The notes under the pieces were generated by a model, which was not told where the DNA came from, did no database searches, and saw only the letters and a list, made by a program, of their open reading frames with translations. From Chloroflexota bacterium (lineage in GTDB: Bacteria > Chloroflexota > UBA11872): 64,000 bases of DNA. Of the stretch, positions 1-64,000 are shown in pieces (position 1 is the stretch's first letter; each line of letters begins with the position of its first letter). The stretch is taken from contig JAPOWQ010000062.1 of the NCBI GenBank assembly GCA_026707585.1, positions 53,460-117,459 of the forward strand, read 5' to 3'. A program made the translations under genes and the position numbers.

Positions 1-792
1 CGGTGCCGCACGACGACGGGTCCGGGTCGTCGTCCGCAGGCGGACTGGGAGCGACACGTCGAACACGTCATCCGTCATTACCGGGCCTGCTGTCTTCATA
101 GCATCCCGGTTCGCACACGCTCGTCCAGCCTCATCTTCCGCAGCGCTTCGACTTGCCGGATGAGGCGCCGGCAGTGCCGGGGGCGGTCGAATGACTGCCG
201 TAAGCCGGCGGACAGTCTTCGCACGTTGCAGCGTGCCGAACATCGTGCAGTGCGGAGCACAGCGGCCTCCGAACTTACGGAATCCTGCAAGGCCAAACGC
301 CTCAGTGAAGCGGATCATTGACGCACGATGCTTCGACACGACGCAGTCGCTGTTCCAATGGCGACGACGCGGCCAGTGGGACCGATAGCTCTAATGAGTG
401 GCGACGGCATCACGGGCTGTGGATTGTGTGTACTACCGGGTCATTTGCACCGTTCCTCAACTGTCGGAGCCCGAGATGCTAGATGGGGCATCACTCGCCT
501 GATAATGGGAGATCGAGACTGGCCGAGTCCCCGGAACGTGCCGAGGCGCCCCGGCTTCGCTCCGTGCTGAGCCCGCGCTTCGACGAAAGGAAGGGTCGAA
601 ACGGTCCCGATGTAGCGCCAAACGCCAACCCGATCGGACCTGAGTCAGCCTCGTCGAGTTTCGAGTGGGCTTGCGACGATCAACTGATCGGGCTACTGCA
701 CGAAATGGTCGAGAGCGCACTCTCTTGGGAGGCGCGCCGAGGACTGCGTAGCATGGGAACGGATGCTCTGGCGCCTGAGTGTAGTTTTCTCG
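1..792. other. No confident gene; flank of recombinase
   Basis: No recognisable protein or RNA gene was found in this stretch. The longest plausible reading frame is 483-806 on the plus strand (107 aa), which overlaps the recombinase start by 14 nt. Its C-terminal half looks helical, but it has no family signature I know and no clear ribosome binding site. If the recombinase belongs to an element extending to the left, this is element DNA. Treat it as non-coding or unresolved. Confidence 0.4.
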
Positions 793-2350
<1,558 letters not shown>

Positions 2351-2552
2351 AGGAAGACCAGAGTATAGGCGACCAGGGTCACGCCCCACCGGCCTCTTCC
2401 GCCCGAGCGGTACCGTTCAAGAGTCCCGCCGGAGTCCGGCGAATCTCGCGCCCGCCGTCCCGCCCGGCGCCCTCACCCGGCCCGCAAGGTCGCTCCAGGC
2501 CGCCGGCGCTATGCTGCGGCATGCACTCGGCGCCAAGCATGGAGCGCACCTG

Positions 2553-3692
2553 ATGTACACCGCCGTCGTTATCGGAGCAACGGGCGCGGGGAACTATGGG
2601 CACGACCTGGACCTCTCCTGGCAACTGGTTCCTGAGGTCAACGTGGTAGCTGTGGCGGACGTCGACGAAGAGTCGGCTCGGGCCAAGGCCGACCAATTGG
2701 GGGCGCCGCAGGCGTATGGGGACTATCGCCACGCCCTGTCCAGCGTGCAACCGGACTTTGTCAACATCTGCAATCGCCAGCCCGACGTGCATGCGGAGAT
2801 GATTCACGCGGCCATCGAGGCCGGGGCCAGGGGTATCTACTGCGAGAAGCCGCTGGTCCGGACGCCAGCGGAAGCGGACGCGGTGATTGCGGCGGCCAGT
2901 CGCAGCCACACCAAGATCCAGGTGGCTCACACCTGGCGGATCGATCCGGCCGTGATCCTGATGCGCGAGATGATCCGCGAGGGCGAAATCGGCCGCGTTG
3001 TGGCGGTCCACGCCACCGGCAAAAACGACGACCGCCGCGGCGGCGCCGAGGACCTGTGGGTCCTGGGCGTCCACCTGATGGACCTGATGCGCCAGGTCGC
3101 CGGCGACCCGCGCCAGATGAGCGGCGCCGTGTTTCGGTCGGGGCGCCCGGTGGGCCTGCCGGACGTGCACGAGGGTAACGAGCGCATCGGCCTGATCGCC
3201 GGCGATCAACTGTTCGCCACGTACATCTTTGAACACGGCGTGGTCGGCACCATTTCGTCGGTGCGCACCGGCCCCGGCATGCACCGGGCGTTCGGGATCG
3301 AGGTTGTTGGCACCGAGGGCCTGGTTTCCATGCGCAGCCACGGGCAGCGAGGCCGGGAACTGCTGATCAATCGGAGTCCCGGCGATAGTCCCGGTGTCGA
3401 CAGCACCTGGGACGCCGTGCCGGTTCCCGACCTGGACGCCGCCGCCATCGGCGACAAAGAAGGCACGGTGCACGAACTCCAACTGCTGCAGACCAGTATG
3501 ACCCTGGATCTGCTCCGTGCCGTGGAGGAAAACCGACGTCCGGTGTGCGACGCGATCGACGGGCGCTGGACGGTCGAGATGGTGCTGGCGGTTCACGAAG
3601 CCGGGCTGACGCAGGAGACGGTGCGGTTTCCGCTGCAGGTGCGAGACAACCCGTACGCGGCGCGGCGGCAGCTGGCGCTGGCGGACGTCTGA
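2553..3692 (+). CDS. Gfo/Idh/MocA family oxidoreductase (tandem copy 1)
   Basis: 379-aa NAD(P)-dependent sugar or polyol dehydrogenase family protein. The N-terminal Rossmann fold begins VVIGATGAGNYG, followed by an acidic residue after beta-2 (VADVD). The family EKP motif is present in GIYCEKPLVRTPAEAD (about residue 97). The C-terminal half matches the GFO/IDH/MocA alpha/beta domain, with a GGAEDLWVLGVHLMDLM segment carrying the conserved His. The open frame extends upstream to 2268 through the tRNA; ATG 2553 was chosen because the Rossmann motif starts there and the same start context (ACCTGATGTACACC) precedes the downstream paralog. It is followed after 145 bp by a second copy of identical length. 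Substrate is unknown. Confidence 0.92.
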   Translation: MYTAVVIGATGAGNYGHDLDLSWQLVPEVNVVAVADVDEESARAKADQLGAPQAYGDYRHALSSVQPDFVNICNRQPDVHAEMIHAAIEAGARGIYCEKPLVRTPAEADAVIAAASRSHTKIQVAHTWRIDPAVILMREMIREGEIGRVVAVHATGKNDDRRGGAEDLWVLGVHLMDLMRQVAGDPRQMSGAVFRSGRPVGLPDVHEGNERIGLIAGDQLFATYIFEHGVVGTISSVRTGPGMHRAFGIEVVGTEGLVSMRSHGQRGRELLINRSPGDSPGVDSTWDAVPVPDLDAAAIGDKEGTVHELQLLQTSMTLDLLRAVEENRRPVCDAIDGRWTVEMVLAVHEAGLTQETVRFPLQVRDNPYAARRQLALADV

Positions 3693-3837
3693 GGGTCCCG
3701 AACGAAAGCCGGCTAACACCAATGCCGCCGAATCGACCGGTCGAAACCCGGGACAGCAGCAACTCCAAGCCGCCGCCTTGGTGTAACGCGACCAGGCCCA
3801 GGCCCTGGCTCGTTGAGTCGAATACGGAGCAGACCTG

Positions 3838-4977
3838 ATGTACACCGCCGTTGTGATCGGAGCCACCGGCGCGGGCAACTACGGGCATGACCTGGATCTC
3901 GCCTGGCAATTGATCCCCACGGTCGAGGTCGTGGCGGTGGCGGATCTGGACGAAGAACCGGCCCGGGCAAAGGCCGACCAGCTGGGAGCGCGGCAGGCGT
4001 TTGGCGACTTTCGCGAGATGCTGCGCCAAGTGCAGGCGGACTTCGTGACCGTTTGCGTCCGGCGGCTGCACGAGCGTTCCGAGATGATGCTTGCGGCCAT
4101 CGAGGCCGGGGCCAGGGGGATCTACTGCGAGAAGCCCTTTGTGCGCACGCCGGCGGAGGCCGACGCCATTGTGGACGCGGCCGAGCGCGGCGGAACGAAG
4201 ATCCAGGTAGCCCATAACTGGCGCGTGGATCCCAAGGTGCGGCGCATGCGGGAGGTGGTTCGCGCGGGCGACATCGGGCGCCTGGTGGCGATGCACGCCA
4301 CCGGCAAGAACGACAGCCGCCGGGGCGGCGCCGAGGATCTGGCGGTCCTGGGTGTCCACCAATTGGACGTAATGCGGCAGTTCGCGGGCGACCCGCGCCA
4401 GCTGAGCGCCAACGTGATGCAGGCCGGGCGACCCGTGGGCATCCAGGACGCACGTGAAGGAAACGAGAATCTGGGGCTGATGGCCGGCGACCAGGTCTTC
4501 GCCTCGCTGCTCTTCGACCACGGGGTTACGGGCACCTTTTCCTCTGTCCGCACGGGCCGCGGCATGCACCGCCAGATGGGCATCGAGCTGGTTGGCACCT
4601 CCGGAGTGCTCTCCCTGCGGGGCGGGCCCACCACCGACCAACCGTTGTTGATCAACCGGCGGCCGGAGCTGGATCCGGGCGTGGAAAGCAACTGGGAGGC
4701 GATCGCAGTGCCTCCGCTGGATGCCCAGGCTCTTGGCGACACCGAGGGCACGGCTGACGTCCGGCAGTTGCTGCACACCACCATGACGCGGGACCTGATC
4801 CAGGCCGTGGAGCAGGATCGGCGCCCGATCTGCGATGCGATTGACGGCCGCTGGATTGCCGAGATGGTGATGGCGGTGCACGAGGCGGGGCTCTCACAAC
4901 AGACGGTGCGGTTTCCGCTACAGGTGCGGGAGAACCCGTATGCGGCGCGCAGACAGATGGCGTTGGCGCACGACTAG
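3838..4977 (+). CDS. Gfo/Idh/MocA family oxidoreductase (tandem copy 2)
   Basis: 379-aa paralog of the preceding gene, the same length and alignable without gaps from MYTAVVIGATGAGNYG to the final NPYAARRQ segment. It keeps the Rossmann motif, the GIYCEKPFVRTPAEAD motif and the GGAEDLAVLGVHQLDVM segment. Differences cluster in substrate-facing loops, such as NICNRQPDVHAEM in copy 1 against TVCVRRLHERSEM here. The tandem arrangement and near-identical start regions show a local duplication with divergence, probably toward different substrates or a hetero-oligomer. No terminator is obvious between the copies, so cotranscription is possible. Confidence 0.92.
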   Translation: MYTAVVIGATGAGNYGHDLDLAWQLIPTVEVVAVADLDEEPARAKADQLGARQAFGDFREMLRQVQADFVTVCVRRLHERSEMMLAAIEAGARGIYCEKPFVRTPAEADAIVDAAERGGTKIQVAHNWRVDPKVRRMREVVRAGDIGRLVAMHATGKNDSRRGGAEDLAVLGVHQLDVMRQFAGDPRQLSANVMQAGRPVGIQDAREGNENLGLMAGDQVFASLLFDHGVTGTFSSVRTGRGMHRQMGIELVGTSGVLSLRGGPTTDQPLLINRRPELDPGVESNWEAIAVPPLDAQALGDTEGTADVRQLLHTTMTRDLIQAVEQDRRPICDAIDGRWIAEMVMAVHEAGLSQQTVRFPLQVRENPYAARRQMALAHD

Positions 4978-5024
4978 GGCCGCTCCGCGCTCCGCTACCG
5001 ATTAAGGGACGGGGACATCCAATG

Positions 5025-5052
5025 TTGATGTTCGCTATTTGTTCGGTATACT
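5025..5052 (+). promoter_or_regulatory. Candidate sigma-70-type promoter
   Basis: TTGATG (5025-5030) is followed after a 16-nt spacer by TATACT (5047-5052), 33 nt upstream of the GTG start of the radical SAM gene. The local sequence is markedly AT-richer than its surroundings. It was assigned by pattern only. Confidence 0.5.
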
Positions 5053-5085
5053 GTTGGCGGGCAGGGGCCGTGGAAGGCTGCTGCC

Positions 5086-5991
5086 GTGCGACTGGATATC
5101 CGCGAGATCACCTGCGGCAACGCGCTCAATCGCGTCCGCGGCATGCCCTTCAAGTGGAGCCTCAATCCCTACCGCGGCTGTAGCCACGCCTGCTGGTATT
5201 GCTACGCGCGGGAGACGCACACCTATTTTGACCTGAACGGCGGCCGCGACTTCGAGCGGGTGATCTTTGCCAAGGTCAACGTGGCCGAACGGCTGCGGGC
5301 CCAGATCCAATCGCCGCGTTGGAAGCGCGAGACCGTCGCCGTCGGGGCGGCCACCGATCCCTACCAGCCGGTCGAGGGCCACCTGCGCCTTACGCTGGCG
5401 TGCCTGCGTGAGTTCCTGGCCGCTCGATCCCCCATCGGCCTGATCACCAAGTCCACTCTCATCCGCCGAGACCGGCACCTGCTGCAGGACCTGGCGCGAG
5501 CGGCGGGGGTGAACGTGACGGTCTCGATTCCCATCGCCGATCCGCACCTGGCACGCCGGATCGAGCCGAATGTACCGCCGCCCGCCGAACGCTTTCGAGT
5601 GGTGCGGGAACTGGCGAACCTGAACCTGGACGTGGGGGTGAACATGGCCCCGGTGCTGCCAGGCCTGACCGACTCCGACGCCGCCATCGCCGAACTGATG
5701 CGGCTGGCCCGCGAGCACGGGGCGCGGCGGGTGGGCACGCGCATGTTGCACCTGAAGCCTGAGCCGAAGCGCTGGTTCCTGCACAACCTGCGGCGCTATT
5801 TTCCGCACCTGGAACCGCTCTACGCCGACTTGTATCCCGTCGGCGTCACATATGTCGACAACTCGGTCGACGACGACCTGGAAGCGCGCGCCGACGCCCT
5901 GCGCGAATTCATCGCTCCCACTCAAACGGACACCCCACCGCTGGCTCCGCCGCCACCGCCGATCCAATTGCCGCTGGCCAGCGGCTTCTAG
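5086..5991 (+). CDS. Radical SAM protein, SPL/Rv2578c-like
   Basis: 301-aa radical SAM enzyme. The cluster-binding motif C-x3-C-x2-C appears as CSHACWYC near residue 33, just after NPYRGC. The following GRDFERVIFAKVN and AVGAATDPYQPVEG segments match the spore-photoproduct-lyase-like/Rv2578c family, whose members are mostly uncharacterised. It should bind a [4Fe-4S] cluster and cleave S-adenosylmethionine; its substrate is unknown. The start is GTG 5086, placed behind a good promoter-like sequence. The C-terminus ends in a proline-rich tail (TPPLAPPPPPIQLP) probably outside the fold. It is flanked by dehydrogenase genes without evident functional linkage. Confidence 0.88.
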   Translation: MRLDIREITCGNALNRVRGMPFKWSLNPYRGCSHACWYCYARETHTYFDLNGGRDFERVIFAKVNVAERLRAQIQSPRWKRETVAVGAATDPYQPVEGHLRLTLACLREFLAARSPIGLITKSTLIRRDRHLLQDLARAAGVNVTVSIPIADPHLARRIEPNVPPPAERFRVVRELANLNLDVGVNMAPVLPGLTDSDAAIAELMRLAREHGARRVGTRMLHLKPEPKRWFLHNLRRYFPHLEPLYADLYPVGVTYVDNSVDDDLEARADALREFIAPTQTDTPPLAPPPPPIQLPLASGF

Positions 5992-6014
5992 CCTGGGGTC
6001 GGCAGCGGGCCGGG

Positions 6015-7121
6015 TCAGCCCAGGTCGGCGCGAATCTCGTCGATGGTCATCGGCCGGCGGGTCGTCAGGCTCCGGGAGATGGCCTCAAGCGCCAGCAGGT
6101 TCTCGTAGCCGTCCCACAGCGTGGGCTTGCAGGGATCGCCGCCGCGGACGGCGGCGGCGAAGGCCGCCAGCTGGTCCACGTAGCCGAAGGCTTTCTCGGC
6201 CGGATACTGGCGGGGCACCTGCCAGGTCTGCGCGGGCATGACCTCGTAGAAGATCCCAAACTCCGGTTCGGCGGGTTCCACGCGCCGGTGGCCGGTGTCC
6301 TCGGGGCGTTGGAGGTACGAGACCCGGTCCAGGTCAACGACGTCCACGCTGGTTCCGGCGCTGCCCGTGATGGTCGTGCGCATCTGGAAGTAGGGCGTGA
6401 CCGTGTTCTGATCCAGCACCGCCAGCGTGCCGTTCACAAACTCCAGCATCACGATGATCGGGCCCCCGCCGGGAACGCTGCCGCTCTGAACCTGGTAGGC
6501 CGTCGCCGTCTCAATCTCGCCCAGGATGCTGCGCGACGTGTCGACCGGATGCACCGCCTGGTAGTAGAGCAGCCCGCGAACCAGCGGCTCCAGGCCCCAG
6601 AACGGCTCGGTCGGTATCTCGCCGCAGTACTTCGTAAACACCGTCGTCGGTTCGCCGAACTCCGGCGATGCGGCCATGCGCCGTGCCGTGCGCATGGCCG
6701 GCGAGTGCCGCTGGTTGTGACCGATCTGTCCGACCAGGCCCGCGGCGTCCGCCGCTTCGGCCAGGCGGCGGGCGTCGGCCGGACACAGCCCCGGCGGCTT
6801 GTCGATGAGGAGGTGGCAGCCGTGCGCCAGGCACTCCAGGCCAACCGGGTTCTGCATGGCCGGCGGACCGATCACAACGACGGCCTCGGGCTGCTGCTCC
6901 GCCAGCATCCGCGCGGTCTGCGTGTAGACGGCCGGGACATTCAGGCGTCCGGCCGTGGATCTCGCTCGCGATTCGTCCAGGTCGCAGACCGCGACGACCT
7001 CAATCTGGGGCAGGTACGGCAGGCTGGGGTGAATGCAGAAACTGGCGTGTCGGCCGCAGCCGATCAATCCCACGCGCACCGGCGGGAGCTCGGATTCAGC
7101 CACGAAGTCGTCGGTCTGCAT
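6015..7121 (-). CDS. Gfo/Idh/MocA family oxidoreductase
   Basis: 368-aa dehydrogenase with an N-terminal Rossmann fold (VRVGLIGCGRHASF, then VVAVCDLDESRA) and a variant of the family motif, LLIDKPPG in place of EKP. The C-terminal domain contains a YYQAVHPVDTSRS segment with the conserved His, followed by beta-sheet segments. The sequence is clearly distinct from the tandem pair upstream. It is transcribed divergently from the sugar isomerase at 7219, with about 97 bp between starts, so the two may share a regulatory region. Substrate unknown. Confidence 0.9.
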   Translation of the reverse strand: MQTDDFVAESELPPVRVGLIGCGRHASFCIHPSLPYLPQIEVVAVCDLDESRARSTAGRLNVPAVYTQTARMLAEQQPEAVVVIGPPAMQNPVGLECLAHGCHLLIDKPPGLCPADARRLAEAADAAGLVGQIGHNQRHSPAMRTARRMAASPEFGEPTTVFTKYCGEIPTEPFWGLEPLVRGLLYYQAVHPVDTSRSILGEIETATAYQVQSGSVPGGGPIIVMLEFVNGTLAVLDQNTVTPYFQMRTTITGSAGTSVDVVDLDRVSYLQRPEDTGHRRVEPAEPEFGIFYEVMPAQTWQVPRQYPAEKAFGYVDQLAAFAAAVRGGDPCKPTLWDGYENLLALEAISRSLTTRRPMTIDEIRADLG

Positions 7122-7218
7122 TTACGCGCGCCATCGCCTGCGGCTGGTTTGGTGGTGGGATATCGTAGGTCACCGCGACTCGATTCGCCGTGGCACGGTC
7201 GACTAAGGACCAGCTGAA

Positions 7219-8175
7219 ATGAGACTCGGCGGTATCTACCCAGTCTTCGAGCCAAATGTCGCCCTGCGTCGCGATCCCTCCTATAAGCCTGAGACGCCGC
7301 CCAACCTGCGCTTCGTGCGGCCGGACTCGATCGACGACTTCGACGACATCGTCCCGCAACTCGACCGTTACGGGCTCTCCGCCATCGGCGCACCCGGCGC
7401 TATTTGGACCCGGAGCCGCGACGAGTGCGCGGCCTTCGGCGAGCGTGCGCGAGCACTCGGAATCATGGTCGGCGAGGCCAACTTCAACGACAACCTGATG
7501 GTTGCCGACCGCGAACTGGCGGACCAGCGGATCAGCGAAATCTGCCGCGGGCTCCTGAACGCCGACGCCATGCAGTGCCGCACCCTCCACATCTTGCCCG
7601 GCACCAAGGATCCCGTCGGCGGCCTGCTCACCGCTCATCCCGATATGTTCACCGACGCCTACAAGGCCGAACTGCGCGAGGTCGTACTCCGCGTCTTGGA
7701 CGGCCTGGACCTGCAACACACCCGATTCCTGATCGAGCCCTTCAACCACAGCTTCTTCTACCAGCCGGAGGACATTCGGGAGTTCTACGACGCCGTCGAT
7801 CATCCCCGCTTCGGATTCCACATGGACGTCGTCAACATGATCGCGATGGACACGTACTTCGATACCACCTCCCTCATCCACCGCACCTTCGATCTGCTGG
7901 GCGACTTCGTCTACTCCGCCCACGTCAAGGACCTGCTCTGGGACCACGGGCACCTCACGCTCAAGTGGGACGAGGTGCTCATCGGCGAAGGCACCCTGGA
8001 CCTGGCCGCCTACCTGCAACGCATGGACGAACTAGACCCTGACACCCCCTGCTACTGCGAGCACCTGCCCGACGAGGCGTCCTACGCCCACAACTTTGCG
8101 AAAGTGCACGAGACGGCGGAGCGTATCGGGGTCGATGTAAAGCAGCGGGTGGAACAGTTGGAACTGGGAGGCTGA
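7219..8175 (+). CDS. Sugar phosphate isomerase/epimerase (xylose isomerase-like TIM barrel)
   Basis: 318-aa protein of the AP-endonuclease-2/xylose-isomerase-like superfamily. Acidic and His residues expected to bind a divalent metal fall in LIEPFNHS, FGFHMDVVNM, YSAHVKDLLWD and GEGTLDLAAYL, the usual order of metal ligands in these barrels. Known relatives interconvert ketoses or act on inositol derivatives. It is followed after 4 bp by a NIPSNAP gene and then a Gfo/Idh/MocA gene on the same strand, consistent with a sugar-catabolic operon. Start ATG 7219 has AAGGACC upstream. Confidence 0.85.
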   Translation: MRLGGIYPVFEPNVALRRDPSYKPETPPNLRFVRPDSIDDFDDIVPQLDRYGLSAIGAPGAIWTRSRDECAAFGERARALGIMVGEANFNDNLMVADRELADQRISEICRGLLNADAMQCRTLHILPGTKDPVGGLLTAHPDMFTDAYKAELREVVLRVLDGLDLQHTRFLIEPFNHSFFYQPEDIREFYDAVDHPRFGFHMDVVNMIAMDTYFDTTSLIHRTFDLLGDFVYSAHVKDLLWDHGHLTLKWDEVLIGEGTLDLAAYLQRMDELDPDTPCYCEHLPDEASYAHNFAKVHETAERIGVDVKQRVEQLELGG

Positions 8176-8179
8176 GGCG

Positions 8180-8500
8180 ATGGTCTACGAACTGCGCGTT
8201 TACGAAATCCTGCCGGGCCGAATGCCCGCCATGCTGGCGCGTCTTGAGCGGGCGTCAGAGGTCTTCCGCCAGCACGGCTTCGACATCGCCGGGGTCTGGA
8301 CCGAAGTCGTGGACGGCAACCCGCGGCTGATCTACATCAACGTCTACGAGAGCCTCGAGGCCCAGCAGCGCCAGTGGGAAGCCTTCGCCCAGGACCCGGC
8401 CTGGGCGGCCATCGAGGCCGATTCCGAACAGGACGGACCCATCGTGGCCGGGGTCACCAGCACCTTCATGGACCCCGCGTACTTCTCCCCGCTGAAGTAG
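8180..8500 (+). CDS. NIPSNAP family protein
   Basis: 106-aa protein beginning MVYELRVYEILPGRMPAML and containing GVWTEVVDGNPRLIYINVYESLEAQQ, the hallmark segments of the NIPSNAP ferredoxin-like (dimeric alpha/beta barrel) fold. Function in bacteria is unclear; these genes commonly sit beside sugar isomerase and dehydrogenase genes. It lies 4 bp after the isomerase, so the two are almost certainly cotranscribed. Confidence 0.85.
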   Translation: MVYELRVYEILPGRMPAMLARLERASEVFRQHGFDIAGVWTEVVDGNPRLIYINVYESLEAQQRQWEAFAQDPAWAAIEADSEQDGPIVAGVTSTFMDPAYFSPLK

Positions 8501-8559
8501 GCAGATTTCGAGGTGCAGGGTCCGGTGGCGAGCGGCACCGACCTCATGCCGAGGCGCCC

Positions 8560-9651
8560 GTGAGTAGCCGGAAGCTTGGCATCGGCATCATCGGCGCCGG
8601 CCAGATCGCCCGGCTGGCCCACATCGGCGGCTACCAGGCGATTCCCGACCAGTGCGAGATCGTCGCCGCGGCCGACGTTTCGCAGGACGCCCTGGCAGCC
8701 GTGCAGCGTGACTATGGAATCCCCCAGGTCTTTCGCGACTACCACGAGCTACTCAGCCTGGACACCGTGGATGCGGTCAGCGTCTGCGCCTCCAACCCAA
8801 TCCATCACCCCGCCACCCTGGCCGCGCTGGCGGCAGGCAAGCACGTCTTTTGCGAGAAGCCGCTGGCGCTGAACGCGGCCGACGCGCGCGAGATGGTGGA
8901 GGCCGCCGAAGCCGCCAACCGCATCCTGGCCATCGACTTTCAAACCCGCTTCGTTCCCCAGGCCGTCGCCCTCAAGCGAATCATCCAGCGCGGCGACCTG
9001 GGCGAGATCTACTTCGTCCGCGCCGCCTGGAACCGCCGCCGGGGAATCGCGCCCCGCACCAAGGGTTCCTTCCACTCCAAGGCCCTTAACGGCGGCGGCG
9101 CGCTCATCGACGTGGGCGTGCACGTCATCGACACCGCCCTCTGGCTCATGGGCGGCCCGCAACCCGTCTCGGTGTCGGGCGCCACCTACCTCAAGATCGG
9201 CAACCAGGCCGACGGCGGCTACAACCCCTGGGGCCCCTGGAACCACGAGGAAATCGACGTCGACGACTTCGCCCTCGCCCTGATCCGCTGCGACAGCGGC
9301 GCCACGCTCTCGCTGGAATGTAGCTGGGCCCTGAACATCGTCGACGACGAATACCACCGTATCTGGGTCGCCGGCGATCGAGCCGGAGCGGAGGTCATCC
9401 TGGGACGCAGCGAAGCGTCAGCGACTCCGCTGCGAATCCTGACCGCCGAATCCGACTCCTGGGTCGACCGCGTTCACCAGAACTTCCCGCCCGTTCCCTG
9501 GCCCCACCACGCCGCCATCGCGGACTTCGTCCGCGCCGTGCGTGAAGGCGGCCAGCCCAGATCCACCGGCCACGACGGACTCCGCGTTCAGCAAGTCGTC
9601 GACGCCATCTACGCCTCAGCCGACTCTGGTCGAGAGGTCAGGCTGGATTAG
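8560..9651 (+). CDS. Gfo/Idh/MocA family oxidoreductase
   Basis: 363-aa dehydrogenase. The N-terminal Rossmann motif is GIGIIGAGQIARLAHIGG, the family motif is HVFCEKPLALNAADA, and the C-terminal domain includes GGGALIDVGVHVIDTALWLMGGP with the conserved Asp and His. GTG 8560 was chosen because it lies immediately before the Rossmann strand; the upstream open frame overlaps the NIPSNAP gene and looks non-coding. It lies 59 bp after NIPSNAP and probably completes the isomerase-NIPSNAP-dehydrogenase operon. Substrate unknown. Confidence 0.9.
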   Translation: MSSRKLGIGIIGAGQIARLAHIGGYQAIPDQCEIVAAADVSQDALAAVQRDYGIPQVFRDYHELLSLDTVDAVSVCASNPIHHPATLAALAAGKHVFCEKPLALNAADAREMVEAAEAANRILAIDFQTRFVPQAVALKRIIQRGDLGEIYFVRAAWNRRRGIAPRTKGSFHSKALNGGGALIDVGVHVIDTALWLMGGPQPVSVSGATYLKIGNQADGGYNPWGPWNHEEIDVDDFALALIRCDSGATLSLECSWALNIVDDEYHRIWVAGDRAGAEVILGRSEASATPLRILTAESDSWVDRVHQNFPPVPWPHHAAIADFVRAVREGGQPRSTGHDGLRVQQVVDAIYASADSGREVRLD

Positions 9652-9729
9652 GCGGCGCTCGCAAAGACAGGCCGGCGGCTGCCTAGAATGGCCGGGGCGG
9701 CAGGGCGCAGAGATTGGGTGGGAGAGAGT

Positions 9730-10680
9730 ATGCCCGTCTATCTGACCGAAGCGGACGTGGACGCGCTGGCGGATATGGAGCTGGCGCTGGCGGCGGTTGA
9801 GGGGGCGTTTGACCGGCAGGGTCGGGGCGTGGCGGGAAATGTGGGGCGACGGCGGGCGACCGTTCCGGCCGGGTCGCTGAACGTGATGGGCGGTGCCGAC
9901 CAGGAGTTGGGCGCGGCGGGGGCGAAGATCTATGGGACGTTCGGCGGCGGAGCGCGGTTTGTGGTGGTGCTGTTTGACGTGGCGACGGGATTGCTGCGGG
10001 CAGTGATCGAGGCCGGCCGGCTGGGTGAATTGCGGACAGGGGCGGCGAGCGGGATTTCGAGCAAGTACCTGGCGCGATCGGACAGCCGGGTAGTTGGCTT
10101 GATCGGCAGCGGGCGTCAGGCGCGAGCGCAGCTGGAGGCATTGAACGGCGTGCATGAGCTGGCGGAAGTGCGAGTGTATTCGCGGAATCCGGCGAATGTA
10201 GAGAATTATGTCAAGACGATGCGCGAGCGGGTTGACGCGGACCTGATCGCCTGTACGGCGGCGTCGGAGGCGGTGCAGGGGGCGGACATCGCGGTGACGG
10301 CGACCACAGCCTCGAGTCCCGTATTGATGGCGGATGACCTTGAGCCGGGGATGCACGTGGTGGCGATGGGGAGCAATAACCCGGTGCACGGCGAAGTGGA
10401 CGCGGCCGCGGTGGCGCGGGCGGACCGGGTGTTCGTGGACGACCTGGACGGGGCGCACGTGGAGGGTGGAGATCTGATGGCGGCGGAGCGGGCCGGCGTG
10501 CTGCAATGGGGCCAGGTGATCGAGCTGGGCCAGGTGGTGGCCGGCAACGTGGCGGGACGCACGGCGGACGACGAGATCACGCTGTTTGCCTCCCAGGGGA
10601 TCGCGCTCTGGGATATCGCGTTGGCGCAGGCGGTGGTGGATCGGGCGGACGCCGCGGGACGAGGCACACAGGTTCCCTAG
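9730..10680 (+). CDS. Ornithine cyclodeaminase/mu-crystallin family protein
   Basis: 316-aa NAD(P)-dependent enzyme. It carries the family lysine region (GAAGAKIYGTF), the R-T-G-A-A-S-G helix (ELRTGAASGISSKYLA), and the dinucleotide motif VGLIGSGRQARAQLEAL. The family includes ornithine cyclodeaminase, alanine dehydrogenase (archaeal) and imine reductases; the precise reaction cannot be told from sequence. ATG 9730 has GGGAGAG directly upstream; the in-frame ATG at 9688 lacks this. It ends 46 bp before dop. Confidence 0.88.
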   Translation: MPVYLTEADVDALADMELALAAVEGAFDRQGRGVAGNVGRRRATVPAGSLNVMGGADQELGAAGAKIYGTFGGGARFVVVLFDVATGLLRAVIEAGRLGELRTGAASGISSKYLARSDSRVVGLIGSGRQARAQLEALNGVHELAEVRVYSRNPANVENYVKTMRERVDADLIACTAASEAVQGADIAVTATTASSPVLMADDLEPGMHVVAMGSNNPVHGEVDAAAVARADRVFVDDLDGAHVEGGDLMAAERAGVLQWGQVIELGQVVAGNVAGRTADDEITLFASQGIALWDIALAQAVVDRADAAGRGTQVP

Positions 10681-10726
10681 GCGCCGCCGGCGCTAGTATT
10701 GAGTCACTCCCCCGCACGAGCGGCGC

Positions 10727-12229
10727 ATGAACCGTCCCGCAGGCATCGAGACCGAATACGGGCTCAACTGCGAGGGCTTTGCGGGCGAACCCGATTTCGC
10801 CTACGAGGCGGCTCGACTGATCCAGGCGGCGCCGGTTGAGGGCGCATTTCGCGGCTGGGATTACGTGGGCGAGGACCCGTACCGCGACCTGCGCGGGGGC
10901 CGGGCGGATCGGCTGGAGCGGGATCCGAGGGATTTGACGGGCTCGACGGACCGCAGCAGCCGGATGTCGCGAGACGAGTTACTTTCGAACACGGTGCTGC
11001 GCAACGGGGCGCGGCTCTATAACGACCACAATCATCCCGAGTACTGCACGGACGTCTGCCTGACCTTGAAAGACCTGGTGGCACAGGACAAGGCGGGCGA
11101 GCGGGTGATGTTCGCGGCGGAGGCGGCGCGGAACGCGATGCTGGGTTACGGGCAGATTCGGCTGCTGAAGAACAACACGGACTACCACGGACGCAGCTAT
11201 GGCTGCCACGAGAATTACCTGACGTCGCGGAGGATTCCGACGGACGATCTGATCCGGGTGACGGTGCCGTTCCTGGCGACGCGGCAAGTGTTCGCGGGGG
11301 CGGGGCGGGTCGGAATCGAGGGCGGTGACGCGCTGCAGTTGCAGATGTCGCAGCGGGCGGACTTCTTCGAGGAAGTCACGGGCATCAACACGACGGCGCG
11401 GCGGCCGATCTTCAACACCCGGGACGAGCCACACGCGGACCCGGGGAAGTACCGGCGGCTGCACGTCATTGCCGGCGACGCGAACCGGAGCGAATGGGCG
11501 ACGGCAATGAAGGTAGGGACCATGGCCCTGACGCTGGACCTGGCGATGGAGGGCTGGCGACCCTCGGAGCGACTGACTGACCCGGTGCGGGCGGTGCGGC
11601 GGGTGTCGCACGACCTTGAATTCGGGGGTGTCGTGGACCTGGAGCGGGGCGGGCCGGTATCAGGGCTGGATGTTCAGCGCTGGTACTGCGAGGCCGCGCA
11701 ACGCTATCGGGGGCGGGACGCGGAGACAACATGGGTGCTGGATGAGTGGGCGGCGGTGCTGGAGGACTTGGGGCGGGACAGGTCGCGGGCGGCAGACCGC
11801 GTGGACTGGGTGGCAAAGCAGCGCCTGATCGCGGAGATGCGTGAGGACTTCGGGCCGGAGTGGAAGGACGAGGATGCCCGGCGCGTCGACCTGGGGTACC
11901 ACGTATTGGATCCGGCGTGGTGCGTGTACGACATGCTGGTGGACGAAGGAGAAATGCGGCGGATCGTGAGCGACGCGGATATCGAGCGGGCGTTGTCGAC
12001 GCCGCCCACGGGTACGCGGGCGGCGGTGCGCGGGGACGTGCTGCGCCGGTTTGGCGAGGACATCAGCGCGGTGGAATGGGACCGGGTGGTGTTTCGCCGC
12101 AACGGGTATGACGTGACACTGCGGTTTGACGACGTCGTTGGACCAGAGGTCGATCGGCTGGGGCGGCTGGTTACGGAGGCGGAGACACTCGAGGGATTGC
12201 TGACCGCGTTGGACGCGGAAGGAAGGTGA
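10727..12229 (+). CDS. dop: Dop: Pup deamidase/depupylase
   Basis: 500-aa member of the Dop/PafA carboxylate-amine ligase-like family. It should deamidate the C-terminal Gln of Pup to Glu and remove Pup from tagged lysines. The ATP/Mg motif is I-E-T-E-Y-G (residues 7-12). The Dop-specific loop follows the W-D-Y-x3-E-x-P-x-R-D-x-R-G pattern (GWDYVGEDPYRDLRG, residues 43-57) and precedes NGARLYNDHNHPEY, whose Asp100 corresponds to the catalytic Asp. Also conserved are DKAGERVM, YGCHENYL, NTRDEPHAD and RRLHVIAGDANRSE. This loop distinguishes it from PafA. Its stop is 4 bp before the pup ATG. No proteasome subunit or ARC/Mpa ATPase gene is in view. Confidence 0.95.
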   Translation: MNRPAGIETEYGLNCEGFAGEPDFAYEAARLIQAAPVEGAFRGWDYVGEDPYRDLRGGRADRLERDPRDLTGSTDRSSRMSRDELLSNTVLRNGARLYNDHNHPEYCTDVCLTLKDLVAQDKAGERVMFAAEAARNAMLGYGQIRLLKNNTDYHGRSYGCHENYLTSRRIPTDDLIRVTVPFLATRQVFAGAGRVGIEGGDALQLQMSQRADFFEEVTGINTTARRPIFNTRDEPHADPGKYRRLHVIAGDANRSEWATAMKVGTMALTLDLAMEGWRPSERLTDPVRAVRRVSHDLEFGGVVDLERGGPVSGLDVQRWYCEAAQRYRGRDAETTWVLDEWAAVLEDLGRDRSRAADRVDWVAKQRLIAEMREDFGPEWKDEDARRVDLGYHVLDPAWCVYDMLVDEGEMRRIVSDADIERALSTPPTGTRAAVRGDVLRRFGEDISAVEWDRVVFRRNGYDVTLRFDDVVGPEVDRLGRLVTEAETLEGLLTALDAEGR

Positions 12230-12233
12230 GGAC

Positions 12234-12410
12234 ATGCGGCAACTTGTAGCTGCCGGCCGCGGCTGGCGTGCGGAAACCGAGGCGCCGACGAAGCCGGCGG
12301 AGGTTCCGTCGGAGCCGGCGGCACCGGAGAAAGAAGAGGACCTGCGGGAGCGCCGGCGGCGGATCATTCGGGAGATTCCGGATCCGACACCTCAACCCGG
12401 CGGTCAATAG
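12234..12410 (+). CDS. pup: Pup: prokaryotic ubiquitin-like protein (58 aa)
   Basis: A 58-codon ORF sits exactly between dop and pafA and ends Pro-Gly-Gly-Gln, the di-Gly-Gln terminus of Pup. The protein is highly charged and Pro/Glu/Arg-rich, has no Cys, and is probably disordered except for a helix at about residues 32-48 (EKEEDLRERRRRIIREI). This is the size and character expected of Pup. A strong ribosome binding site (GGAAGGTGAGG) overlaps the dop stop codon. Unlike actinobacterial Pup, the segment before GGQ is proline-rich (PDPTPQP) rather than a Phe/Tyr-containing helix, so it is divergent. The Gln terminus implies deamidation by Dop before ligation. The gene is easily missed because of its length. 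Confidence 0.92.
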   Translation: MRQLVAAGRGWRAETEAPTKPAEVPSEPAAPEKEEDLRERRRRIIREIPDPTPQPGGQ

Positions 12411-12419
12411 CACTCGCGC

Positions 12420-13916
12420 ATGGACGACATCGTCTTTGGGACAGAGATCGAGTTCGCCTCGGCCGGGGCGTTGCCGCCCGGACAAGCGGCGCGGCTGGTG
12501 AAGTCGATCCTGTTCCAGGACCGGCGGTTCGGACTAATCGATCCGGCGCCACGCGAGTGGGACGAGGAGCCGGGGAACGGCGGCCACCTATTCAATGGGG
12601 CTCGGTTGTACCTCGACTCGGGTCACATCGAGTACGCCTCGGCGGAGTGCCGGACGCTGCGGGACATCGTGGAGCAGGAGAACGCCGCTTCGGCGGTGCT
12701 GCTGGACACGGTGGAACGGCAGGAGATGAACCGGAAGCTGTTCTTCATCAAGAACAACACAGATCACCTGGGCAATACGTTCGGATACCACGAGAACTAC
12801 TCGATCGTGACGAGCCCGCGGAGCCGGGACCTGGTGCTGGGCTTGCTGCCGTTTCTGACGACGCGGCAGCTATACGCCGGGGCGGGAATGACGCTGAATC
12901 CGAAGGAAGCGGGGGGGCGGCTGCCGTTTCACATGTCGCAGCGGGCGGCATTCGTGTCGGTGGACGTGAGCCACCGGGTGCGGTTTGGGGGACGTCCGAT
13001 CATCAACCTGCGGGACGAACCGCTCAGCGAACGGACCGGGCTGCGTCGGCTGCACGTGGTGGTTGGGGACGCAAACCAGTCGCAGTACGCGACGGCGCTT
13101 AAGGTGGGAAGCACGGCGCTGGTGGCGCAGTTGCTGGCGGCGGGGTGGAATCCGGAGCTGTACCTGGACGAGGCGGTTCGATCGATCAAGTCGATTTCGC
13201 GCAATCCGGGCGGGCCGTGGCCGGTGGAACTTGTGGACGGCCGGACGATTTCGGCGATCGACGTGCAACGGACCTATCTGGACGCCGCGACTTCGGCGTT
13301 TGCAGGCCGCGATGCCGATACGGACTGGACACTGGCCGCGTGGACTGAGTGTCTCGACGGGCTGGCGTCCGACCCGGAATGCCTGGTGGGCAAGGTGGAC
13401 TGGGTGACGAAACTGGCGGAACTTCGGGACTACGCGGACGACTCGCCGGAAGGCTGGGCAGATCCGGACCTGGTGAAGCTGGACCTCGCGTACCACCACG
13501 TGGACCCGACGGTGAGCCTGTTCAGCGAGCTGCAGCGGCGGGGATTCATGTACCGGCTGGTATCGGGACCGGTGAATCCGCTGGCCATTCCGGAGGGCAC
13601 ACGGGCCGGCGCGCGGGGGCGGATTGTGCGGGCGCTGTCGGAAGCGCGGGCGGACTCGCACATCGACTGGAAGGACATCCAGCACAACCTGGGCGCGCTG
13701 GCGAGCTGGGAGAACCAGCTGTACCTGGTCTACCAGTACATCGAGCACTGGCGTGAACTGGACGAGTTTGGGGGATGGTCGTTCGTGCCCTACCTGGTGG
13801 ACTGGGACGGGATTGGCGTGCGGGGGCGGATTTTCGAAATGCCGGATCCGTTTGAGACGTATGAGGACCAAGCCGAGGAGTTTGCGGGGGCGGTGGAGGG
13901 ATATCTGGGCGGTTAG
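12420..13916 (+). CDS. pafA: PafA-like Pup ligase
   Basis: 498-aa Pup-protein ligase homolog that should activate Pup's C-terminal Glu with ATP and join it to substrate lysines. Its nucleotide motif is G-T-E-I-E-F (residues 7-12), followed by NGARLYLDSGHIEYASAEC with catalytic Asp66, then FIKNNTDHLGNTFGYHENY, NLRDEPLSE and RRLHVVVGDANQSQYATALKVGS. It lacks the Dop loop, so it is assigned as the ligase. It is about 45 residues longer than mycobacterial PafA; the final 75 residues (after HIDWKDIQHN) diverge and carry a Tyr/Trp-rich segment followed by an acidic end. It starts 9 bp after pup, so dop-pup-pafA is one transcription unit. Confidence 0.93.
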   Translation: MDDIVFGTEIEFASAGALPPGQAARLVKSILFQDRRFGLIDPAPREWDEEPGNGGHLFNGARLYLDSGHIEYASAECRTLRDIVEQENAASAVLLDTVERQEMNRKLFFIKNNTDHLGNTFGYHENYSIVTSPRSRDLVLGLLPFLTTRQLYAGAGMTLNPKEAGGRLPFHMSQRAAFVSVDVSHRVRFGGRPIINLRDEPLSERTGLRRLHVVVGDANQSQYATALKVGSTALVAQLLAAGWNPELYLDEAVRSIKSISRNPGGPWPVELVDGRTISAIDVQRTYLDAATSAFAGRDADTDWTLAAWTECLDGLASDPECLVGKVDWVTKLAELRDYADDSPEGWADPDLVKLDLAYHHVDPTVSLFSELQRRGFMYRLVSGPVNPLAIPEGTRAGARGRIVRALSEARADSHIDWKDIQHNLGALASWENQLYLVYQYIEHWRELDEFGGWSFVPYLVDWDGIGVRGRIFEMPDPFETYEDQAEEFAGAVEGYLGG

Positions 13917-14017
13917 GTCGCCAAGTGTTTCAATGCCACTGCCAGGGATTCAGCCCCAGACGGGATTCGGACACGGGTTGAAGCGCGCAGCCACGGTCTG
14001 CCTGAGGAGAGGGACAA

Positions 14018-14974
14018 ATGCCAGTCGGCGGGTTCGATCCACTGACTTGGGTTCACTTCCACGAGGCTGATCCAGGGACTACGTGGACAAAAGACACGGC
14101 GCCCGCAATTGAGTTCAACTCGCTGGTTCCCGGCAGCGGAGTGCTGACTCCGAACGTGGTGGCGCTGGCCGAGGGCGGCTACCGCATGTATTACACGGGC
14201 TTTGCGCCGGGGATGACGAAGAGCCACCTGCTCGGCCACATCCTGAGTGCCTCCTCGCCTGACGGGTCGTCGTGGACGCTCGACGACGGCGTGAGAATCG
14301 ATGTCCATGGCCCGCACGCCAGCCAGCGCACGCTGTGCCCGGATGTGGTGCCGATCCCCGGGGGCGGGTATCGCATGTACTACGAGGCACGGACGCCGGA
14401 CGCTCCCACGGTGATTCTGAGCGCGACGTCAAGGGACGGGCTGGATTGGGGTTTGGAAGACGGCGTGAGAATCGGCGACGGCGAGTGGTCGTACGGGTCG
14501 CCGCGCTGCGTGTACTTCCCGTCCGATCGGGGGCTGGTGTACAGGCTCTACTTTCACCACTACTCGTTTCCGCTAGTGTCGGGTCTGGACGCGCAGAACC
14601 ACATCGTGAGCGCAATGTCCCGGGACGGTCTCAACTTCGAAATCGAGCCCGGTGTGCGTATCGCCCAGGACACCGAGCGGGAGACGTTCGCCGTATACGC
14701 CCCCGAAGTGGTTCGCCTGGGCGACGGCAGCTTCCGGATGTTCTATGCGGCGTGGGCCGAAGGCATCGACGGCGGAGTCTTCACCGCGGTTTCGGGCGAC
14801 GGGATCGCGTGGACGAAGTCACCGAAACCACTGCTGGACCTGGACGTCGAGTTGGATTGCCGGATGGTCTCGGAACCCTGCGTGATTGAGCTGCCGGACA
14901 GGCGGTGCCGGATGTTCTATGAGGCGCGGGACAGCGAGGGTCGAGCCCGGATTCTGAGCGCTACCTCCGGGTGA
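14018..14974 (+). CDS. Five-bladed beta-propeller, glycosidase-like protein
   Basis: 318-aa protein with four or five repeated blades marked by S-x-D-G-x-x-W/F motifs (SSPDGSSWTL, TSRDGLDWGL, MSRDGLNFEI, VSGDGIAWTK), each followed by GVRI-like strands. Blades also repeat G-G-Y/F-R-M-Y/F-Y (GGYRMYYTG, GGYRMYYEA, GSFRMFYAA, RRCRMFYEA). This pattern fits the GH43/GH32/sialidase-type propeller superfamily, but I do not recognise a catalytic triad and do not assign an activity. There is no signal peptide. The start has GAGGAGAGGG upstream. It is 101 bp downstream of pafA on the same strand and probably unrelated to pupylation. Confidence 0.7.
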   Translation: MPVGGFDPLTWVHFHEADPGTTWTKDTAPAIEFNSLVPGSGVLTPNVVALAEGGYRMYYTGFAPGMTKSHLLGHILSASSPDGSSWTLDDGVRIDVHGPHASQRTLCPDVVPIPGGGYRMYYEARTPDAPTVILSATSRDGLDWGLEDGVRIGDGEWSYGSPRCVYFPSDRGLVYRLYFHHYSFPLVSGLDAQNHIVSAMSRDGLNFEIEPGVRIAQDTERETFAVYAPEVVRLGDGSFRMFYAAWAEGIDGGVFTAVSGDGIAWTKSPKPLLDLDVELDCRMVSEPCVIELPDRRCRMFYEARDSEGRARILSATSG

Positions 14975-15083
14975 GACGTGGAACAGATCCGCCCGGGAAA
15001 CCCGAGCTGGAGACGACCGGAGGGCAGCTTCGCGGACCGACCGCATCGCATTGGTCCCTCTGAGAAAGGGAATGAGAATCCCC

Positions 15084-15118
15084 CAGCGCGAGTCGAACTA
15101 CTGTTCAGACTCACGCTG
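15084..15118. terminator. Imperfect hairpin between convergent genes
   Basis: CAGCG-c-GAGTC-GAAC pairs with GTTC-a-GACTC-a-CGCTG around a TACT loop, located between the convergent propeller and MarR genes. There is no T-tract, so a bidirectional, possibly Rho-dependent termination role is only suggested. Confidence 0.35.
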
Positions 15119-15164
15119 AGGGAAGGGTGGGGGCGCCGCCGTGGGGGAGCAGCGGCGGGTTGGG

Positions 15165-15665
15165 TTATGCCGGAACTTTGTCGAGGGCGGTGACGAGTTC
15201 GTCGAGCTCGCCAGCCAGCGATTCGAGGCGGCGGCCGCCATAACCGCGTTCGATCACGGCTTCGGCCTGCTCGAGCGCGCCACGGACTTCGTTCCACTTG
15301 GCGCGGCCGGCGTCGGTGAGCATGAGCTTGAACGAGCGTCGGTCATCCGGGTCCACATCGGCGGTGATCTGCTCGGACTTCACCAAACGCTTGATGAGCT
15401 CGGACGTGGCCGCCGGGCTGCGGCCGAGCTCACGCGAAAGCTGCGTGGGCGTGACCGGCTCGGTGGCGCTTGCCAAAAACTGCAGCGCGCGGGCCAGCGG
15501 CAGCGAGACGCCGGCCTGGTCGCAGGCCGAGTTGAGGTGCCCGGCGAGGCGATGCGACCCGACGAGCAAGCGGTGGATGGTGGAATCCTGAAGACTGGGA
15601 AGTCCGTTGGCCGCCCCGTTGGCGGACCCGTTGCGATACGCGGAAATCGGTATACCTCTCTTCAA
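15165..15665 (-). CDS. MarR family transcriptional regulator
   Basis: Winged helix-turn-helix regulator of the MarR family. The DNA-binding region reads VTPTQLSRELGRSPAATSELIKRLVKSEQITADVDPDDRRSFKLMLTDAG, with the DDRR wing typical of the family. Helices before and after form the dimer interface. The start is uncertain: TTG 15665 (166 aa) is a candidate because the frame upstream of it looks non-coding and runs through the palindrome at 15714-15741. No ATG or GTG gives a better N-terminus. It is divergent from the FabZ-like gene and probably autoregulates through that palindrome. Its ligand is unknown. Confidence 0.82.
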   Translation of the reverse strand: MKRGIPISAYRNGSANGAANGLPSLQDSTIHRLLVGSHRLAGHLNSACDQAGVSLPLARALQFLASATEPVTPTQLSRELGRSPAATSELIKRLVKSEQITADVDPDDRRSFKLMLTDAGRAKWNEVRGALEQAEAVIERGYGGRRLESLAGELDELVTALDKVPA

Positions 15666-15713
15666 CTGTCGGCCGGCAGCGCCTCGGCATAGCTCGGCCG
15701 ATCGGGAATTTGG

Positions 15714-15741
15714 CGAGTTTGTGAACGGATTCACAAACTCG
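15714..15741. promoter_or_regulatory. Perfect 28-bp palindromic operator with promoter elements
   Basis: CGAGTTTGTGAA and TTCACAAACTCG form 12-bp perfect arms separated by CGGA. The site lies between the divergent MarR and FabZ-like genes. On the plus strand the right arm contains TTCACA (15730-15735), and TATACG follows at 15752-15757 with a 16-nt spacer, so a bound dimer would block a rightward promoter. MarR proteins bind such palindromes; assigning this site to the adjacent regulator is inference. Confidence 0.7.
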
Positions 15742-15910
15742 GTGGTCCATTTATACGGTCTGGAATCGTTTTGCGCAAGTGGCAACGGCGCAAATGTGCG
15801 CCGGAACAGATTTCCTGAGGAATTTTTCCGGGAGCTGGCCGCCCCATGGCGTGGGACGAGGGAATGCCTGTGCCATGCTGGCCGCCACCACACCCCCGAA
15901 GAGGCCGCTC

Positions 15911-16369
15911 ATGTCCGACGCGCTGCTCGACCGTGACGGGATCGAATCGTTGATCCCGCACCGGGAACCGTTCATCTTCGTGGACCGCATTGTGGAGTTG
16001 GAGTACGGCCAGCGCGCGGTCGGGATCATGGACGACGTGGGAGCGCATCACGAGCACGTGCTGAGCGGGCACTTTCCCGGGTTTCCGGTGCTGCCGGGCG
16101 CGATCATCGTGGAGGCCGTGGCGGAAGTCGGCGGCGTGGCGGCGCTGGGGATGCCGGAGAACAGCGGCAAGATTGCGATGTTGACTGGCCTCGACAAGTG
16201 GAAGTTTCGGCAGCCGGCGCGTCCGGGGGACGAGTTACGGCTGGAGGCCGAAGTGATCCGCTACCGGCGCGGGTTTGGCCGGGCCGCCGGTCGGGCGAGT
16301 ATCGACGGGAAGTTGTGTGCGTCGGGGGAGATCAGCTTTGCGATCGTGGATCGGCCGGAGGGACTGTAG
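15911..16369 (+). CDS. FabZ-like 3-hydroxyacyl-[acyl-carrier-protein] dehydratase
   Basis: 152-aa hot-dog-fold dehydratase. It starts MSDALLDRDGIESLIPHREPFIFVDRI, like FabZ (I-x-x-x-I-P-H-R-x-P-F). The catalytic His lies in LSGHFPGFPVLPG and the catalytic Glu in IIVEAVAEVG. FabZ removes water from 3-hydroxyacyl-ACP in fatty acid elongation. It is not embedded with other fab genes; the linked MarR regulator and upstream palindrome suggest controlled expression, so a specialised acyl-thioester role is possible. ATG 15911 was chosen because the FabZ alignment begins there; the frame is open upstream to 15779. Confidence 0.85.
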   Translation: MSDALLDRDGIESLIPHREPFIFVDRIVELEYGQRAVGIMDDVGAHHEHVLSGHFPGFPVLPGAIIVEAVAEVGGVAALGMPENSGKIAMLTGLDKWKFRQPARPGDELRLEAEVIRYRRGFGRAAGRASIDGKLCASGEISFAIVDRPEGL

Positions 16370-16534
16370 GTAGAGCGTTTCTCGCTGCGTGGCTCGGCCC
16401 CAGAAAGAGGTAGACCCCCCATTCGTGGAGTACCGGCATCGGAGAGCTGAGTACGACGTGGTTGGATGACCGAATGGACTCCGGGTGTGCGGCGATAGAA
16501 TGGCGGCACGTCCCACCCTCAGACTGGAGCCTCC

Positions 16535-17512
16535 GTGGCGCGCGTACTGATTACAACCAGGATTTTCACGTCCAACCCGGCCGAAGCAGCGCTGGACATC
16601 CTTCGAGATGCCGGCCACGAGCCGGTGATCGCGTCGGTCCCGGGCGCCTACCTGAACGGCGAGCAGTTGCACGAGCAACTCGCGGGGATCGCCGGCACGA
16701 TGGCCAGCAGCGAGCCATACACCGCCGAGACCTTTCGGATGTTCCCAGATCTACAAGTGGTCGCGCGGATGGGCGTGGGCTACGACGCCATAGACCTGGA
16801 GGCGGCGCGCGACCACGAAGTGCCGGTGATGATTGCCGCGGGCACGAACGACACGACCGTGGCGGAGACGTCGGTGGCGCTGATGCTGGCGCTGGCGCGT
16901 GACCTGGGTCGTTACTTCGAAACGACGTCGGCGGGCGGCTGGGTTCGTCCTCCGACCACCGAGCTACGCGACAAGACGATCGGCTTGATTGGCCTTGGCC
17001 GGATTGGTCGAGCGGTTGTGCAGCGGCTGCAGGGGTTCGAGGTTGACGTGGTGGCGGCCGAGCCGTACCCGGACGCGGACTTCGTGGAAGAGCACGGGGT
17101 GGAGCTGGCGGATATCGACGAGGTATTTCGCCGTGCCAACTTCCTGTCGCTGCACACGCCGATGAACGACGAGACGCGCGAAGTCGTGAACGAGCGAACG
17201 CTGGGGCTGATGCAGCCGGGATCCTTCCTGGTCAATACGGCCCGGGGCGGACTGGTTGACGAGGCGGCGTTGCGGGCGGCGCTCGACTCGGGACAGTTGG
17301 CGGGCGCGGCATTGGATGTGCGGACCAGCGAGCCCCCGCTGGAGGGCGACGACCTGGCCGCGCATCCGAAGGTGCTGCCCACGCCGCACATGGCGGGTGT
17401 CGCGGTCGAGTCGGTGGAGCGCATGGCCATGGGGGCCGCCAGGAATGTGGTGGGCGTGCTGGCGGGCGACTGGGACCGCGAAATGGTGGTGAACGGGGTC
17501 TATCCCGCGTGA
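16535..17512 (+). CDS. D-2-hydroxyacid dehydrogenase (phosphoglycerate dehydrogenase-like)
   Basis: 325-aa NAD-dependent dehydrogenase. The nucleotide-binding motif is TIGLIGLGRIGRAVVQRL near residue 150. The catalytic Arg lies in LVNTARGGLVDEAAL, Glu in VRTSEPPLEGD, and His in LPTPHMAGVAVES, the family order. It lacks the C-terminal ACT domain of SerA, so activity on phosphoglycerate is not implied; glyoxylate/hydroxypyruvate or another 2-hydroxyacid is equally possible. It starts at GTG 16535 after CTCC-rich sequence. The stop overlaps the start of the HAD gene (GTGA), so the two are translationally coupled. Confidence 0.88.
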   Translation: MARVLITTRIFTSNPAEAALDILRDAGHEPVIASVPGAYLNGEQLHEQLAGIAGTMASSEPYTAETFRMFPDLQVVARMGVGYDAIDLEAARDHEVPVMIAAGTNDTTVAETSVALMLALARDLGRYFETTSAGGWVRPPTTELRDKTIGLIGLGRIGRAVVQRLQGFEVDVVAAEPYPDADFVEEHGVELADIDEVFRRANFLSLHTPMNDETREVVNERTLGLMQPGSFLVNTARGGLVDEAALRAALDSGQLAGAALDVRTSEPPLEGDDLAAHPKVLPTPHMAGVAVESVERMAMGAARNVVGVLAGDWDREMVVNGVYPA

Positions 17513-18384
17513 CCGTCAGCGGTGCGCGTCATGCGTACCACCACCATGAGCACTCCGACCGCGAGCCCGCGGTGATTCCGGCACAGCGCCGGGCGTTCGT
17601 GTTCGACATGGACGGGGTGATGTACCAGGGCGGGCAGCTGATCGACGGCGCCGCGGAGGCGGTGGCGACGGTGCGCAACCTCGGGCTGCCACTGTTCTTC
17701 GTGACGAATAACTCGCGTGAGACGCCGGTGGAACTAGCGGCCAAGCTGCAGCAGATGGGGGTGGACGCGGGTCCCGAGGAGATCATTTCGGCTGTGGTCG
17801 TCACGGTGGAGTACCTCAACCGGCTGGATCCGAGACCAGACTCGGTGCTGGTGCTGGGCGGTGACGGGTTGGCAGCGAACATCGAGGCGGCGGGATTCTC
17901 GTTAGGGAGCTTCGACGACGACGAGCCGGTGGACGTGGTAGTTGCCGGCTGCGACTTTGGGCTGACCTACGACCGTCTGTCGCGGGCGACGCGGGGGCTC
18001 GTGATGCACGACGCGGCATTCATTGCGGTCAACCAGGACTCGTTGCTGCCAACGGCGAACGGGCCGATGCCGGGGGCAGGGGCGATCGTGGGCGCGCTGA
18101 CGGCGGCTACCGGAGTCGAGCCGCTGGTGGTCGGGAAGCCATCGCCGCACCTGTTCAGCCTGGCGGCGGAGCGGAGTGGCGTGCCGCCGGAAGACCTGGT
18201 GATCCTGGGGGACCTGCTGGACGCCGACATTGCCGGCGCGAATGCCATTGGGGCGACGGGCGTGCTGGTGTTGACGGGCAGTACCTCGCGCAAGGCGGCG
18301 GAGGCGGCGACGGGCGAGCTCCGCCCGGACCTGGTGATCGATAATCTCTATCAGCTTCCGTACGACCTTCTGCTAGTGCCGTAG
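17509..18384 (+). CDS. HAD-superfamily phosphatase (NagD/4-nitrophenylphosphatase-like)
   Basis: 291-aa hydrolase with the HAD class IIA pattern. Motif I is FVFDMDGVMYQG, motif II is FFVTNNSRETP, the cap contains the NagD-like GGDGLAANIEAAG and VAGCDFGLTYDRL, and VGKPSPHLF and ILGDLLDADIAGANAIGATGVLVLTG supply motifs III and IV. The relatives dephosphorylate sugar phosphates, glycolate-2-phosphate or pyridoxal phosphate. Coupled by a 4-nt overlap to a hydroxyacid dehydrogenase, a role in phosphoglycolate or hydroxyacid salvage is plausible but unproven. The first 25 residues include a His-rich stretch (HAYHHHEH) and may belong to a later start. Confidence 0.85.
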   Translation: MTVSGARHAYHHHEHSDREPAVIPAQRRAFVFDMDGVMYQGGQLIDGAAEAVATVRNLGLPLFFVTNNSRETPVELAAKLQQMGVDAGPEEIISAVVVTVEYLNRLDPRPDSVLVLGGDGLAANIEAAGFSLGSFDDDEPVDVVVAGCDFGLTYDRLSRATRGLVMHDAAFIAVNQDSLLPTANGPMPGAGAIVGALTAATGVEPLVVGKPSPHLFSLAAERSGVPPEDLVILGDLLDADIAGANAIGATGVLVLTGSTSRKAAEAATGELRPDLVIDNLYQLPYDLLLVP

Positions 18385-18390
18385 GCGGGG

Positions 18391-19848
18391 TTGGGCGTGG
18401 CGTTCACAAACCTGCGCGAGTTTCTGGACCTGCTCGAAGAGCGGGACGAGTTGCGGCGGATCCGGGTCGAAGTGGACCCGCACCTTGAAATCACCGAGAT
18501 CGCGGACCGGGTGATGAAGGCCGGCGGTCCGGCGCTGCTGTTTGAGAACGTTAAAGGCAGCGACTTCCCGTTTGCCATCAACCTGCTGGGATCGCCGCAG
18601 CGCATGGCCTGGGCGCTGGGGATGGAGGAGTGGTCGGAACTGGAGCGTCGGCTGGACGACCTGCTGTCAATGGCGATGGGTCCGCCGCCGAAGAGCCTCC
18701 TGGGCAAGCTGCAGGTCCTCAACGAGATCATCAAGGTCGGGCGGATCGGGCCGCGCGAGGTGAGCAACGCGCCGGTGCACGAGGTATTCGACACGGTCAA
18801 CCCATCGCTGGCCGACCTGCCGATTCCGACCTGCTGGCCGCTGGACGGCGGGCCATACATCACGTTTCCGCTGGTGTTGACGCACGACCCGCTAACAGGC
18901 AAGCGGAACGTGGGGCTATACCGGCTGCAGAAGTATGACGACCGAACGCTGGGGATGCACTGGCAGTTGCATAAGGGCGGCGCGGAGCATTGGCGACGGA
19001 GCAAGGAAGAACGCCGGCGCATGGAAGTGGCGGTGGCGATTGGGGCGGACCCAACCCTGATGTACGCGGCGAGTGCGCCGCTGCCGCCGGACATCGACGA
19101 AATGGTGTTCGCGGGTTTTCTGCGGGGCGCGCCGGTTGAGACCGTGCAGGCGAAGACGGTCGACATCAAGGTTCCAGCACACGCGGAGATCGTGCTGGAG
19201 GGGTGGGTGGATCCGTCGGAGTCGCGGCTGGAAGGTCCGTTCGGGGACCACATCGGGTACTACTCGCTGGCCGAGCCGTTTCCGGTGTTTCACCTGACGG
19301 CGGTGACACGGCGGCGGGATCCGGTGTTCGTGTCGACGATCGTGGGCGTGCCGCCGATGGAGGACGCCTGGATCGGGAAGGCGACGGAGCGGCTGTTCCT
19401 GCCGCTGGTGCGGCTGTTCGTGCCGGAACTGGTGGACATGAACCTGCCGGTGCACGGGGTGTTTCACAACTTCTGCATCGTGTCAATCAACAAGCGCTAT
19501 CCCGGACAAGCGAGGAAGGTGATGCACGGCATCTGGGGCGTGGGTCAGCTGATGTTCACGAAGTACATCATCGTGGTGGACCACGACGTGGACGTGCAGA
19601 ACCTGAAGGAAGTGATGTGGCGGGTCGGGGCGAACACGGACCCGGCGCGAGACCTGGAGCGGGCGAGGGGGCCGATGGATCACCTGGAATTCGCGACGAC
19701 CACCGAGTTCTTTGGCGGGAAGCTGGGCATCGACGCGACGCGCAAGCTGCCGCAGGAGGGGTTCCCGCGGGAGTGGCCGCCGGAAATCAAGATGGACGAC
19801 GAGATCGTGAGGCTGGTGGATGAGAGGTGGTCGAGCTATGGGATCTGA
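18391..19848 (+). CDS. ubiD: UbiD family prenylated-FMN decarboxylase
   Basis: 485-aa UbiD-type decarboxylase requiring prenylated FMN made by UbiX. Recognisable features are LREFLDLLEERDELRRI at the N-terminus, the central TCWPLDGGPYITFPLVLTHDP, and RLEGPFGDHIGYYSLAEPFPVF, which bears the conserved Glu/Asp residues near the cofactor. It lies with a UbiA prenyltransferase and a UbiX gene, indicating quinone biosynthesis: either 4-hydroxybenzoate or, in menaquinone makers using the futalosine route, 1,4-dihydroxy-6-naphthoate chemistry (MqnP/MqnL/MqnM). The start is TTG 18391 or GTG 18397. Confidence 0.9.
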   Translation: MGVAFTNLREFLDLLEERDELRRIRVEVDPHLEITEIADRVMKAGGPALLFENVKGSDFPFAINLLGSPQRMAWALGMEEWSELERRLDDLLSMAMGPPPKSLLGKLQVLNEIIKVGRIGPREVSNAPVHEVFDTVNPSLADLPIPTCWPLDGGPYITFPLVLTHDPLTGKRNVGLYRLQKYDDRTLGMHWQLHKGGAEHWRRSKEERRRMEVAVAIGADPTLMYAASAPLPPDIDEMVFAGFLRGAPVETVQAKTVDIKVPAHAEIVLEGWVDPSESRLEGPFGDHIGYYSLAEPFPVFHLTAVTRRRDPVFVSTIVGVPPMEDAWIGKATERLFLPLVRLFVPELVDMNLPVHGVFHNFCIVSINKRYPGQARKVMHGIWGVGQLMFTKYIIVVDHDVDVQNLKEVMWRVGANTDPARDLERARGPMDHLEFATTTEFFGGKLGIDATRKLPQEGFPREWPPEIKMDDEIVRLVDERWSSYGI

Positions 19849-20320
19849 CGAGAACGCCGAATTCGACGTGCAGCGCGCTGTTCGCTGGTTTGCGGTCGAG
19901 AACAACAACCAGGCGTGGGAGCTGATTGAGAGCAGCCCGGACTATCTGCACGCCGGGGAGTTGCTCTCGAAGGCTTACGCGTCGCACCGGCACTGGTTCG
20001 AGGTGGGCGGGCCGCTGGAGAAGCAGCGGGCCGAGCACCTGGTGGCGACGGCGGTGTCGTTCCTGGGAGTCGTCTCGCTGTCGGTGCATCACGCCGACGC
20101 GTGTATCAAGCTGAGCGACGCGAACGGCGACCGCCAGACGGCGTTCGACCGGGCGGCGGCGCTGGAATGCCTGGCGCGGTCGCACGCGTGCGCGGCACTG
20201 GCGGACGCGGCAAACCGGAGGGAAACGGCGCGGCAGGCGGGGGAGCTGATCGAGGACGCGGAAGAGCGGGCGGTGTTCGAGCGGCTGCTGAACAGCGGGC
20301 CGTGGTTCGGGTTGGACTGA
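19838..20320 (+). CDS. Uncharacterised helical protein between ubiD and ubiA
   Basis: 160-aa protein of no family I recognise. It is predicted mostly alpha-helical with no membrane segment, and contains clustered aromatic and acidic residues near the N-terminus (RWFAVENNNQAWELIE) and Ala-rich helices (AAALECLARSHACAALADAA). The ATG lies inside the last codons of ubiD (11-nt overlap) and ubiA starts 22 bp after the stop, so it is firmly part of the quinone operon. That position suggests an accessory or structural partner of the decarboxylase or prenyltransferase, but this is inference. Confidence 0.75.
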   Translation: MGSDENAEFDVQRAVRWFAVENNNQAWELIESSPDYLHAGELLSKAYASHRHWFEVGGPLEKQRAEHLVATAVSFLGVVSLSVHHADACIKLSDANGDRQTAFDRAAALECLARSHACAALADAANRRETARQAGELIEDAEERAVFERLLNSGPWFGLD

Positions 20321-20342
20321 TGGAGCGCCACGGACTCGATCC

Positions 20343-21212
20343 ATGAGTCTGGCGGTGTCTGTCAGGCGCGCTCGGGTCTACCTGGACGCAATTCGATTCG
20401 AGCACACGATTTTCGCGTTGCCGTTTGCGTACCTGGGGATGGTGCTGGCGGCACGGGGATGGCCGGGGTGGCCGGTGTTTATCTGGACCACGCTGGCAAT
20501 GGCGGGGGCGCGCACGGGCGCGATGGCGGCGAACCGGCTGATCGACGCCGAGATGGACGCGCGGAATCCGCGCACGGCGTCGAGGGCGATCCCGATGCGC
20601 ACTATGTCAAGGCTGGAGATGCTTGGGTTGGCGCTGGCGGGGTTCGCGCTATTGCACGTGGCGGCGTGGCAGCTGAACAGCCTGGCGCTGGCACTAGCGC
20701 CGGTGGCAATGGTGGCGGTGACGTTCTACTCGTATACGAAGCGGTTTACGTGGAGCAGCCACTGGATCCTGGGCCTGGCGGACGGGATCGCGCCGGTGGG
20801 CGGATGGATTGCGGTAACCGGCGATTTTTCGACCGAGGCGGCGCTGCTGGCCCTGGTGGTGACGTTCTGGATCGGCGGGTTTGACGTGCTGTACGCGACG
20901 CAGGACGTTGAGTTTGATCGGGCCGAAGGGCTGCACTCAATCCCGGCACGCTTTGGACTGGCGTCGGCCTTGTGGGTGGCCCGGGCTTCGCACGCACTGA
21001 CGATTGGGGTGCTGCTGGCGCTCGGATTCGTTGCGGCCCTGGGTTGGCCGTATTGGGTCGGCGTTACGGTGATCGCGGCTTTGCTGATTTACGAGAATCG
21101 GTTGCTGAAGCCGCACGACCTGAGCCGCCTGAGCCTGGCGTTCTTTAATATCAACGGGTATGTGGCGGTAGCGGCGCTGGTGTTCACGATCCTGGGGGTG
21201 TGGCTTGGCTGA
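20343..21212 (+). CDS. ubiA: UbiA family prenyltransferase
   Basis: 289-aa integral membrane aromatic prenyltransferase with about eight or nine transmembrane segments. The first Asp-rich motif is NRLIDAEMDARNPRTASRAIP (the N-x3-D-x3-D type, near residue 60) and the second, TQDVEFDRAEGLHSIPARFG (near residue 180), matches D-x3-D-x5-G-x-x-S-I-P. It attaches a polyprenyl chain to the quinone ring precursor at the membrane. The gene is coupled to ubiX by an 8-nt overlap and lies downstream of ubiD. In the futalosine pathway the homolog is MqnP, which may be the true role. Confidence 0.92.
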   Translation: MSLAVSVRRARVYLDAIRFEHTIFALPFAYLGMVLAARGWPGWPVFIWTTLAMAGARTGAMAANRLIDAEMDARNPRTASRAIPMRTMSRLEMLGLALAGFALLHVAAWQLNSLALALAPVAMVAVTFYSYTKRFTWSSHWILGLADGIAPVGGWIAVTGDFSTEAALLALVVTFWIGGFDVLYATQDVEFDRAEGLHSIPARFGLASALWVARASHALTIGVLLALGFVAALGWPYWVGVTVIAALLIYENRLLKPHDLSRLSLAFFNINGYVAVAALVFTILGVWLG

Positions 21213-21792
21213 TTCGCCGGGGCTGGTACTCGGCATATCGGGGGCCAGCGGAGCGGTGCTGACCGAGGCCACCGTGCGGGCACTACAAGACCTGGACGTT
21301 CCGCTGGAGGTCGTGTGCAGCGACTACGGGGCGCTGATGTGGCACCAGGAGACCGACGAGCGATTCTCGGACGCGGCAACGCGCTGGTCGGCCCGGGGAC
21401 GGGTGACGATGCACCGGCCGCAAGACGTGGCCGCGCCGATTTCCAGCGGGTCGTACCCGACGCGCGGGATGGCGATCGTGCCGTGCAGCATGGCGACGGT
21501 GGGAGCTATTGCGTCGGGGGCTGGTCAGAACCTGCTGCACCGGGCGGCGGACGTGACGCTGAAGGAAAAGCGGCGACTGGTGGTGGTGTCGCGGGAGACG
21601 CCGCTGTCGCTGATTCACCTGCGCAACCTGACGACGCTGGCCGAGGCGGGGGCTGTGATCCTGCCGCCGGATCCGGCGTTTTACCTGCGTCCGGATTCAG
21701 TCGAGGCAATTGTGGACGCGCTGGCTGAGCGGATTCTGTATGCGGTGGGTGTGACTCCGAGAGTTGCCGAAGCTCACGCCTGGACTGACTGA
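21205..21792 (+). CDS. ubiX: UbiX family flavin prenyltransferase
   Basis: 195-aa flavoprotein making prenylated FMN for UbiD. The N-terminal LVLGISGASGAVLTEATV and the central RGMAIVPCSMATVGAIASGAGQNLLHRAADVTLKEKRRLVVVSRETPLSLIHLRN segments are diagnostic. The start is TTG 21205, inside the 3' end of ubiA. Together with ubiD and ubiA it completes a prenylation-decarboxylation module. Confidence 0.93.
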   Translation: MADSPGLVLGISGASGAVLTEATVRALQDLDVPLEVVCSDYGALMWHQETDERFSDAATRWSARGRVTMHRPQDVAAPISSGSYPTRGMAIVPCSMATVGAIASGAGQNLLHRAADVTLKEKRRLVVVSRETPLSLIHLRNLTTLAEAGAVILPPDPAFYLRPDSVEAIVDALAERILYAVGVTPRVAEAHAWTD

Positions 21793-21803
21793 GCTAAGCA
21801 GCG

Positions 21804-22613
21804 ATGTACAGCCGAGCCAAGCGGCGCGCGCACCAGATCGTCAACAGCCCGGAGGACGGCGGCCGGGCGAGCCGGATCTTCGACCAGACCATCTTTGTTC
21901 TGATCGGACTCACGGCGTTCGGAATCGTGCTGGAAACGATCGAGCCGATCCGCCAGGCCGCCGCCGGAGCCTTCGCCGTCATCGAGGTTGTCACGGTGGC
22001 GGTCTTTACCTTCGAGTACGTACTGCGCGTGTGGTCGTGTACCGAAGACCCGGACTTCGTGCACCCGCTGACGGGCCGGCTGCGCTTTGCCGTGCAGCCG
22101 CTGATCCTGGTGGACCTGCTGGCGATCCTGCCGTTCTACGTGGGCCAGGATCTGCGCTTCGCGCGTGTGCTGCGACTGCTGCGGTTGATGAAACTGACGC
22201 GGTACTCGGAGTCCATGTCGATCATCGGCGACGTGCTGAGGAGCCGGCGCGATTCCCTGATTTCGACTCTGTTCGTGGGGTTCGTGCTCTTACTGTTCGC
22301 GTCGTCGTTGATGTATCTCGCGGAACGGGAGGCGCAGCCGGATGGCTTCTCGAGTATTCCGGCAGCAATGTGGTGGGGGATGGTGACGCTGACCACGGTG
22401 GGTTACGGCGACCTGTTTCCCGTTACGCCGCTGGGGCGCGGATTCGGCGCGGTCGTGGCGCTGCTGGGGATTGGCCTGTTTGCGCTGCCGGCCGGCATTT
22501 TGGGGTCGGCGTTCGTGGAGGAGTTGGACCGCAGGCGCGCAGGGGAGCCGGAGGCCTTGATCTGTCCGCACTGCGGCGAGGAGATCCACGACGACGAGGA
22601 CTCGGCCGCGTGA
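21804..22613 (+). CDS. Voltage-gated-like potassium channel
   Basis: 269-aa six-transmembrane ion channel. The selectivity filter is TTVGYGD (near residue 197), preceded by the pore helix SIPAAMWWGMVTLT. An S4-like segment with spaced Arg residues (DLRFARVLRLLRLMKLTRYS) precedes the pore, indicating voltage-sensor ancestry. The C-terminus carries a Cys-x2-Cys (ICPHCGEEIHDDEDS) zinc-ribbon-like end. The N-terminal 35 residues are basic and cytoplasmic. It starts 11 bp after ubiX but has no evident link to quinone synthesis. Confidence 0.92.
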   Translation: MYSRAKRRAHQIVNSPEDGGRASRIFDQTIFVLIGLTAFGIVLETIEPIRQAAAGAFAVIEVVTVAVFTFEYVLRVWSCTEDPDFVHPLTGRLRFAVQPLILVDLLAILPFYVGQDLRFARVLRLLRLMKLTRYSESMSIIGDVLRSRRDSLISTLFVGFVLLLFASSLMYLAEREAQPDGFSSIPAAMWWGMVTLTTVGYGDLFPVTPLGRGFGAVVALLGIGLFALPAGILGSAFVEELDRRRAGEPEALICPHCGEEIHDDEDSAA

Positions 22614-22667
22614 CTGGCGGGGTGCTGCTAGCCTCTGGCGATTGGCGACGAGTGCGACAGGTTCGTA

Positions 22668-23516
22668 ATGGCGCCTGAGCAATCAGCCGTAGTCGACACG
22701 CACAACCATTACTGGCAGGTCGGCGTCGACGACCTCTATTGGCTGGATGATCCGACGCATCCAGTGCTGGGGAAGGACTATCTGCCGCCAGACCTGAAGC
22801 CGCACATGGACGCGGTGGGGGTGGCGCAGTCGGTAATCGTGCAGGCGTCTCACGCGTGGAAGGACCAGCTGGCGTACCTGGAGATGGCGCAGACGTATGA
22901 CTACGTGGCCGGCGTGATCGCGTGGGTAGACCTGCAGGCGCCCGACGTGGGCGATCGGATCGACCAGTTGGCGGCGAGTCCGTGGTTTCGGGGCGTCCGG
23001 GCCGGGGCCGAGGACCAGGCGGATACGGACTGGCTGGCGCGTGACGACGTGCGGCGCGGCATTAGCACCGTGCTGAACCGGGGGCACGTGGTGGAGTTGC
23101 TGGTGAAGACTCCGCATCTGCGACACGTGCCGCAGATCGCGGGCGAAAGCGAGGGCGGACGGCTGATCGTGGATCACCTGGCAAAGCCGCCGTTCGAGAC
23201 GCCGGAGATGGCGGTGTGGGAGGAACGGTTCCTGGCCCTGGCCCCATACGACCACCTGCGGATCAAGATCTCGGGGTTGTTGGTGGAGTGCCCGACGTCG
23301 CCGACGACCGACACGATTCGAGCGGCGGTGGATCCCGTGCTGGACAAATTTCCGATCGAACGGCTGATCTGGGGAAGCGATTGGCCGGTGGCGCTGCTGG
23401 CGGCGGGATACGAGGACACGTTTGAGACGGTTACGGGCGCGCTGGACCGGCTGAGCGCACACGAGCGAGCGGCGGTGCTGGGCGGAAACGCCCGAGAGTT
23501 CTACTCGCTGGCATGA
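22668..23516 (+). CDS. Amidohydrolase 2 family (lactonase-like) TIM barrel
   Basis: 282-aa metal-dependent hydrolase. It begins with VVDTHNHYWQV, the D-T-H-x-H metal motif of amidohydrolase 2 members such as L-fuconolactonase and 2-pyrone-4,6-dicarboxylate lactonase. LIVDHLAKPP supplies a further metal His, and LIWGSDWPVALLA carries the conserved Asp. Substrate is probably a sugar lactone. It overlaps the SDR gene by 4 nt (ATGA), so a dehydrogenase/lactonase pair for sugar oxidation is likely. Confidence 0.88.
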   Translation: MAPEQSAVVDTHNHYWQVGVDDLYWLDDPTHPVLGKDYLPPDLKPHMDAVGVAQSVIVQASHAWKDQLAYLEMAQTYDYVAGVIAWVDLQAPDVGDRIDQLAASPWFRGVRAGAEDQADTDWLARDDVRRGISTVLNRGHVVELLVKTPHLRHVPQIAGESEGGRLIVDHLAKPPFETPEMAVWEERFLALAPYDHLRIKISGLLVECPTSPTTDTIRAAVDPVLDKFPIERLIWGSDWPVALLAAGYEDTFETVTGALDRLSAHERAAVLGGNAREFYSLA

Positions 23517-24304
23517 GCGGCGGACGGCTGGCCGGCAAGGTCGCGGTGGTCACGGGCGCAGCCGGGGGAATCGGCGAGGCGACGGCGCGGCTGTTTGCGC
23601 GCGAGGGCGCGCGGGTAGTGCTGGCCGACTACATGGGCGATGCCGTGGCGGCGCATGCCGCGGACATCGAGGAAGCGGGAGGACAAGCCGTTGGCGTGAC
23701 TGCGGACGTGCGGGAGATGGCCGACGTGCGACGGGCTGTCGAGACGGCAACGGACCGATGGAGCCGGCTCGACGTGTTGCACAACAACGTTGGCGTGAAC
23801 TTCCACGCGCTGATCGGCGAGGCCAGCGAGGAGCACTTCCTGGAGTGCCTGAATATCAACCTGCTGAGCGTCTACCGGGGATGCCACGTGGCGGCCCCGA
23901 TCATGCAGGCGCAGGGCGGCGGATCGATCATCAACACCTCGTCGGTGCAAGGGATCATGGGCTTCGACACGTACTCGGCCTACGCCTCGGCCAAGGCGGG
24001 AATGCTGGGCCTGACGCGGCAGATGGCGGTGGACTACGGGCGCCACGGCATCCGCGTGAACGCCGTGCTGCCGGGCGGAATCGACACCCCGATGTGGCGG
24101 GCCGAGGTAGCGGCCGTGCCGGACATCCAGGCCCTGATCGACGAGTCGGCGTCGCGGATCCCGCTGCAGCGGATTGGTGAAGCCGAGGACATTGCCAACG
24201 CCGTGCTGTTCCTGGCGAGCGACGAGTCGTCATACGTGACGGGACAGCAACTTGTAGTGGACGGCGGCTTGAGCATCGCCGGGACGCGGCCGAACGAGCG
24301 ATAG
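23513..24304 (+). CDS. SDR family NAD(P)-dependent oxidoreductase
   Basis: 263-aa classical short-chain dehydrogenase. The cofactor motif is VTGAAGGIGEATARLFA (T-G-x3-G-x-G), the NNVG motif appears in LHNNVGVNF, and the catalytic tetrad includes Ser in NTSSVQG and Y-A-S-A-K (YSAYASAKAGML). The C-terminus has the usual GQQLVVDGGLS end. It is translationally coupled to the amidohydrolase upstream, consistent with oxidation of a sugar followed by lactone hydrolysis. Confidence 0.92.
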   Translation: MSGGRLAGKVAVVTGAAGGIGEATARLFAREGARVVLADYMGDAVAAHAADIEEAGGQAVGVTADVREMADVRRAVETATDRWSRLDVLHNNVGVNFHALIGEASEEHFLECLNINLLSVYRGCHVAAPIMQAQGGGSIINTSSVQGIMGFDTYSAYASAKAGMLGLTRQMAVDYGRHGIRVNAVLPGGIDTPMWRAEVAAVPDIQALIDESASRIPLQRIGEAEDIANAVLFLASDESSYVTGQQLVVDGGLSIAGTRPNER

Positions 24305-24398
24305 GCAGGCTGAAGATCGGCAAAGTGATCCAACATTGCGACTGACCGCGTGCACTCAAGGAATTATGTTAAAAGAACAAACGAGAGAGGGCGCATCA

Positions 24399-25964
24399 AT
24401 GGGGATGACCAAGCGAGATTTCCTGCGATCCATCGGCGCGGTTGCCGGGGTGGGCGCGGCGTACCACACGATGAGCGCGATGGGTCTGCTTGGGCCGGTT
24501 CTGGCGCAGGCGACGGCGCCCGAGCTGCCAATTGGGTCGGGCTACGGGAAGCGCGTGGTAATCCTGGGCGCCGGTATCTCAGGGATGACGGCGGCGTACG
24601 AGCTCTCTAAGGCCGGGTATCAGTGCACGATTCTCGAAGCGACGAGCCGCGCCGGCGGTCGAAACCTGACGGTGCGGGGCGGGGACGTGATTCGTGAGAT
24701 CGACAACCGCCAGTGGGTCGACTTCGACCAGGAAGATCACCTGTACGCCAACATGGGACCGGCTCGAATTCCGTACCACCACCGGGCCATCCTGGGCTAC
24801 TGCAAAGAGTTCGGTGTCGAGCTGGAGGTCTTCACCAACGACAACCGCGGCGCCTTGTTCCACAACACGGAAGACTTTGGTGGAAATACGGTCACGGGTC
24901 GGCAGGTGATGACCGACCTGCGCGGATACATCGCCGAACTCCTCGCGAAGGCCGTCAACCGAAATGCGCTGGACGAGGAATTGACCGGCGACGACAAGGA
25001 GCGGGTGTTGGGGATGCTCACCGCGTTCGGCGGGCTGGACCCCGACCATCTGTACGCGGGGTCGAATCGCAGCGGCTACCAGGGGGAGCAGATCAATGCC
25101 GGGATCGCGCCGGGCGAGGTAAACGACCCGCTGGATTTCAGCGAGCTACTCAAGTCGGATTTCTGGCAGTACAAGCTGCACTTCAGCCAGTTCCTCAATC
25201 AGAACCCCACGCTCTTTCAGCCCGTTGGCGGGATGGACGCAATCGCGAAGGCCTTTCGGGCACGCGTGGGACATCTGATCCAGTTCCAGAGCGTCGTGGA
25301 GGAGATTCGCAGGACCTCCCAGGGCGTTCGCATCGTTTACGAGAACCAGCGCCGCAACGAGCAGGAGGCGATCGAGACGAACTATGCGATTTGCACGATT
25401 CCGGCGCCGGTGCTGAAGGACATTCCCAACGACTTCGCACCCGAGACGCAGGCGGCGATCGAGTCAATCGAGTTTGAGCACGCGGTGAAGATTGGGTTCC
25501 AGGCGCGGCGGCGGTTCTGGGAAGACGATCACGCCATCTACGGCGGAATCTCGTGGACGGACCAGGACATTACGCAAATCTGGTATCCGTCGAACGGCTA
25601 CCACCGGGGCAAGGGCGTGATCATGGGCGCGTACATCTGGGACGACAAGCCGGGCCAGGGCCTGCGCTTTACCCAGATGACGCCGCCGGAACGCCTGCGA
25701 ACGGCGATGGCGGAGGGCGAACAGATTCATCCGGGCTACACAGAAGAAATCGAGTCGGGCGTAAGCCGCGCCTGGCTGAACGTGCCGTTCCAGAAGGGCG
25801 GCTGGCCGCGGAACTATGCGGCGCCGCCCGAGCTGCTGAAGCCTGACGGTGCGATCTACTTCGCGGGGGACCAGGCGACAGCGCTACCGGGCTGGCAGGA
25901 GGGAGCCGCGCTGGCGGCGCATGCAGCGGTGGAGGCGATTCACGCGCGGGTCACGGCGAGCTAG
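24399..25964 (+). CDS. Tat-exported flavin amine oxidase family protein
   Basis: 521-aa FAD-dependent oxidase. The N-terminus MGMTKRDFLRSIGAVAGVGAAYHTM resembles a twin-arginine signal (K-R-D-F-L-R followed by a hydrophobic stretch). The FAD motif is VVILGAGISGMTAAYELSKAGYQCTILEATSRAGGRN, and the C-terminal flavin contact is IYFAGDQATALPGWQEGAALAAHAA. The family includes L-amino acid and monoamine oxidases; the substrate is unknown. ATG 24399 has GAGAGAGGG upstream; an in-frame ATG at 24336 would add 21 residues before the signal. About 95 bp lie between this and the preceding SDR. Confidence 0.88.
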   Translation: MGMTKRDFLRSIGAVAGVGAAYHTMSAMGLLGPVLAQATAPELPIGSGYGKRVVILGAGISGMTAAYELSKAGYQCTILEATSRAGGRNLTVRGGDVIREIDNRQWVDFDQEDHLYANMGPARIPYHHRAILGYCKEFGVELEVFTNDNRGALFHNTEDFGGNTVTGRQVMTDLRGYIAELLAKAVNRNALDEELTGDDKERVLGMLTAFGGLDPDHLYAGSNRSGYQGEQINAGIAPGEVNDPLDFSELLKSDFWQYKLHFSQFLNQNPTLFQPVGGMDAIAKAFRARVGHLIQFQSVVEEIRRTSQGVRIVYENQRRNEQEAIETNYAICTIPAPVLKDIPNDFAPETQAAIESIEFEHAVKIGFQARRRFWEDDHAIYGGISWTDQDITQIWYPSNGYHRGKGVIMGAYIWDDKPGQGLRFTQMTPPERLRTAMAEGEQIHPGYTEEIESGVSRAWLNVPFQKGGWPRNYAAPPELLKPDGAIYFAGDQATALPGWQEGAALAAHAAVEAIHARVTAS

Positions 25965-26002
25965 CCCGGACACACCGGTGTCCATCAGCAGCCAATCTGG
26001 CG

Positions 26003-27253
26003 GTGCTCGAAGGCGCATACGTGACCTGGACTGACGACGCAGAGCGCTCGGCCGCGGTTGGGCTGCGGTGCATCGACTGCGGGCTCGGGTTTGCGCTGGA
26101 TTACCTGCGCGGGTGCCCACGGTGCCCTGGGCTGCTTGTCGTTGAGTACGACCTCGACATGGCCGCGAAGTTGGGCATTGGGAATGGACCTGGCGGCGGA
26201 ATCTGGCGCTGGGACCGGCTGCTGCCGCCGACGGCGCTCGACCATCGCGTGACGCTTGGAGAGGGCAATTCGCCGCTCCTGCCTGCCAGGCGGCTGGCGG
26301 ACCGGCTTGGCCTGCGTGACGTGCGCCTGAAGCTGGAAGGCGTGAACCCAACGGGCAGCATGAAGGACCGCTCGTCGGCGACCGCCATTGCCGCCGCGCT
26401 CGGCTTTGGTTTCCGGCGGGTGGGCTGTGTGAGCAGCGGGAACATGGGGTCGTCGATCGCCAACTACGCGGCGCGGGCGGGGCTGCGGGCTCATGTGTTC
26501 AGCGCGGCATATGCGAGCGAAAACCAGCTCGACCACATGGCAGCGGGGACTGTCGACATGCACGTCTACGACGGACCGTATGACGCGATGGCGGCCGCTA
26601 TTCAGCCCGTGTTTGACGACTACCTGGCGTTCGACGCCGGATCGAGCCCCAACCCGTACAACAGCGAGGGCCAGAAGACCCTGGCCTTCGAAATCGTCGA
26701 GCAGCTTGGCGAGCGTTCGCCGGACGTCGTGGTGTATCCGTTGGGCGCCGGGGACCTGTTCCTGGCGGCGACGCGAGGGTTCGAGCAATACGCCTACGCC
26801 GGCTTCACCGACTTCGCGCCGCGGCCGGTCGTGGCGCAGAGCCGTGCGTCAGCCAGCGTTGTGCGGGCGCTTGAGAGCGGCGGTGAGTACGAATCGGTAG
26901 AGGCCGGCGACTCGATCGCCGGCGGGGTGCTGGTGGGCGACATGGGGGCGAAGGGGCGCCTGGCGCTGCGGAAGTTGCGGCAGGTTGGAGGACTTGGCGC
27001 GGCTGTTGACGATGACGAGATTGCGGCGTGGCAGACGTGGCTGGCGCGGAATGAGGGAGTGTGGGCAGGGCCGACGGCGTGCGTGGTTTTGCCGGCGCTG
27101 GAACAGCTGGCGGCCAGCGGGGCGATTGGGCGTGATGCGTCGGTGGTTGTTGTCTTGTCGGAAACAGGGTTGAAGGGTGGACAGCCGCCGCATCGGCCAC
27201 CGACGGTTGAGGCGTCGGAGGCGGTCCTGAGGGAGCTATTCGGCGCCGCTTGA
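26003..27253 (+). CDS. Threonine synthase-like PLP-dependent enzyme
   Basis: 416-aa fold-type II PLP enzyme. The N-terminus carries Cys-x2-Cys pairs (RCIDCG and GCPRCPG) typical of zinc-ribbon threonine synthases. TLGEGNSPLLPARRLADRLG and VNPTGSMKDRSS contain the substrate segment and the PLP lysine (S-M-K-D-R). VSSGNMGSSIANYAARAG is the phosphate/substrate loop, close to the S-S-G-N family motif. Threonine synthase makes threonine from O-phosphohomoserine, but the divergence leaves other dehydratase or synthase activity possible. The start is taken as GTG 26003. Confidence 0.85.
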   Translation: MLEGAYVTWTDDAERSAAVGLRCIDCGLGFALDYLRGCPRCPGLLVVEYDLDMAAKLGIGNGPGGGIWRWDRLLPPTALDHRVTLGEGNSPLLPARRLADRLGLRDVRLKLEGVNPTGSMKDRSSATAIAAALGFGFRRVGCVSSGNMGSSIANYAARAGLRAHVFSAAYASENQLDHMAAGTVDMHVYDGPYDAMAAAIQPVFDDYLAFDAGSSPNPYNSEGQKTLAFEIVEQLGERSPDVVVYPLGAGDLFLAATRGFEQYAYAGFTDFAPRPVVAQSRASASVVRALESGGEYESVEAGDSIAGGVLVGDMGAKGRLALRKLRQVGGLGAAVDDDEIAAWQTWLARNEGVWAGPTACVVLPALEQLAASGAIGRDASVVVVLSETGLKGGQPPHRPPTVEASEAVLRELFGAA

Positions 27254-27281
27254 CGTCGCGTCCCCGGACGGATTTTCCCAG

Positions 27282-28988
27282 TTAGGCATCCGGGATGACC
27301 GGCAGGACTAGGTGGGAGGGGTGGGTTCGGTTGTGCAGGACGGTCTGGCGGGCGACGCGAATCTCGGAGTCGGTGGCGAGGTTGTTGCCGGTGTTGAGGT
27401 TGCGGTCGAAGCGGGGGAAGTTGGAGGAGGAGACTTCGAGGCGGATGCGGTGGCCGCGCTTGAAGACGTTGGCGGTCACGCCGACTTCGACTTCGTAGGC
27501 CTCGACGGCGCCGGGCGTGAGCAGGCTGGGCCGGTCCTGCCCATGGCGATAGCGGGCGCGGAGGATGCCGTCGCAGAGGTTCATGGCGTAGCCGGTGGGT
27601 GAGGCGTCAACGAGCTTGGCGGTCCAATCGGTGTCGAGGCCGTCGGTGGCGGCGTGCAGCACGAGCTTGATGGGGCCGATGACTTTGAGGTCCTGCTCGA
27701 GCGGGGCGGAGGTGTAGCAGAGGACGTCGTGGCGGGCTTCGACGGGGCGCTGGTCGTAGGGGCCCCAGGGCTCGATGTGGGGGGTGCAGCAGTTGGCGCC
27801 GCCGAGGGACTGGACGGGGAAGTTGGGGTCGTATTCGAAGGTGTCGGCGGGCTCGTCGCCGGGTTCGTCGAGGGAAAGTGTTCCGTCGCCGCGGACGGAG
27901 TTGGCGGCGCCGCCGGAGTGCAGGTGCCAGGGTTGCCAGTCGGTGCGGGCCAGGGGCCATTCGTGCTCGTCCTGCCAGCGGTTGGCGCCCATGACGAATA
28001 GGCGGAGGGGAGGCTCATCTGACGAGGACTCGCCGTTGCCCTTGAGCCAGCGGTCGAACCAGGCGCGTTCGAGGGCGTTGATGTTGACGACGGAGCCGGC
28101 GCCGAAGTCGATGTCGCCGCAGCGGGGGGCGCCGGGGAGGTCGGCGCCCAGGTGGTGGGGCCAGGGGCCCATGATGAGGCGGGACTGGCGGGCGGCCGCG
28201 GATCCGCCGTGGAGGCGGAGGCCGTTGAACTGGTCGAAGGCCTGGGGGGCGTAGAGGTCGTACCAGCCGCCCATGACGAAGGCGGGGACGGTGATGTCGT
28301 TCCAGTGGGGGCGGGTGTCGATGGAGGCCCAGTAGGGGTCGGTGGCCGGCATGTGGAGCCAGTCGTTCCAGAAGTCGAGGTCGCGGCCGGCGTGGCCGGG
28401 GATGTCCTGGAGCGGGAGGACGCGGCAGGTCTCGACCCAGTTTTCGAAATCGATGGACTGGGCGGTGCGGCCGTCGACGCGGAGGCCCCAGTTGATGAGG
28501 ACGCCGAGTTGAAATGCGCCGCCGGGGCGGATGAGGCCGGTGAGGTAGTCGATGCAGATGGACTGGGGGGCCAGGCAGGTGAGGCTGGGGTGGTTCAGCG
28601 GAGCGCTGAGCCACTGCACAGAACCGAGGTAGGAGCGGCCGGACATGCCGATGCGGCCGTTGCTCCAGGGCTGCTCGCTGATCCAGGCCTGCGTGTCGTA
28701 GCCGTCCTCGGGTTCGGTGACGAAGGGGGACCAGGGGCCGTCGGAGTCCCAGCGGCCGCGGACGTCCTGGATGACGCAGGCGTAGCCGTTGTCGGCCAGG
28801 GCGCGGCCTTTGCGGATGTTCTGGTAGGAGGCGTTGTTGTAGGGGGTGCGGATGAGGACGGTGGGGAGGCGCGAGTCGGGAGATTCGCCGGCGCCGCGGG
28901 GGAGGTAGACGTCGGCCGAGAGATAGACGCCGTCGCGCATGCGGACGCGGCGGTTGACCTGAACCTGGACGGCGCTGGTGGTGGGCAT
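27282..28988 (-). CDS. CocE/NonD family hydrolase (X-Pro dipeptidyl-peptidase-like)
   Basis: 568-aa serine hydrolase. The N-terminus (RVRMRDGVYLSADVYLPRG, then RTPYNNASYQN and GYACVIQDVRGRWDSDGPW) and the nucleophile motif G-R-S-Y-L-G (IGMSGRSYLGSVQWL) define the CocE/NonD family. The catalytic Asp is probably in VMGGWYDLYAPQ. The C-terminal jelly-roll (X-Pro dipeptidyl-peptidase C-terminal domain) spans roughly residues 330-560 and ends in HNRTHPSHLVLPVIP. No signal peptide is seen. Relatives cleave esters, amides or peptides. It is convergent with the threonine-synthase-like gene. Confidence 0.9.
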   Translation of the reverse strand: MPTTSAVQVQVNRRVRMRDGVYLSADVYLPRGAGESPDSRLPTVLIRTPYNNASYQNIRKGRALADNGYACVIQDVRGRWDSDGPWSPFVTEPEDGYDTQAWISEQPWSNGRIGMSGRSYLGSVQWLSAPLNHPSLTCLAPQSICIDYLTGLIRPGGAFQLGVLINWGLRVDGRTAQSIDFENWVETCRVLPLQDIPGHAGRDLDFWNDWLHMPATDPYWASIDTRPHWNDITVPAFVMGGWYDLYAPQAFDQFNGLRLHGGSAAARQSRLIMGPWPHHLGADLPGAPRCGDIDFGAGSVVNINALERAWFDRWLKGNGESSSDEPPLRLFVMGANRWQDEHEWPLARTDWQPWHLHSGGAANSVRGDGTLSLDEPGDEPADTFEYDPNFPVQSLGGANCCTPHIEPWGPYDQRPVEARHDVLCYTSAPLEQDLKVIGPIKLVLHAATDGLDTDWTAKLVDASPTGYAMNLCDGILRARYRHGQDRPSLLTPGAVEAYEVEVGVTANVFKRGHRIRLEVSSSNFPRFDRNLNTGNNLATDSEIRVARQTVLHNRTHPSHLVLPVIPDA

Positions 28989-29170
28989 GCGAGGAGTCCG
29001 AGGGGCGACGGCGTGGCCATGATAGGCGGGGGCCCTGAAGGGCCGGAGACATTCCTGGCCGCGCTCGGCCTGCCAGGGGTGTTGAAACTCCCAATAGAGA
29101 CCCTCGCAAGACCTGCCCGATTCCTACCCCCCCGCCCAACCCCTCCAGTCCTCGGATTAGGCGCCCCTCG

Positions 29171-29580
29171 TTCTCCCTCGCCCTTGAGAGACCTTTGCAA
29201 GACTCCCCGGGCTGTCCAATGCGGGGCCGCTCTTCCTCCCTCGCCCTTGAGGGAGAGGGCTGGGGTGAGGGTGGCTGCCTCCGTGAAGCAACCGGGCCAA
29301 GGCTCAGCAACCCACCAACCCGTCAGCACCTCTTCCTCCCTCGCCCTTGAGGGAGAGGGCTGGGGTGAGGGTGGCTGCCTCGGTGAAGCACCCAAGCCCA
29401 AGAGCAGCAACCCACCAACCCGTCAGCACCTCTTCCTCCCTCGCCTTTGAGGGAGAGGGCTGGGGTGAGGGTGGCTGCCACCCCCACCACCCACGCCAAA
29501 TCACCAGCAACCCGCCACCCCCGCGCCCACCTCTGGTCCCCTCTCCCCATGGGAGAGGGCTGGGGTGAGGGTCTTCCGCG
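29171..29580. repeat. Repeat array with exact 100-bp periodicity
   Basis: Four units share the core GGGAGAGGGCTGGGGTGAGG, beginning at 29251, 29351, 29451 and 29551, exactly 100 bp apart. The first three share nearly the whole unit, including CCCTCGCCCTTGAGGGAG (a short palindrome) and CCACCAACCCGTCAGCACC. A degenerate fifth piece lies near 29171. Single copies of the same core occur near 30815-30865 and 38526-38552. It fills the gap between two minus-strand genes; no convincing gene is present. Confidence 0.85.
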
Positions 29581-29594
29581 CAACCGAAAAAAAG

Positions 29595-30554
29595 CTACCC
29601 CCCGCTCAACCCCTCCCTATAAACCTCCCTCACCCGCTCAACCGCCCCCTCCGACAACCCCTCCCCCGAAGCCGCCACATTCAAATCCACCTCAAACAAA
29701 CGCATCATCCCCGCCACCACCGAAGCCACCGCTTCGTGAGCCAGCACAAACTTCAGCGCCCCTTCAGCCATCGAGCCAACCCCCGGCTCGTCTTCAAGGA
29801 ACCGCATCCGTTCAGCCTGCGCCAGCGTCGCCAGGTACTCATCCCGCGGAATCACCCCCCGCTTGTCATTCCACGCAAACTCAGTGTTCGGCGTCAGCGT
29901 CCCCGTCAGGAACCCCGAAGCCAGCGGCACCCGCGCAAACAGGCTCACACCCTTCGCCAGCATCGCCGGCATCAGTTCGTCCGCCGGCTCCTGGTTAAGG
30001 CAATTGAACGTCGTCATCAGGCACGCAATATCGTTTTCGCGCACCGCCTTCAGACCGTCCGCCATTGACCCCAGCGCCACCCCGTAATGCCTAATCTTGC
30101 CCGCCGCCCGCAGTTCTTCCATCGCCCCAAACGACTCATCCCACTCATGGTGATCCGGCGGCCGGTGCATCTGGTAGAAATCGATCGTGTCGCGCTGCAG
30201 CCGTTTCAGGCTCAGGTCACACTCCGTCAAAATCGCCTCGCGCGACAGGTTGTGGATAGGACCCGGCCCGCCCGCCACGATATGCCCGTCCGTATCCATC
30301 GGAAACGCCACCTTCGTGGCGATAATCACGTCATCCATCCCCGCAAACGCCTCGCCCAGCAGTTCCTCGCTGCGCCCCGGCCCATACACATTCGCCGTGT
30401 CGTAAAAGGTGATCCCGCGGTCATACGCATGACGCAGCACCGCCAGCGCGTCAGCGTCTGAGATATCCCCCCACTCCATCCCGCCCAGTTCCCACGTCCC
30501 AAACCCAACCTCTGAAACCTCAATCCCCGTCCGCCCAACCTCGCGATACTTCAT
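29595..30554 (-). CDS. Aldo/keto reductase family protein
   Basis: 319-aa NADPH-dependent reductase. The catalytic tetrad is visible: Asp and Tyr in ITFYDTANVYGPGRSEELLGEAF, Lys in IIATKVAF, and His in FYQMHRPPDH. It begins MKYREVGRTGIEVSEVGFGTWELGG like typical bacterial AKRs. The substrate is an unknown carbonyl or sugar. It is flanked on both sides by repeat-rich DNA. Confidence 0.92.
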   Translation of the reverse strand: MKYREVGRTGIEVSEVGFGTWELGGMEWGDISDADALAVLRHAYDRGITFYDTANVYGPGRSEELLGEAFAGMDDVIIATKVAFPMDTDGHIVAGGPGPIHNLSREAILTECDLSLKRLQRDTIDFYQMHRPPDHHEWDESFGAMEELRAAGKIRHYGVALGSMADGLKAVRENDIACLMTTFNCLNQEPADELMPAMLAKGVSLFARVPLASGFLTGTLTPNTEFAWNDKRGVIPRDEYLATLAQAERMRFLEDEPGVGSMAEGALKFVLAHEAVASVVAGMMRLFEVDLNVAASGEGLSEGAVERVREVYREGLSGG

Positions 30555-31166
30555 CTACCAACCCACCCTCCCGGTGCGCTACCTGCCCCCAGTCTCCGCC
30601 CAAACCCCACCCCCTGTCACGGCCACCAACCCTCCCGGGCGCCGCTCCTCACCCTCTCCAAGGGGAGAGGCAGGTTCGGCGTACCCGCCGAAACCGGTGA
30701 GGGGTCCCCGGGTCGCGCGCCCACCACGGTCAACCACCCCGCCCGCTCGCGTCCCCGTCTTTCGTAGGGGCGGCGTCTCTGACCCGCCCGTCTTCCGCGC
30801 ACCGCGCGTCCCTCTTTCTCCTTCGCCCTTGAGGGAGAAGGCTGGGATGAGGGTGGCTGCTACCCCCAGCACCCACGCACAACCAGCGGCAACCCACCTT
30901 CCCCCACCGCCCGCATCCAATTCTTCGTAGGGGCGGCGTCTGAGATCCGCCCGTCTTCATCCCCCTCCGCCATCCCGGCGTCCCCGGCCGTCTTCCGTAG
31001 GGGCCGCGTTTCAAACCGGCCTCTTCCGCCCCCAACCCCACCCCATCCCCCAAGACGTGCGGTGCTTCCCCGTACGGAATAAGTCCCTTCCCCATGCCCG
31101 GCCACCTCTTCACCGAATACTTCCTCACCGACGGCATCCGCCTCACCCAAGCGCTGGTTCAGCGAA
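30555..31166. repeat. Repeat-rich intergenic region
   Basis: This region holds several dispersed repeats. One at 30649-30706 (CTCTCCAAGGGGAGAGG palindrome plus a Thr/Pro-codon-like tail) recurs at 49256-49314 and inside the sulfatase at 50449-50512. A second family, variants of CGTAGGGGCGGCGTCT followed by CCGCCCGTCTTC, appears near 30765, 30925 and 30995, and reversed near 51111. A third, the 100-bp array core, is at about 30815. Apart from a short 5' relic at 31094 no gene is supported. Confidence 0.75.
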
Positions 31167-31195
31167 CATTCAACACAATTGTTGAATGCGCGTGA
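31094..31195 (+). pseudogene. Truncated 5' gene remnant at island junction
   Basis: A 33-codon ORF reading MPGHLFTEYFLTDGIRLTQA begins with codon use like the high-GC chromosome and then enters AT-rich sequence at about 31160, where it soon stops. The first 20 residues resemble the start of a larger enzyme (I recall H-L-F-T-E-Y-F-L-x-x-G-I openings in DNA methyltransferase-like proteins, not certain). The simplest reading is a gene whose 5' end survives at the junction with the AT-rich island. Confidence 0.35.
31167..31188. repeat. 9-bp-arm inverted repeat at island edge
   Basis: CATTCAACA and TGTTGAATG flank CAAT. It lies precisely where composition changes from GC-rich to AT-rich and 33 bp beyond the 3' end of the minus-strand membrane gene. 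It could be a terminator stem without T-tract or an element end. Confidence 0.4.
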
Positions 31196-31220
31196 TTACT
31201 GATAAGTTGTTCAGCACGAA

Positions 31221-31592
31221 CTAGCGATATCGACCCCTACTCCACGTCCAGCCATACTTTTCTGCAATTTCATTCCCTGTCCGGTCCATGTGGTCTGACA
31301 AACGCCGGATGTCAACGAATCCACCGCACTTTGTGCACTGTTGGACCTGGAAATGATCAGTTAAGATCAGAGAGGGGATGACGGCAATACACACTTTCCC
31401 ATCTGAATCAGTGAATTCACTGATATCAAGATGGCTGCATTCCTCCATCCTCTTTCGGTCCTGCCTCTCAGAAAAGAACCTTTTGATTCCTGGAACAAAG
31501 AAATATAGAGCACCTAGACCTACAATAACCCACCCAAGCCACGGTGCCGCAGCTATCATTGGCACCGCGACTCCGGCAAGTAAGCCTCCCAT
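31221..31592 (-). CDS. Small membrane protein with Cys-x2-Cys tail
   Basis: 123-aa protein of no family I recognise. Two hydrophobic segments fill the first 35 residues (LLAGVAVPMIAAAPWLGWVIVGLGALYFFV), followed by a basic region and a soluble tail with HLDISEF and QQCTKCGGFVDIRRLSDH, a likely metal-binding pair. Codon use is AT-richer than neighbouring chromosomal genes, which places it in the accessory island. A nearby small coiled-coil gene lies upstream on the same strand. Confidence 0.6.
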   Translation of the reverse strand: MGGLLAGVAVPMIAAAPWLGWVIVGLGALYFFVPGIKRFFSERQDRKRMEECSHLDISEFTDSDGKVCIAVIPSLILTDHFQVQQCTKCGGFVDIRRLSDHMDRTGNEIAEKYGWTWSRGRYR

Positions 31593-31633
31593 CGAACATT
31601 TCCCCCGTTTAGTCGGTCAGACTAATCCGCAGT

Positions 31634-31990
31634 CTAGAGCCGCTCAAGTACTTGCGGTGCAGCTATGCCCCGCGTGTGTCGGCTTGGTCGTAATTCATCC
31701 TTGTGCTTTTGCAGGCGATCAATCAAGAAGTCAATTGTCTCAATTTGCTCAGCTTGTAGCTGTAAGTTCTTCAAATTCGATCTTACTGTTCCAAGCACCG
31801 TGCCAGTACGTTCAACATCGGATACAAAGCTCTTTACGGCATCGGCCCTTGCACTTCGAAGATTGTTGATTCCAACGTCGATCGAAGTTCCCAAGTCGCG
31901 CATTGATGTCTCCTCCTCCATGCCGGCTTCTCCCATTTCATAAAACCAAGAGAATCGACCATGATGAGTTGAATCACTGTCATCTGCCAT
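31634..31990 (-). CDS. Small coiled-coil protein, unknown
   Basis: 118-aa protein, mainly helical, with a heptad-like central section (NNLRSARADAVKSFVSDVERTGTVLGTVRSNLKNLQLQAEQIETIDFLIDRLQKHKDEL). No known domain or catalytic motif is visible. ATG 31990 was chosen over 32014 because it gives a hydrophilic start (MADDSDSTHHG). It shares strand and AT-rich composition with the HEPN gene upstream and the membrane gene downstream. Confidence 0.5.
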   Translation of the reverse strand: MADDSDSTHHGRFSWFYEMGEAGMEEETSMRDLGTSIDVGINNLRSARADAVKSFVSDVERTGTVLGTVRSNLKNLQLQAEQIETIDFLIDRLQKHKDELRPSRHTRGIAAPQVLERL

Positions 31991-32386
31991 TATATGTGTG
32001 TGAACCGCTCGCATGTTGGCAACGGCGCGCCGGTTGGTGGCAGAACGGAGGTCGCGCCGTGACGAACCTTAGGAAGCCTCACGCCGCGTCCGAGTCGTCG
32101 AGCTATCAGCCACTGGTTCATCGACGCCAGACTCTCGTGCGAGCACCGGCCGATGAACGTGCAGGCAGGCCCTGTGCACTTCGCAGTTGGCCCGCTCTTT
32201 CGGCGTTGCATCCTCACGCCGTGGGTACCAGACCAGCAGAACCGAATTGCGGCGCCGTCGACCGGTTGGGCCATCAACTGGTCATTGGCCCCTGTGACGC
32301 TGGTGACGCGAGACTTGTCTACTTCGATCGTTGAAGTAATCACGCCAAGCTCTCGATCTGTTACCCATCATGCGCTGCGGCAAGAG
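31991..32386. other. Island spacer without a confident gene
   Basis: About 400 bp between the HEPN gene and the small coiled-coil gene. A 117-aa minus-strand frame (31990-32343) and short plus-strand frames exist, but none has a family signature or clear ribosome binding site. Confidence 0.4.
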
Positions 32387-33352
32387 CTACAGCAGCTGCG
32401 TTGCATTCGACCGATACTTTACGATACTGCGTAACGTGATAATGGAAAGCATAGTCGAGGCTAGAGCCGCTTCAACCGACATCGTCCATGGCCGCCCGGT
32501 ATCAAGATCCACCGCGTGGCCCGTGGCGTTTCGTAGCCCACCAATCGCCTTGACCACGTCAACATGACGAGTCGTAACTTCACCGCCTGACTTTAGCTCT
32601 TCAACTAGCTTACCTATGCCTGTCGGAAGCCGCTGTTTCGACGATGTGTCACGTAAAACCGAGGCTAGAAGCGCTTCGACCGCCTGGGCTGAGCGATCAA
32701 TCGCCTTCTCTGCATCATTCTCGAATGTCCTCAACGAGTCGGCAACATCCGAGAATGGCACAGATCGCTGAGCCAGCTCGGGTACAACATCGGCCCCCAG
32801 CCGGCTCATTGTGAATAGTTTCGCAGAAAAGTCCTCCTCAAGGGAAGCGCGGAGCTTCTCGACGAACCCTAGAGTCGCCAACGTCCATTGAGTGGACGAG
32901 ATAGTGGGTGTCTTGTTTCCTCCTTCGAGTATCCCGCTAAATGATCCCCATCTATAGAACGTCCGACGAACTGATTCCGATGCATTGGAGATTTCGAACT
33001 CCACACAAGTCTTCCTTGCTGCTCCTACAGCAGAGTCTCCTGCGGAAATCCAAAAGGCGAAATACATAAAGGGGATAAAATCCTGCAGACGAAGCCTGAA
33101 CAGAAGCGGCCATCCGTCTATGCTTGACGTCTCTAATTCGGATGGCCCGACGTATCTATGGCCTGCGTTCTTGTCTTCCTCAATGAAGCCGAGCAATTTG
33201 GCCGAAGCTATAACACGATTGGTATAGGATGCTGTAGAGTCAAGGATCTTTCGGTAATCTTGCGCTGTCGGACTGCGCCGACTTCGGGCTGTGAACTGAG
33301 CAATCTCGATTATTCGTTCAGGTGACGCGTCAGCTATTTGCATCGTGTCCAT
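32387..33352 (-). CDS. HEPN-domain protein (candidate RNase effector)
   Basis: 321-aa protein. The last 80 residues resemble the abortive-infection C-terminal/HEPN-like domain: HVDVVKAIGGLRNATGHAVDL contains R-N-A-T-G-H (R274 and H279 from ATG 33352), the R-N-x3-H signature of HEPN ribonucleases. The preceding helices (DAEKAIDRSAQAVEALLASVL) fit the bundle. The N-terminal part has a winged-helix-like stretch (TAQDYRKILDSTASYTNRVIASAKLLGFIEED) that may sense a signal. ATG 33343 is an alternative start. It overlaps the upstream DUF5343-like gene by 23 nt, so they are coupled. An abortive-infection effector role is inferred from motif and context. Confidence 0.75.
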   Translation of the reverse strand: MDTMQIADASPERIIEIAQFTARSRRSPTAQDYRKILDSTASYTNRVIASAKLLGFIEEDKNAGHRYVGPSELETSSIDGWPLLFRLRLQDFIPFMYFAFWISAGDSAVGAARKTCVEFEISNASESVRRTFYRWGSFSGILEGGNKTPTISSTQWTLATLGFVEKLRASLEEDFSAKLFTMSRLGADVVPELAQRSVPFSDVADSLRTFENDAEKAIDRSAQAVEALLASVLRDTSSKQRLPTGIGKLVEELKSGGEVTTRHVDVVKAIGGLRNATGHAVDLDTGRPWTMSVEAALASTMLSIITLRSIVKYRSNATQLL

Positions 33353-34100
33353 CCGAGCGTTCTGGATCAAGTAGTGTGACGAGTAGGTCGCGAACCTCTC
33401 GCACCAGCTCCGGCGAACTCGAAGCGTCAATGCGAATATTTAAGACTTGGGCCAGGACACCGAATCTGTCAAGCTGTTGAGGCGATTCAGCGTTTGCCGT
33501 TTTGAGATGAACAGTCTGGGCGTCTTCCTGGGTTGAGGAGCTGTCTTCATTAGAACTTTGACCAGCTTTTCGGGCTCCACCGCTAATCCGTGCAGGACGT
33601 TTCTTTACCGTTTGCCTGGAAGATGATTCCCTGGTGGGCTCCAGTCGATTTGCCACCTCGACGTTACCCGATAGTCGCACTAGCCAGACGAAGGTCTTCC
33701 GTGCGTTCGCCCGCGCAGCTTCCCCTTGTTGCATGTGGACGGTCACATATTCGTCTAGCTCGTCAAAGGAGAAACCGTCTTCTTGGGCTCGAGGCCAAAG
33801 AAACGGATAGCAGGAGTCGAGTGCCTTGAGGGCGGCTTTGTGCGAGTCAGGACCCGTGCCGCGCAGGCTCTTGCCTAGTGCCGTGAAGCCGTCATCCTCG
33901 TCAGTGAAGAGAAATGACTTGAAGCAACGACGAACGCCAGACCAGCTGCCCTGAGCAACGCCGGCTCGCTTGAGCAAGGCATCGTCGAGCATGTCAGGCA
34001 TTGCCCCTCGCCTGACTTCCTGCAGCACAGCGTCCAGATGCTGAGGAGAGTAGGCGTATGGAAATGAATCCTGTGGGGAGGAATCCGAATCTGCGGTCAT
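33330..34100 (-). CDS. DUF5343-like protein
   Basis: 256-aa protein. The N-terminal 120 residues (SFPYAYSPQHLDAVLQEVRRGAMPD, LTR-like helices, then a FTALGKSLRG turn) resemble the DUF5343 winged-helix-like domain from memory. A Ser/Arg-rich linker (ESSSRQTVKKRPARISGGARK) leads to a C-terminal helical segment. ATG 34100 was chosen; the frame runs upstream to 34193 across the promoter palindrome. It is coupled to the HEPN gene downstream. A regulatory or adaptor role in the putative defence operon is inference. Confidence 0.6.
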   Translation of the reverse strand: MTADSDSSPQDSFPYAYSPQHLDAVLQEVRRGAMPDMLDDALLKRAGVAQGSWSGVRRCFKSFLFTDEDDGFTALGKSLRGTGPDSHKAALKALDSCYPFLWPRAQEDGFSFDELDEYVTVHMQQGEAARANARKTFVWLVRLSGNVEVANRLEPTRESSSRQTVKKRPARISGGARKAGQSSNEDSSSTQEDAQTVHLKTANAESPQQLDRFGVLAQVLNIRIDASSSPELVREVRDLLVTLLDPERSDGHDANS

Positions 34101-34149
34101 ACGGAATGGCCCTTCTGATACGTGCGACCAGTGATTGCTGTCAGTGTCT

Positions 34150-34178
34150 ACCGTACCTGACCATACCCGTATGGTCAA
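34150..34178 (-). promoter_or_regulatory. Promoter with 20-bp palindromic operator
   Basis: On the minus strand TTGACC (complement of 34173-34178) and TACGGT (complement of 34150-34155) are separated by 17 bp. Between them lies the perfect palindrome TGACCATAC-CC-GTATGGTCA (34158-34177), overlapping the -35 box. The position, 50-78 bp upstream of the DUF5343-like start, fits a repressor-controlled promoter for the two-gene DUF5343/HEPN unit. Confidence 0.65.
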
Positions 34179-34291
34179 GTGGTTCCTCGTCAATGCACGG
34201 GTGGACCGCGCTCTGCGGCGCGGATTCAGGTGCGGAAGCTGTGCGGTGGATCTTCGTAGCGGCGGGACGCGAATAGTTGTACCCGCAATGG

Positions 34292-37159
34292 CTAGCTGCG
34301 GAGTGCGGGGACCTTCGTGCCGTGAATGGACGGGTCAGTCGCCAGCAGTGTGCGCAGCCGAGCGAGGGTGTTTTGCGCTTCGTCCGGCAGCGCCAACAGG
34401 TCCGTCATGATCCGCTGATCAAGCTCAATGCGCGCCGGATCGATGGCGCAGCAGTGGAACGACTCAAAGGTCCGATCCTGGAATCTCTGGTAGATGGCTT
34501 GCGCCTCGTCGAGTTGCCAGGACTGGAGCTGCCGCACGTCAAGCGCCGGTAGTCTTTCAAGCATCCCTTTTCGCCCAATTCCTCGACCATGTTGCGCTGC
34601 GTTGGCATTGTGGGCGTGAAGCAACAGGCCCAGAGTAGTGTTGCACCACAGCGCAATCACGAATTCCCGCTGTGAGCTCCTGACGGGATCATCATCGGGC
34701 GCAGCCAACGTAAACCACGAATTGACGCCTAATGTCCGAACGATGCTGCGCGTGGCCATGATTCGCTGAGAGTTGTAGCGAATTGTGGGAGTAACCTGTA
34801 GTGTCCCGGACTGTGACCAGACTGGCGCATGGTTGCGCCCCGACTGTGGGAAAAGGCGAGCGTTAGGTTCGGTGATCAATCCCTGATGCACCTTCTCTGA
34901 GTGAGCCCAAAGCGCCGGAAACTGCGCCTGTTCGTCCCATCCGTGATAGCTGTCAAACACGCCCAGGGACCCTCGAATTCGCCGGTCCTGCGGTCCTACG
35001 TGGTAGAGATCCGCCATCGGCGCAATTGGTATCTGCGCAATAACCCTTGAACCGTCCGCTGCCCAAAGCTCTCCCCGTTCGAGTGCCGCGGCAAGCTGGC
35101 CAGTTTGCCCCTGCTTCCATCGCGACGTGGTCCATGGGCCGTCGTCCACAGGCCCGTCCAGCAATTCGCCCCACTGTTCGCCGCCTACGAAAAGTGGACT
35201 TCCGCCAATCGGCGGCCCATCGGACCGGTGCAGTGGGGACGCGACCGCCGCGTTGATGGAGTTCGCCAGCGCGAGCGCGTCGGTTTCGCGCTTTGGGGCC
35301 CGCCACACGTTCACGAATCCCCCGCGTCCCGACGAATGTTCGTCGTCCCGTAGCCGCCTCGCCACCAGCAGCACCTCGGCGATGTGGGTGTCGTAAGACA
35401 TTGAACGCAACTCGGGGTCGTGCGACGAGACCACCAGTTCGATCTCATATCGCTCGGCCAGCATGGCGCGTACCTGCCGCCACGATTCGCCGGCCAACGC
35501 GGTCACCGGCAGCACCAGCGCCAAGCGTCCGTCCGGTTTGACCAGCCGGTCGGCCAAGACGGTAAACGATGCAGCGTGACCGGCCATCTGGTTGGCCGGC
35601 GTGTCTTTCAGTAAGGCCGAGGTGCGGCGAGCCACGTCCTGCTGAGCCTCCGCGTCGCCCGCCGGCAGGTCCAGAACACGCGCCAGCGCCTCACCCTTGC
35701 CGCCGTCGCTACCACGCCGTGTGAAGGGCGGATTGCTGATAACGACGTCGGCGCGCGGACTTTCAACAAGACTCCCCGCGCTACCGGTGGCCCCGATTTG
35801 TTCGAGTGTGGCCGAGAACGAGGACTGGGCTTCGGGCGCCGCCAGCCAGTCCAGCGAGCCCAGCCGGATTCCTGCGACCGCGTCCACCCCCATGATCAGG
35901 CTGTGCAGCTGCATCTGGGTAAAGCCGACCGACGGCGACATGGCTGCCAGCGTGGCGGCCGTCAGGTGAATGGCCGCCGGTACCACGTCGGCCCCAAACA
36001 ACGTGTGCTCGACGAGCGCCTGATGCACCGACGAGTCGTCCGCATCTATTCGTCGTGAGTTGGTCGAACCATGAACGGCCGTCCGGTTCTGCACGATCTG
36101 CTGGTACGCGGCCATCAGCAGCGTGCCGGTGCCGCAGGCCGGGTCAACCACGCGCAGACGCCGCAGGTGAGCCGCGTCTTCCCAATCCATCTCCGGCCAG
36201 CGCTCGGGCGAAAGCGCCAGCCCGGCTAGCAGCGCTGCCGCCGGAATGCTGGTGTAGAAAGCCGCAAGCAACTTTCGGTCGGCCACCAGTTGGTTGAAGA
36301 TGCGCCCGGCCAAATCGTGCCGACCCACCGCCCCCATCCCCAGCAGACGGGCCGCCGTGTGCGCGCATTCGTCCAACACCCACGCAGCTTCCACCTCGGA
36401 AAGCTCGGCCACTACTTTGCGGGCCATGTGAAAGATGGGGTAGTAGTCGATTTCGAGAATCGCGTCCCATAGCGACAGCAGCCGCAGGCGGGAAAACACC
36501 TCGCCGCTGCGGGCAGCGCTGGTGGGCTGGATAGCCGCGTTGGAACTGGCCAGCCTTTCCTGGAAGACCATGGCGTTGGTAACCACCAGCGCGGCCATGT
36601 TGGCCACTTCGTCGCCCGGCGGAGCGCTGAAGACCTTGGCTACCCGTGCAAGCGTGCCTGGCGACTGGTACAGCCGCGACCCGGCCCGCCGCACGCCCTG
36701 GTCCAGTGCTTCTACGGCAACTTCAAGATTCCCTGTTGGTGGCTCAGCCCTTGCGGCAGCGGCTCCAAGCTCGGCCATGTCGCCGCTCAGACTGGGGCCG
36801 GAAGTCCCGTCCAGCCGCCACTCCCGCCACTCCAGACTTGCAGTCGCCAGCCGCTGGTCGAGTTGGCTCTGATCGACTTGGCGAAGCTGCCCGGGCACCT
36901 TCACCGCAAACGCGATCTGGACGGGATGCCCGTCGATCTCGAGGCCCAAACGTGAGAGGGCGTCCGCATCAACGGTGCTTGCCGGTTCCAGTTCAGTTTC
37001 GATCACGACCGGGCCGTCGGTTCGCCGCACGATGATGTCCGGCCAAGCCTCACCACGCAGCGTTTCCGCCGCCGTATTCAGCCCTAGCCGCACCCGCAAC
37101 AACCGCGCCAGATGGACGTTGATAACTTCCTCGCGCGACCGGTCAGTGGTTGCAGGCAT
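34292..37159 (-). CDS. N6-adenine DNA methyltransferase, R-M-like
   Basis: 955-aa protein. Motif I is VVDPACGTGTLL (D339-G345) and motif IV is N-P-P-F (ISNPPFTRRGSD, residues 476-479), defining an amino-methyltransferase acting on DNA adenine. FYTSIPAAALLAGLAL precedes motif I as in type I/IIG enzymes. The N-terminal 60 residues contain W-P-D-I-I-V and V-I-E-T-E-L-E, reminiscent of a PD-(D/E)xK nuclease but with Glu in place of the Lys. The C-terminal 350 residues probably recognise target sequence. It heads a same-strand cluster with the DUF5343-like and HEPN genes after a 191-bp gap, suggesting a modification-plus-effector defence system. Confidence 0.82.
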   Translation of the reverse strand: MPATTDRSREEVINVHLARLLRVRLGLNTAAETLRGEAWPDIIVRRTDGPVVIETELEPASTVDADALSRLGLEIDGHPVQIAFAVKVPGQLRQVDQSQLDQRLATASLEWREWRLDGTSGPSLSGDMAELGAAAARAEPPTGNLEVAVEALDQGVRRAGSRLYQSPGTLARVAKVFSAPPGDEVANMAALVVTNAMVFQERLASSNAAIQPTSAARSGEVFSRLRLLSLWDAILEIDYYPIFHMARKVVAELSEVEAAWVLDECAHTAARLLGMGAVGRHDLAGRIFNQLVADRKLLAAFYTSIPAAALLAGLALSPERWPEMDWEDAAHLRRLRVVDPACGTGTLLMAAYQQIVQNRTAVHGSTNSRRIDADDSSVHQALVEHTLFGADVVPAAIHLTAATLAAMSPSVGFTQMQLHSLIMGVDAVAGIRLGSLDWLAAPEAQSSFSATLEQIGATGSAGSLVESPRADVVISNPPFTRRGSDGGKGEALARVLDLPAGDAEAQQDVARRTSALLKDTPANQMAGHAASFTVLADRLVKPDGRLALVLPVTALAGESWRQVRAMLAERYEIELVVSSHDPELRSMSYDTHIAEVLLVARRLRDDEHSSGRGGFVNVWRAPKRETDALALANSINAAVASPLHRSDGPPIGGSPLFVGGEQWGELLDGPVDDGPWTTSRWKQGQTGQLAAALERGELWAADGSRVIAQIPIAPMADLYHVGPQDRRIRGSLGVFDSYHGWDEQAQFPALWAHSEKVHQGLITEPNARLFPQSGRNHAPVWSQSGTLQVTPTIRYNSQRIMATRSIVRTLGVNSWFTLAAPDDDPVRSSQREFVIALWCNTTLGLLLHAHNANAAQHGRGIGRKGMLERLPALDVRQLQSWQLDEAQAIYQRFQDRTFESFHCCAIDPARIELDQRIMTDLLALPDEAQNTLARLRTLLATDPSIHGTKVPALRS

Positions 37160-37495
37160 AGAGAGTGGGGCAGCCGGTGGCTACTGGTAAGCGGCCAGTC
37201 GGGAGTATAGGGGCGCTACATACGAACTCGTCCCGAGCTTCCCGTAACGCGAGGCGAGTCAGTCTTGTCGTTCCAAGGCCCCAAGAGCATTCTCGACATC
37301 CCACCATGCCCATCCGTTACCGTTCATGGTGAGCTTGGCGAACCACATCCCTGCCAGCCTTGCCTGCAATGCAGTCAACGCCTGCCCTGCTTGCATTGCT
37401 GGCATTGACATCATTCCCAGCACCCGCCAACCCCGGCCCCGCCGCGCCCCCGCGCCGCACTCATCAGCCCACGTCGCGTCCTGTGTGAACCCCGA
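37160..37495. other. Intergenic, no gene seen
   Basis: About 340 bp between the methyltransferase start and a small membrane gene. A TATACT-like -10 box (complement near 37204-37209) could serve the methyltransferase but lacks a good -35. No reading frame is convincing. Confidence 0.4.
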
Positions 37496-37759
37496 TCAGC
37501 CCCCCACGCCGGCCGCAAGAACCTGGTTCACCGGAATCGCCACCCCCGCCGCCGCCGCCGCCCCGGCCACCACCAGCCCGGCAACCCACTTGATCAGCCG
37601 CGCCTCCCGAGCGTGCAGTTCGGCCTTCAAATCGCCAAACTCAGCCTTCATCTCGGCTCGCAGCGAGTGAACGTCCGCTTTCGTCGCAAACGTCGGCAGC
37701 ATGGCCTCGATCGCCGTCAACCGTCGCTCAATGTCAAGCGCGGACAAATCGGCCGTCAT
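37496..37759 (-). CDS. Small coiled-coil membrane protein (DUF1640/CCDC90-like)
   Basis: 87-aa protein. A coiled coil (LDIERRLTAIEAMLPTFATKADVHSLRAEMKAEFGDLKAELHAREARLIKW) is followed by one Ala/Val/Gly-rich transmembrane helix. The A-T-K-A-D-V and L-R-A-E-M-K repeats resemble DUF1640-type small membrane-anchored coiled-coil proteins. A distantly similar protein, also with Y-A-T-K-A-D-V followed by a membrane helix, is encoded at 41374. Function unknown. Confidence 0.65.
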   Translation of the reverse strand: MTADLSALDIERRLTAIEAMLPTFATKADVHSLRAEMKAEFGDLKAELHAREARLIKWVAGLVVAGAAAAAGVAIPVNQVLAAGVGG

Positions 37760-38594
37760 CGGATTCCCCGAACGACGGTTGCTGTTCGGCTCCGGACCTG
37801 TTCTCGCACGTGGGCGCCCCTTCGTTGTGACGGCGAACTCGCCGACCCGATCTCAACCGTCCCCGCTGCACGCACCGGGGCCGCCCCGTTGATACTCCCC
37901 CCATCCTACCCACCGCCACCGCTATCCCCGGCCTGCCTCTCCTCTTCGATCTCACCGCTCACTCCTCTCCGCTCACTCCTTCCTCGATCACTCCTTCCTC
38001 ACCCCCTTGCCCTCCGTCCCCAACCAATGTACACTGTCTGAGTAAACCTGCCAACCCCTACTCCAATGCCCCCCGCCTTCCTCGCCCTGATCCTCGCCCC
38101 GCTCCTCGCCGTTCTCTGCCGCCCCCTCCCACGACCCCACTCGCCCGTCATCCCCGAGGAGACCCTGCCCCTAACGCGAGCCGGGGCGAAGACCCAGTGG
38201 CAACCAGCACAACGTCATCCCCGCGGAGAGCCTGCCCCGGACGCGAGCCGGGGCGGGGACCCAGCAGCAACCACTACGTCCGGCGCGACCTGCCGCCCCG
38301 ACCTGCCTGCACCCCCAGCACTCGAACCTCCCGCGCTCCCCTGCATTCCGAACTCCGCATCCCGCCCGCCTGCCGCCCGCCCGCTGCCTGAACTTTCGTT
38401 CCCTACCCACCAAAAAAATCCGCCCAAGCTGTCTCTGGCCAGCCCGCCCCCCTCTGGGGGGCGGGCTGGCCAGAGACAGCTCCCCCCTTCACCCCCACCA
38501 ATTCCCATGCCCACCCCGCCGCCGCTCCCTCACCCTCGCCCTTCAGGGAGAGGAAACGAAGGGGCCCCCGTGGATGGGCTGGGCGCGAGGTGGG
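37760..38594. repeat. Repeat- and hairpin-bearing intergenic region
   Basis: About 830 bp without a supported gene. It is C-rich on the plus strand and holds two copies of an imperfect repeat (about 38150-38205 and 38215-38265: CCCGCGGAGAGCCTGCCCC-like followed by acgcgagccggggcg-like sequence). It also holds the 55-nt perfect hairpin described separately and a copy of the CCTCGCCCTT-AGGGAGAGG motif at about 38526-38552. A 232-aa plus-strand frame (38066-38764) is low complexity and is not accepted as a gene. Confidence 0.6.
38427..38481. terminator. Perfect 26-bp-arm hairpin, 3-nt loop
   Basis: Arms 38427-38452 and 38456-38481 are exact reverse complements around loop TCT; the arm ends are AGCTGTCTCTGG and CCAGAGACAGCT. 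On the minus strand the hairpin is followed 8 nt later by seven T residues, and it lies 114 bp beyond the 3' end of the CehA-type gene, so it may be that gene's terminator. Its length and perfection are unusual for a simple terminator. Confidence 0.6.
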
Positions 38595-41120
38595 TTAGTG
38601 GGGGATGCCTAAGGTGTGCATGCGGTGGTGGATGGCTTGGCGGGCTTGGTGGAAGGGTTCTTCGAGGTAGGCGAGGTGGTCGTGGTGGCCGTGGTGGTGG
38701 ACGGCGTGGCCATCCGGATAGTGGGTGCTGCGCTGGCGGATGTACTGCAAGCTGCCATCGATGAGGGTGAGCATGTAGCGGGCGGTTTCGTCGCTCCACA
38801 TGGACCAGTCGCCTTCACCAGTGGTGACGTAGACGGGTGAGGTGTGGGCGAAGCGGTTGCGGTGCCAGCCGTCGTGGTGTTGGGGGGCATCGAAGTAGTT
38901 GGGGCCGCCGGTGCGGGCGGCGATCCAACTGTCCTCGGTGACGTGGAGGTCGGCGGTGAGGTCGAGGCGGCGGGCGCCGGCGACTTCGCGGGTTTCGGCG
39001 ACGACTTCACCAGCCTGGACGATCTGCAAGGAGTGGATGGGAAGAATGGATTCGGCGCAGGCGCGGACGGTGACGGTGCCGCCGCCCTCGGGCAGTCGCA
39101 GGGTGTCGCCGATTTCGTGACCGTCGACGGTGAGTTCGAGCAAGGGGCCGCCGCTGAGGTAGGTGCGGCCGGCGGCCATGTTGCGGCACCAGGCGTCGTA
39201 GTCGAAGTCCTGGCCTTCAGGCAAACGAACGTAGGTGCGATAGAGGCCAACAGGAACGTCGGCGGACATTTTGTCGGTGCCGCCGGCCAATGGCAGCCGG
39301 TAGCCGCCGTTGAGGTAGCGGTAGTACTCCATGTGGGGGAATTGTTGCTGGCGGAGCATTTCGACGGCGTCGACGCGGCCGGTGGCGATGAGGGTGGCGG
39401 GTTCGCCGTTGGGGCTGGGCAGATGAGGAATAACGACGTGGCCGCCCTGGGCGTGGGTGGCGTCGGCCCAGTGGGAGAGGGCGATCTCCAGCGAACCGCC
39501 GGCTTCGGCCTCGCCAGGGCCGTCGGAGCACCAGGGCATGATGGCTTCCTTGAGGCCGAGGAGGGTGAGGTGGCCGAGGAAGTGCTGCCGGTTTTCCTGG
39601 GAGACGTAGACGATGGTGCGGCCGTCATCGGATACGCGGGGGCGGCCGATGAAGTCTTCGGTGTTGGTGAAGAGGCTGCCCCACTGGGAAGCGAGGACGT
39701 TGACGACGTTGAGGCCTTCGCCGGCGGCTTCGAGGTTGGCGCCGTCGCCGGACAGAAAGTGGACGTGGGTGTCGCCGGAGTACCAGCCGCGGGCGTTGGG
39801 GTCTGACCAGCGGCGGAGGCGGAGTTCGAGCTCGCGCTGGCCGGGCTTGATTTGGAGCTCGGTGCGGAGGGGTTGGTATTCGAAGCCGCAGGCGGCGTCG
39901 ACCTGGATTTTGCCGACGGGGAGCCAGCCCTGGCAGCGGCCATCGATGTAGGCGTAGGTGGCCTGGTCCATGCGGAGGTCGCCGCCGACGTCGGTGTGCC
40001 AGGTGTCGTGGCCGGTGTTGAGGTGGTTGTGGTGGCCGTGGGGCTGGTAGGGGACGCCTTCGGGCGAGCGGAAGTGGACGCGGCAGGGCAAGGGCTGGCC
40101 GGTGGCGTCGTCGACGACGCGGGTGTGGACCCAGTTGCGGCCCTGTTCGGCGAGGCGGAGGCGGAGGCGGGGAGAGGCCTGGAGGGGTTGGCCACCTTCG
40201 AGGTCGGAGAGGCGGGCGGAACCGAGCTGGTCTGAGCCGCGGGCGACGTGGATCTGGGCGGAGGGGACGCCGGCGATTTCGGTGTAGGCGGGGCTGTTGG
40301 CGTCGTTGCGGGGTTCGCCGAAGCCGGCGGTGTCGGAGGCGAGGAAGGCGGCGGGGTCGCGGGTGATGGGGTGGGGGAAGGTGGCGATGCCGCGTTCGAC
40401 GTTGACTTCGAGGTCGAAGGGGGCGTTGGCGTCTTCGGGCTCGGGGAGTTCGATGACGACGGCTCGGCGGGCGGCGCGGCGGAAGGGGTCTTCGTCGACG
40501 TGGCCGAGGCAGAGGCCGCCGAGGATGATGCGGCGGTTGGTGGGTCGGAGCTCGACGTGCTGGATGGGGACGTCGGGGTGGGGGTTGCGCCAGGGCCAGA
40601 GGTAGAAGGCGTTGGCGGAGACGCCGCCGGTGACCTCGGTGAGGGCGCGGCCCATCTCGCTGCGACCGGCGGTGTCGCGGGGGACGAGTTCGTCGTCAAC
40701 ATCGGGCATGGCGACGAAGGGGGCGCCGGGGGAGCGGATGTCGGAGATCATGTCCTGGGCGGTGACGAGCCAGCCGATTTCGAAGCGTTCGCGGATGGGG
40801 AGTTCGGTTGTCTCGCCGTCGGCGTGGTGGATGACGTAGGTGGCGACGTGGTCGCCGGGGACGCCGCTGCGGTGGAGCTGGGGGTCGACGAGGACGTGGG
40901 CGAAGACGAGGGTGTGGGCGGTTTGGGCGATGTCGATTCGGGTGGGTTGGGTGTGGCCGCCTTCGCCGAGGAGGGGGAGCTGGGCGGCATTGGGGTCGCC
41001 GATGTGGAAGGGGACGCCGCGGTAGGCCTGGGGGCCGAGGGAGTCGGCGGCGTTGGGGCCGAGGAGGTCGGCGGAGGCGTTGCTGAGGTCGGTGAGGTTG
41101 AGGGGCTGGTAGTCGGACAT
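38595..41120 (-). CDS. CehA/McbA family metallohydrolase
   Basis: 841-aa protein. The central motif GWYSGDTHVHFLSGDG (about residue 440) is the PHP-type metal site of CehA/McbA carbaryl hydrolase relatives, and NVVNVLASQWGSLFTNTEDF follows as in the family. The region upstream (residues 300-430) is beta-rich with a Gly/His segment (QPHGHHNHLNTGHDTWHTDVGG). The C-terminus is His-rich (HAVHHHGHHDHLAYLEEPFHQARQAIHHRMHTL), probably a metal-binding tail. No signal peptide is seen. The natural substrate is unknown; carbaryl specificity should not be assumed. Confidence 0.8.
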   Translation of the reverse strand: MSDYQPLNLTDLSNASADLLGPNAADSLGPQAYRGVPFHIGDPNAAQLPLLGEGGHTQPTRIDIAQTAHTLVFAHVLVDPQLHRSGVPGDHVATYVIHHADGETTELPIRERFEIGWLVTAQDMISDIRSPGAPFVAMPDVDDELVPRDTAGRSEMGRALTEVTGGVSANAFYLWPWRNPHPDVPIQHVELRPTNRRIILGGLCLGHVDEDPFRRAARRAVVIELPEPEDANAPFDLEVNVERGIATFPHPITRDPAAFLASDTAGFGEPRNDANSPAYTEIAGVPSAQIHVARGSDQLGSARLSDLEGGQPLQASPRLRLRLAEQGRNWVHTRVVDDATGQPLPCRVHFRSPEGVPYQPHGHHNHLNTGHDTWHTDVGGDLRMDQATYAYIDGRCQGWLPVGKIQVDAACGFEYQPLRTELQIKPGQRELELRLRRWSDPNARGWYSGDTHVHFLSGDGANLEAAGEGLNVVNVLASQWGSLFTNTEDFIGRPRVSDDGRTIVYVSQENRQHFLGHLTLLGLKEAIMPWCSDGPGEAEAGGSLEIALSHWADATHAQGGHVVIPHLPSPNGEPATLIATGRVDAVEMLRQQQFPHMEYYRYLNGGYRLPLAGGTDKMSADVPVGLYRTYVRLPEGQDFDYDAWCRNMAAGRTYLSGGPLLELTVDGHEIGDTLRLPEGGGTVTVRACAESILPIHSLQIVQAGEVVAETREVAGARRLDLTADLHVTEDSWIAARTGGPNYFDAPQHHDGWHRNRFAHTSPVYVTTGEGDWSMWSDETARYMLTLIDGSLQYIRQRSTHYPDGHAVHHHGHHDHLAYLEEPFHQARQAIHHRMHTLGIPH

Positions 41121-41373
41121 CGCGCGCTCCGCGTGGGTGGTTGGTGGACGGCCGGTGACGGGATGGTGGGGTGTGGCGGCGGGGGCGTCAATTTCGGGGG
41201 TGAATTTGGGGGCCTCGTGCGCGGTAAGGGTTTTTGGGCAAGGCTCTTGAGGCGGGGCGGGGGAGGAGGTTTGGCGGAGTGGCGTGGGTATGATTCATGT
41301 ACGGTCTCGTGGAGGCGGCCCGAGGTTTCTTCGGCGGGCGCGGTGGTCGCGCCACGACAGGGGAGATGACCAG

Positions 41374-41592
41374 ATGGCCAGCCCGAACACACACGGCGCG
41401 CCAGTTACGCGGGCGGAGTTGCGCGAGGAGCTTGATCGGTTCCGCGAGGAGATGCACCGCGAGCTGCGCCATTACGCGACCAAGGCTGACGTAGCGAACC
41501 TCAGGACGTGGATGCTCGGTCTGCTGCTGGTGGTCGTCCTGAACGTGCTTGGGACGGCTGGGGCGATTGTGGCGGTGGTTGTAACGCGCTGA
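41374..41592 (+). CDS. Small membrane protein with coiled coil
   Basis: 72-aa protein: a charged helix (TRAELREELDRFREEMHRELRHYATKADVANLRTW) followed by one C-terminal transmembrane helix (MLGLLLVVVLNVLGTAGAIVAVVV). ATG 41374 has AGGGGAGATG upstream. Its Y-A-T-K-A-D-V segment recalls the 37496-37759 protein. The gene is divergent from the CehA-type gene. Function unknown. Confidence 0.7.
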   Translation: MASPNTHGAPVTRAELREELDRFREEMHRELRHYATKADVANLRTWMLGLLLVVVLNVLGTAGAIVAVVVTR

Positions 41593-41826
41593 GTCGAGGC
41601 AGCGAGGCTCCTGCCGTTTAGTGGGTCAAGAGGCGACTGAGGCGGGGCAGGTTGGTGGCCCGGAAGACCCTCGCCCCGACCCTCTCCCACGGGAGACCTT
41701 TGCATAACCCGGGGGTCGTTGCCCAGTAGCCCCCTCACCTCAAGCCCTTCCTGGAGAGGGAGACAGACGACGGCCCACGTTGGAGTGGAGGTAACGATTA
41801 ACGTGACGCATTACCAGATTTCCCAC
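41593..41826. repeat. Intergenic dispersed-repeat fragments
   Basis: The sequence at about 41676-41765 contains CCCTCTCCCACGGGAGACCTTTGCATAACCCGGGGG, related to GAGACCTTTGCAAGACTCCCCGGG at about 29188 (description only; each block is shorter in common), and CTGGAGAGGGAGA. No gene is supported. Confidence 0.55.
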
Positions 41827-43338
41827 TTAGCCCGGCGGGGTCTTGAACTGGAGTCGGTGTGACCATTCGGCTGCCGAGCAGTCGTCCTGGTTGGTGCAGG
41901 CGCGCATCGAGACGCTGTACCAGGTGTCCGGCGTAAGCCCGGTGAGCGTGTGCCGCCAGGCATTCGGGTCGGTGAAGTCGACCGTGGTTGTCCTGGACGG
42001 CTCATCGTGCGGCCAGTGCCGCATCTGGAAGCCGGTGATCTGCACGTCGTCCGTGGGACGCGTCGCCCACCAGGTCGCCCAGTACAGGGTGTGCGAAGTC
42101 GGGGTCTGTTCCTCGTATCTGTACGTGACACGCGGCGGGTACGGTCGCTGCACGGGCCGGTCCGGCCCGCCGCGGGCGAGGAGGTCGCGCACTTCCTGCT
42201 CGGCCCGCTCGACCGACGCCTGCTGGAACTCCGGCACGCTGGGGATCGGAATCGTGGTCCTAAGCTGGTTCACGATGGCCGCGACGGTATTGGTCCCGGC
42301 CAGCCGCACCTGAACCGTAACCGTCGCATTGCCCACCGTGCAGCCGCGCACGACGAACCACATGATGCGAGACGTCGATCCGGTGAGCGTGGTCCATTCC
42401 GACAGCCCCAGGCAATCACCGATCCCCACGACGGCAGGGTTGCTGCTGGTCACCAGCACCTCGTAGGTCTGGCCAGGATCCAGGTTGTACAGGTAGATCT
42501 CGGCCCCGTCCCAGATCGAAACTTCGCCCCGAGGCACCAGGTCGCTGAGGCGGATGCTGGGCCCGGTCCCCGGAGCCTGGCTCTGGGTGCTTTGATCGGT
42601 CTGCGGAGTTGGTGGAGCAGACGTTGCCTCAGGGGCCAGGGGACAGGCCGCACTACGCGACGGGCAATTCCACTGCCCGAATTGCACGCCCGCATCGGTT
42701 CCGCGCAGGAAGCTGTCGGTGGCCCCACGCTCGATGACGTCGGATGCCACCGCAGTTGCAAGGTCCGCATCGCTGCCGCGAGCGAGGGCCACATCCCGAA
42801 CGCGCTGATGGTCGGGATGCTCCGCCGGCGGGGTCGAGCGCGGCGTGGGCGTAGCCTCGTGCACGGGTTCCGGCGTTGGTTCCGGGACGGGGGTCGGGAT
42901 TGCCCAGGCGAAGGTCGCGATCACATCGGCGCGATGATCCGACCGACAGGCGCGCTCGGCTTCAGCGTCGTCAGGGTAGACCTGCTGGTAAATGCCGACG
43001 TTGCCCGAGTTGCCGAGGGCGGCTTCCGCCAAATCGTTGAGCGCGACGCAGCTGGTTGGCCAGGTCCCGGCGACCGCTTCGCCTACGCCGCCCAGGGCCC
43101 AGGCGAAGGTGCGGCGCACATCGTCGCGATGATCGCTCTGACACTGCGCTTCAGCCTGATCACCGTACGCTCGCTGATAGATGCCGACGTTCTGGTGATT
43201 GCCCGCGGCGGCCTCTGCGAGGTCGTTGAGTTCAACGCAGGTGGTGGGCCACTGGGCCTGGGCGATCGCGACGCCCAACGTGACGAGCGCCATCGTTGCG
43301 ATAAGCAGCGACGCCGCGCGTCGGGCTCCCGCACGCAT
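41827..43338 (-). CDS. Secreted protein with duplicated Cys-containing repeat and FN3-like C-terminus
   Basis: 503-aa exported protein. A signal peptide (MRAGARRAASLLIATMALVTLGVAIAQAQ) precedes two tandem units at about residues 30-82 and 93-147. Each reads W-P-T-x-C-V-x-L-N-D-L-A-E-A-A-x-G-N, then NVGIYQ, then an acidic stretch, a Cys, and S-D-H-R-x-D-V-x-x-T-F-A-W-A. A Pro/Thr linker follows, then a variable central part and an FN3-like domain near the C-terminus (TSHTLYWATWW..., TGLTPDTWYSVSMRACTNQDDCS). Two Cys per unit suggest disulfides. Function unknown; I do not recognise a named family for the repeat. Confidence 0.75.
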   Translation of the reverse strand: MRAGARRAASLLIATMALVTLGVAIAQAQWPTTCVELNDLAEAAAGNHQNVGIYQRAYGDQAEAQCQSDHRDDVRRTFAWALGGVGEAVAGTWPTSCVALNDLAEAALGNSGNVGIYQQVYPDDAEAERACRSDHRADVIATFAWAIPTPVPEPTPEPVHEATPTPRSTPPAEHPDHQRVRDVALARGSDADLATAVASDVIERGATDSFLRGTDAGVQFGQWNCPSRSAACPLAPEATSAPPTPQTDQSTQSQAPGTGPSIRLSDLVPRGEVSIWDGAEIYLYNLDPGQTYEVLVTSSNPAVVGIGDCLGLSEWTTLTGSTSRIMWFVVRGCTVGNATVTVQVRLAGTNTVAAIVNQLRTTIPIPSVPEFQQASVERAEQEVRDLLARGGPDRPVQRPYPPRVTYRYEEQTPTSHTLYWATWWATRPTDDVQITGFQMRHWPHDEPSRTTTVDFTDPNAWRHTLTGLTPDTWYSVSMRACTNQDDCSAAEWSHRLQFKTPPG

Positions 43339-43719
43339 TGGTGACGACTCCGTTTCGCCGATTGCCGGCTCCACTCGACCACGCGCCAGTGCTTCCTGCA
43401 CACCCGCGCGGGATATGCCGGTGCTCCGCGTGGAGTAGATGTCGAGAGCCTACAGAATTGAAGAGTGCCAACGGGATGCCTTCGGAGGGTGCGCTGGGCG
43501 TATCGCGACTGGAGAGATGTGACGACGATGATGGGAATCCAGTTGCGGCGGGGGTGACCCGGTGGGTCGAGGTGGCGGGCGCTGATCGGTGAGTGGGGAA
43601 TCGGTGATTCCCGGCGCCGTGGGAGTGACGGCCGATTGAATCGCCGACGGCAAGGGCGCGGCGAATCGGGGCTCAGGCGATAGACTGCCTAGCGCGGGGA
43701 AGTTGCGGGATCCGAATAG
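43339..43719. other. Intergenic, no gene seen
   Basis: About 380 bp between divergent genes. It contains GC-rich sequence and a weak palindromic stretch (GGAATCGGTGATTCC at about 43597). No convincing reading frame or RNA gene was recognised. Confidence 0.4.
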
Positions 43720-44028
43720 GTGAGTAAGGGCGCTTCGACGGTTGGGGCCGGGGGATCTGTCGCCACGTGGGTGCTGACGATTTTCGTCACACTGTTGGCG
43801 TCGCCGTTTGTTGTTGGGTGCTCCGTGACAATCTCGAGTGCCTGGAGCGATGGAAATCTGGTTGTGACGGTTCTTGGGTCCGTTGTAATGATTCTGCTTG
43901 TTTTTCTTATGGCTCGCAGCATGATTTCCGCTCAGATTAAGGGCGAGGCGGTGAAAGAGAAGACTCGGCGGGAAAACGAGGAAATCAGGCAGTACGTTCT
44001 GAGAAAGGCCCGGGAGGACGAGCCTTAG
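43720..44028 (+). CDS. Small two-helix membrane protein
   Basis: 102-aa protein with two transmembrane helices (VATWVLTIFVTLLASPFVVGC and LVVTVLGSVVMILLVFLMA) and a charged cytoplasmic tail (GEAVKEKTRRENEEIRQYVLRKAREDEP). Start GTG 43720 is preceded by an A/G-rich stretch. No family is recognised. Codon use is less GC-rich than the chromosomal average, in line with the accessory zone that follows. Confidence 0.55.
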   Translation: MSKGASTVGAGGSVATWVLTIFVTLLASPFVVGCSVTISSAWSDGNLVVTVLGSVVMILLVFLMARSMISAQIKGEAVKEKTRRENEEIRQYVLRKAREDEP

Positions 44029-44085
44029 GCGTCTAGAAGTGGTTCTGGTCGGTTTGGGGGATCTGAAGATCTGGATTGGAGCAAC

Positions 44086-44317
44086 GTGACAAGACTGGCG
44101 TTCAGTGGCGAGGTTCGGTTTGTGGTGGAGAGGCGAGGGGAATCACTGGTGGGAATCGTTTCGGCGGATGACATTGAACGGGGTGATGCGCTGTATGCGG
44201 CGATGGGCGGAGGGGCGGGAGATTCCGAAGCGCTTCGGGCGGGTGCTTCGTGGTCAGACAGCGGAGGAGATTGGGGAAGGCGTAGCTCCAGCGGTCGCCT
44301 CGGCGATTTACGAGTAG
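44086..44317 (+). pseudogene. Frameshifted Phd-like antitoxin relic
   Basis: The frame starting at 44086 reads TRLAFSGEVRFVVERRGESLVGIVSADDIERGDALYAAM, which matches the core of Phd/YefM antitoxins (S-G-E-x-x-x-V-x-R-x-G-x-x-x-A-x-I-V, then D-x-E-R). After that it becomes low-complexity. In the +1 frame the sequence continues more plausibly (RRWAEGREIPKRFGRVLRGQTAEEIGEG) to a stop at 44315-44317. The N-terminal Phd strand and helix are missing. A truncated, frameshifted antitoxin is the best reading; no partner toxin is seen. Confidence 0.4.
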
Positions 44318-44436
44318 GACGCCAAAAAGGCAAGAGAATACGCCCTTGTAGGAGTCAACCAAGAACTGTCCAGAAAGACCTAGCCGATTGCACTCGACGG
44401 GAGCCCGCTTCACACTTTCGCAATGACACAACTTGA

Positions 44437-44679
44437 CTACCAGTGCTTGTTGAGACTATACAGTCCATGGCCAACTCAAATCAGATCGTCATACACAACA
44501 GCATGATTCGCCGGTGCGTTGGCGCACATGCGCGATGTGACATGCGTGGATATTGTGCTCTCCTTATATCTGCTCCTATTTCGCCTCATTACTTCTATTA
44601 CATTGTTCAAAGTGAACGGATCTACACCAGTGCCAACTAGCTCTGCTACAGCAACCAGAATCTCGTCTCTACAGGTCAT
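44437..44679 (-). pseudogene. DUF7669-like protein interrupted by TGA
   Basis: The frame from ATG 44679 encodes EILVAVAELVGTGVDPFTLNNVIEVMRRNRSRYKESTISTHVTSRMCANAPANHAVVYDDLI and then meets TGA (44476-44478). Reading through gives VGHGLYSLNKHW before TAG at 44437-44439. The S-R-Y-x-E-S-T-I-x-T-H-V-x-S-R-M-C-A-N-A-P core is, from memory, the DUF7669 family, where Y-D-D-L-x-R-V-G-x-G-x-Y is usual. TGA therefore replaces an expected CGA Arg codon, a single C-to-T change. It lies 12 bp downstream of the Schlafen-like gene on the same strand, so it was probably its operon partner. It could still give a 67-aa truncated protein. Confidence 0.6.
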
Positions 44680-44691
44680 AAGCGCTACTTT

Positions 44692-46008
44692 CTAATTCCG
44701 CTCATCCCAATCTTCAATTTCGAAGTGATGTTCTATCCGGCCGACATCGCCGCCGATAGAATTCCAGAAATCCCGCTCAAAAAGCGCGATCAAACCTGCG
44801 ACTTCGCTTGGCGCACCCAGTGAATACCTTGGTGAACCCAAAAGGTCCCCAGGGTATCTGACAGAACTTGGATCTGGACCTACGACATAGTTGGGAACAA
44901 CGTGGTAATCCCTCGTGTAGTCAACAACGAGAAGATTCTCACATCGAACGTATATCTCCACATCCACCGCGTACTCCGTCACTGGGGCCGACGCCTGGTT
45001 CCTGACTCGATCGGCCCAAACAAGCAAGTTTGCGAATACTGTCAGTGGCCAATCTGGGTAAATTCTTGGACCTCTCACTCCGCCTTGCTCAACGACGAAG
45101 CAATTGACGATTCCAATCTCAAGCAGACCGTCAGAGTGAATCTCCCGATAGATCTGAATGTCCAGATTTGAATCTCCGCCATAGTATTCGTTGCGTGCGG
45201 AACGCAACATCGGACGCCAGGAACCTTCCAGACGCGGGAACTGAAGTCGTGTTGTTCTTTCTCCATCCACGATCGATAACGAACGCCATTGTTCGTAAAG
45301 CCTTTCTTCACCTATGACACGGTCTAGGTGGAATGCGTCTCCAACGGGAGCAGCCGTGGCCCGGATTCCGTAGGCTTGATCCGGTCTGTTCAGGCGCTCT
45401 AGCTCCTCCGGGAATCTCTCGGATCGACGTTTCAGGCGTCGCTCAAGGCTCTCCAGCCCCCGCGAGAGATTCAGCGTGAGGTCTTGGATTTCCCGCATGG
45501 CCATGTTGTCACATCTGTCGGACCTTCGGATTGTGCAATGACGCGTCGGCTCGACACGGTGCGGTGCACTACGCGACTTGCCAACGCGAATGACGACCAC
45601 TCCGTCGTCGCCGTCCGTCGGTATGGCGATGACCTCAAGGCCGGGGATCTGCGGGTCCACACAGTCACGAAACGCGTGCTTGAGTTGCTCTGCAAGTTCT
45701 GCGCACCTGTGAATGGGGCAGATGCGATCAGCAACCGGGGGCCTTGACTCCGACTCGACGATGCCGAGCACCACGGCACCACCATAGGCGTTTGCGAACG
45801 CGACGGCCTCCTCAAGGATTTTGTTTCTTGCTCGCTCTCTGATCGGTCTACCACCTGAGATCCATCGATCGGACAAGCTGCAGTCTGTGCGTGGATCTGC
45901 CTTGAACTCGATCTGCTGGCCTTCGGGAACTTGGGAATCGATCAGCTCGTGTAGGTCGGATACGTCAAACTGGTCGGGTGGCTTGGAGAGTAGAGAGATC
46001 ACAGACAA
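44692..46008 (-). CDS. Schlafen AlbA_2 domain protein
   Basis: 438-aa protein. The N-terminal domain (residues about 20-180) matches AlbA_2/Schlafen: VPEGQQIEFKADPRTD carries the E-x-K pair, then EEAVAFANAYGGAVVLGIVE and VVVIRVGKSRSAPHRVE follow, with a C-T-I-R-R segment. Such domains are nucleic-acid binding and in some cases RNases. Residues 190-230 form an Arg/Glu-rich coiled coil; the C-terminal 200 residues are unassigned. Its base composition is AT-richer than the chromosome around it. Together with the small downstream DUF7669-like ORF it looks like a defence-associated operon. Confidence 0.78.
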   Translation of the reverse strand: MSVISLLSKPPDQFDVSDLHELIDSQVPEGQQIEFKADPRTDCSLSDRWISGGRPIRERARNKILEEAVAFANAYGGAVVLGIVESESRPPVADRICPIHRCAELAEQLKHAFRDCVDPQIPGLEVIAIPTDGDDGVVVIRVGKSRSAPHRVEPTRHCTIRRSDRCDNMAMREIQDLTLNLSRGLESLERRLKRRSERFPEELERLNRPDQAYGIRATAAPVGDAFHLDRVIGEERLYEQWRSLSIVDGERTTRLQFPRLEGSWRPMLRSARNEYYGGDSNLDIQIYREIHSDGLLEIGIVNCFVVEQGGVRGPRIYPDWPLTVFANLLVWADRVRNQASAPVTEYAVDVEIYVRCENLLVVDYTRDYHVVPNYVVGPDPSSVRYPGDLLGSPRYSLGAPSEVAGLIALFERDFWNSIGGDVGRIEHHFEIEDWDERN

Positions 46009-46560
46009 TCTCCTGGAAGCGACTGCGTTACAGCGATTCCCATCACTTCAATCAATCTCCGTAGCGCGGGGTGAGACAGCGGCCGCGCGCAAGAATTGGT
46101 GAATTCTCCCACCTCTGAGGTCGGTCTTCAGTTCTCAAGTGAGGAGAGCGGTCGACGAACGGGTCGGGGACCCGCACTTAGGGGAGACGGGACTGCTTGG
46201 GCGGCAGGGGTGCTGTGGGCTGTGTGGTTCGACACGCCCTTCCGAAAGACTCCAGGTCGGCTCACCACGAACGGGGTGGGGCCGGGTAGGAGGGTGCGCG
46301 GGGGACAGCCGGGGTGGGTTGGCTGCTGAGGGTTTTGTGGTTCGACACGCCCCGCCGAAAGACGCTGGGGCGGCTCACCACGAACGGTGGGGGGGCCCGG
46401 CGGGGTGGTGAACCGAGGACTGTTTCGGCGGCTTGGGTGCTGGGGGCTTTGTGGTTCGACACGGGCCTCCGATGGACTCCGGCCCGGCTCACCACGAACG
46501 GGTGGGGCATAGGATTGGGCGGAGGAGGCTGGAGGGGTCCAGCTTCGGGGTGATGTGGGT
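46009..46560. repeat. Three direct repeats of about 113 bp
   Basis: GTGGTTCGACACG occurs at 46224, 46337 and 46451 (113 and 114 bp apart). In each unit it is followed about 37 nt later by CGGCTCACCACGAACGG and preceded by GCTG-GGG-TTTGTG-like sequence. A fourth copy is at 51040. These are dispersed intergenic repeats; short reading frames here are repeat translations, not genes. Confidence 0.8.
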
Positions 46561-47397
46561 ATGTATGACGCTGGGTATACGAAGGGGTTCTATGACGCGT
46601 ATGGGCGCAGGGAGTGGGAGCGGTTGGAGGGGTCGGTGGCGGGGCGGTTGAAGGCGGTGGTGCATGGAGATTTCATTGCGCGGTATGTGGGGCGAGGGGA
46701 CCGAGTGCTGGATGCGGGGTGTGGGCCGGGGCGGTTTACGGTGACGGCGGCGGAGCTTGGGGCGAGGGTGACGGCCCTGGATTTGTCTGAGGGGCAGCTG
46801 GAGCTTGCCAGGGCGACGGTGGACGAGGCGGGTGTGTCAGGGGCCGTGGAAGCGTTTGTGAGCGGGGATATTGCGGATCTCTCGATGTTTGGGGATGGGC
46901 ACTTTGATGCGGTGATCTGTTACGGGGGTGCGCTGTCGTACGTGTGTGAGCAGCGGCACGTGGCGGCGGCGGAGCTAGTTCGCGTGGTTCGGCCGGGCGG
47001 CGTCCTGCTGGTGAGCGTCATGAGCCGACTGGGGACGATGGCCACGCTGGTCCGCCGACCGCAGATGTCCATCCTGGAAGATCCGGAGGGGTGGTACTTG
47101 TGGCAAGTCGCAAAAGACGGGGATCTGCCGGGGTTTCCGTCGACTGAGATCGACCTGGAGCACCCGCCGATGCACATGTATCGGAGTGACGAATTGCGCG
47201 GGCTGTTTCCGGACTGCGAGGTGTTGGAGCTGGCGGGCAGCAATGTGACGACGTCGGGGGAGTCAGCGGCGAACGAGATTCTGGAGAGTCCGGAGGCGTG
47301 GGCTACGGCGGTGGAGCTGGAGCGGGCGCTGTGTGGGGAGCCGGGGCTGGTTGATGGGGGGACGCATTTGATTTTGGTGGGGAGGAAGGGTGGATAG
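46561..47397 (+). CDS. Class I SAM-dependent methyltransferase
   Basis: 278-aa methyltransferase. Motif I is DRVLDAGCGPGRFTVTAAELG, motif II is VTALDLSEGQLELAR, motif III is FVSGDIADLSMFGDGHFDAVICYGG, and the post-motif is LVRVVRPGGVLLVSVMSRLG. The order and spacing fit UbiE/methyltransferase-11 small-molecule enzymes. Substrate unknown. ATG 46561 is favoured; GTG 46555 is in frame. It is isolated between repeat regions. Confidence 0.85.
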   Translation: MYDAGYTKGFYDAYGRREWERLEGSVAGRLKAVVHGDFIARYVGRGDRVLDAGCGPGRFTVTAAELGARVTALDLSEGQLELARATVDEAGVSGAVEAFVSGDIADLSMFGDGHFDAVICYGGALSYVCEQRHVAAAELVRVVRPGGVLLVSVMSRLGTMATLVRRPQMSILEDPEGWYLWQVAKDGDLPGFPSTEIDLEHPPMHMYRSDELRGLFPDCEVLELAGSNVTTSGESAANEILESPEAWATAVELERALCGEPGLVDGGTHLILVGRKGG

Positions 47398-47527
47398 GAA
47401 CGGATTGCCCGGGCGGCTTGGGTGCCGAGGGGTGTGGTTCCCTCCGAGAGTCTGAGGGCGGGTTCTACGCAGAAGGGGCGCGAGTTGGGAGAATGGCGGG
47501 GGGCGTATCGGTGGTACTGGAGACGAC

Positions 47528-47755
47528 ATGACGGACTGGGCGCGGTGTCCGGCGGTTGAACGGCGCCCGGGCAAGCTGAGCGGGGCCTGGACGTTCGCCG
47601 GAACCCGGGTGCCGGTGTCCGCCCTGTTCGAGAATCTGGAAAGCGGCGCGACGGTTGGCGAGTTTCTGGATTGGTTTCCGGGCGTTGAAGCCTGGCAGGT
47701 TCGAGCCGTGCTGGAACACGAAGCGGAGGCCCTGCGAGTCCCCGCGCAACTTTGA
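47528..47755 (+). CDS. DUF433 protein (antitoxin-like)
   Basis: 75-aa protein of the DUF433 family: CPAVERRPGKLSGAWTFAGTRVPVSALFENLESGATVGEFLDWFPGVEAWQVRAVLEHEAE follows the family's G-T-R-V-P-V-x-x-L-x-x-x-L-x-x-G-x-x-x-x-E-F-L-x-x-F-P pattern, with the G-K-x-x-G-x-x-x-F-x-G start. These helix-turn-helix-like proteins are usually encoded with a DUF5615 PIN-like protein, as here. The stop overlaps the toxin start (TTGA). Confidence 0.8.
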   Translation: MTDWARCPAVERRPGKLSGAWTFAGTRVPVSALFENLESGATVGEFLDWFPGVEAWQVRAVLEHEAEALRVPAQL

Positions 47756-47904
47756 AGATTCTTTTCGATCAGGGCACTCCGGCACCGCTGCGTCGTCACC
47801 TGGACGGTCATGTCGTAGACACGGCAGACGAGCGCGGATGGTCAGATCTGGATAACGGGGACTTGATCGACAACGCCGAGGGGGCGGCGAGGGATTGCGG
47901 GTAG
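47752..47904 (+). pseudogene. Truncated DUF5615 PIN-like toxin
   Basis: The frame from TTG 47752 reads KILFDQGTPAPLRRHLDGHVVDTADERGW and SDLDNGDLIDNAEGAARDCG and stops after 50 residues. DUF5615 proteins normally run about 110 residues and continue after the A-E-x-A-x-F-D segment with a second Asp-containing strand (L-L-T-x-D). The first Asp (F-D) is kept, but the rest is absent; downstream DNA is repeat sequence. The toxin is probably inactive. Confidence 0.7.
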
Positions 47905-48274
47905 GTCTGACGGGTCAGTTGGAGGGTGGAAGAGGGCGGTTCGCGAACCGTCCCAGCTGGAGACGGGTTTTCCACGAACGGGGGACGCACGTCGGAGCGA
48001 CGGGGAGCCAGGGATTCAGCGAGAACGGGGTAGCAGGTAGCGCCGGGGTTGTTAGTTGCCGCTGGGTCCCGGCCGCGGACGCCGGGATGGCGGAGGGGAA
48101 TGGCCTACGGCGAAGGCGGGATTGCATGGGGCGACATCGGGATGGACAGGGGGAGGCCGATAGACTGGTGCTGAGACGGATTGTGGAGTATCTGCAGGGC
48201 TTTGGAGGGGCGGACCGGGTCCCGGCGGTATGCGCGTTGCGGGAAGGTGCGCTGGTAGGCGGACGAGCGTGGAT
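47905..48274. repeat. Intergenic region with 85-bp repeat copy
   Basis: 48013-48097 begins GATTCAGCGAGAACGGGGT and ends GGGATGGCGGAGGG. The same 85-nt unit recurs at 48981-49065, and its last third recurs at about 51157-51191. The rest holds no supported gene. Confidence 0.65.
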
Positions 48275-48592
48275 ATGACGAAGGACGGCCTGGAGCTCTC
48301 ACAAGAGGCTTTGGCCGCGTATTGCGAGCGGTGGAAGATCATCGAGTTGTCGGTGATCGACTCCAATACGCCGGTCGACGTTGACGCTGACGATTCGATT
48401 GGATTCCTGGCGCGGTTCCAGCCCGAGGTGATGCGCCGCTATGCGGATGCGGTTGCCATGGAGCGCGAACTGGCCGAACTGGTTGGCCGGGACGTGGAAC
48501 TAACGGACTATCGGACGGTTGTCGACTGGAGCGACAACGCGATCCGGCGCACGGCCATCCTGAAATCGGCTCGGACGGTTTATGCCACGTGA
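48275..48592 (+). CDS. MNT-like nucleotidyltransferase, catalytically degenerate
   Basis: 105-aa protein aligned without gaps to minimal nucleotidyltransferase (MntA) antitoxins. The usual L-S-L-F-G-S...P-D-S-D-V-D-V-L-V-E-F-E-P block appears as L-S-V-I-D-S (25-30) ... A-D-D-S-I-G-F-L-A-R-F-Q-P (38-50). The Gly of G-S is Asp29 and the D-x-D metal pair is S41-I42-G43. The later V-D-L position is V-E-L (74-76). Catalysis by the usual mechanism is therefore unlikely. It overlaps hepT by 11 nt. ATG 48275 was chosen over an in-frame start at 48230 because the upstream residues are Arg/Gly-rich. Confidence 0.7.
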   Translation: MTKDGLELSQEALAAYCERWKIIELSVIDSNTPVDVDADDSIGFLARFQPEVMRRYADAVAMERELAELVGRDVELTDYRTVVDWSDNAIRRTAILKSARTVYAT

Positions 48593-48947
48593 GGAACTGG
48601 CGTACCTGCGAGACATCCTGATCGCGGCGCAACAGGCGGGCGCACACGCATACGGATTGACGTTTGCGGAGTTTGCGCAGCGTCGTCTGCAGCGAAGCGC
48701 CGTGCAGTGGGAACTGACGGTTATTGGCGAGGCGGCGGCTCACGTGAGCCTTGATACCAAGGTTGCTCATCCGGAGATTCCGTGGTCGCAGATGACGGGG
48801 ATGCGCAATCGAATCGTGCACCGATATTTTGGCGTGGACCTGGACATTCTGTGGTCGGTGGTTCGGGAGGATCTACCGGTTTTGGTTGATCGCGTTGGGG
48901 CGTTGGCTGGGGGAAGAAGGGGAGAGGTCAGTGGGCAGAGGAATTAG
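48582..48947 (+). CDS. hepT: HepT-like HEPN ribonuclease toxin (DUF86)
   Basis: 121-aa HEPN-domain protein. The active-site motif R-x4-H-x-Y is intact in MTGMRNRIVHRYFGVD (R75, H80, Y82). Upstream helices contain AVQWELTVIGEAAAHVS, the usual I-G-E-A segment of DUF86. HepT proteins are ribonucleases neutralised by MntA-type partners. Here the partner upstream has lost catalytic residues, although the toxin motif is kept. The last 15 residues (GGRRGEVSGQRN) are probably a non-conserved tail. Confidence 0.85.
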   Translation: MPREELAYLRDILIAAQQAGAHAYGLTFAEFAQRRLQRSAVQWELTVIGEAAAHVSLDTKVAHPEIPWSQMTGMRNRIVHRYFGVDLDILWSVVREDLPVLVDRVGALAGGRRGEVSGQRN

Positions 48948-49360
48948 AGGGGAAGAGAAGTAGATCGGATTGGAGCCTGAGATTCAGCGAGGACGGGGTG
49001 GTAGATAGCGCTGGGGTTGATAGGTACTGCTGGGTCCCGGCCTGAGACGCTGGGATGGCGGAGGGTCGGGTGGTACATCCGCAGGAGTGGTTCGGCACCG
49101 GCCTTCGGGGACTTTGAACCGGCTCAGCGCGGATTGATTGGCGTCCCCCCGGCAGGGACGGAGCGAGCTCTTGGATGAGGGGAGCGTGGTCCCGTGGGGG
49201 AGGGTCCCAGGCTGCGCGCAGCCTGGGCCACAAGGCGGCGGGCCCCCGAGCCGAGGATCCCTCACCGAATGCCGCGTACGGCTTCTGCCTCTCCCCTTGG
49301 AGAGGGTGAAGATCGGCGGCCCGGCTCAGCACGAACGGGGTGGAGCTTCGGCCACAGGGT
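48948..49360. repeat. Repeat-rich intergenic region
   Basis: Contains the second 85-bp unit (48981-49065), a degenerate copy of the GTGGTTCG...CGGCTCA repeat (about 49090-49135), a perfect 22-bp palindrome (49206-49227, CCCAGGCTGCG and its complement), a palindromic unit at 49256-49314 shared with 30649-30706 and 50449-50512, and a CGGCTCAGCACGAACGGGG end at about 49321. No gene is supported. Confidence 0.75.
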
Positions 49361-50926
49361 TCAGGACTTAGCCAGCCAGTTCTCGATTTCTTCGTCGTCG
49401 TCGGGGGTCCAGTGGCCCTGGTGGGATTTGGTTAGGGCTTCCTGGATTTCGGTGTGGGTTAGGGATTGGCGCCAGGTTTGGTAGTTGTGGCGGTCGTTGC
49501 GCTTGGCCTGGGTGTCGGCGTGGTTGAAGTCGACGAGGGACTCGAGGCGGGCGTCCAATTCCTTGACGATTTCGGGGCGTGATTGGGCTAGGTCGTCTAT
49601 TTCCTCCGGGTCGTCGTCGAGGTTGAAGAGTTGGGGTGGATAGCCGGCGTAGCGGATGTATTTCCAGGGGCCCTGGCGCCACATGGCGATGCCGGTGTTG
49701 GAGAAGTTGCTGTGGTATTCGCTGAAGACGTAGTCGGGGCGGTTTGAGGCTTCGCCGCGGCAAAGAGGCAGCAGGGAAACGCCGTCGAGGCCCTGGGGAT
49801 GGTCGAGGCCGGCGATGTCCATGAGGGTTGGGAAGAGGTCGATGAGGGAAACGAGCTCATCCGAGATGACGCCCTGTTGGAGGCCGGGGCCGGCGACGAT
49901 GAGGGGGACGCGGGCGGAGGCTTCGTAGAGGGCGTTTTTGAGGGTCTGGCGGTGTTCCATGTTCATTTCGCCGTGGTCGCTGGCGAAGATGATGTAGGTG
50001 TCGTGGAGCTGGCCGGTGGCTTCGAGGGTGTCGAGAACCTGGCCGAGCATGGCGTCGGTCTCGGCGACCATGGCGAAGTAGTGGCGGCGGATGGCGAGGG
50101 TTTCTTCGTCGGTGAAGTGGCCGTGGGTGTTCTTGGTGACGCTCATGTAGTCCATGACGGGGTGGAGATCAGGTTCGTAGGGCGGGAGGGTGACGGCGGC
50201 GGGGTCGATTTTGTCGAGGTAGTGCCGGGTGGCGCGGAAGGGGGGATGGGGGACGTTGGTGCTGGGATATAGGAAGTAGGGACGGTCTTCTGCGCTGTAG
50301 TCGTTGAGGAATTGGCAGGTGTTGTCGATTTGGAGCCAGTCTTTTTGGTGGAGGCGGATGGGGGATTGATCGGGAGATAGGTATTCGTATCTAGTGGCCT
50401 CTTCAGGCGATAGATGAGCGGTGGTGGGGGTTGGGTTTCGAGCGGAAGACCCCTCACCGGTTTCCGCCGAAGACGCCGGAACCTGCCTCTCCCCTTGGAG
50501 AGGGTGAAGATCGGGACTCGTGAAGGTGGTGGCCTGGGGGCGGGGGTTGTGGGGGCGTTTGATGTTGGCGGAGCGGAGCCAGGCGGTAAGGCGGGCTTTG
50601 AGGGAGTGACCGCCGACGCGGTAGTCGGTTTTGCCGAAGACGTGGAGGCCGTAGCCGGCGTCTTCCAGATGGGTGCCGAAGGTGGGAGTGTTCAGAGGCA
50701 GGCCGCCGGGGTTGTTCCAGGCCTGGACGCGGTGGACGTATTGGCCGCTCCAGAAGCTGGCGCGACTGGGGGCGCACTGGGGGGAGTTGCAGTAGGCGTT
50801 GCTGAAGGAGGTTCCAAGGGCGGCGAGGCGGTCCATGTTGGGGGTGTGGGCGGCGGGGTGGCCGAGGTGGCGCATCACGCGACCGTCCATGCTGTCGGTC
50901 ATGAAGAGGAGGATGTTGGGGGGCAT
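49361..50926 (-). CDS. Sulfatase (formylglycine type) with in-frame repeat insert
   Basis: 521-aa alkaline-phosphatase-superfamily sulfatase. The N-terminal NILLFMTDSMDGRV gives metal-binding Asp, and C51-A-P-S-R55 (SPQCAPSRASFWSGQ) is the C-x-P-S-R motif whose Cys becomes formylglycine. IIFASDHGEMNMEH supplies the further Asp/His metal ligands. No signal peptide is visible. Residues about 137-164 (SPDLHPLQGERQVPASSAETGEGSSARN) are the translation of a dispersed intergenic repeat inserted in frame, lying in a presumably exposed loop. A separate formylglycine-generating enzyme is needed; none is in the window. The organic sulfate substrate is unknown. Confidence 0.9.
   Translation of the reverse strand: MPPNILLFMTDSMDGRVMRHLGHPAAHTPNMDRLAALGTSFSNAYCNSPQCAPSRASFWSGQYVHRVQAWNNPGGLPLNTPTFGTHLEDAGYGLHVFGKTDYRVGGHSLKARLTAWLRSANIKRPHNPRPQATTFTSPDLHPLQGERQVPASSAETGEGSSARNPTPTTAHLSPEEATRYEYLSPDQSPIRLHQKDWLQIDNTCQFLNDYSAEDRPYFLYPSTNVPHPPFRATRHYLDKIDPAAVTLPPYEPDLHPVMDYMSVTKNTHGHFTDEETLAIRRHYFAMVAETDAMLGQVLDTLEATGQLHDTYIIFASDHGEMNMEHRQTLKNALYEASARVPLIVAGPGLQQGVISDELVSLIDLFPTLMDIAGLDHPQGLDGVSLLPLCRGEASNRPDYVFSEYHSNFSNTGIAMWRQGPWKYIRYAGYPPQLFNLDDDPEEIDDLAQSRPEIVKELDARLESLVDFNHADTQAKRNDRHNYQTWRQSLTHTEIQEALTKSHQGHWTPDDDEEIENWLAKS
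50449..50512. repeat. Dispersed palindromic repeat inside the sulfatase gene
   Basis: Read on the minus strand it carries CACCCTCTCCAAGGGGAGAG, then CAGGTTC, a short variable part, and AAACCGGTGAGGGGTC, matching 30649-30706 almost base for base except for a few central positions. It also matches 49256-49314 less closely. It contains no stop in the sulfatase frame and keeps the frame. Confidence 0.85.
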
Positions 50927-51193
50927 GGGTCGGAGGAGCGGTCAGTGGTTAGGGATTAACAGGGATTGTTGCACTTGGGGGCTAGATGAGGGTGAAGAGC
51001 ATCAGAGCCGGCTCGAAGGCCTGGTTGCTGAGGGCTTTGTGGTTCGACACGGCCACTCGAAGACTCCTGTCCGGCTCATCACGAACGGGGGGCGGCAGTC
51101 GATGGGTGCGCGGAAGACGGGCGGGTCGGGGACGCCGCCCCTACTCAAGATAAGACTGGATCCCGGCTGAGGACGCCGGGATGACGGAGGGAG
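50927..51193. repeat. Intergenic copies of two repeat families
   Basis: The fourth copy of the 113-bp family (GTGGTTCGACACG at 51040, CGGCTCATCACGAACGG about 35 nt later) is followed by an inverted copy of the CGTAGGGGCGGCGTC family (about 51111-51145) and by the last third of the 85-bp unit (51157-51191). The latter ends directly at the cytochrome gene's stop codon. Confidence 0.7.
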
Positions 51194-51622
51194 TTAGCAG
51201 GCGGGCTGGTATTCGGTGGGTTTGAAGATGCCGGCGGAGAGTTGGAGGTGGCGGACGTAGCAGACGATCTGGCTGACCTCGGTTTCGGTAACGCCGGGGA
51301 CGGGGAGCATGTTGCCGAAGGTCCAGTGGTGCTGGCGGACGCCGCGTACCACGGCGAGGTGGAAGGCGGCGTCGCCGTGGTGGCCGGGGTGGTAGACGCG
51401 GTCGATGAAGGTGGGGCCCAGGTTGGTGCCGGCTGCGGCCTGGCCGTGGCATTGGGCGCAGTTGGTGTTGAAGAGGGTTTCCCCTTGCCTGGCGGCTTCG
51501 GTCAGCTCGGTCGGGGCGGCGAAAGGTTGCTGCGAGCCACCGTGGCCGGTGTGGGGTGCGGCGCTTTCGCCACAGGCGATGAGGGCAACGAGGAGAACAA
51601 TCAAAAGTGGGAGGGACGCCAT
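51194..51622 (-). CDS. Cytochrome c lipoprotein
   Basis: 142-aa exported monoheme cytochrome. The N-terminus MASLPLLIVLLVALIACGES is a lipoprotein signal with lipobox L-I-A-C. The heme motif C-x2-C-H is in LFNTNCAQCHGQAAAGTNLGP, and the distal Met is probably in GNMLPVPGVTE. The end (QIVCYVRHLQ) matches class I cytochrome c helices. It should carry electrons on the outer face of the membrane. ATG 51622 is chosen; the longer frame to 51709 would bury the signal. Upstream lies a Gfo/Idh/MocA gene on the same strand. Confidence 0.85.
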   Translation of the reverse strand: MASLPLLIVLLVALIACGESAAPHTGHGGSQQPFAAPTELTEAARQGETLFNTNCAQCHGQAAAGTNLGPTFIDRVYHPGHHGDAAFHLAVVRGVRQHHWTFGNMLPVPGVTETEVSQIVCYVRHLQLSAGIFKPTEYQPAC

Positions 51623-51715
51623 GGTGGTGGGATGGCGCCCCTCCCGAGATGCCCTGGCCGGGGGAGCGCAGGGCGCCTTCCGGGGCGTCGGAAGGCAACT
51701 GGATGTCATGTGAGG

Positions 51716-52780
51716 TTACATGTCGACGATGGGCATGGTAACGCGGACGTTGCCGCCGGCGGAGGATTGGAGGGCGCCGAGCAGGACTTCCATGACCTGA
51801 CGGGCTTCGATGGGTCCGCAGGTGGGGGTTCCGCCGTTGTTGATGAGGTCGATGAGCTCGACGACGGCACCGGCGATGTGGCCCTGGGTGTACTGGGTGT
51901 GGGGAATGTCGGAGGTGACCAGGGTGCGAGATTCGTTCACGGTGGTGAGGGTGGCTCGCTCCTGGGTGACGCGCAGGATGCCCTCTGAGCCAAAGACGTC
52001 GACATCGAAGACGTTGGGCATGGGCTTGCACATGTTCCAGAAGGCGCGGACGTCGTTGTCATATTCGATGAGGATGCTGACGGCGGGGTCGGTGTCGGGG
52101 TCGTGGCCGCCGTCGCTGGCGTAGCGGGGGCCGTAGTCCTCGAAGTTGATCTCGTTCACCGCGTAGACGGCGGTGGGGTTGCCCTGGGCGTACCAGTTGA
52201 TGGTGTCGCACATGTGGGTGCCGTTGCGGAAGAGCATGGCGCGGGGGCCGCCCTGGTTGGCGACGACGCGCTTGACGTCGCCGATGGCGCCTTGCTCGAT
52301 GAGCTGGGCGGCCTGGACCCAGGGGAACATCCAGCGGCGGGAATGGTCGACGAGGAAGGGGATGCCGGCCTTTTCGACGGCGGCGATGATGCGATCGGCG
52401 TCGGCCAGGGAGGAGGCGATGGGCTTTTCGCAGAGGATGCCCTTGACGCCGGCCTCGGCGCCATCGATGCAGATCTGGGCGTGGACGTTGTCGCCGGTGA
52501 CGACGCTGAGGATGTCGAGGTTTTCCTTTTCGAGCATCTCAACGTGGCTGGTGTAGGTGTTGACCTCGGGGAGGGCTTCGTTCCAGTCGGCGTTGAAGTT
52601 GGCGATGGCGGCTTCGTCAAGGTCGCAGACGGCGACGACTTCGGTGTTGGCGACATGGTGGTAGGCGGCCACGTGGGAGTGGGGCATGGCGGTGCCCCAG
52701 CCGGGCTCCGCTCCTTGGGCGGCCGGCCGCTGGCCGATTCCAGTAAGTCCCACAACGCCGGCGCGCATTTGATCGCTCAT
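51716..52780 (-). CDS. Gfo/Idh/MocA family oxidoreductase
   Basis: 354-aa dehydrogenase. The start MRAGVVGLTGIGQRP opens the Rossmann fold, followed by VVAVCDLDEAA, and the motif is GILCEKPIASSLADADRI. The C-terminal domain contains RRWMFPWVQAAQLIEQGAIGDV and NGTHMCDTINWYAQG, which carries the conserved His. ATG 52780 has GGAGG six nt upstream and is preferred over 52804. It closely resembles the 53915 gene in these segments (EKPMTTSLEDAD, DHTRRWDPF, NGSHTVDAVNMYAGG), so the two form a paralogous pair flanking the selenoprotein gene. Confidence 0.9.
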   Translation of the reverse strand: MSDQMRAGVVGLTGIGQRPAAQGAEPGWGTAMPHSHVAAYHHVANTEVVAVCDLDEAAIANFNADWNEALPEVNTYTSHVEMLEKENLDILSVVTGDNVHAQICIDGAEAGVKGILCEKPIASSLADADRIIAAVEKAGIPFLVDHSRRWMFPWVQAAQLIEQGAIGDVKRVVANQGGPRAMLFRNGTHMCDTINWYAQGNPTAVYAVNEINFEDYGPRYASDGGHDPDTDPAVSILIEYDNDVRAFWNMCKPMPNVFDVDVFGSEGILRVTQERATLTTVNESRTLVTSDIPHTQYTQGHIAGAVVELIDLINNGGTPTCGPIEARQVMEVLLGALQSSAGGNVRVTMPIVDM

Positions 52781-52850
52781 GACTGCCTCCGTGGCAACCC
52801 GCACGCCGGGCCGAGCCGGCGGCTGGGAACTGATTGTACGGCGCGGCGGG

Positions 52851-53792
52851 CTAGAGGGCTTTGAGGGCCTCGACGATGGCGTTGGCGGTTACGAGGTCGT
52901 GGATGCCGGAGTAGATCTGGGACCAGCGGACGATGCCGTTGGTGTCGATGACGAAGGCGGAGCCGGTGGCGAGGTTGTCGCCGTAGAGGTTCCAGACTTC
53001 GTAGGCCTTGGGAACTTCGGTGGAGAGGTCGTAGGCGACCTTGAAGGGAACGCCGAGGCTGTCGATGGCCCACTTGGCACCTTCAAGGTTATCGGTGCTG
53101 ACGGCGACGACTTCGGCGTTTTGCGCGGCGATCTGCTCGTAGTTGCTTTGCAACTCCACGAGTTGCGTGCGACAGGTGCCTCACCAGAAGGCGCGGTAGA
53201 AGACGAGGACGACGTTCTTCTGGCCCTGGAAGCCGGCGAGGCTGATTTCGCCGCCGGTGGCGCTGGGGAGAGTGAAGAGCGGGGCCACGGGGCCGGCGGC
53301 GACCTGGGGCGCGGGGGCTTCGGTGACGGGCGGAGCCTCGGTTGGCGCGGGGGTGGGGGCGGCGGTTGCCGGGGCCGCGGTGGGCTGGGGCGCGGCGGTT
53401 GTGGGCGCAGGGGTTGGGGGCGGCGGTGGAGCCGCGGTGGCCGGGGGCTGGGTGGCGGGTGGTTGCGTGGCTGGCGGCTGGGTGGCCGGTGGCTGGGTCG
53501 CGGCGGGGGCCTGCGGCGCCGGAGCCTGGGTAGCGGCCGGCGGCTGAGTGGCGGGCGCGGGTGGCTGGGTAGGCGCGGCGGCCACGACGGTGGCGGCAGG
53601 CGCAGCGGTCTGCGGCGGAGGCGCGGCCGTTGCCGGCGCGGCCGGGGGTGCGGCGACGGCGGGCGCGGGCGGGGCCGGTTCGGGGTCCTCGCCGCAGGCG
53701 CTCAGCGAGATCGCCATGGCAGCGGTGATAGCAGCGAGGGCAAGCCAACGCAGGGGGCCGTGCCGGGCCTTCGCCACTTCTGTTATCGCCAT
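52851..53792 (-). CDS. Peroxiredoxin-like lipoprotein, probable selenoprotein (UGA = Sec204)
   Basis: One frame of 313 residues is interrupted only by TGA at 53181-53183. Before it: a lipoprotein signal (LALAAITAAMAISLSACGED), a 120-residue Pro/Ala/Thr linker with P-P-A-T-Q repeats, and the domain start VAPLFTLPSATGGEISLAGFQGQKNVVLVFYRAFW. After it: GTCRTQLVELQSNYEQIAAQNAEVVAVSTD and a complete AhpC/TSA C-terminus (GVPFKVAYDLS, GSAFVIDTNGIVRW). In relatives the position after F-Y-R-x-F-W is the peroxidatic Cys of C-x2-C, so UGA is best read as selenocysteine in U-G-T-C. A SECIS-like hairpin follows. ATG 53792 has GAGG upstream. No sel genes are in view. It probably reduces peroxides or disulfides outside the membrane. 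Confidence 0.82.
53150..53166 (-). promoter_or_regulatory. Candidate bacterial SECIS hairpin
   Basis: On the minus strand GCAACTC (53166-53160), loop GTG (53159-53157) and GAGTTGC (53156-53150) form a perfect 7-bp stem. It begins 14 nt after the TGA, so the apical loop starts 21 nt downstream and its first base is G. Both values fit the published general bacterial SECIS pattern (loop within roughly 16-37 nt, a G in the first two loop positions). It lies within the coding frame. Confidence 0.65.
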
Positions 53793-53914
53793 GTCATTCC
53801 TCGAGACCGATCGAGCGCACGGGCGCGCATGAGAGGCGAACTGTCGAGCCAAAGCTGATGCCTATGGCCTAAGGTTAGCGCGTTGGGTGGTGTCGCGCGC
53901 GAGGACGGTGGAAC

Positions 53915-54946
53915 GTGGCTCAGAAGGAACGGTATCGAGCAGCCGTGGTGGGGTTGCGGGGGATTGGCGCGGGAGCGGTAAAGGAGACGCTGAGTGGGAA
54001 CCGTCGGGCGGCGCCGCACACGCATGCGTCGGCTCACAGCGCGCATGAGCGGATCGACCTGGTGGCGGCCTGCGACCTGGATGGGTCGCTGCTGGACAAG
54101 TTTCGCGACACGTGGGGCGAGGGACCGTCGCTGTATGACGACCTGGACGCGATGCTGGCGACCGAGGACATCGACATCCTGAGCATCGCGACCTCAGACC
54201 ACACGCATGCGGATTTGGGCATCACAGCCATTGAAGCAGGTGTTCCGATGGTTTTCTGTGAGAAACCTATGACGACCTCGCTGGAGGACGCGGACGCGCT
54301 GGTTGGAGCCGTGGAGGACGCGGGGACGGCGTTCAGCGTGGACCACACGCGGCGGTGGGACCCGTTTTTCCGGCAGGCGTATGACTTTATTCAGTCGGGG
54401 CGGATTGGACGGGTTGTGCGGGTGGTCGGGACGTGGGGCGGGACGCGAGCGCTGGAGTACCGGAACGGCTCGCACACGGTGGACGCGGTGAATATGTACG
54501 CGGGCGGCGCGCCGCAGTGGGTGGTGGGCGTGCATGAGCCGCCGGGCGAGTGGGCGGAGCCGGCGCCGAGCGCGCTGGTTCAGTACGACAACGGAGTGCT
54601 GGCGTTCATCAACCAGACGAAGTCGATGCCGAAGTTCACCGAGTGGCAGGTGTTCTGTGAGCAGGGGCGGGTGCGAATTGGCGGGGTGCATTCGACGGTG
54701 GAATACGCCGCGACCACGCCGAGCGGACAGGAGGACTGGCTGGAGCGGCAGCTGCCGACGCAGAAGGTTTATCGGTCGGCGATGTTGTCGAGCATCGACG
54801 ACCTGATTCGGCGGCACGAGGGCGGACCTGAAACGTTTGCGAACGTGCGGACGGGGTTGATGGCGGTGGAGGTGATCGAGGCGATGCGTCGATCGCATGA
54901 CGCCGGGCAGGCGAAGGTGGAGTTTCCGCTGGCGCGGGGTGTGTGA
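53915..54946 (+). CDS. Gfo/Idh/MocA family oxidoreductase
   Basis: 343-aa dehydrogenase. It starts RYRAAVVGLRGIGAGAVKE with VAACDLDGSLLDKF after beta-2, carries the motif VFCEKPMTTSLEDADALV, and has DHTRRWDPFFRQAYDFIQSGRIGRVVRV and NGSHTVDAVNMYAGG in the C-terminal domain. Start GTG 53915. It is divergent from the selenoprotein (122 bp between starts) and a relative of the 51716-52780 gene. Substrate unknown. Confidence 0.9.
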   Translation: MAQKERYRAAVVGLRGIGAGAVKETLSGNRRAAPHTHASAHSAHERIDLVAACDLDGSLLDKFRDTWGEGPSLYDDLDAMLATEDIDILSIATSDHTHADLGITAIEAGVPMVFCEKPMTTSLEDADALVGAVEDAGTAFSVDHTRRWDPFFRQAYDFIQSGRIGRVVRVVGTWGGTRALEYRNGSHTVDAVNMYAGGAPQWVVGVHEPPGEWAEPAPSALVQYDNGVLAFINQTKSMPKFTEWQVFCEQGRVRIGGVHSTVEYAATTPSGQEDWLERQLPTQKVYRSAMLSSIDDLIRRHEGGPETFANVRTGLMAVEVIEAMRRSHDAGQAKVEFPLARGV

Positions 54947-55000
54947 GACTCGGACCGAAACGCGCCGCCGGTCGGGCGCCGGCGGGACTGATGAGGACTG

Positions 55001-55483
55001 ATGATGGCTGAGAGCGACCCCGCTTCCGACGCACTGTGCGACGTGGTATATGGCCTGTCCGTGGTGGGCACGGTTTCGGCCGACGGCGAGCCGAATGGGA
55101 TGACGGCGAACTGGATGTCGCAGGTTTCGTTCGATCCGCGGATCTTCGCGGTGGCGATCCAGGACACGGCGCACACGCGCAAGAACATTGACGAGACGGG
55201 CGTGTTCAGCATTTCGGTGCTGCCGGAGGGTTCGAAGGACCTGTCGCTGAAGTTCACGGCGAAGTCGACGAGCGGCGAGGGTCGCCTGGAGGGCGAGCCA
55301 GTTTCGACGCACGAGACGGGGACGCCGGTGCTGGACGCGGCGACGGCGTGGTTCGAGTGCAAGGTGGTGTCGTCGTCGCAGCCGGGGGATCACGTGGTGT
55401 ATTTCGGCGAGGTGATCGGCGGCGGCATGGGCGAAGGCACGTCGACGACGCTGCGCGACACGGGGATGAGCTACGCGGGGTAG
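55001..55483 (+). CDS. Flavin reductase-like FMN-binding protein
   Basis: 160-aa split-barrel protein. DALCDVVYGLSVVGTVSADGEPNGMTANWMSQVSFDPRIFAVAIQDTAHTRKNIDETGVFSISVLPEG is the FMN-binding segment typical of flavin reductase-like domains (N-G-M-T-A-N/S-W-x-x-Q-V-S-x-x-P). The end has GDHVVYFGEVI, also a family strand. It probably binds FMN and reduces it or acts on an unknown partner. It follows the Gfo/Idh/MocA gene by 54 bp. Confidence 0.88.
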   Translation: MMAESDPASDALCDVVYGLSVVGTVSADGEPNGMTANWMSQVSFDPRIFAVAIQDTAHTRKNIDETGVFSISVLPEGSKDLSLKFTAKSTSGEGRLEGEPVSTHETGTPVLDAATAWFECKVVSSSQPGDHVVYFGEVIGGGMGEGTSTTLRDTGMSYAG

Positions 55484-55552
55484 GCCCGGGTGCTGGTCGG
55501 AAACCGGTTGCGCTAGGGTTAGGCGTGAGCCAGGTTTCTGACAGGTAGAACC

Positions 55553-55735
55553 ATGGGCCTATGGGTTCGAGTAGCACGTCGAGGAGTCCGGCGCTCGTCG
55601 CTGGTAGGTGTTGCGTTCCTGGTGGCGCTCAGCTTGGCGTTGGGCGCCTGCGGCGACGAAGAGTTGAAGCGACAGGACTACAGCACGGCGATCGCGCCGG
55701 AGCGCTGCGGCGGATCTGGGGGCGGTCCCTGTTAG
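55553..55735 (+). CDS. Short lipoprotein, unknown
   Basis: 60-aa protein. A basic N-terminus (WVRVARRGVRRSS) and hydrophobic helix (LVGVAFLVALSLALG) lead to lipobox L-G-A-C, then GDEELKRQDYSTAIAPERCGGSGGGPC with two further Cys. The C-G-D-x-E-x-K-R start of the mature chain also appears in the 81-aa lipoprotein at 58189, so they are probably related. Function unknown. Confidence 0.55.
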   Translation: MGLWVRVARRGVRRSSLVGVAFLVALSLALGACGDEELKRQDYSTAIAPERCGGSGGGPC

Positions 55736-56173
55736 GGCGACGTTTCGCCTTCCAGACGTAGGCGAAGAGCCACGCTGAACCGTGACCAGGGATCGTGAGC
55801 CCAGGACGTGGAAAGAGTGGTTCGCCGCGTCGGGCGCTTTGCCCGGCACTGTCAGGCATCCATGGGACCCGCCAAACCTACTTCGTCCGACGTTTCACGA
55901 CGGGCCGTCCCCGAGTCAGGCGCTTTCGTGCGGTTGTGGCCGCCAACCCCTTCGCAGCCGTGCATGAGGCCTCGCGCGAACTGGGGGATGCAGGCCAGGG
56001 TCGCGTCACGCGCTTGCCGGACCGCCGCGGTCGCGGCCGTATGTACGCCCGGCGGCTAAGGTCGGGCGGGACTGTGCACTATGAAGTCCGAGAGGATGAG
56101 TAGGCGCACGGCGCCAACGCTGTGAGGATACTGGCCGGACGAAGCAGCGCGACGGACGATTCGTCGTTGGCGG
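55736..56173. other. Intergenic, no confident gene
   Basis: A 102-codon plus-strand frame at 55795-56103 ends in a basic segment (GRVTRLPDRRGRGRMYARRLRSGG), but shows no family or clear start signal and is not accepted. No repeats or RNA genes were recognised. Confidence 0.4.
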
Positions 56174-56656
56174 TTAGCCGGGGGTCCAGGCGGTGACGGC
56201 GGGCCACCAGACGGGGCGGATGATCATCATGGCGAAGGCGAAGAGGACGAGGACCGCGAGCGCGATCCAGCCGGTGACCCAGCGTCGCCAGCCGAGGGTC
56301 CATTGACGGCCGGCGCGGAAGTTGGTTTCGGCGGGCAGCATGACGCCTAGCCAGATGGCGGTTGCCAGCCCCATGGCGACGGTGCTGGTGACGAGAAACG
56401 TGGGGCTCATCCGGTAGGAGTTGGTGAGGGCGAGGCCGAGGCCGCTGGCGAGCAGCAGGGTCATGGAGGGGGCGGTGACCCAGCGGTTGAGGGCGCGCAG
56501 GACCGGTTCGGTGGGTAGGCCATCGGTCCAGCCGCCGGCCATGGCCATGCGGCGTCCCTGGATAACGACAACGAGAGCGCCGGTGAAAGCGCCGAGCGCC
56601 GCCGTGCCACTGAACTGGTGGATGACGAGCAGGAAGTTCCAGAGCTCGAGCGTCAC
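56174..56656 (-). CDS. DUF2269-like integral membrane protein
   Basis: 160-aa protein with four predicted transmembrane helices: WNFLLVIHQFSGTAALGAFTGALVVVI, WVTAPSMTLLLASGLGLALT, FLVTSTVAMGLATAIWLGVML and WVTGWIALAVLVLFAFAMMI. The H-Q-F/L-x-x-x-x-x-x-G opening and W-x-x-x-x-x-x-x-x-L-x-x-x-x-x-x-x-x-P layout resemble DUF2269/DUF4149-type membrane proteins. Function unknown. It starts downstream of the DUF4352-like gene on the same strand, 27 bp apart. Confidence 0.65.
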   Translation of the reverse strand: MTLELWNFLLVIHQFSGTAALGAFTGALVVVIQGRRMAMAGGWTDGLPTEPVLRALNRWVTAPSMTLLLASGLGLALTNSYRMSPTFLVTSTVAMGLATAIWLGVMLPAETNFRAGRQWTLGWRRWVTGWIALAVLVLFAFAMMIIRPVWWPAVTAWTPG

Positions 56657-56683
56657 GGCAGACGGGTTACCAGCGCCGGACGA

Positions 56684-57223
56684 TCAGACGCGCCAGCGCT
56701 CCTTGATTTCGGTCGGGACGATGACGCCGAAGCGGATTTCGGTGTCGGCGGCGGGCTTGTAGCTGATGGTGGCGGCGCGGGTGCCTTCGGGGACTTCCCA
56801 GCTGCGCCAGCCACGTTCCTCGCCGCCGGGCGGGGGGCCGGCGTTGGCCAGCCGAGCGGCGGGGGCGGCCTGGCGGGCGATACCCGTGCCACCGCCAGCG
56901 AGCTCGAGGATCATGACGTCAGGATCAAGGTTGATTGAGCCGGTGCCGCTGTTCTGTACCTTGAAGTGGGCGGAGATGAACATGAACCCGGGCTCGGCGT
57001 TATCGAAGTTGCCGAAGGAGCGGGTGGCGCCGACCTCGGTAAGGGTGATGTTGGCGCCGCCGCGATCGACCGTCCCGCCGACTTGGGCGTCTACCGGTCC
57101 GGGCGGGTCGGCGGCAACCGGTTCGGCGCTCTCCGATTCGCCGCAGGCGACCATGCTCGCGGCGAGGACGAAACCAAGCAGCACGCCGACCATGACGCGA
57201 CGAGGGATGCGGAATCGGGTCAT
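56684..57223 (-). CDS. DUF4352-like lipoprotein (paralog A)
   Basis: 179-aa exported lipoprotein. The signal (RVMVGVLLGFVLAASMVAC) ends in a lipobox M-V-A-C. The mature domain has a DUF4352/telomeric-like immunoglobulin pattern: GGTVDRGGANITLTEVGATRSFGNFDNAEPGFMFISAHFKVQNSGTGSINLDPDVMILEL. The end GWRSWEVPEGTRAATISYKPAADTEIRFGV aligns closely with the downstream-encoded paralog at 57341-57907. Probable extracytoplasmic binding or structural role; ligand unknown. Confidence 0.7.
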   Translation of the reverse strand: MTRFRIPRRVMVGVLLGFVLAASMVACGESESAEPVAADPPGPVDAQVGGTVDRGGANITLTEVGATRSFGNFDNAEPGFMFISAHFKVQNSGTGSINLDPDVMILELAGGGTGIARQAAPAARLANAGPPPGGEERGWRSWEVPEGTRAATISYKPAADTEIRFGVIVPTEIKERWRV

Positions 57224-57340
57224 CAGCTACAACCTCGGGCGTGGGTACGCGGGCCGTCCTTGTTTCAGTGTCAGCTTATCGTATGCGGCGCCGACGCCGA
57301 AGGAATGGCGCGGGCCCTCTGGCGAACGGCGAGTGTGAGG

Positions 57341-57907
57341 TCAGACGTGTCGAAGATCGCCGACGACGTTCCAGCGGTCGCGGACCTCGTCGGACAGCGA
57401 AATACCGAAGCGAATCTCCAGGTCGGGAGTCGGCCGGTAGCTGAGGGTTGCGGCGCGAGTGCCCTCCGGTACTTCCCAACTGCGCCAGCCAGCGAGCTCC
57501 TGGCCCGGCGGCGGACCGATGTCGCGCAAGCGGCTTCCGGGGGTTACGAGCCACGGTTTACCGACGCTGCCATCGGGCAGTTCTAGCACCAGATCGTCGG
57601 GCCCCTGGGCGGGCACGGCGGTCCCGGTGTTGGCAATGGTGAGCCTGGCGGCGATGAAGATCTTGCCTTCGCCGGCTTGCTCACGGCGATCAAACGAACG
57701 CGCAGCTCCCGCTTCGAAGAGGGTAATGCTCACGCCTTCGCCCCTGACGGTTTCGCCGGGTCCGGCATCGACGGGCCCCGGGGGCATGACCTGGGTTTCG
57801 GGAGCAGCTTCGCCGCCGCAGGCGGCCAGCGCGGCGAGGACGATGCCGAGCAGCCCACACATCCAACGTTGTCTTGAGAAGAACCGTGCAGGAATTGCGA
57901 TCGCCAC
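57341..57907 (-). CDS. DUF4352-like lipoprotein (paralog B)
   Basis: 188-aa paralog of the adjacent lipoprotein. Its signal (MCGLLGIVLAALAAC) ends in lipobox L-A-A-C. The mature part reads GETVRGEGVSITLFEAGAARSFDRREQAGEGKIFIAARLTIANTGTAVPAQGPDDLVLEL, and GPPPGQELAGWRSWEVPEGTRAATLSYRPTPDLEIRFGISLSDEVRDRW is nearly the same as in paralog A. The pair arose by tandem duplication; 117 bp separate them on the same strand. Confidence 0.7.
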   Translation of the reverse strand: MAIAIPARFFSRQRWMCGLLGIVLAALAACGGEAAPETQVMPPGPVDAGPGETVRGEGVSITLFEAGAARSFDRREQAGEGKIFIAARLTIANTGTAVPAQGPDDLVLELPDGSVGKPWLVTPGSRLRDIGPPPGQELAGWRSWEVPEGTRAATLSYRPTPDLEIRFGISLSDEVRDRWNVVGDLRHV

Positions 57908-58188
57908 GACAACGTCCGGTCATTCGGGGTCCGACGCGACGCCATGTTAACGGGCGCTGCACAAGGCCCGTCGGATTCGGGGGTCGACGAGCGTGCGCAG
58001 GGCCGTACGTCGGCGCGGCGGCCAGGCGGATGGAGGCCCCGAGACGGCTTCAGCCGCCATGGGCTCCGCCGGGGCAAGGGGCGACAACAGTTGACCACCG
58101 ACTCGGTTCGCAGCATGATGAGACGAGATTCAGCGGGTGCGGCTCATGGACGGCTGCCCTCGGACGTTTCCGCTCGGGGAGGCGCCGG

Positions 58189-58434
58189 ATGATTTTGAGG
58201 TCGATTCGTCGCGCGGGGCGCGCGGGGAAAGTTGCTGGCGCCGGGTTGCTGCTAACCCTCGCCTTTACGCTGTCGGCGTGCGGCGATAGCGAGCCAAAGC
58301 GAAGCGGCGAGTTCAAGCTGAACCCCGGCGACTTCTACTGCACGGGCTACAAGGAAGGCAGCGTGGGCAATACGAACCTGCTGCCAGGCGACCACTACTG
58401 GGAAGGCACGCTCGGCCAGGACTGCGACTCGTAG
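58189..58434 (+). CDS. Short lipoprotein, unknown
   Basis: 81-aa protein. A basic start (MILRSIRRAGRAGK) and hydrophobic segment (VAGAGLLLTLAFTLS) precede lipobox L-S-A-C, then GDSEPKRSGEFKLNPGDFYCTGYKEGSVGNTNLLPGDHYWEGTLGQDCDS. The two repeated L-N/L-P-G-D-F/H-Y stretches and two Cys suggest a small folded domain. ATG 58189 has GGGGAGG upstream; the open frame starts far earlier but is otherwise implausible. Confidence 0.65.
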   Translation: MILRSIRRAGRAGKVAGAGLLLTLAFTLSACGDSEPKRSGEFKLNPGDFYCTGYKEGSVGNTNLLPGDHYWEGTLGQDCDS

Positions 58435-58522
58435 CGCTCCGGTAGGCGCCGGTTTCGGCGCGGTCTGCCGCAGTCTGTTAGTCGTGTCGCCGTGCCTCAT
58501 GGACGATTGAGCGTGGTGCATC

Positions 58523-59200
58523 GTGCTACATAGATATCCGCGCGAGGTTGCCGAGGGTGTGTTCGCCCTTGGGGGTTGGTGGGGCGCGCTGGCGTACCTG
58601 GCGGTTGGCACCGAAACTCTCCTGATCGATACCGGGGTGGCCCGTGTGGCGGGAGCGATCCAACGAGCGATCCAAACCACCGGCGTTCGCCCTGCGGCCA
58701 TTGATCAAATCGTGCTGACGCACTACGACTACGATCACTCGGGAAGCGCCGCGCAACTGGCGCGAGACCTTGACGCGCCAGTTGTCATCCACGAGGCCGA
58801 CGCGGCGCTGGTAGCGAGCCCATCGGAAAGTCCGGGCTTGCGGCGGCTGCTCTATCACCAGCCGGTTCCCCAGGTGCTTCGCTGGGAATCGCCAGAAATC
58901 GCGATGACTCTCAGGGAAGGGGATACGGTGGGCGACTGGCAGGTGATGCACACGCCGGGTCACACGCCAGGAAGCATGAGCCTGGTGCGAGACGACGTGG
59001 GGATCGTGGGGGATGCGCTGGTGTACATGCTCGGCCAGTTGCGTCCGAATGTGCGGCATCTCTCAACAGACACGGCGGCGCAGGAAGCATCAACGCGACG
59101 GCTGGCCGACACGGCACTACGGACGGTGCTCCCAGGCCACTATGCGCCATGTACCAAGCCGGGTGCTATGGAAGAGTTGCGGCGGCGGCTGGAGTCGTAG
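58523..59200 (+). CDS. MBL-fold metallo-hydrolase with H-x-D-x-D-H variant motif
   Basis: 225-aa metallo-beta-lactamase-fold protein. LLIDTGVARV and VLTHYDYDHSGSAAQLA carry the metal site; the usual H-x-H-x-D-H is H-Y-D-Y-D-H here, so the second His is Asp. Further ligands are in VMHTPGHTPGSMSLV, GIVGDALVYM and VLPGHYAPC. The overall pattern fits glyoxalase-II-like or lactonase-like enzymes. GTG 58523 is the likely start. Activity unknown. Confidence 0.85.
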   Translation: MLHRYPREVAEGVFALGGWWGALAYLAVGTETLLIDTGVARVAGAIQRAIQTTGVRPAAIDQIVLTHYDYDHSGSAAQLARDLDAPVVIHEADAALVASPSESPGLRRLLYHQPVPQVLRWESPEIAMTLREGDTVGDWQVMHTPGHTPGSMSLVRDDVGIVGDALVYMLGQLRPNVRHLSTDTAAQEASTRRLADTALRTVLPGHYAPCTKPGAMEELRRRLES

Positions 59201-59293
59201 GTCGGGAATGCTGAGTGGACCTCAGGTAAGCTGACGCTCGCTTTGCCGGGTTGTACCGGGGCGTGGGCAAAGCCGCCTGGAAGGGATTCGAGA

Positions 59294-61246
59294 ATGTCTC
59301 CAACTCGAGCGTCAGTCTCCGTGGTCGCTGCGCAGGTGCGCACCCTGCCTGCCCTTCGATTCGTGGCCATGGCCGCCATGGCGGCTCTCGTTGCCCTGGC
59401 CTTCACGGTCTTTGGATCCGCAGGGCGGGCTTCGGCGGTCCAGGCGGACTGCGAGTTTGTGCTCGGCTTTGGGGCGCTTCAGGCCATGGCGCCGAGCACG
59501 GTTGGCGCGTGCGTGGAGAACGAGCAGCACGATGCGAGCGACGGGATGACACGCCAGCAGACTTCAAGCGGTGTTCTGCTCTGGGATAAGGCGACAAATT
59601 GGACGGGCTTTACGGATGGCTACCGGACGTGGGTCAACGGCCCGGAGGGGCTGCAGGCACGCCTGAGCATTGAGCGATTCGACTGGGAGCCGGCAGCAAT
59701 TGCCCTGGGGGCTACCGCTGAGGCGGACGCGGCGACGCTTGCGTATGTGTCGGCAGCGATTGCCGCGTACGAGCAGGACGGCCTGGACGCAACCGTGGCG
59801 CGCTACAACAGCGAGGCAAGTATCGAAGGCGGCCGCTCGCTGATGATGGTGGACCGATCGTCCTTGACACTGCTGGCCGCACCGATCTTCCGAAACCTGG
59901 TGGGAGCCACGCTGCCCAGGGGTCACTCGCTCTTGCGGGTCATTCAGGTCGTTAATGAAGACGGGGGTTGGGTGAACCACCTGCAGACGAATCCCGTAAA
60001 CGGTCAGCGCGAACCCCGACGCAGCTACTTCGTGCTCCACGACGGCATCGTCTTCAGCTCAGGGCACTTCTCGGTGCGGGCGGACCTGGCGGGCGTTATC
60101 CGGGAGTACGTGAGCAACGCGATCGGGCGGTACCGGACGCAGGGCCTCGACTCGACCATCTCCTTCTACAACAGTGATGCGAGTGTCGACGGCTACCTGT
60201 ACCTGTTCCTGATGGACGCGGACGACACCTACCTGGCCCATCCGATCTTTCCTCACCTGATCGGGACCGACATTAAGGATGTCGTTGGATCGAACGGCTA
60301 CGAGCTTGGCAAGGAAATCGCCAAGGCCACGCCGGAGGGGCACTGGGTCGAGTACCCGTGGCCGAATCCGGCCACAGGCCGCGAAGAGCCCAAGACGGCA
60401 TGGGTGGTGCGACACGAGGGCCTGATCTTCGCGTCGGGGTACTACACGCCGGACCCGAGCGCGGAACCGCCGGCCTGGATTGGCGCGGATCCACGCGAGT
60501 ACACCGTGGAATACGTGCAACAGGCCATTGCGCGGTATGACCGTGACGGCCTGGAGTCGATGACGAACTTCTACAACAGCACGGCGGCGTTTGAGGGGCA
60601 GTTCTACCTGTTTGCGATGGATGCGAACGACATCTATTTCGTCCATCCGCTCTTCCCGCGACTGATCGGCACGGACATCAAGAACGTGGTCGGGTCGGAC
60701 GGGTTTGAGCTGGGCAAGGCGATCGCCGCAGCAACGGAGGAAGGCGTATGGGTCGAGTACCTGTGGCCGCATCCGGTGACGCTGCAGGAGGCGCCGAAGG
60801 TCACGTTTGCCATTCGACACGACGGCCGGATCTTTGCCTCGGGCTATTACCCGGTGGCCGACGATCCGGCAGCCGCGACGATGGCATACGTGCAGGCGGC
60901 GATCGAGCGGTATGAGCGCGACGGCCTGGAAGCAACTGTTGCGTACTACAACAGCAGAGAGAGCTTTGACGGCGCGTCATTCCTGTTCCTGATTGATGAG
61001 AACGACCTCTACCTGGTCAACCCGTTGATTCCGCAACGGATCGGAACCGACGTGAAGTTGGTGAGGGCACGCGGCCTGGACGGCATGGTCTACAACTATG
61101 GCGAGCAAATCGCGAGTGTGACCGAAGAGGGCGGCTGGTTCAGCAACCTGCGGCCGTCGGCCCAGGGAAGCGGCAGCGCCACCCACGTGTGGGCTATTCG
61201 GCACGACGGGCTGATCTTCGGGTCGGCGTATTTTGACGATGAGTAG
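59294..61246 (+). CDS. Secreted protein with four tandem Cache-type repeats
   Basis: 650-aa exported protein. A signal peptide (ALRFVAMAAMAALVALAFTVFGSAGRASA) is followed by a short Cys-containing region and four repeats starting near residues 149, 270, 405 and 530. Each begins Y-V-x-x-A-I-x-x-Y-x-x-x-G-L-x-x-x-x-x-x-Y-N-S. Repeats 2-4 continue with F-L-x-D-x-x-D-x-Y-x-x-x-P-x-x-P-x-x-I-G-T-D-x-K; the first lacks this I-G-T-D block. All four units then have a G-x-W block and V-x-R/L-H-D/E-G-x-I-F-x-S-G. This is a single-Cache (sCache_2-like) pattern. Cache domains normally bind small ligands in chemoreceptors or kinases, but no output domain or second membrane helix follows. ATG 59294 is chosen over 59243. 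Confidence 0.8.
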   Translation: MSPTRASVSVVAAQVRTLPALRFVAMAAMAALVALAFTVFGSAGRASAVQADCEFVLGFGALQAMAPSTVGACVENEQHDASDGMTRQQTSSGVLLWDKATNWTGFTDGYRTWVNGPEGLQARLSIERFDWEPAAIALGATAEADAATLAYVSAAIAAYEQDGLDATVARYNSEASIEGGRSLMMVDRSSLTLLAAPIFRNLVGATLPRGHSLLRVIQVVNEDGGWVNHLQTNPVNGQREPRRSYFVLHDGIVFSSGHFSVRADLAGVIREYVSNAIGRYRTQGLDSTISFYNSDASVDGYLYLFLMDADDTYLAHPIFPHLIGTDIKDVVGSNGYELGKEIAKATPEGHWVEYPWPNPATGREEPKTAWVVRHEGLIFASGYYTPDPSAEPPAWIGADPREYTVEYVQQAIARYDRDGLESMTNFYNSTAAFEGQFYLFAMDANDIYFVHPLFPRLIGTDIKNVVGSDGFELGKAIAAATEEGVWVEYLWPHPVTLQEAPKVTFAIRHDGRIFASGYYPVADDPAAATMAYVQAAIERYERDGLEATVAYYNSRESFDGASFLFLIDENDLYLVNPLIPQRIGTDVKLVRARGLDGMVYNYGEQIASVTEEGGWFSNLRPSAQGSGSATHVWAIRHDGLIFGSAYFDDE

Positions 61247-61287
61247 CGGCTAGGTCGGCGCACTCCCACCGGGGAGCGACCTGCGAA

Positions 61288-61326
61288 GAGCCTCGCCGGC
61301 GGCATCCACCGCTGGCGAGGCTCTTT
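61288..61326 (+). terminator. Rho-independent terminator
   Basis: GAGCCTCGCC (61288-61297) pairs with GGCGAGGCTC (61314-61323), extended internally by GCGG/CCGC, and is followed by TTT. It lies 42 bp after the Cache-protein stop codon. Confidence 0.8.
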
Positions 61327-61555
61327 CATGCGAGGTGCAGCAGTCAGCCGCCTGGACTGACTGAGCTGGTGCGCCGCGAGCACCTAGATACCGCGAGCGC
61401 CACACACCGCCAAGAACGGCCAACAGGGCCCGCCCAGACCGATCCACGGAGCCAGCTCTCCGGCCGCCGCGGCGAGCGGCCTCTCAGCCCGCCTCGGCAC
61501 AGGACTCTGGGAGAGACCCGAGCCAGCCGCCAGCGCCCAGAATCAGTCCGCGACG

Positions 61556-63289
61556 CTAGGTCGCCTGACCAGAGACATGTCTTTCAACGCGGCAGGTCAC
61601 AATATCGACTCCGTAGTACTTTCGATGATGAACCGACGACGCGTAGTGCCGCAGCAGCATTGTCGAGAGTTGGTGCGCGTCGTCGAGCGACACCTGGTCG
61701 CCGACCAGGGCCATCTGGTCTTCGATATTTCCTTCGATATCTTCACGCGAGTACACGATCAATTCAATCTCGGCCGCATCGCCGTCCGGATGAACCGAGG
61801 CACTCAGGCGTCGCGCTTGATCAGAATCATCCTCGCCGGTTTGATCCAAGAGCGTAAGCAGAACCTCCTCGACAGCCAGATTCAATCGCATCCTGGCCGA
61901 GTCACTCCAGCGGTGCCTGGAAGCAAACGCCTGCAGAAACTCGGAGACATCGGTCACTGACGAAAGCGTTAGGTCAACAACGAGCCTGCGACGCCAGAAG
62001 CCTCTGAGGCCGGTGGCCACGGTCATACCGATGGCCGTAACCCCACCCACAATGATGGTATTGCCCAGCAAGTCGCCCCAGATTCCATCGCTCAACCGGC
62101 CAAAGCTGGCTGCTGAGATACCGAGCACCATGGAAACTCCGACAATGACGGCCTTTCGGTAATCCATTGGCGAATTAAAGACTGCCTTGGATCCCTCGAT
62201 AAAGAGAAGTCCAAATATGATGATGAACACGGCGGCAACGACCGAGTCGGGAGTCGCGGCCAGAATGGCAACAACCTTGGCGAACGGCGCAATCAAGATC
62301 GTCAGAAGCCCGAGATAGATTCCAACACTTCGAGCGGCAATTCCGGTAAAGCCAATGTAAACGGCGGTCGACGACCAGGGGGCGGACACGGGTAGCGTGC
62401 CCAGGAGTCCCGTCAGGAGGGTCGTGGCTCCGTATAGATTCAGACCGCTCTGGATTCTCCTGAAGTCGAGGGCCGCCGGGTTGCGGTATGACGCGCGGTT
62501 GATTATGGAGAGATCGCCGACGACTTTCAGAAACGCGGTGAGCTTAACGACCAGAAAGGCCGGAAGTAGCGACCAAAACTGTATTTCGAAGTCGAGTCCC
62601 TGCAGCGGCCACTGTAAGTCCGTGACGCTTAGCCAGGGTGCATCCACAATCTGTTCTGCGTCGTAGAGGCCCATCGGAACAGCCACGGCCAGACCCGAAG
62701 CGACAGCGATCGGCAGCGTCCAGAGGCGTCGCGCCTCCGACGACTGCACGGCGCCCCAGAGACCCGCGGCGAGAGCCACGACTCCCGGCACCAGAACGAA
62801 GCCCGAGTCGCCCAATGAGTGGCTGATCGTCCGGTCCACAAAGAATGGCACGGCCGAGGCCGCGACGAGCATGATGACGATTCCGCTGACGGTTGGCGTG
62901 AATACACGACGGAGCGAGGCAAGCCGCGAGACAAGCAGGAATTGGAGAAGGGTTGAAGTAATGACCAAGCTGGCCAAGAGGGCCGGACCGCCTCGAGCCA
63001 GGGCCAGAACCGACACGGCAAGGAGAGGGACGTTTAAGTTGGTAACAACGAGCCCACCCGATCCCATATAGCGAAACGGAAAGGCATGCAGAACGATGCT
63101 TAAACCGGAGATTGCAAGCCCAGTGAAAGTAGCCCAAGCCAGATAGTTGTCCGATTCTCCCGAGGCCCGAACGACAAATGTCGTGAGTAGAACGACGCTA
63201 ATCGTATTCGGAACGAATATCAGAAGAGCCGCGCCGAGCGCCTGGCGGGGTGGGCACTTCTCGGCCGGCTCGTAGCGCATGCTTTTCAT
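61556..63289 (-). CDS. NCS2-type permease fused to a GHKL-ATPase-like domain
   Basis: 577-aa membrane protein. Residues about 15-440 form 12-14 transmembrane helices in the pattern of xanthine/uracil (nucleobase:cation symporter-2) permeases, with YMGSGGLVVTNLNVPLLA near helix 3 and LLGTLPVSAPWSSTAVYIGFTGIAARSVG in place of the usual G-x-x-x-T motif region. After a basic cytoplasmic turn (RGFWRRRLVVD), about 130 soluble residues begin LTLSSVTDVSEFLQAFASRHRWSDSARMRLNLAVEEVLLTLLDQ, which resembles the N-box of SpoIIAB/RsbW-type GHKL ATPases. This C-terminal fusion is unusual. Substrate and partner are unknown. Confidence 0.75.
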   Translation of the reverse strand: MKSMRYEPAEKCPPRQALGAALLIFVPNTISVVLLTTFVVRASGESDNYLAWATFTGLAISGLSIVLHAFPFRYMGSGGLVVTNLNVPLLAVSVLALARGGPALLASLVITSTLLQFLLVSRLASLRRVFTPTVSGIVIMLVAASAVPFFVDRTISHSLGDSGFVLVPGVVALAAGLWGAVQSSEARRLWTLPIAVASGLAVAVPMGLYDAEQIVDAPWLSVTDLQWPLQGLDFEIQFWSLLPAFLVVKLTAFLKVVGDLSIINRASYRNPAALDFRRIQSGLNLYGATTLLTGLLGTLPVSAPWSSTAVYIGFTGIAARSVGIYLGLLTILIAPFAKVVAILAATPDSVVAAVFIIIFGLLFIEGSKAVFNSPMDYRKAVIVGVSMVLGISAASFGRLSDGIWGDLLGNTIIVGGVTAIGMTVATGLRGFWRRRLVVDLTLSSVTDVSEFLQAFASRHRWSDSARMRLNLAVEEVLLTLLDQTGEDDSDQARRLSASVHPDGDAAEIELIVYSREDIEGNIEDQMALVGDQVSLDDAHQLSTMLLRHYASSVHHRKYYGVDIVTCRVERHVSGQAT

Positions 63290-63435
63290 CCAGCTTTATG
63301 CGTCGGGGGCGTAGCGGAGAGGGAAGCTAAGCGACGCATTCCGAATTCCGGCGCATGTTAGCAGCGTCCAAATGACGCCTCCCCGCCACGATTCGAGATG
63401 CGGGATTCTGCAGCGGTCCGTGACCGGTGTGGGCG

Positions 63436-63621
63436 CTAGCGCCAGTCGAGGGCGACGCCCCAGTAATGGTCCGGCTGGTTGAGGAGGCCGTCGTAGCCGG
63501 CGCCGATCTGGCTGGCAGGGAGGCGATGGGAAATGAGTTCGGCCAGGCGGAGGCGTCCGGACGAGACGAGGTTGAGGATGGTGCGGGCGTTGCCGGCGAT
63601 GGATCGGGGATGTCCCCGGGT
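63436..63621 (-). pseudogene. Zinc-type alcohol dehydrogenase C-terminal relic
   Basis: The frame reads GHPRSIAGNARTILNLVSSGRLRLAELISHRLPASQIGAGYDGLLNQPDHYWGVALDWR then stop. This matches the C-terminal end of medium-chain zinc-binding dehydrogenases (L-x-x-S/A-G-x-L-x-L-x-x-L-I-T/S-H-R-x-P, then a Y-x-x-L segment and a final G-V-x-L-D-W). The upstream catalytic and Rossmann domains are absent and are replaced by unrelated sequence in the same frame. It is a decayed gene. Confidence 0.65.
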
Positions 63622-63792
63622 CGGGATTACAACCTTGGCTTGCCAAACTGTGAGTGGGGCAGAGACGCGCCCAATCCTCCGCCTAAGAACTAATTGTCTA
63701 TAACAATACTTCAAGACCAAATATCCCTTGCACGCAGTAGCCAGGGGCGCTAGACTTCCATAGGACACCGGCGCGTGTGCGACGCATGCGTT

Positions 63793-63851
63793 GTACAACC
63801 CGGCGGCCCCGGACGGGTCGCTGGCGCTGCCGGTGTCGTAACGGGTTGTAC
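63793..63851. repeat. Inverted repeat with 10-bp arms
   Basis: GTACAACCCG (63793-63802) and CGGGTTGTAC (63842-63851) are perfect complements 39 nt apart, 44 bp upstream of the final ORF. It may form a stem in that gene's leader or be an operator pair. Confidence 0.5.
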
Positions 63852-63895
63852 GTCAAGCGGTTCATTCGGGGTCGCTTGCTACCCAAGGGGTCTTT

Positions 63896-64000
63896 ATGAG
63901 ACATGTATTCAGTATGTGTATGGCGCTCAGTGCCTTTCTCTGTCTCGCAATTATTGCCGCTGGAGATTCGCATAGTGTCCGGTACACACCGTCGAATGAA
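63896..64000 (+). CDS. Partial secreted-protein gene at window end
   Basis: ATG 63896 is preceded by AAGGGG at a 5-nt spacing and opens 35 codons to the window edge. The sequence MRHVFSMCMALSAFLCLAIIAAGDSHS is a signal peptide followed by SVRYTPSNE. Product cannot be told from this fragment. Confidence 0.6.
   Translation, partial: MRHVFSMCMALSAFLCLAIIAAGDSHSVRYTPSNE

What the first reader, a model, noticed from the sequence alone, without database searches (positions are those of the whole stretch)
10727..13916. Proteasome-free dop-pup-pafA cassette with a 58-codon Pup
Three genes within 3.2 kb encode a complete tagging module: Dop (with its specific loop), a Pup-like protein ending Gly-Gly-Gln, and PafA. 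Spacings are 4 and 9 bp and no proteasome or ARC/Mpa gene is nearby. In Actinobacteria dop and pup are usually next to proteasome genes. The Pup here is divergent: the segment before GGQ is Pro-rich and lacks the Phe/Tyr helix of mycobacterial Pup. If the genome lacks a proteasome, pupylation would serve signalling or act with another protease.
Basis: partly seen in the sequence, partly recalled or inferred. Interest (0 to 1): 0.9.

Follow-up and report, generated by a model that had tools for sequence, protein, structure and literature searches.

The report
Protein-tagging cassette without a proteasome
A little-known class of Chloroflexota bacteria carries a three-gene block predicted to attach a small ubiquitin-like tag (Pup) to other proteins and take it off again, although the genome in hand shows no proteasome gene and no genome of the class shows the usual tag-reading ATPase, so the tag likely does something other than send proteins to the proteasome.

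Summary
Dop (10727-12229), a 58-codon Pup-like ORF (12234-12410, ends GGQ) and PafA (12420-13916) lie 4 and 9 bp apart. The ORF is a real gene: in 37 class genomes its last 24 codons are 37 different DNA sequences but only 14 peptides (within-genus pN/pS 0.007). The cassette is in 39 of 41 genomes of this Chloroflexota class and in 0 of 359 other Chloroflexota searched; pup is readable in 38 of the 39. The genome has no PF00227 hit (20S or HslV); in the class 3 of 41 have one: two lone Ntn-type proteins and one contig-end, actinobacterium-like PrcA fragment. No class genome passes the Mpa/ARC cut-off (0 of 41).

The Pup is divergent: no Pup model of Pfam or NCBIfam matches it. It has one predicted helix, a Pro-rich stretch where canonical Pup has its Mpa-binding helix, and a near-invariant tail PDPTPQPGG[QE]. 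Active-site residues of both enzymes are conserved.

Best reading: a reversible pupylation switch working without proteasome and Mpa; its reader is unknown. Proteasome-less pupylation is known (Corynebacterium keeps the ATPase; Plesiocystis and Rhodopirellula lack linked proteasome genes), so this is a new variant of a known kind.

The parts
10727..12229 (+). dop: depupylase/deamidase, 500 aa, with Dop loop
   Evidence: PF03136 3.4e-144; TIGR03688 409.8 bits beats TIGR03686 337.6, both below their equivalog cut-offs; best solved relative Dop 4b0r, E 7.9e-102
10754..11026 (+). span from Mg-ligand Glu10 to catalytic Asp100 of Dop, holding the Dop loop (W44 etc.)
   Evidence: spacing 90 residues against 55 in PafA; E8, E10, W44, R96, Y98, D100 invariant in 20 of 20 class Dops; matched to W47, R90, Y92 and residue 94 of 4b0r by the alignment; roles of W47/R90/Y92 from PMC8599861 passages
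12234..12410 (+). pup-like gene, 58 codons, ends Gly-Gly-Gln; GGAAGG lies upstream of the ATG
   Evidence: same tail in 38 of 39 cassette genomes of the class
12273..12302 (+). Pro/Thr/Glu-rich motif ETEAPTKPAE of the tag, conserved in looser form across the class
   Evidence: alignment A2, 21 sequences
12324..12362 (+). the only predicted helix of the tag, residues 31-43
   Evidence: AlphaFold2 model of A2, mean pLDDT 65.7
12363..12407 (+). near-invariant C-terminal block IIREIPDPTPQPGG[Q/E]
   Evidence: the 14 residues before the terminal one are identical in 26 of 37 genomes and differ by one residue in the other 11; synonymous changes at nearly every codon
12420..13916 (+). pafA: Pup ligase, 498 aa, no Dop loop
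12615..12617 (+). codon of PafA Asp66 (equivalent of catalytic Asp64 of other PafAs, number recalled)
   Evidence: E9, E11, D66 invariant in 20 of 20 class PafAs

Best explanation
The block encodes Dop, a 58-residue Pup-like protein and PafA in a genome in which no 20S proteasome, HslV or Mpa/ARC gene was found, and PafA likely attaches the tag through its terminal Glu to lysines of target proteins while Dop likely converts GGQ to GGE and removes the tag again. Shown here: the genes, their conservation, the conserved active-site residues, the class-wide distribution, and the missing proteasome and ATPase hits. Inferred: the chemistry, from the known reactions of Dop and PafA. Also inferred: with the Mpa-binding helix of Pup and the ATPase both absent, tagging would act as a reversible, mostly non-proteasomal switch on target proteins, and the conserved Pro/Thr/Glu motif upstream of the helix is a candidate site for a reader protein that is not yet known. 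Dop is kept in genera whose Pup already ends GGE, so its selected role there is likely tag removal rather than deamidation.
For: Cassette in 39 of 41 class genomes and in 0 of 359 other Chloroflexota. Pup-like ORF readable in 38 of 39; for 37 of them, 37 distinct tail DNAs but 14 peptides, pN/pS 0.007 within genera and 0.244 between genera. Active-site residues invariant in 20 of 20 Dops and 20 of 20 PafAs examined. Own genome: 0 PF00227 hits and nothing over the TIGR03689 cut-off. Class: 0 of 41 over that cut-off, best 221 against 504.75 bits; one of the 14 control genomes passes it (taken to be C. glutamicum). G018, a single-contig genome of the same genus (94% complete), has the cassette, no PF00227 hit and no Mpa over cut-off. 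Canonical Pup residues 21-51 form a long helix on Mpa (PMC8755798 passage); here that stretch is Pro-rich and only residues 31-43 are predicted helical. 24 of 38 genomes have GGE yet keep Dop.
Confidence: 0.56

Rival explanations
1. The tag works as a degradation signal, but pupylated proteins are unfolded and degraded by an ordinary bacterial AAA+ protease (ClpC/X-ClpP, FtsH or Lon) that recognises this Pup.
For: ClpP-family hits in 38 of 41 class genomes; two FtsH-type proteins, 675 and 629 aa by open frame, in the genome (named by my reading of their AAA and HExxH motifs); the tag has a long P/T/E-rich N-terminal part with no predicted structure that could serve as an initiation region. Lon and the Clp ATPases were not searched.
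Against: The two nearest AAA proteins found by the Mpa profile have counterparts of like length and match pattern in G019, which has no cassette, so they do not track with it. No outside gene recurs in more than 8 of 20 neighbourhoods.
Confidence: 0.31
2. A proteasome and Mpa exist in the class but were missed, through assembly gaps or because they are too diverged; G026's PrcA would be the visible remnant.
For: PrcA fragment at a contig end in G026, whose contig is close in tetranucleotide use to the cassette contig of the same MAG (r 0.88, but r 0.84 also occurs between contigs of different genomes).
Against: Only 3 of 41 genomes have PF00227 hits, and 2 of those are lone 247-aa Ntn-type proteins. 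Among the 120 listed best hits of the G026 fragment those with an organism name are Mycobacteriales, Frankiales or Actinomycetota MAGs at 78-84% identity, and G026 is listed as 6% contaminated. Mpa 0 of 41. Single-contig G018 has neither.
Confidence: 0.09
3. The 58-codon ORF is not a tag, or the cassette is decaying, and Dop and PafA act on something else.
For: No Pup model of Pfam or NCBIfam matches the ORF or 20 relatives; it lacks the second helix of known Pups.
Against: Strong purifying selection on the tail, fixed place between dop and pafA, GG[QE] terminus, invariant active sites.
Confidence: 0.04

Closest known systems
Pup-proteasome system of Actinobacteria (dop-pup-prcB-prcA-pafA with mpa/arc)
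   Same: Dop and PafA of the PF03136 family with conserved active sites; small protein ending GG[QE]; pup directly after dop
   Different: No PF00227 hit in this genome and no Mpa/ARC over cut-off in the class; Pup not matched by any Pup model; one predicted helix and a Pro-rich tail instead of two C-terminal helices
Proteasome-less pupylation of Corynebacterium glutamicum and similar actinobacteria
   Same: No 20S genes; pup directly precedes pafA (PMC3511204 passage)
   Different: Those genomes keep the ATPase ARC, proposed to unfold pupylated ferritin (PMC8223512, PMC12288473 passages); here no Mpa/ARC was found
Pup and Pup ligase of Plesiocystis and Rhodopirellula (Iyer et al. 2008, PMC2588565)
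   Same: Pup and ligase without linked proteasome genes
   Different: Their ligases carry a 4-TM insertion and are linked to a membrane protein gene; the window enzymes have no such hydrophobic stretch (max 19-residue Kyte-Doolittle 1.26) and come as a Dop plus PafA pair
UBact of Gram-negative bacteria (Lehmann et al. 2017; seen only as a citation)
   Same: Ubiquitin-like modifier with conjugation components outside Actinobacteria (from the cited title)
   Different: Could not be compared: no UBact sequence was retrieved here; the title reports an accompanying proteasome

Membership tests
PF03136 Pup_ligase superfamily (both enzymes) | score over Pfam gathering cut-off (25 bits) | tested here: met
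   481.5 and 340.5 bits
Dop (TIGR03688 equivalog) | score over curated equivalog cut-off 492.3 | tested here: not met
   409.8 bits; best of the two models but below cut-off
Dop | Dop loop before the catalytic-Asp strand (absent from PafA) | tested here: met
   90 residues Glu10-Asp100 against 55 in PafA; W44 invariant in 20 of 20
PafA (TIGR03686 equivalog) | score over curated equivalog cut-off 551.3 | tested here: not met
   274.5 bits; best of the two models but below cut-off
PafA | no Dop loop, catalytic Asp, Dop/PafA fold | tested here: met
Pup (curated Pfam and NCBIfam models) | match to a Pup family model | tested here: not met
   no match at all for the window ORF; in 21 sequences only stray weak matches (best FtsA_C, 3 members, E 0.011; pneumo_PspA, 3 members, E 1.4), no Pup model
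Pup (general definition, PMC2588565) | 50-90 residues, G[EQ] at the C-terminus, gene next to a PafA-family gene | tested here: met
   58 residues here; GGQ or GGE in 38 of 38 readable class genomes; relatives have uncertain starts (47 to 96 residues in A2)
Pup (general definition) | two C-terminal helices | tested here: inconclusive
   one helix 31-43 predicted; 4 or more Pro in the last 11 residues in 49 of 49 loci; bound form not testable
Pup-proteasome system | 20S core subunits in the genome | tested here: not met
   0 PF00227 hits in own genome
Pup-proteasome system / Corynebacterium type | Mpa/ARC ATPase | tested here: not met
   0 of 41 class genomes over the TIGR03689 cut-off; 1 of 14 control genomes over it
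Pup-proteasome system | Bpa activator | tested here: inconclusive
   0 of 41, but no control genome rang
Plesiocystis/Rhodopirellula membrane-type Pup ligase | 4-TM insertion in the ligase | tested here: not met
   max 19-residue hydropathy 1.02 (Dop) and 1.26 (PafA)
UBact | sequence similarity to UBact tags | not tested
   no UBact sequence or model was retrieved
Any pupylation system | isopeptide-linked conjugates in cells | not testable with these tools
   needs proteomics

The most novel reading that the evidence does not exclude
A whole bacterial class uses Pup as a purely regulatory, SUMO-like modifier: the tag has lost its unfoldase-binding helix, the cell has no proteasome and no Pup-dedicated ATPase, and a conserved Pro/Thr/Glu motif is read by dedicated partner proteins, with Dop as the eraser. 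It would be a ubiquitin-like code in bacteria uncoupled from protein destruction.
Probability: 0.33. Interest if true: 0.85.

Novelty: new variant of a known kind. Interest (0 to 1): 0.63.

Why it matters
Pupylation is usually described as a proteasome tag, and in the proteasome-less actinobacteria that I read about the ATPase stays. A class in which 39 of 41 genomes keep writer, eraser and (where readable) tag, the tag under strong selection, while no genome passes the ATPase cut-off and a 20S subunit shows only as one doubtful fragment, makes the open question 'what is pupylation for without degradation?' testable in a minimal three-gene system. Where a source names the tag in the listing it says hypothetical protein and no Pup model matches it, so current annotation passes over it. 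The Pro-rich tail also tests how PafA and Dop grip a Pup that should not form the second helix.

Tried and rejected
A Pup-reading ATPase was sought with the Mpa profile. In G000 it found an FtsH-type protein (L031), a 629-aa FtsH-like protein (L033/L034; both named by my reading of the sequences, not scanned) and a 410-aa AAA protein beside a DUF6414 protein (L032). The last has 24 Pfam matches, AAA and lid domains among them, but no OB-domain model of the Mpa type; hits of like length and score (414 and 418 aa) appear only in G000 and G001 in the part of the list shown. Proteins of the two FtsH types, by length and match pattern, also occur in G019, which lacks the cassette.

Conserved neighbours were sought with blastp among all ORFs of 19 fetched cassette stretches plus the first 24 kb of the window (a twentieth stretch, L069, holds a stray paralogue). 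A recount shows that most ORFs recurring across families are shadow ORFs overlapping dop or pafA. Outside the cassette no gene recurs in more than 8 of 20; the ones crossing families that I recognised are an enolase-type gene (f4 loci and one f1) and a Gfo/Idh-type gene (f4 and the window), both metabolic by my reading. So there is no guilt by association.

The three PF00227 hits in the class were followed. L048/L049 are lone 247-aa Ntn-type proteins in two genomes (L048: best solved match yeast beta 7, E 2.5e-6). L050 is a PrcA C-terminal fragment at a contig end in G026; in the 120 hits listed of 6416, named organisms are actinobacterial MAGs at 78-84%, unnamed entries reach 96%. Contamination is likely, transfer not excluded.

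The named pattern scan gave 34 stretches: 33 carry the tail in a fitting ORF (two cut at the stretch start) and one (Bacterium HR10, L086) is an 18-codon chance match. Promoter and terminator scans gave nothing above shuffles. Papers: seven searches showed in their listings no title on pupylation in Chloroflexota; most subscription papers are not held, and the UBact paper itself was not seen. PMC10991733 holds PafA, Dop, Pup and Chloroflexota in its listing; I did not open it. PMC7203096 was listed for several terms, but the text held showed only one passage, not on pupylation.

Full report

The small gene is real. An ORF ending in PxPTPQPGG[QE] lies between dop and pafA in 38 of the 39 class genomes with the cassette; in the 39th (G009) an N-run covers the place. 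For 37 of these (G034 was fetched later) the last 24 codons are 37 distinct DNA sequences and 14 peptides; pN/pS is 0.007 within genera (91 pairs) and 0.244 between genera (575 pairs). In nine genomes of the window's genus the tail has pN 0.000 and the first 14 codons pN 0.281. The terminal residue is Gln in 14 genomes (genera g1, g6, g8, g11) and Glu in 24. No Pup model of Pfam or NCBIfam matches any of 21 sequences even at E 10; the stray weak matches (best E 0.011, FtsA_C) are not Pup. In the 120 listed homologues of the tag the names that sources give are 'hypothetical protein'.

Who has it. In the family of the window 18 of 19 genomes carry two PF03136 hits. In the class 39 of 41 carry at least two; the misses are G007 (76% complete) and G019 (93% complete, 1.9 Mb). 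In 400 genomes of the phylum the same 39 are the only ones, so 0 of 359 outside the class. Names come from a tail-pattern scan: 34 stretches, of which 33 have the tail in a fitting ORF and one is chance. Contig lengths tie G018 to OY282448.1, a one-piece Chloroflexota chromosome, and G031 to MAG UBA2235, so the class is likely the one called UBA2235, described as an uncultured Chloroflexota lineage in PMC10608941 (passages). Quick trees of 20 Dops and 20 PafAs both keep families f1, f2 and f5 together, and the class PafAs fall in one clade (support 0.97, with class-type database proteins) beside PafA-type proteins of other phyla, source-named Poribacteria, Latescibacteria and Chthoniobacter. 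This fits vertical descent after one gain.

What is missing. PF00227 (20S and HslV) has no hit in the window's genome, 95.6% complete. In the class 3 of 41 have a hit: two lone 247-aa Ntn-type proteins in G012 and G014, and a PrcA fragment at a contig end in G026, listed as 6% contaminated, whose named relatives among the 120 listed are actinobacterial MAGs at 78-84%. Finding that short fragment shows that the search can see an actinobacterial 20S. For Mpa/ARC 0 of 41 genomes reach the cut-off; the best is 221 bits (a protein with two AAA modules in G029) against 504.75. All 14 control genomes ring with this AAA profile, and 1 of 14 is over the cut-off; the output does not say which, and I take it to be C. 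glutamicum, which has ARC. Bpa gave 0 of 41 but without a ringing control. ClpP-family hits occur in 38 of 41.

How it would work. From the known reactions of the two enzymes (PMC3511204 passages), Dop deamidates GGQ, PafA joins the terminal Glu side chain to a lysine and Dop cuts it off again. That chemistry is inferred here, not measured. What comes next must differ from mycobacteria. There Pup residues 21-51 form a long helix on the Mpa coiled coil and the N-terminus threads into the pore (PMC8755798 passages). Here the matching stretch is rich in Pro, Thr and Glu, only residues 31-43 are predicted helical (mean pLDDT 65.7) and the ATPase is not found. Known Pups form two C-terminal helices on PafA and Dop (PMC8599861 passage); here the place of the second is IPDPTPQP. 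So the tag seems reduced to the part its own enzymes need, plus a P/T/E motif conserved in looser form. Dop is kept where Pup already ends GGE, which points to tag removal as its selected role. I therefore put a reversible, mostly non-proteasomal switch first (0.56) and delivery to another AAA+ protease second (0.31).

Against. No conjugates are shown. The two FtsH-type proteins found with the Mpa profile have counterparts in G019, which has no cassette, so they do not track with it; but that does not exclude them as partners, and Lon and the Clp ATPases were not searched. No outside gene recurs in more than 8 of 20 neighbourhoods. One genome (G019) does without the cassette.

What is known. 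Iyer et al. 2008 (PMC2588565; abstract and passages, part 1 of section 5) list Pup in Nitrospirae, Verrucomicrobia, Deltaproteobacteria and Planctomycetes, with no linked proteasome genes in Plesiocystis and Rhodopirellula, whose ligases carry a 4-TM insertion that is absent here. PMC7947786 (passages) adds NC10, Armatimonadetes, Nitrospinae, Firmicutes and Proteobacteria. Chloroflexi is not named in either text (0 occurrences). Corynebacteria lack 20S genes but keep ARC, proposed to work on ferritin. UBact could not be compared. So this is a new variant of a known kind: class-wide, with a tag of its own type, and without the ATPase.

Noticed in passing
L048 (G014) and L049 (G012): A lone 247-aa proteasome-type Ntn-hydrolase protein beside what read as nuoE/nuoF genes in 2 of 41 class genomes (PF00227 E 2.5e-10 and 1.8e-9; best solved match of L048 yeast beta 7, E 2.5e-6).
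   Followed up: partly
L050 / L134 (G026:C256, contig end): C-terminal fragment of an actinobacterium-like 20S alpha subunit in a Chloroflexota MAG with 6% contamination; its contig resembles the cassette contig in tetranucleotide use (r 0.88).
   Followed up: partly
L032 (G000:C46): A 410-aa AAA ATPase directly followed by a DUF6414 protein in the window's genome; function unknown.
   Followed up: partly
L069 / L135 (G029:C77): A second, more distant PF03136 protein (479 aa) with no Pup-like tail ORF found near it; a stray paralogue or contamination.
   Followed up: partly
P0042: A class-type PafA relative (526 aa, 32 member sequences) that reads Asn in the catalytic Asp column of alignment A3; could be an inactive form or an alignment slip.
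   Followed up: no
P0134: A 146-aa predicted protein in which the end of Dop runs in frame into the Pup-like tag; natural fusion or frameshift, not resolved.
   Followed up: no
P0009, P0191, P0216: PafA or Pup proteins of this class type filed under 'Actinobacteria' or 'Gammaproteobacteria' MAG names, probably mis-assigned bins.
   Followed up: no
G019 (class, f2, 1.9 Mb): The only class genome over 90% complete without PF03136 hits; a natural loss that could help find co-lost partner genes.
   Followed up: no
L055, L056, L068, L063 and f5 loci: Pup-like ORFs with longer open frames and uncertain starts (up to about 100 codons or more); start sites need checking.
   Followed up: partly
L078 (G028) and L104 (G033): Two class contigs whose public titles say Thermoflexus hugenholtzii JAD2, probably mis-titled MAGs.
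   Followed up: partly
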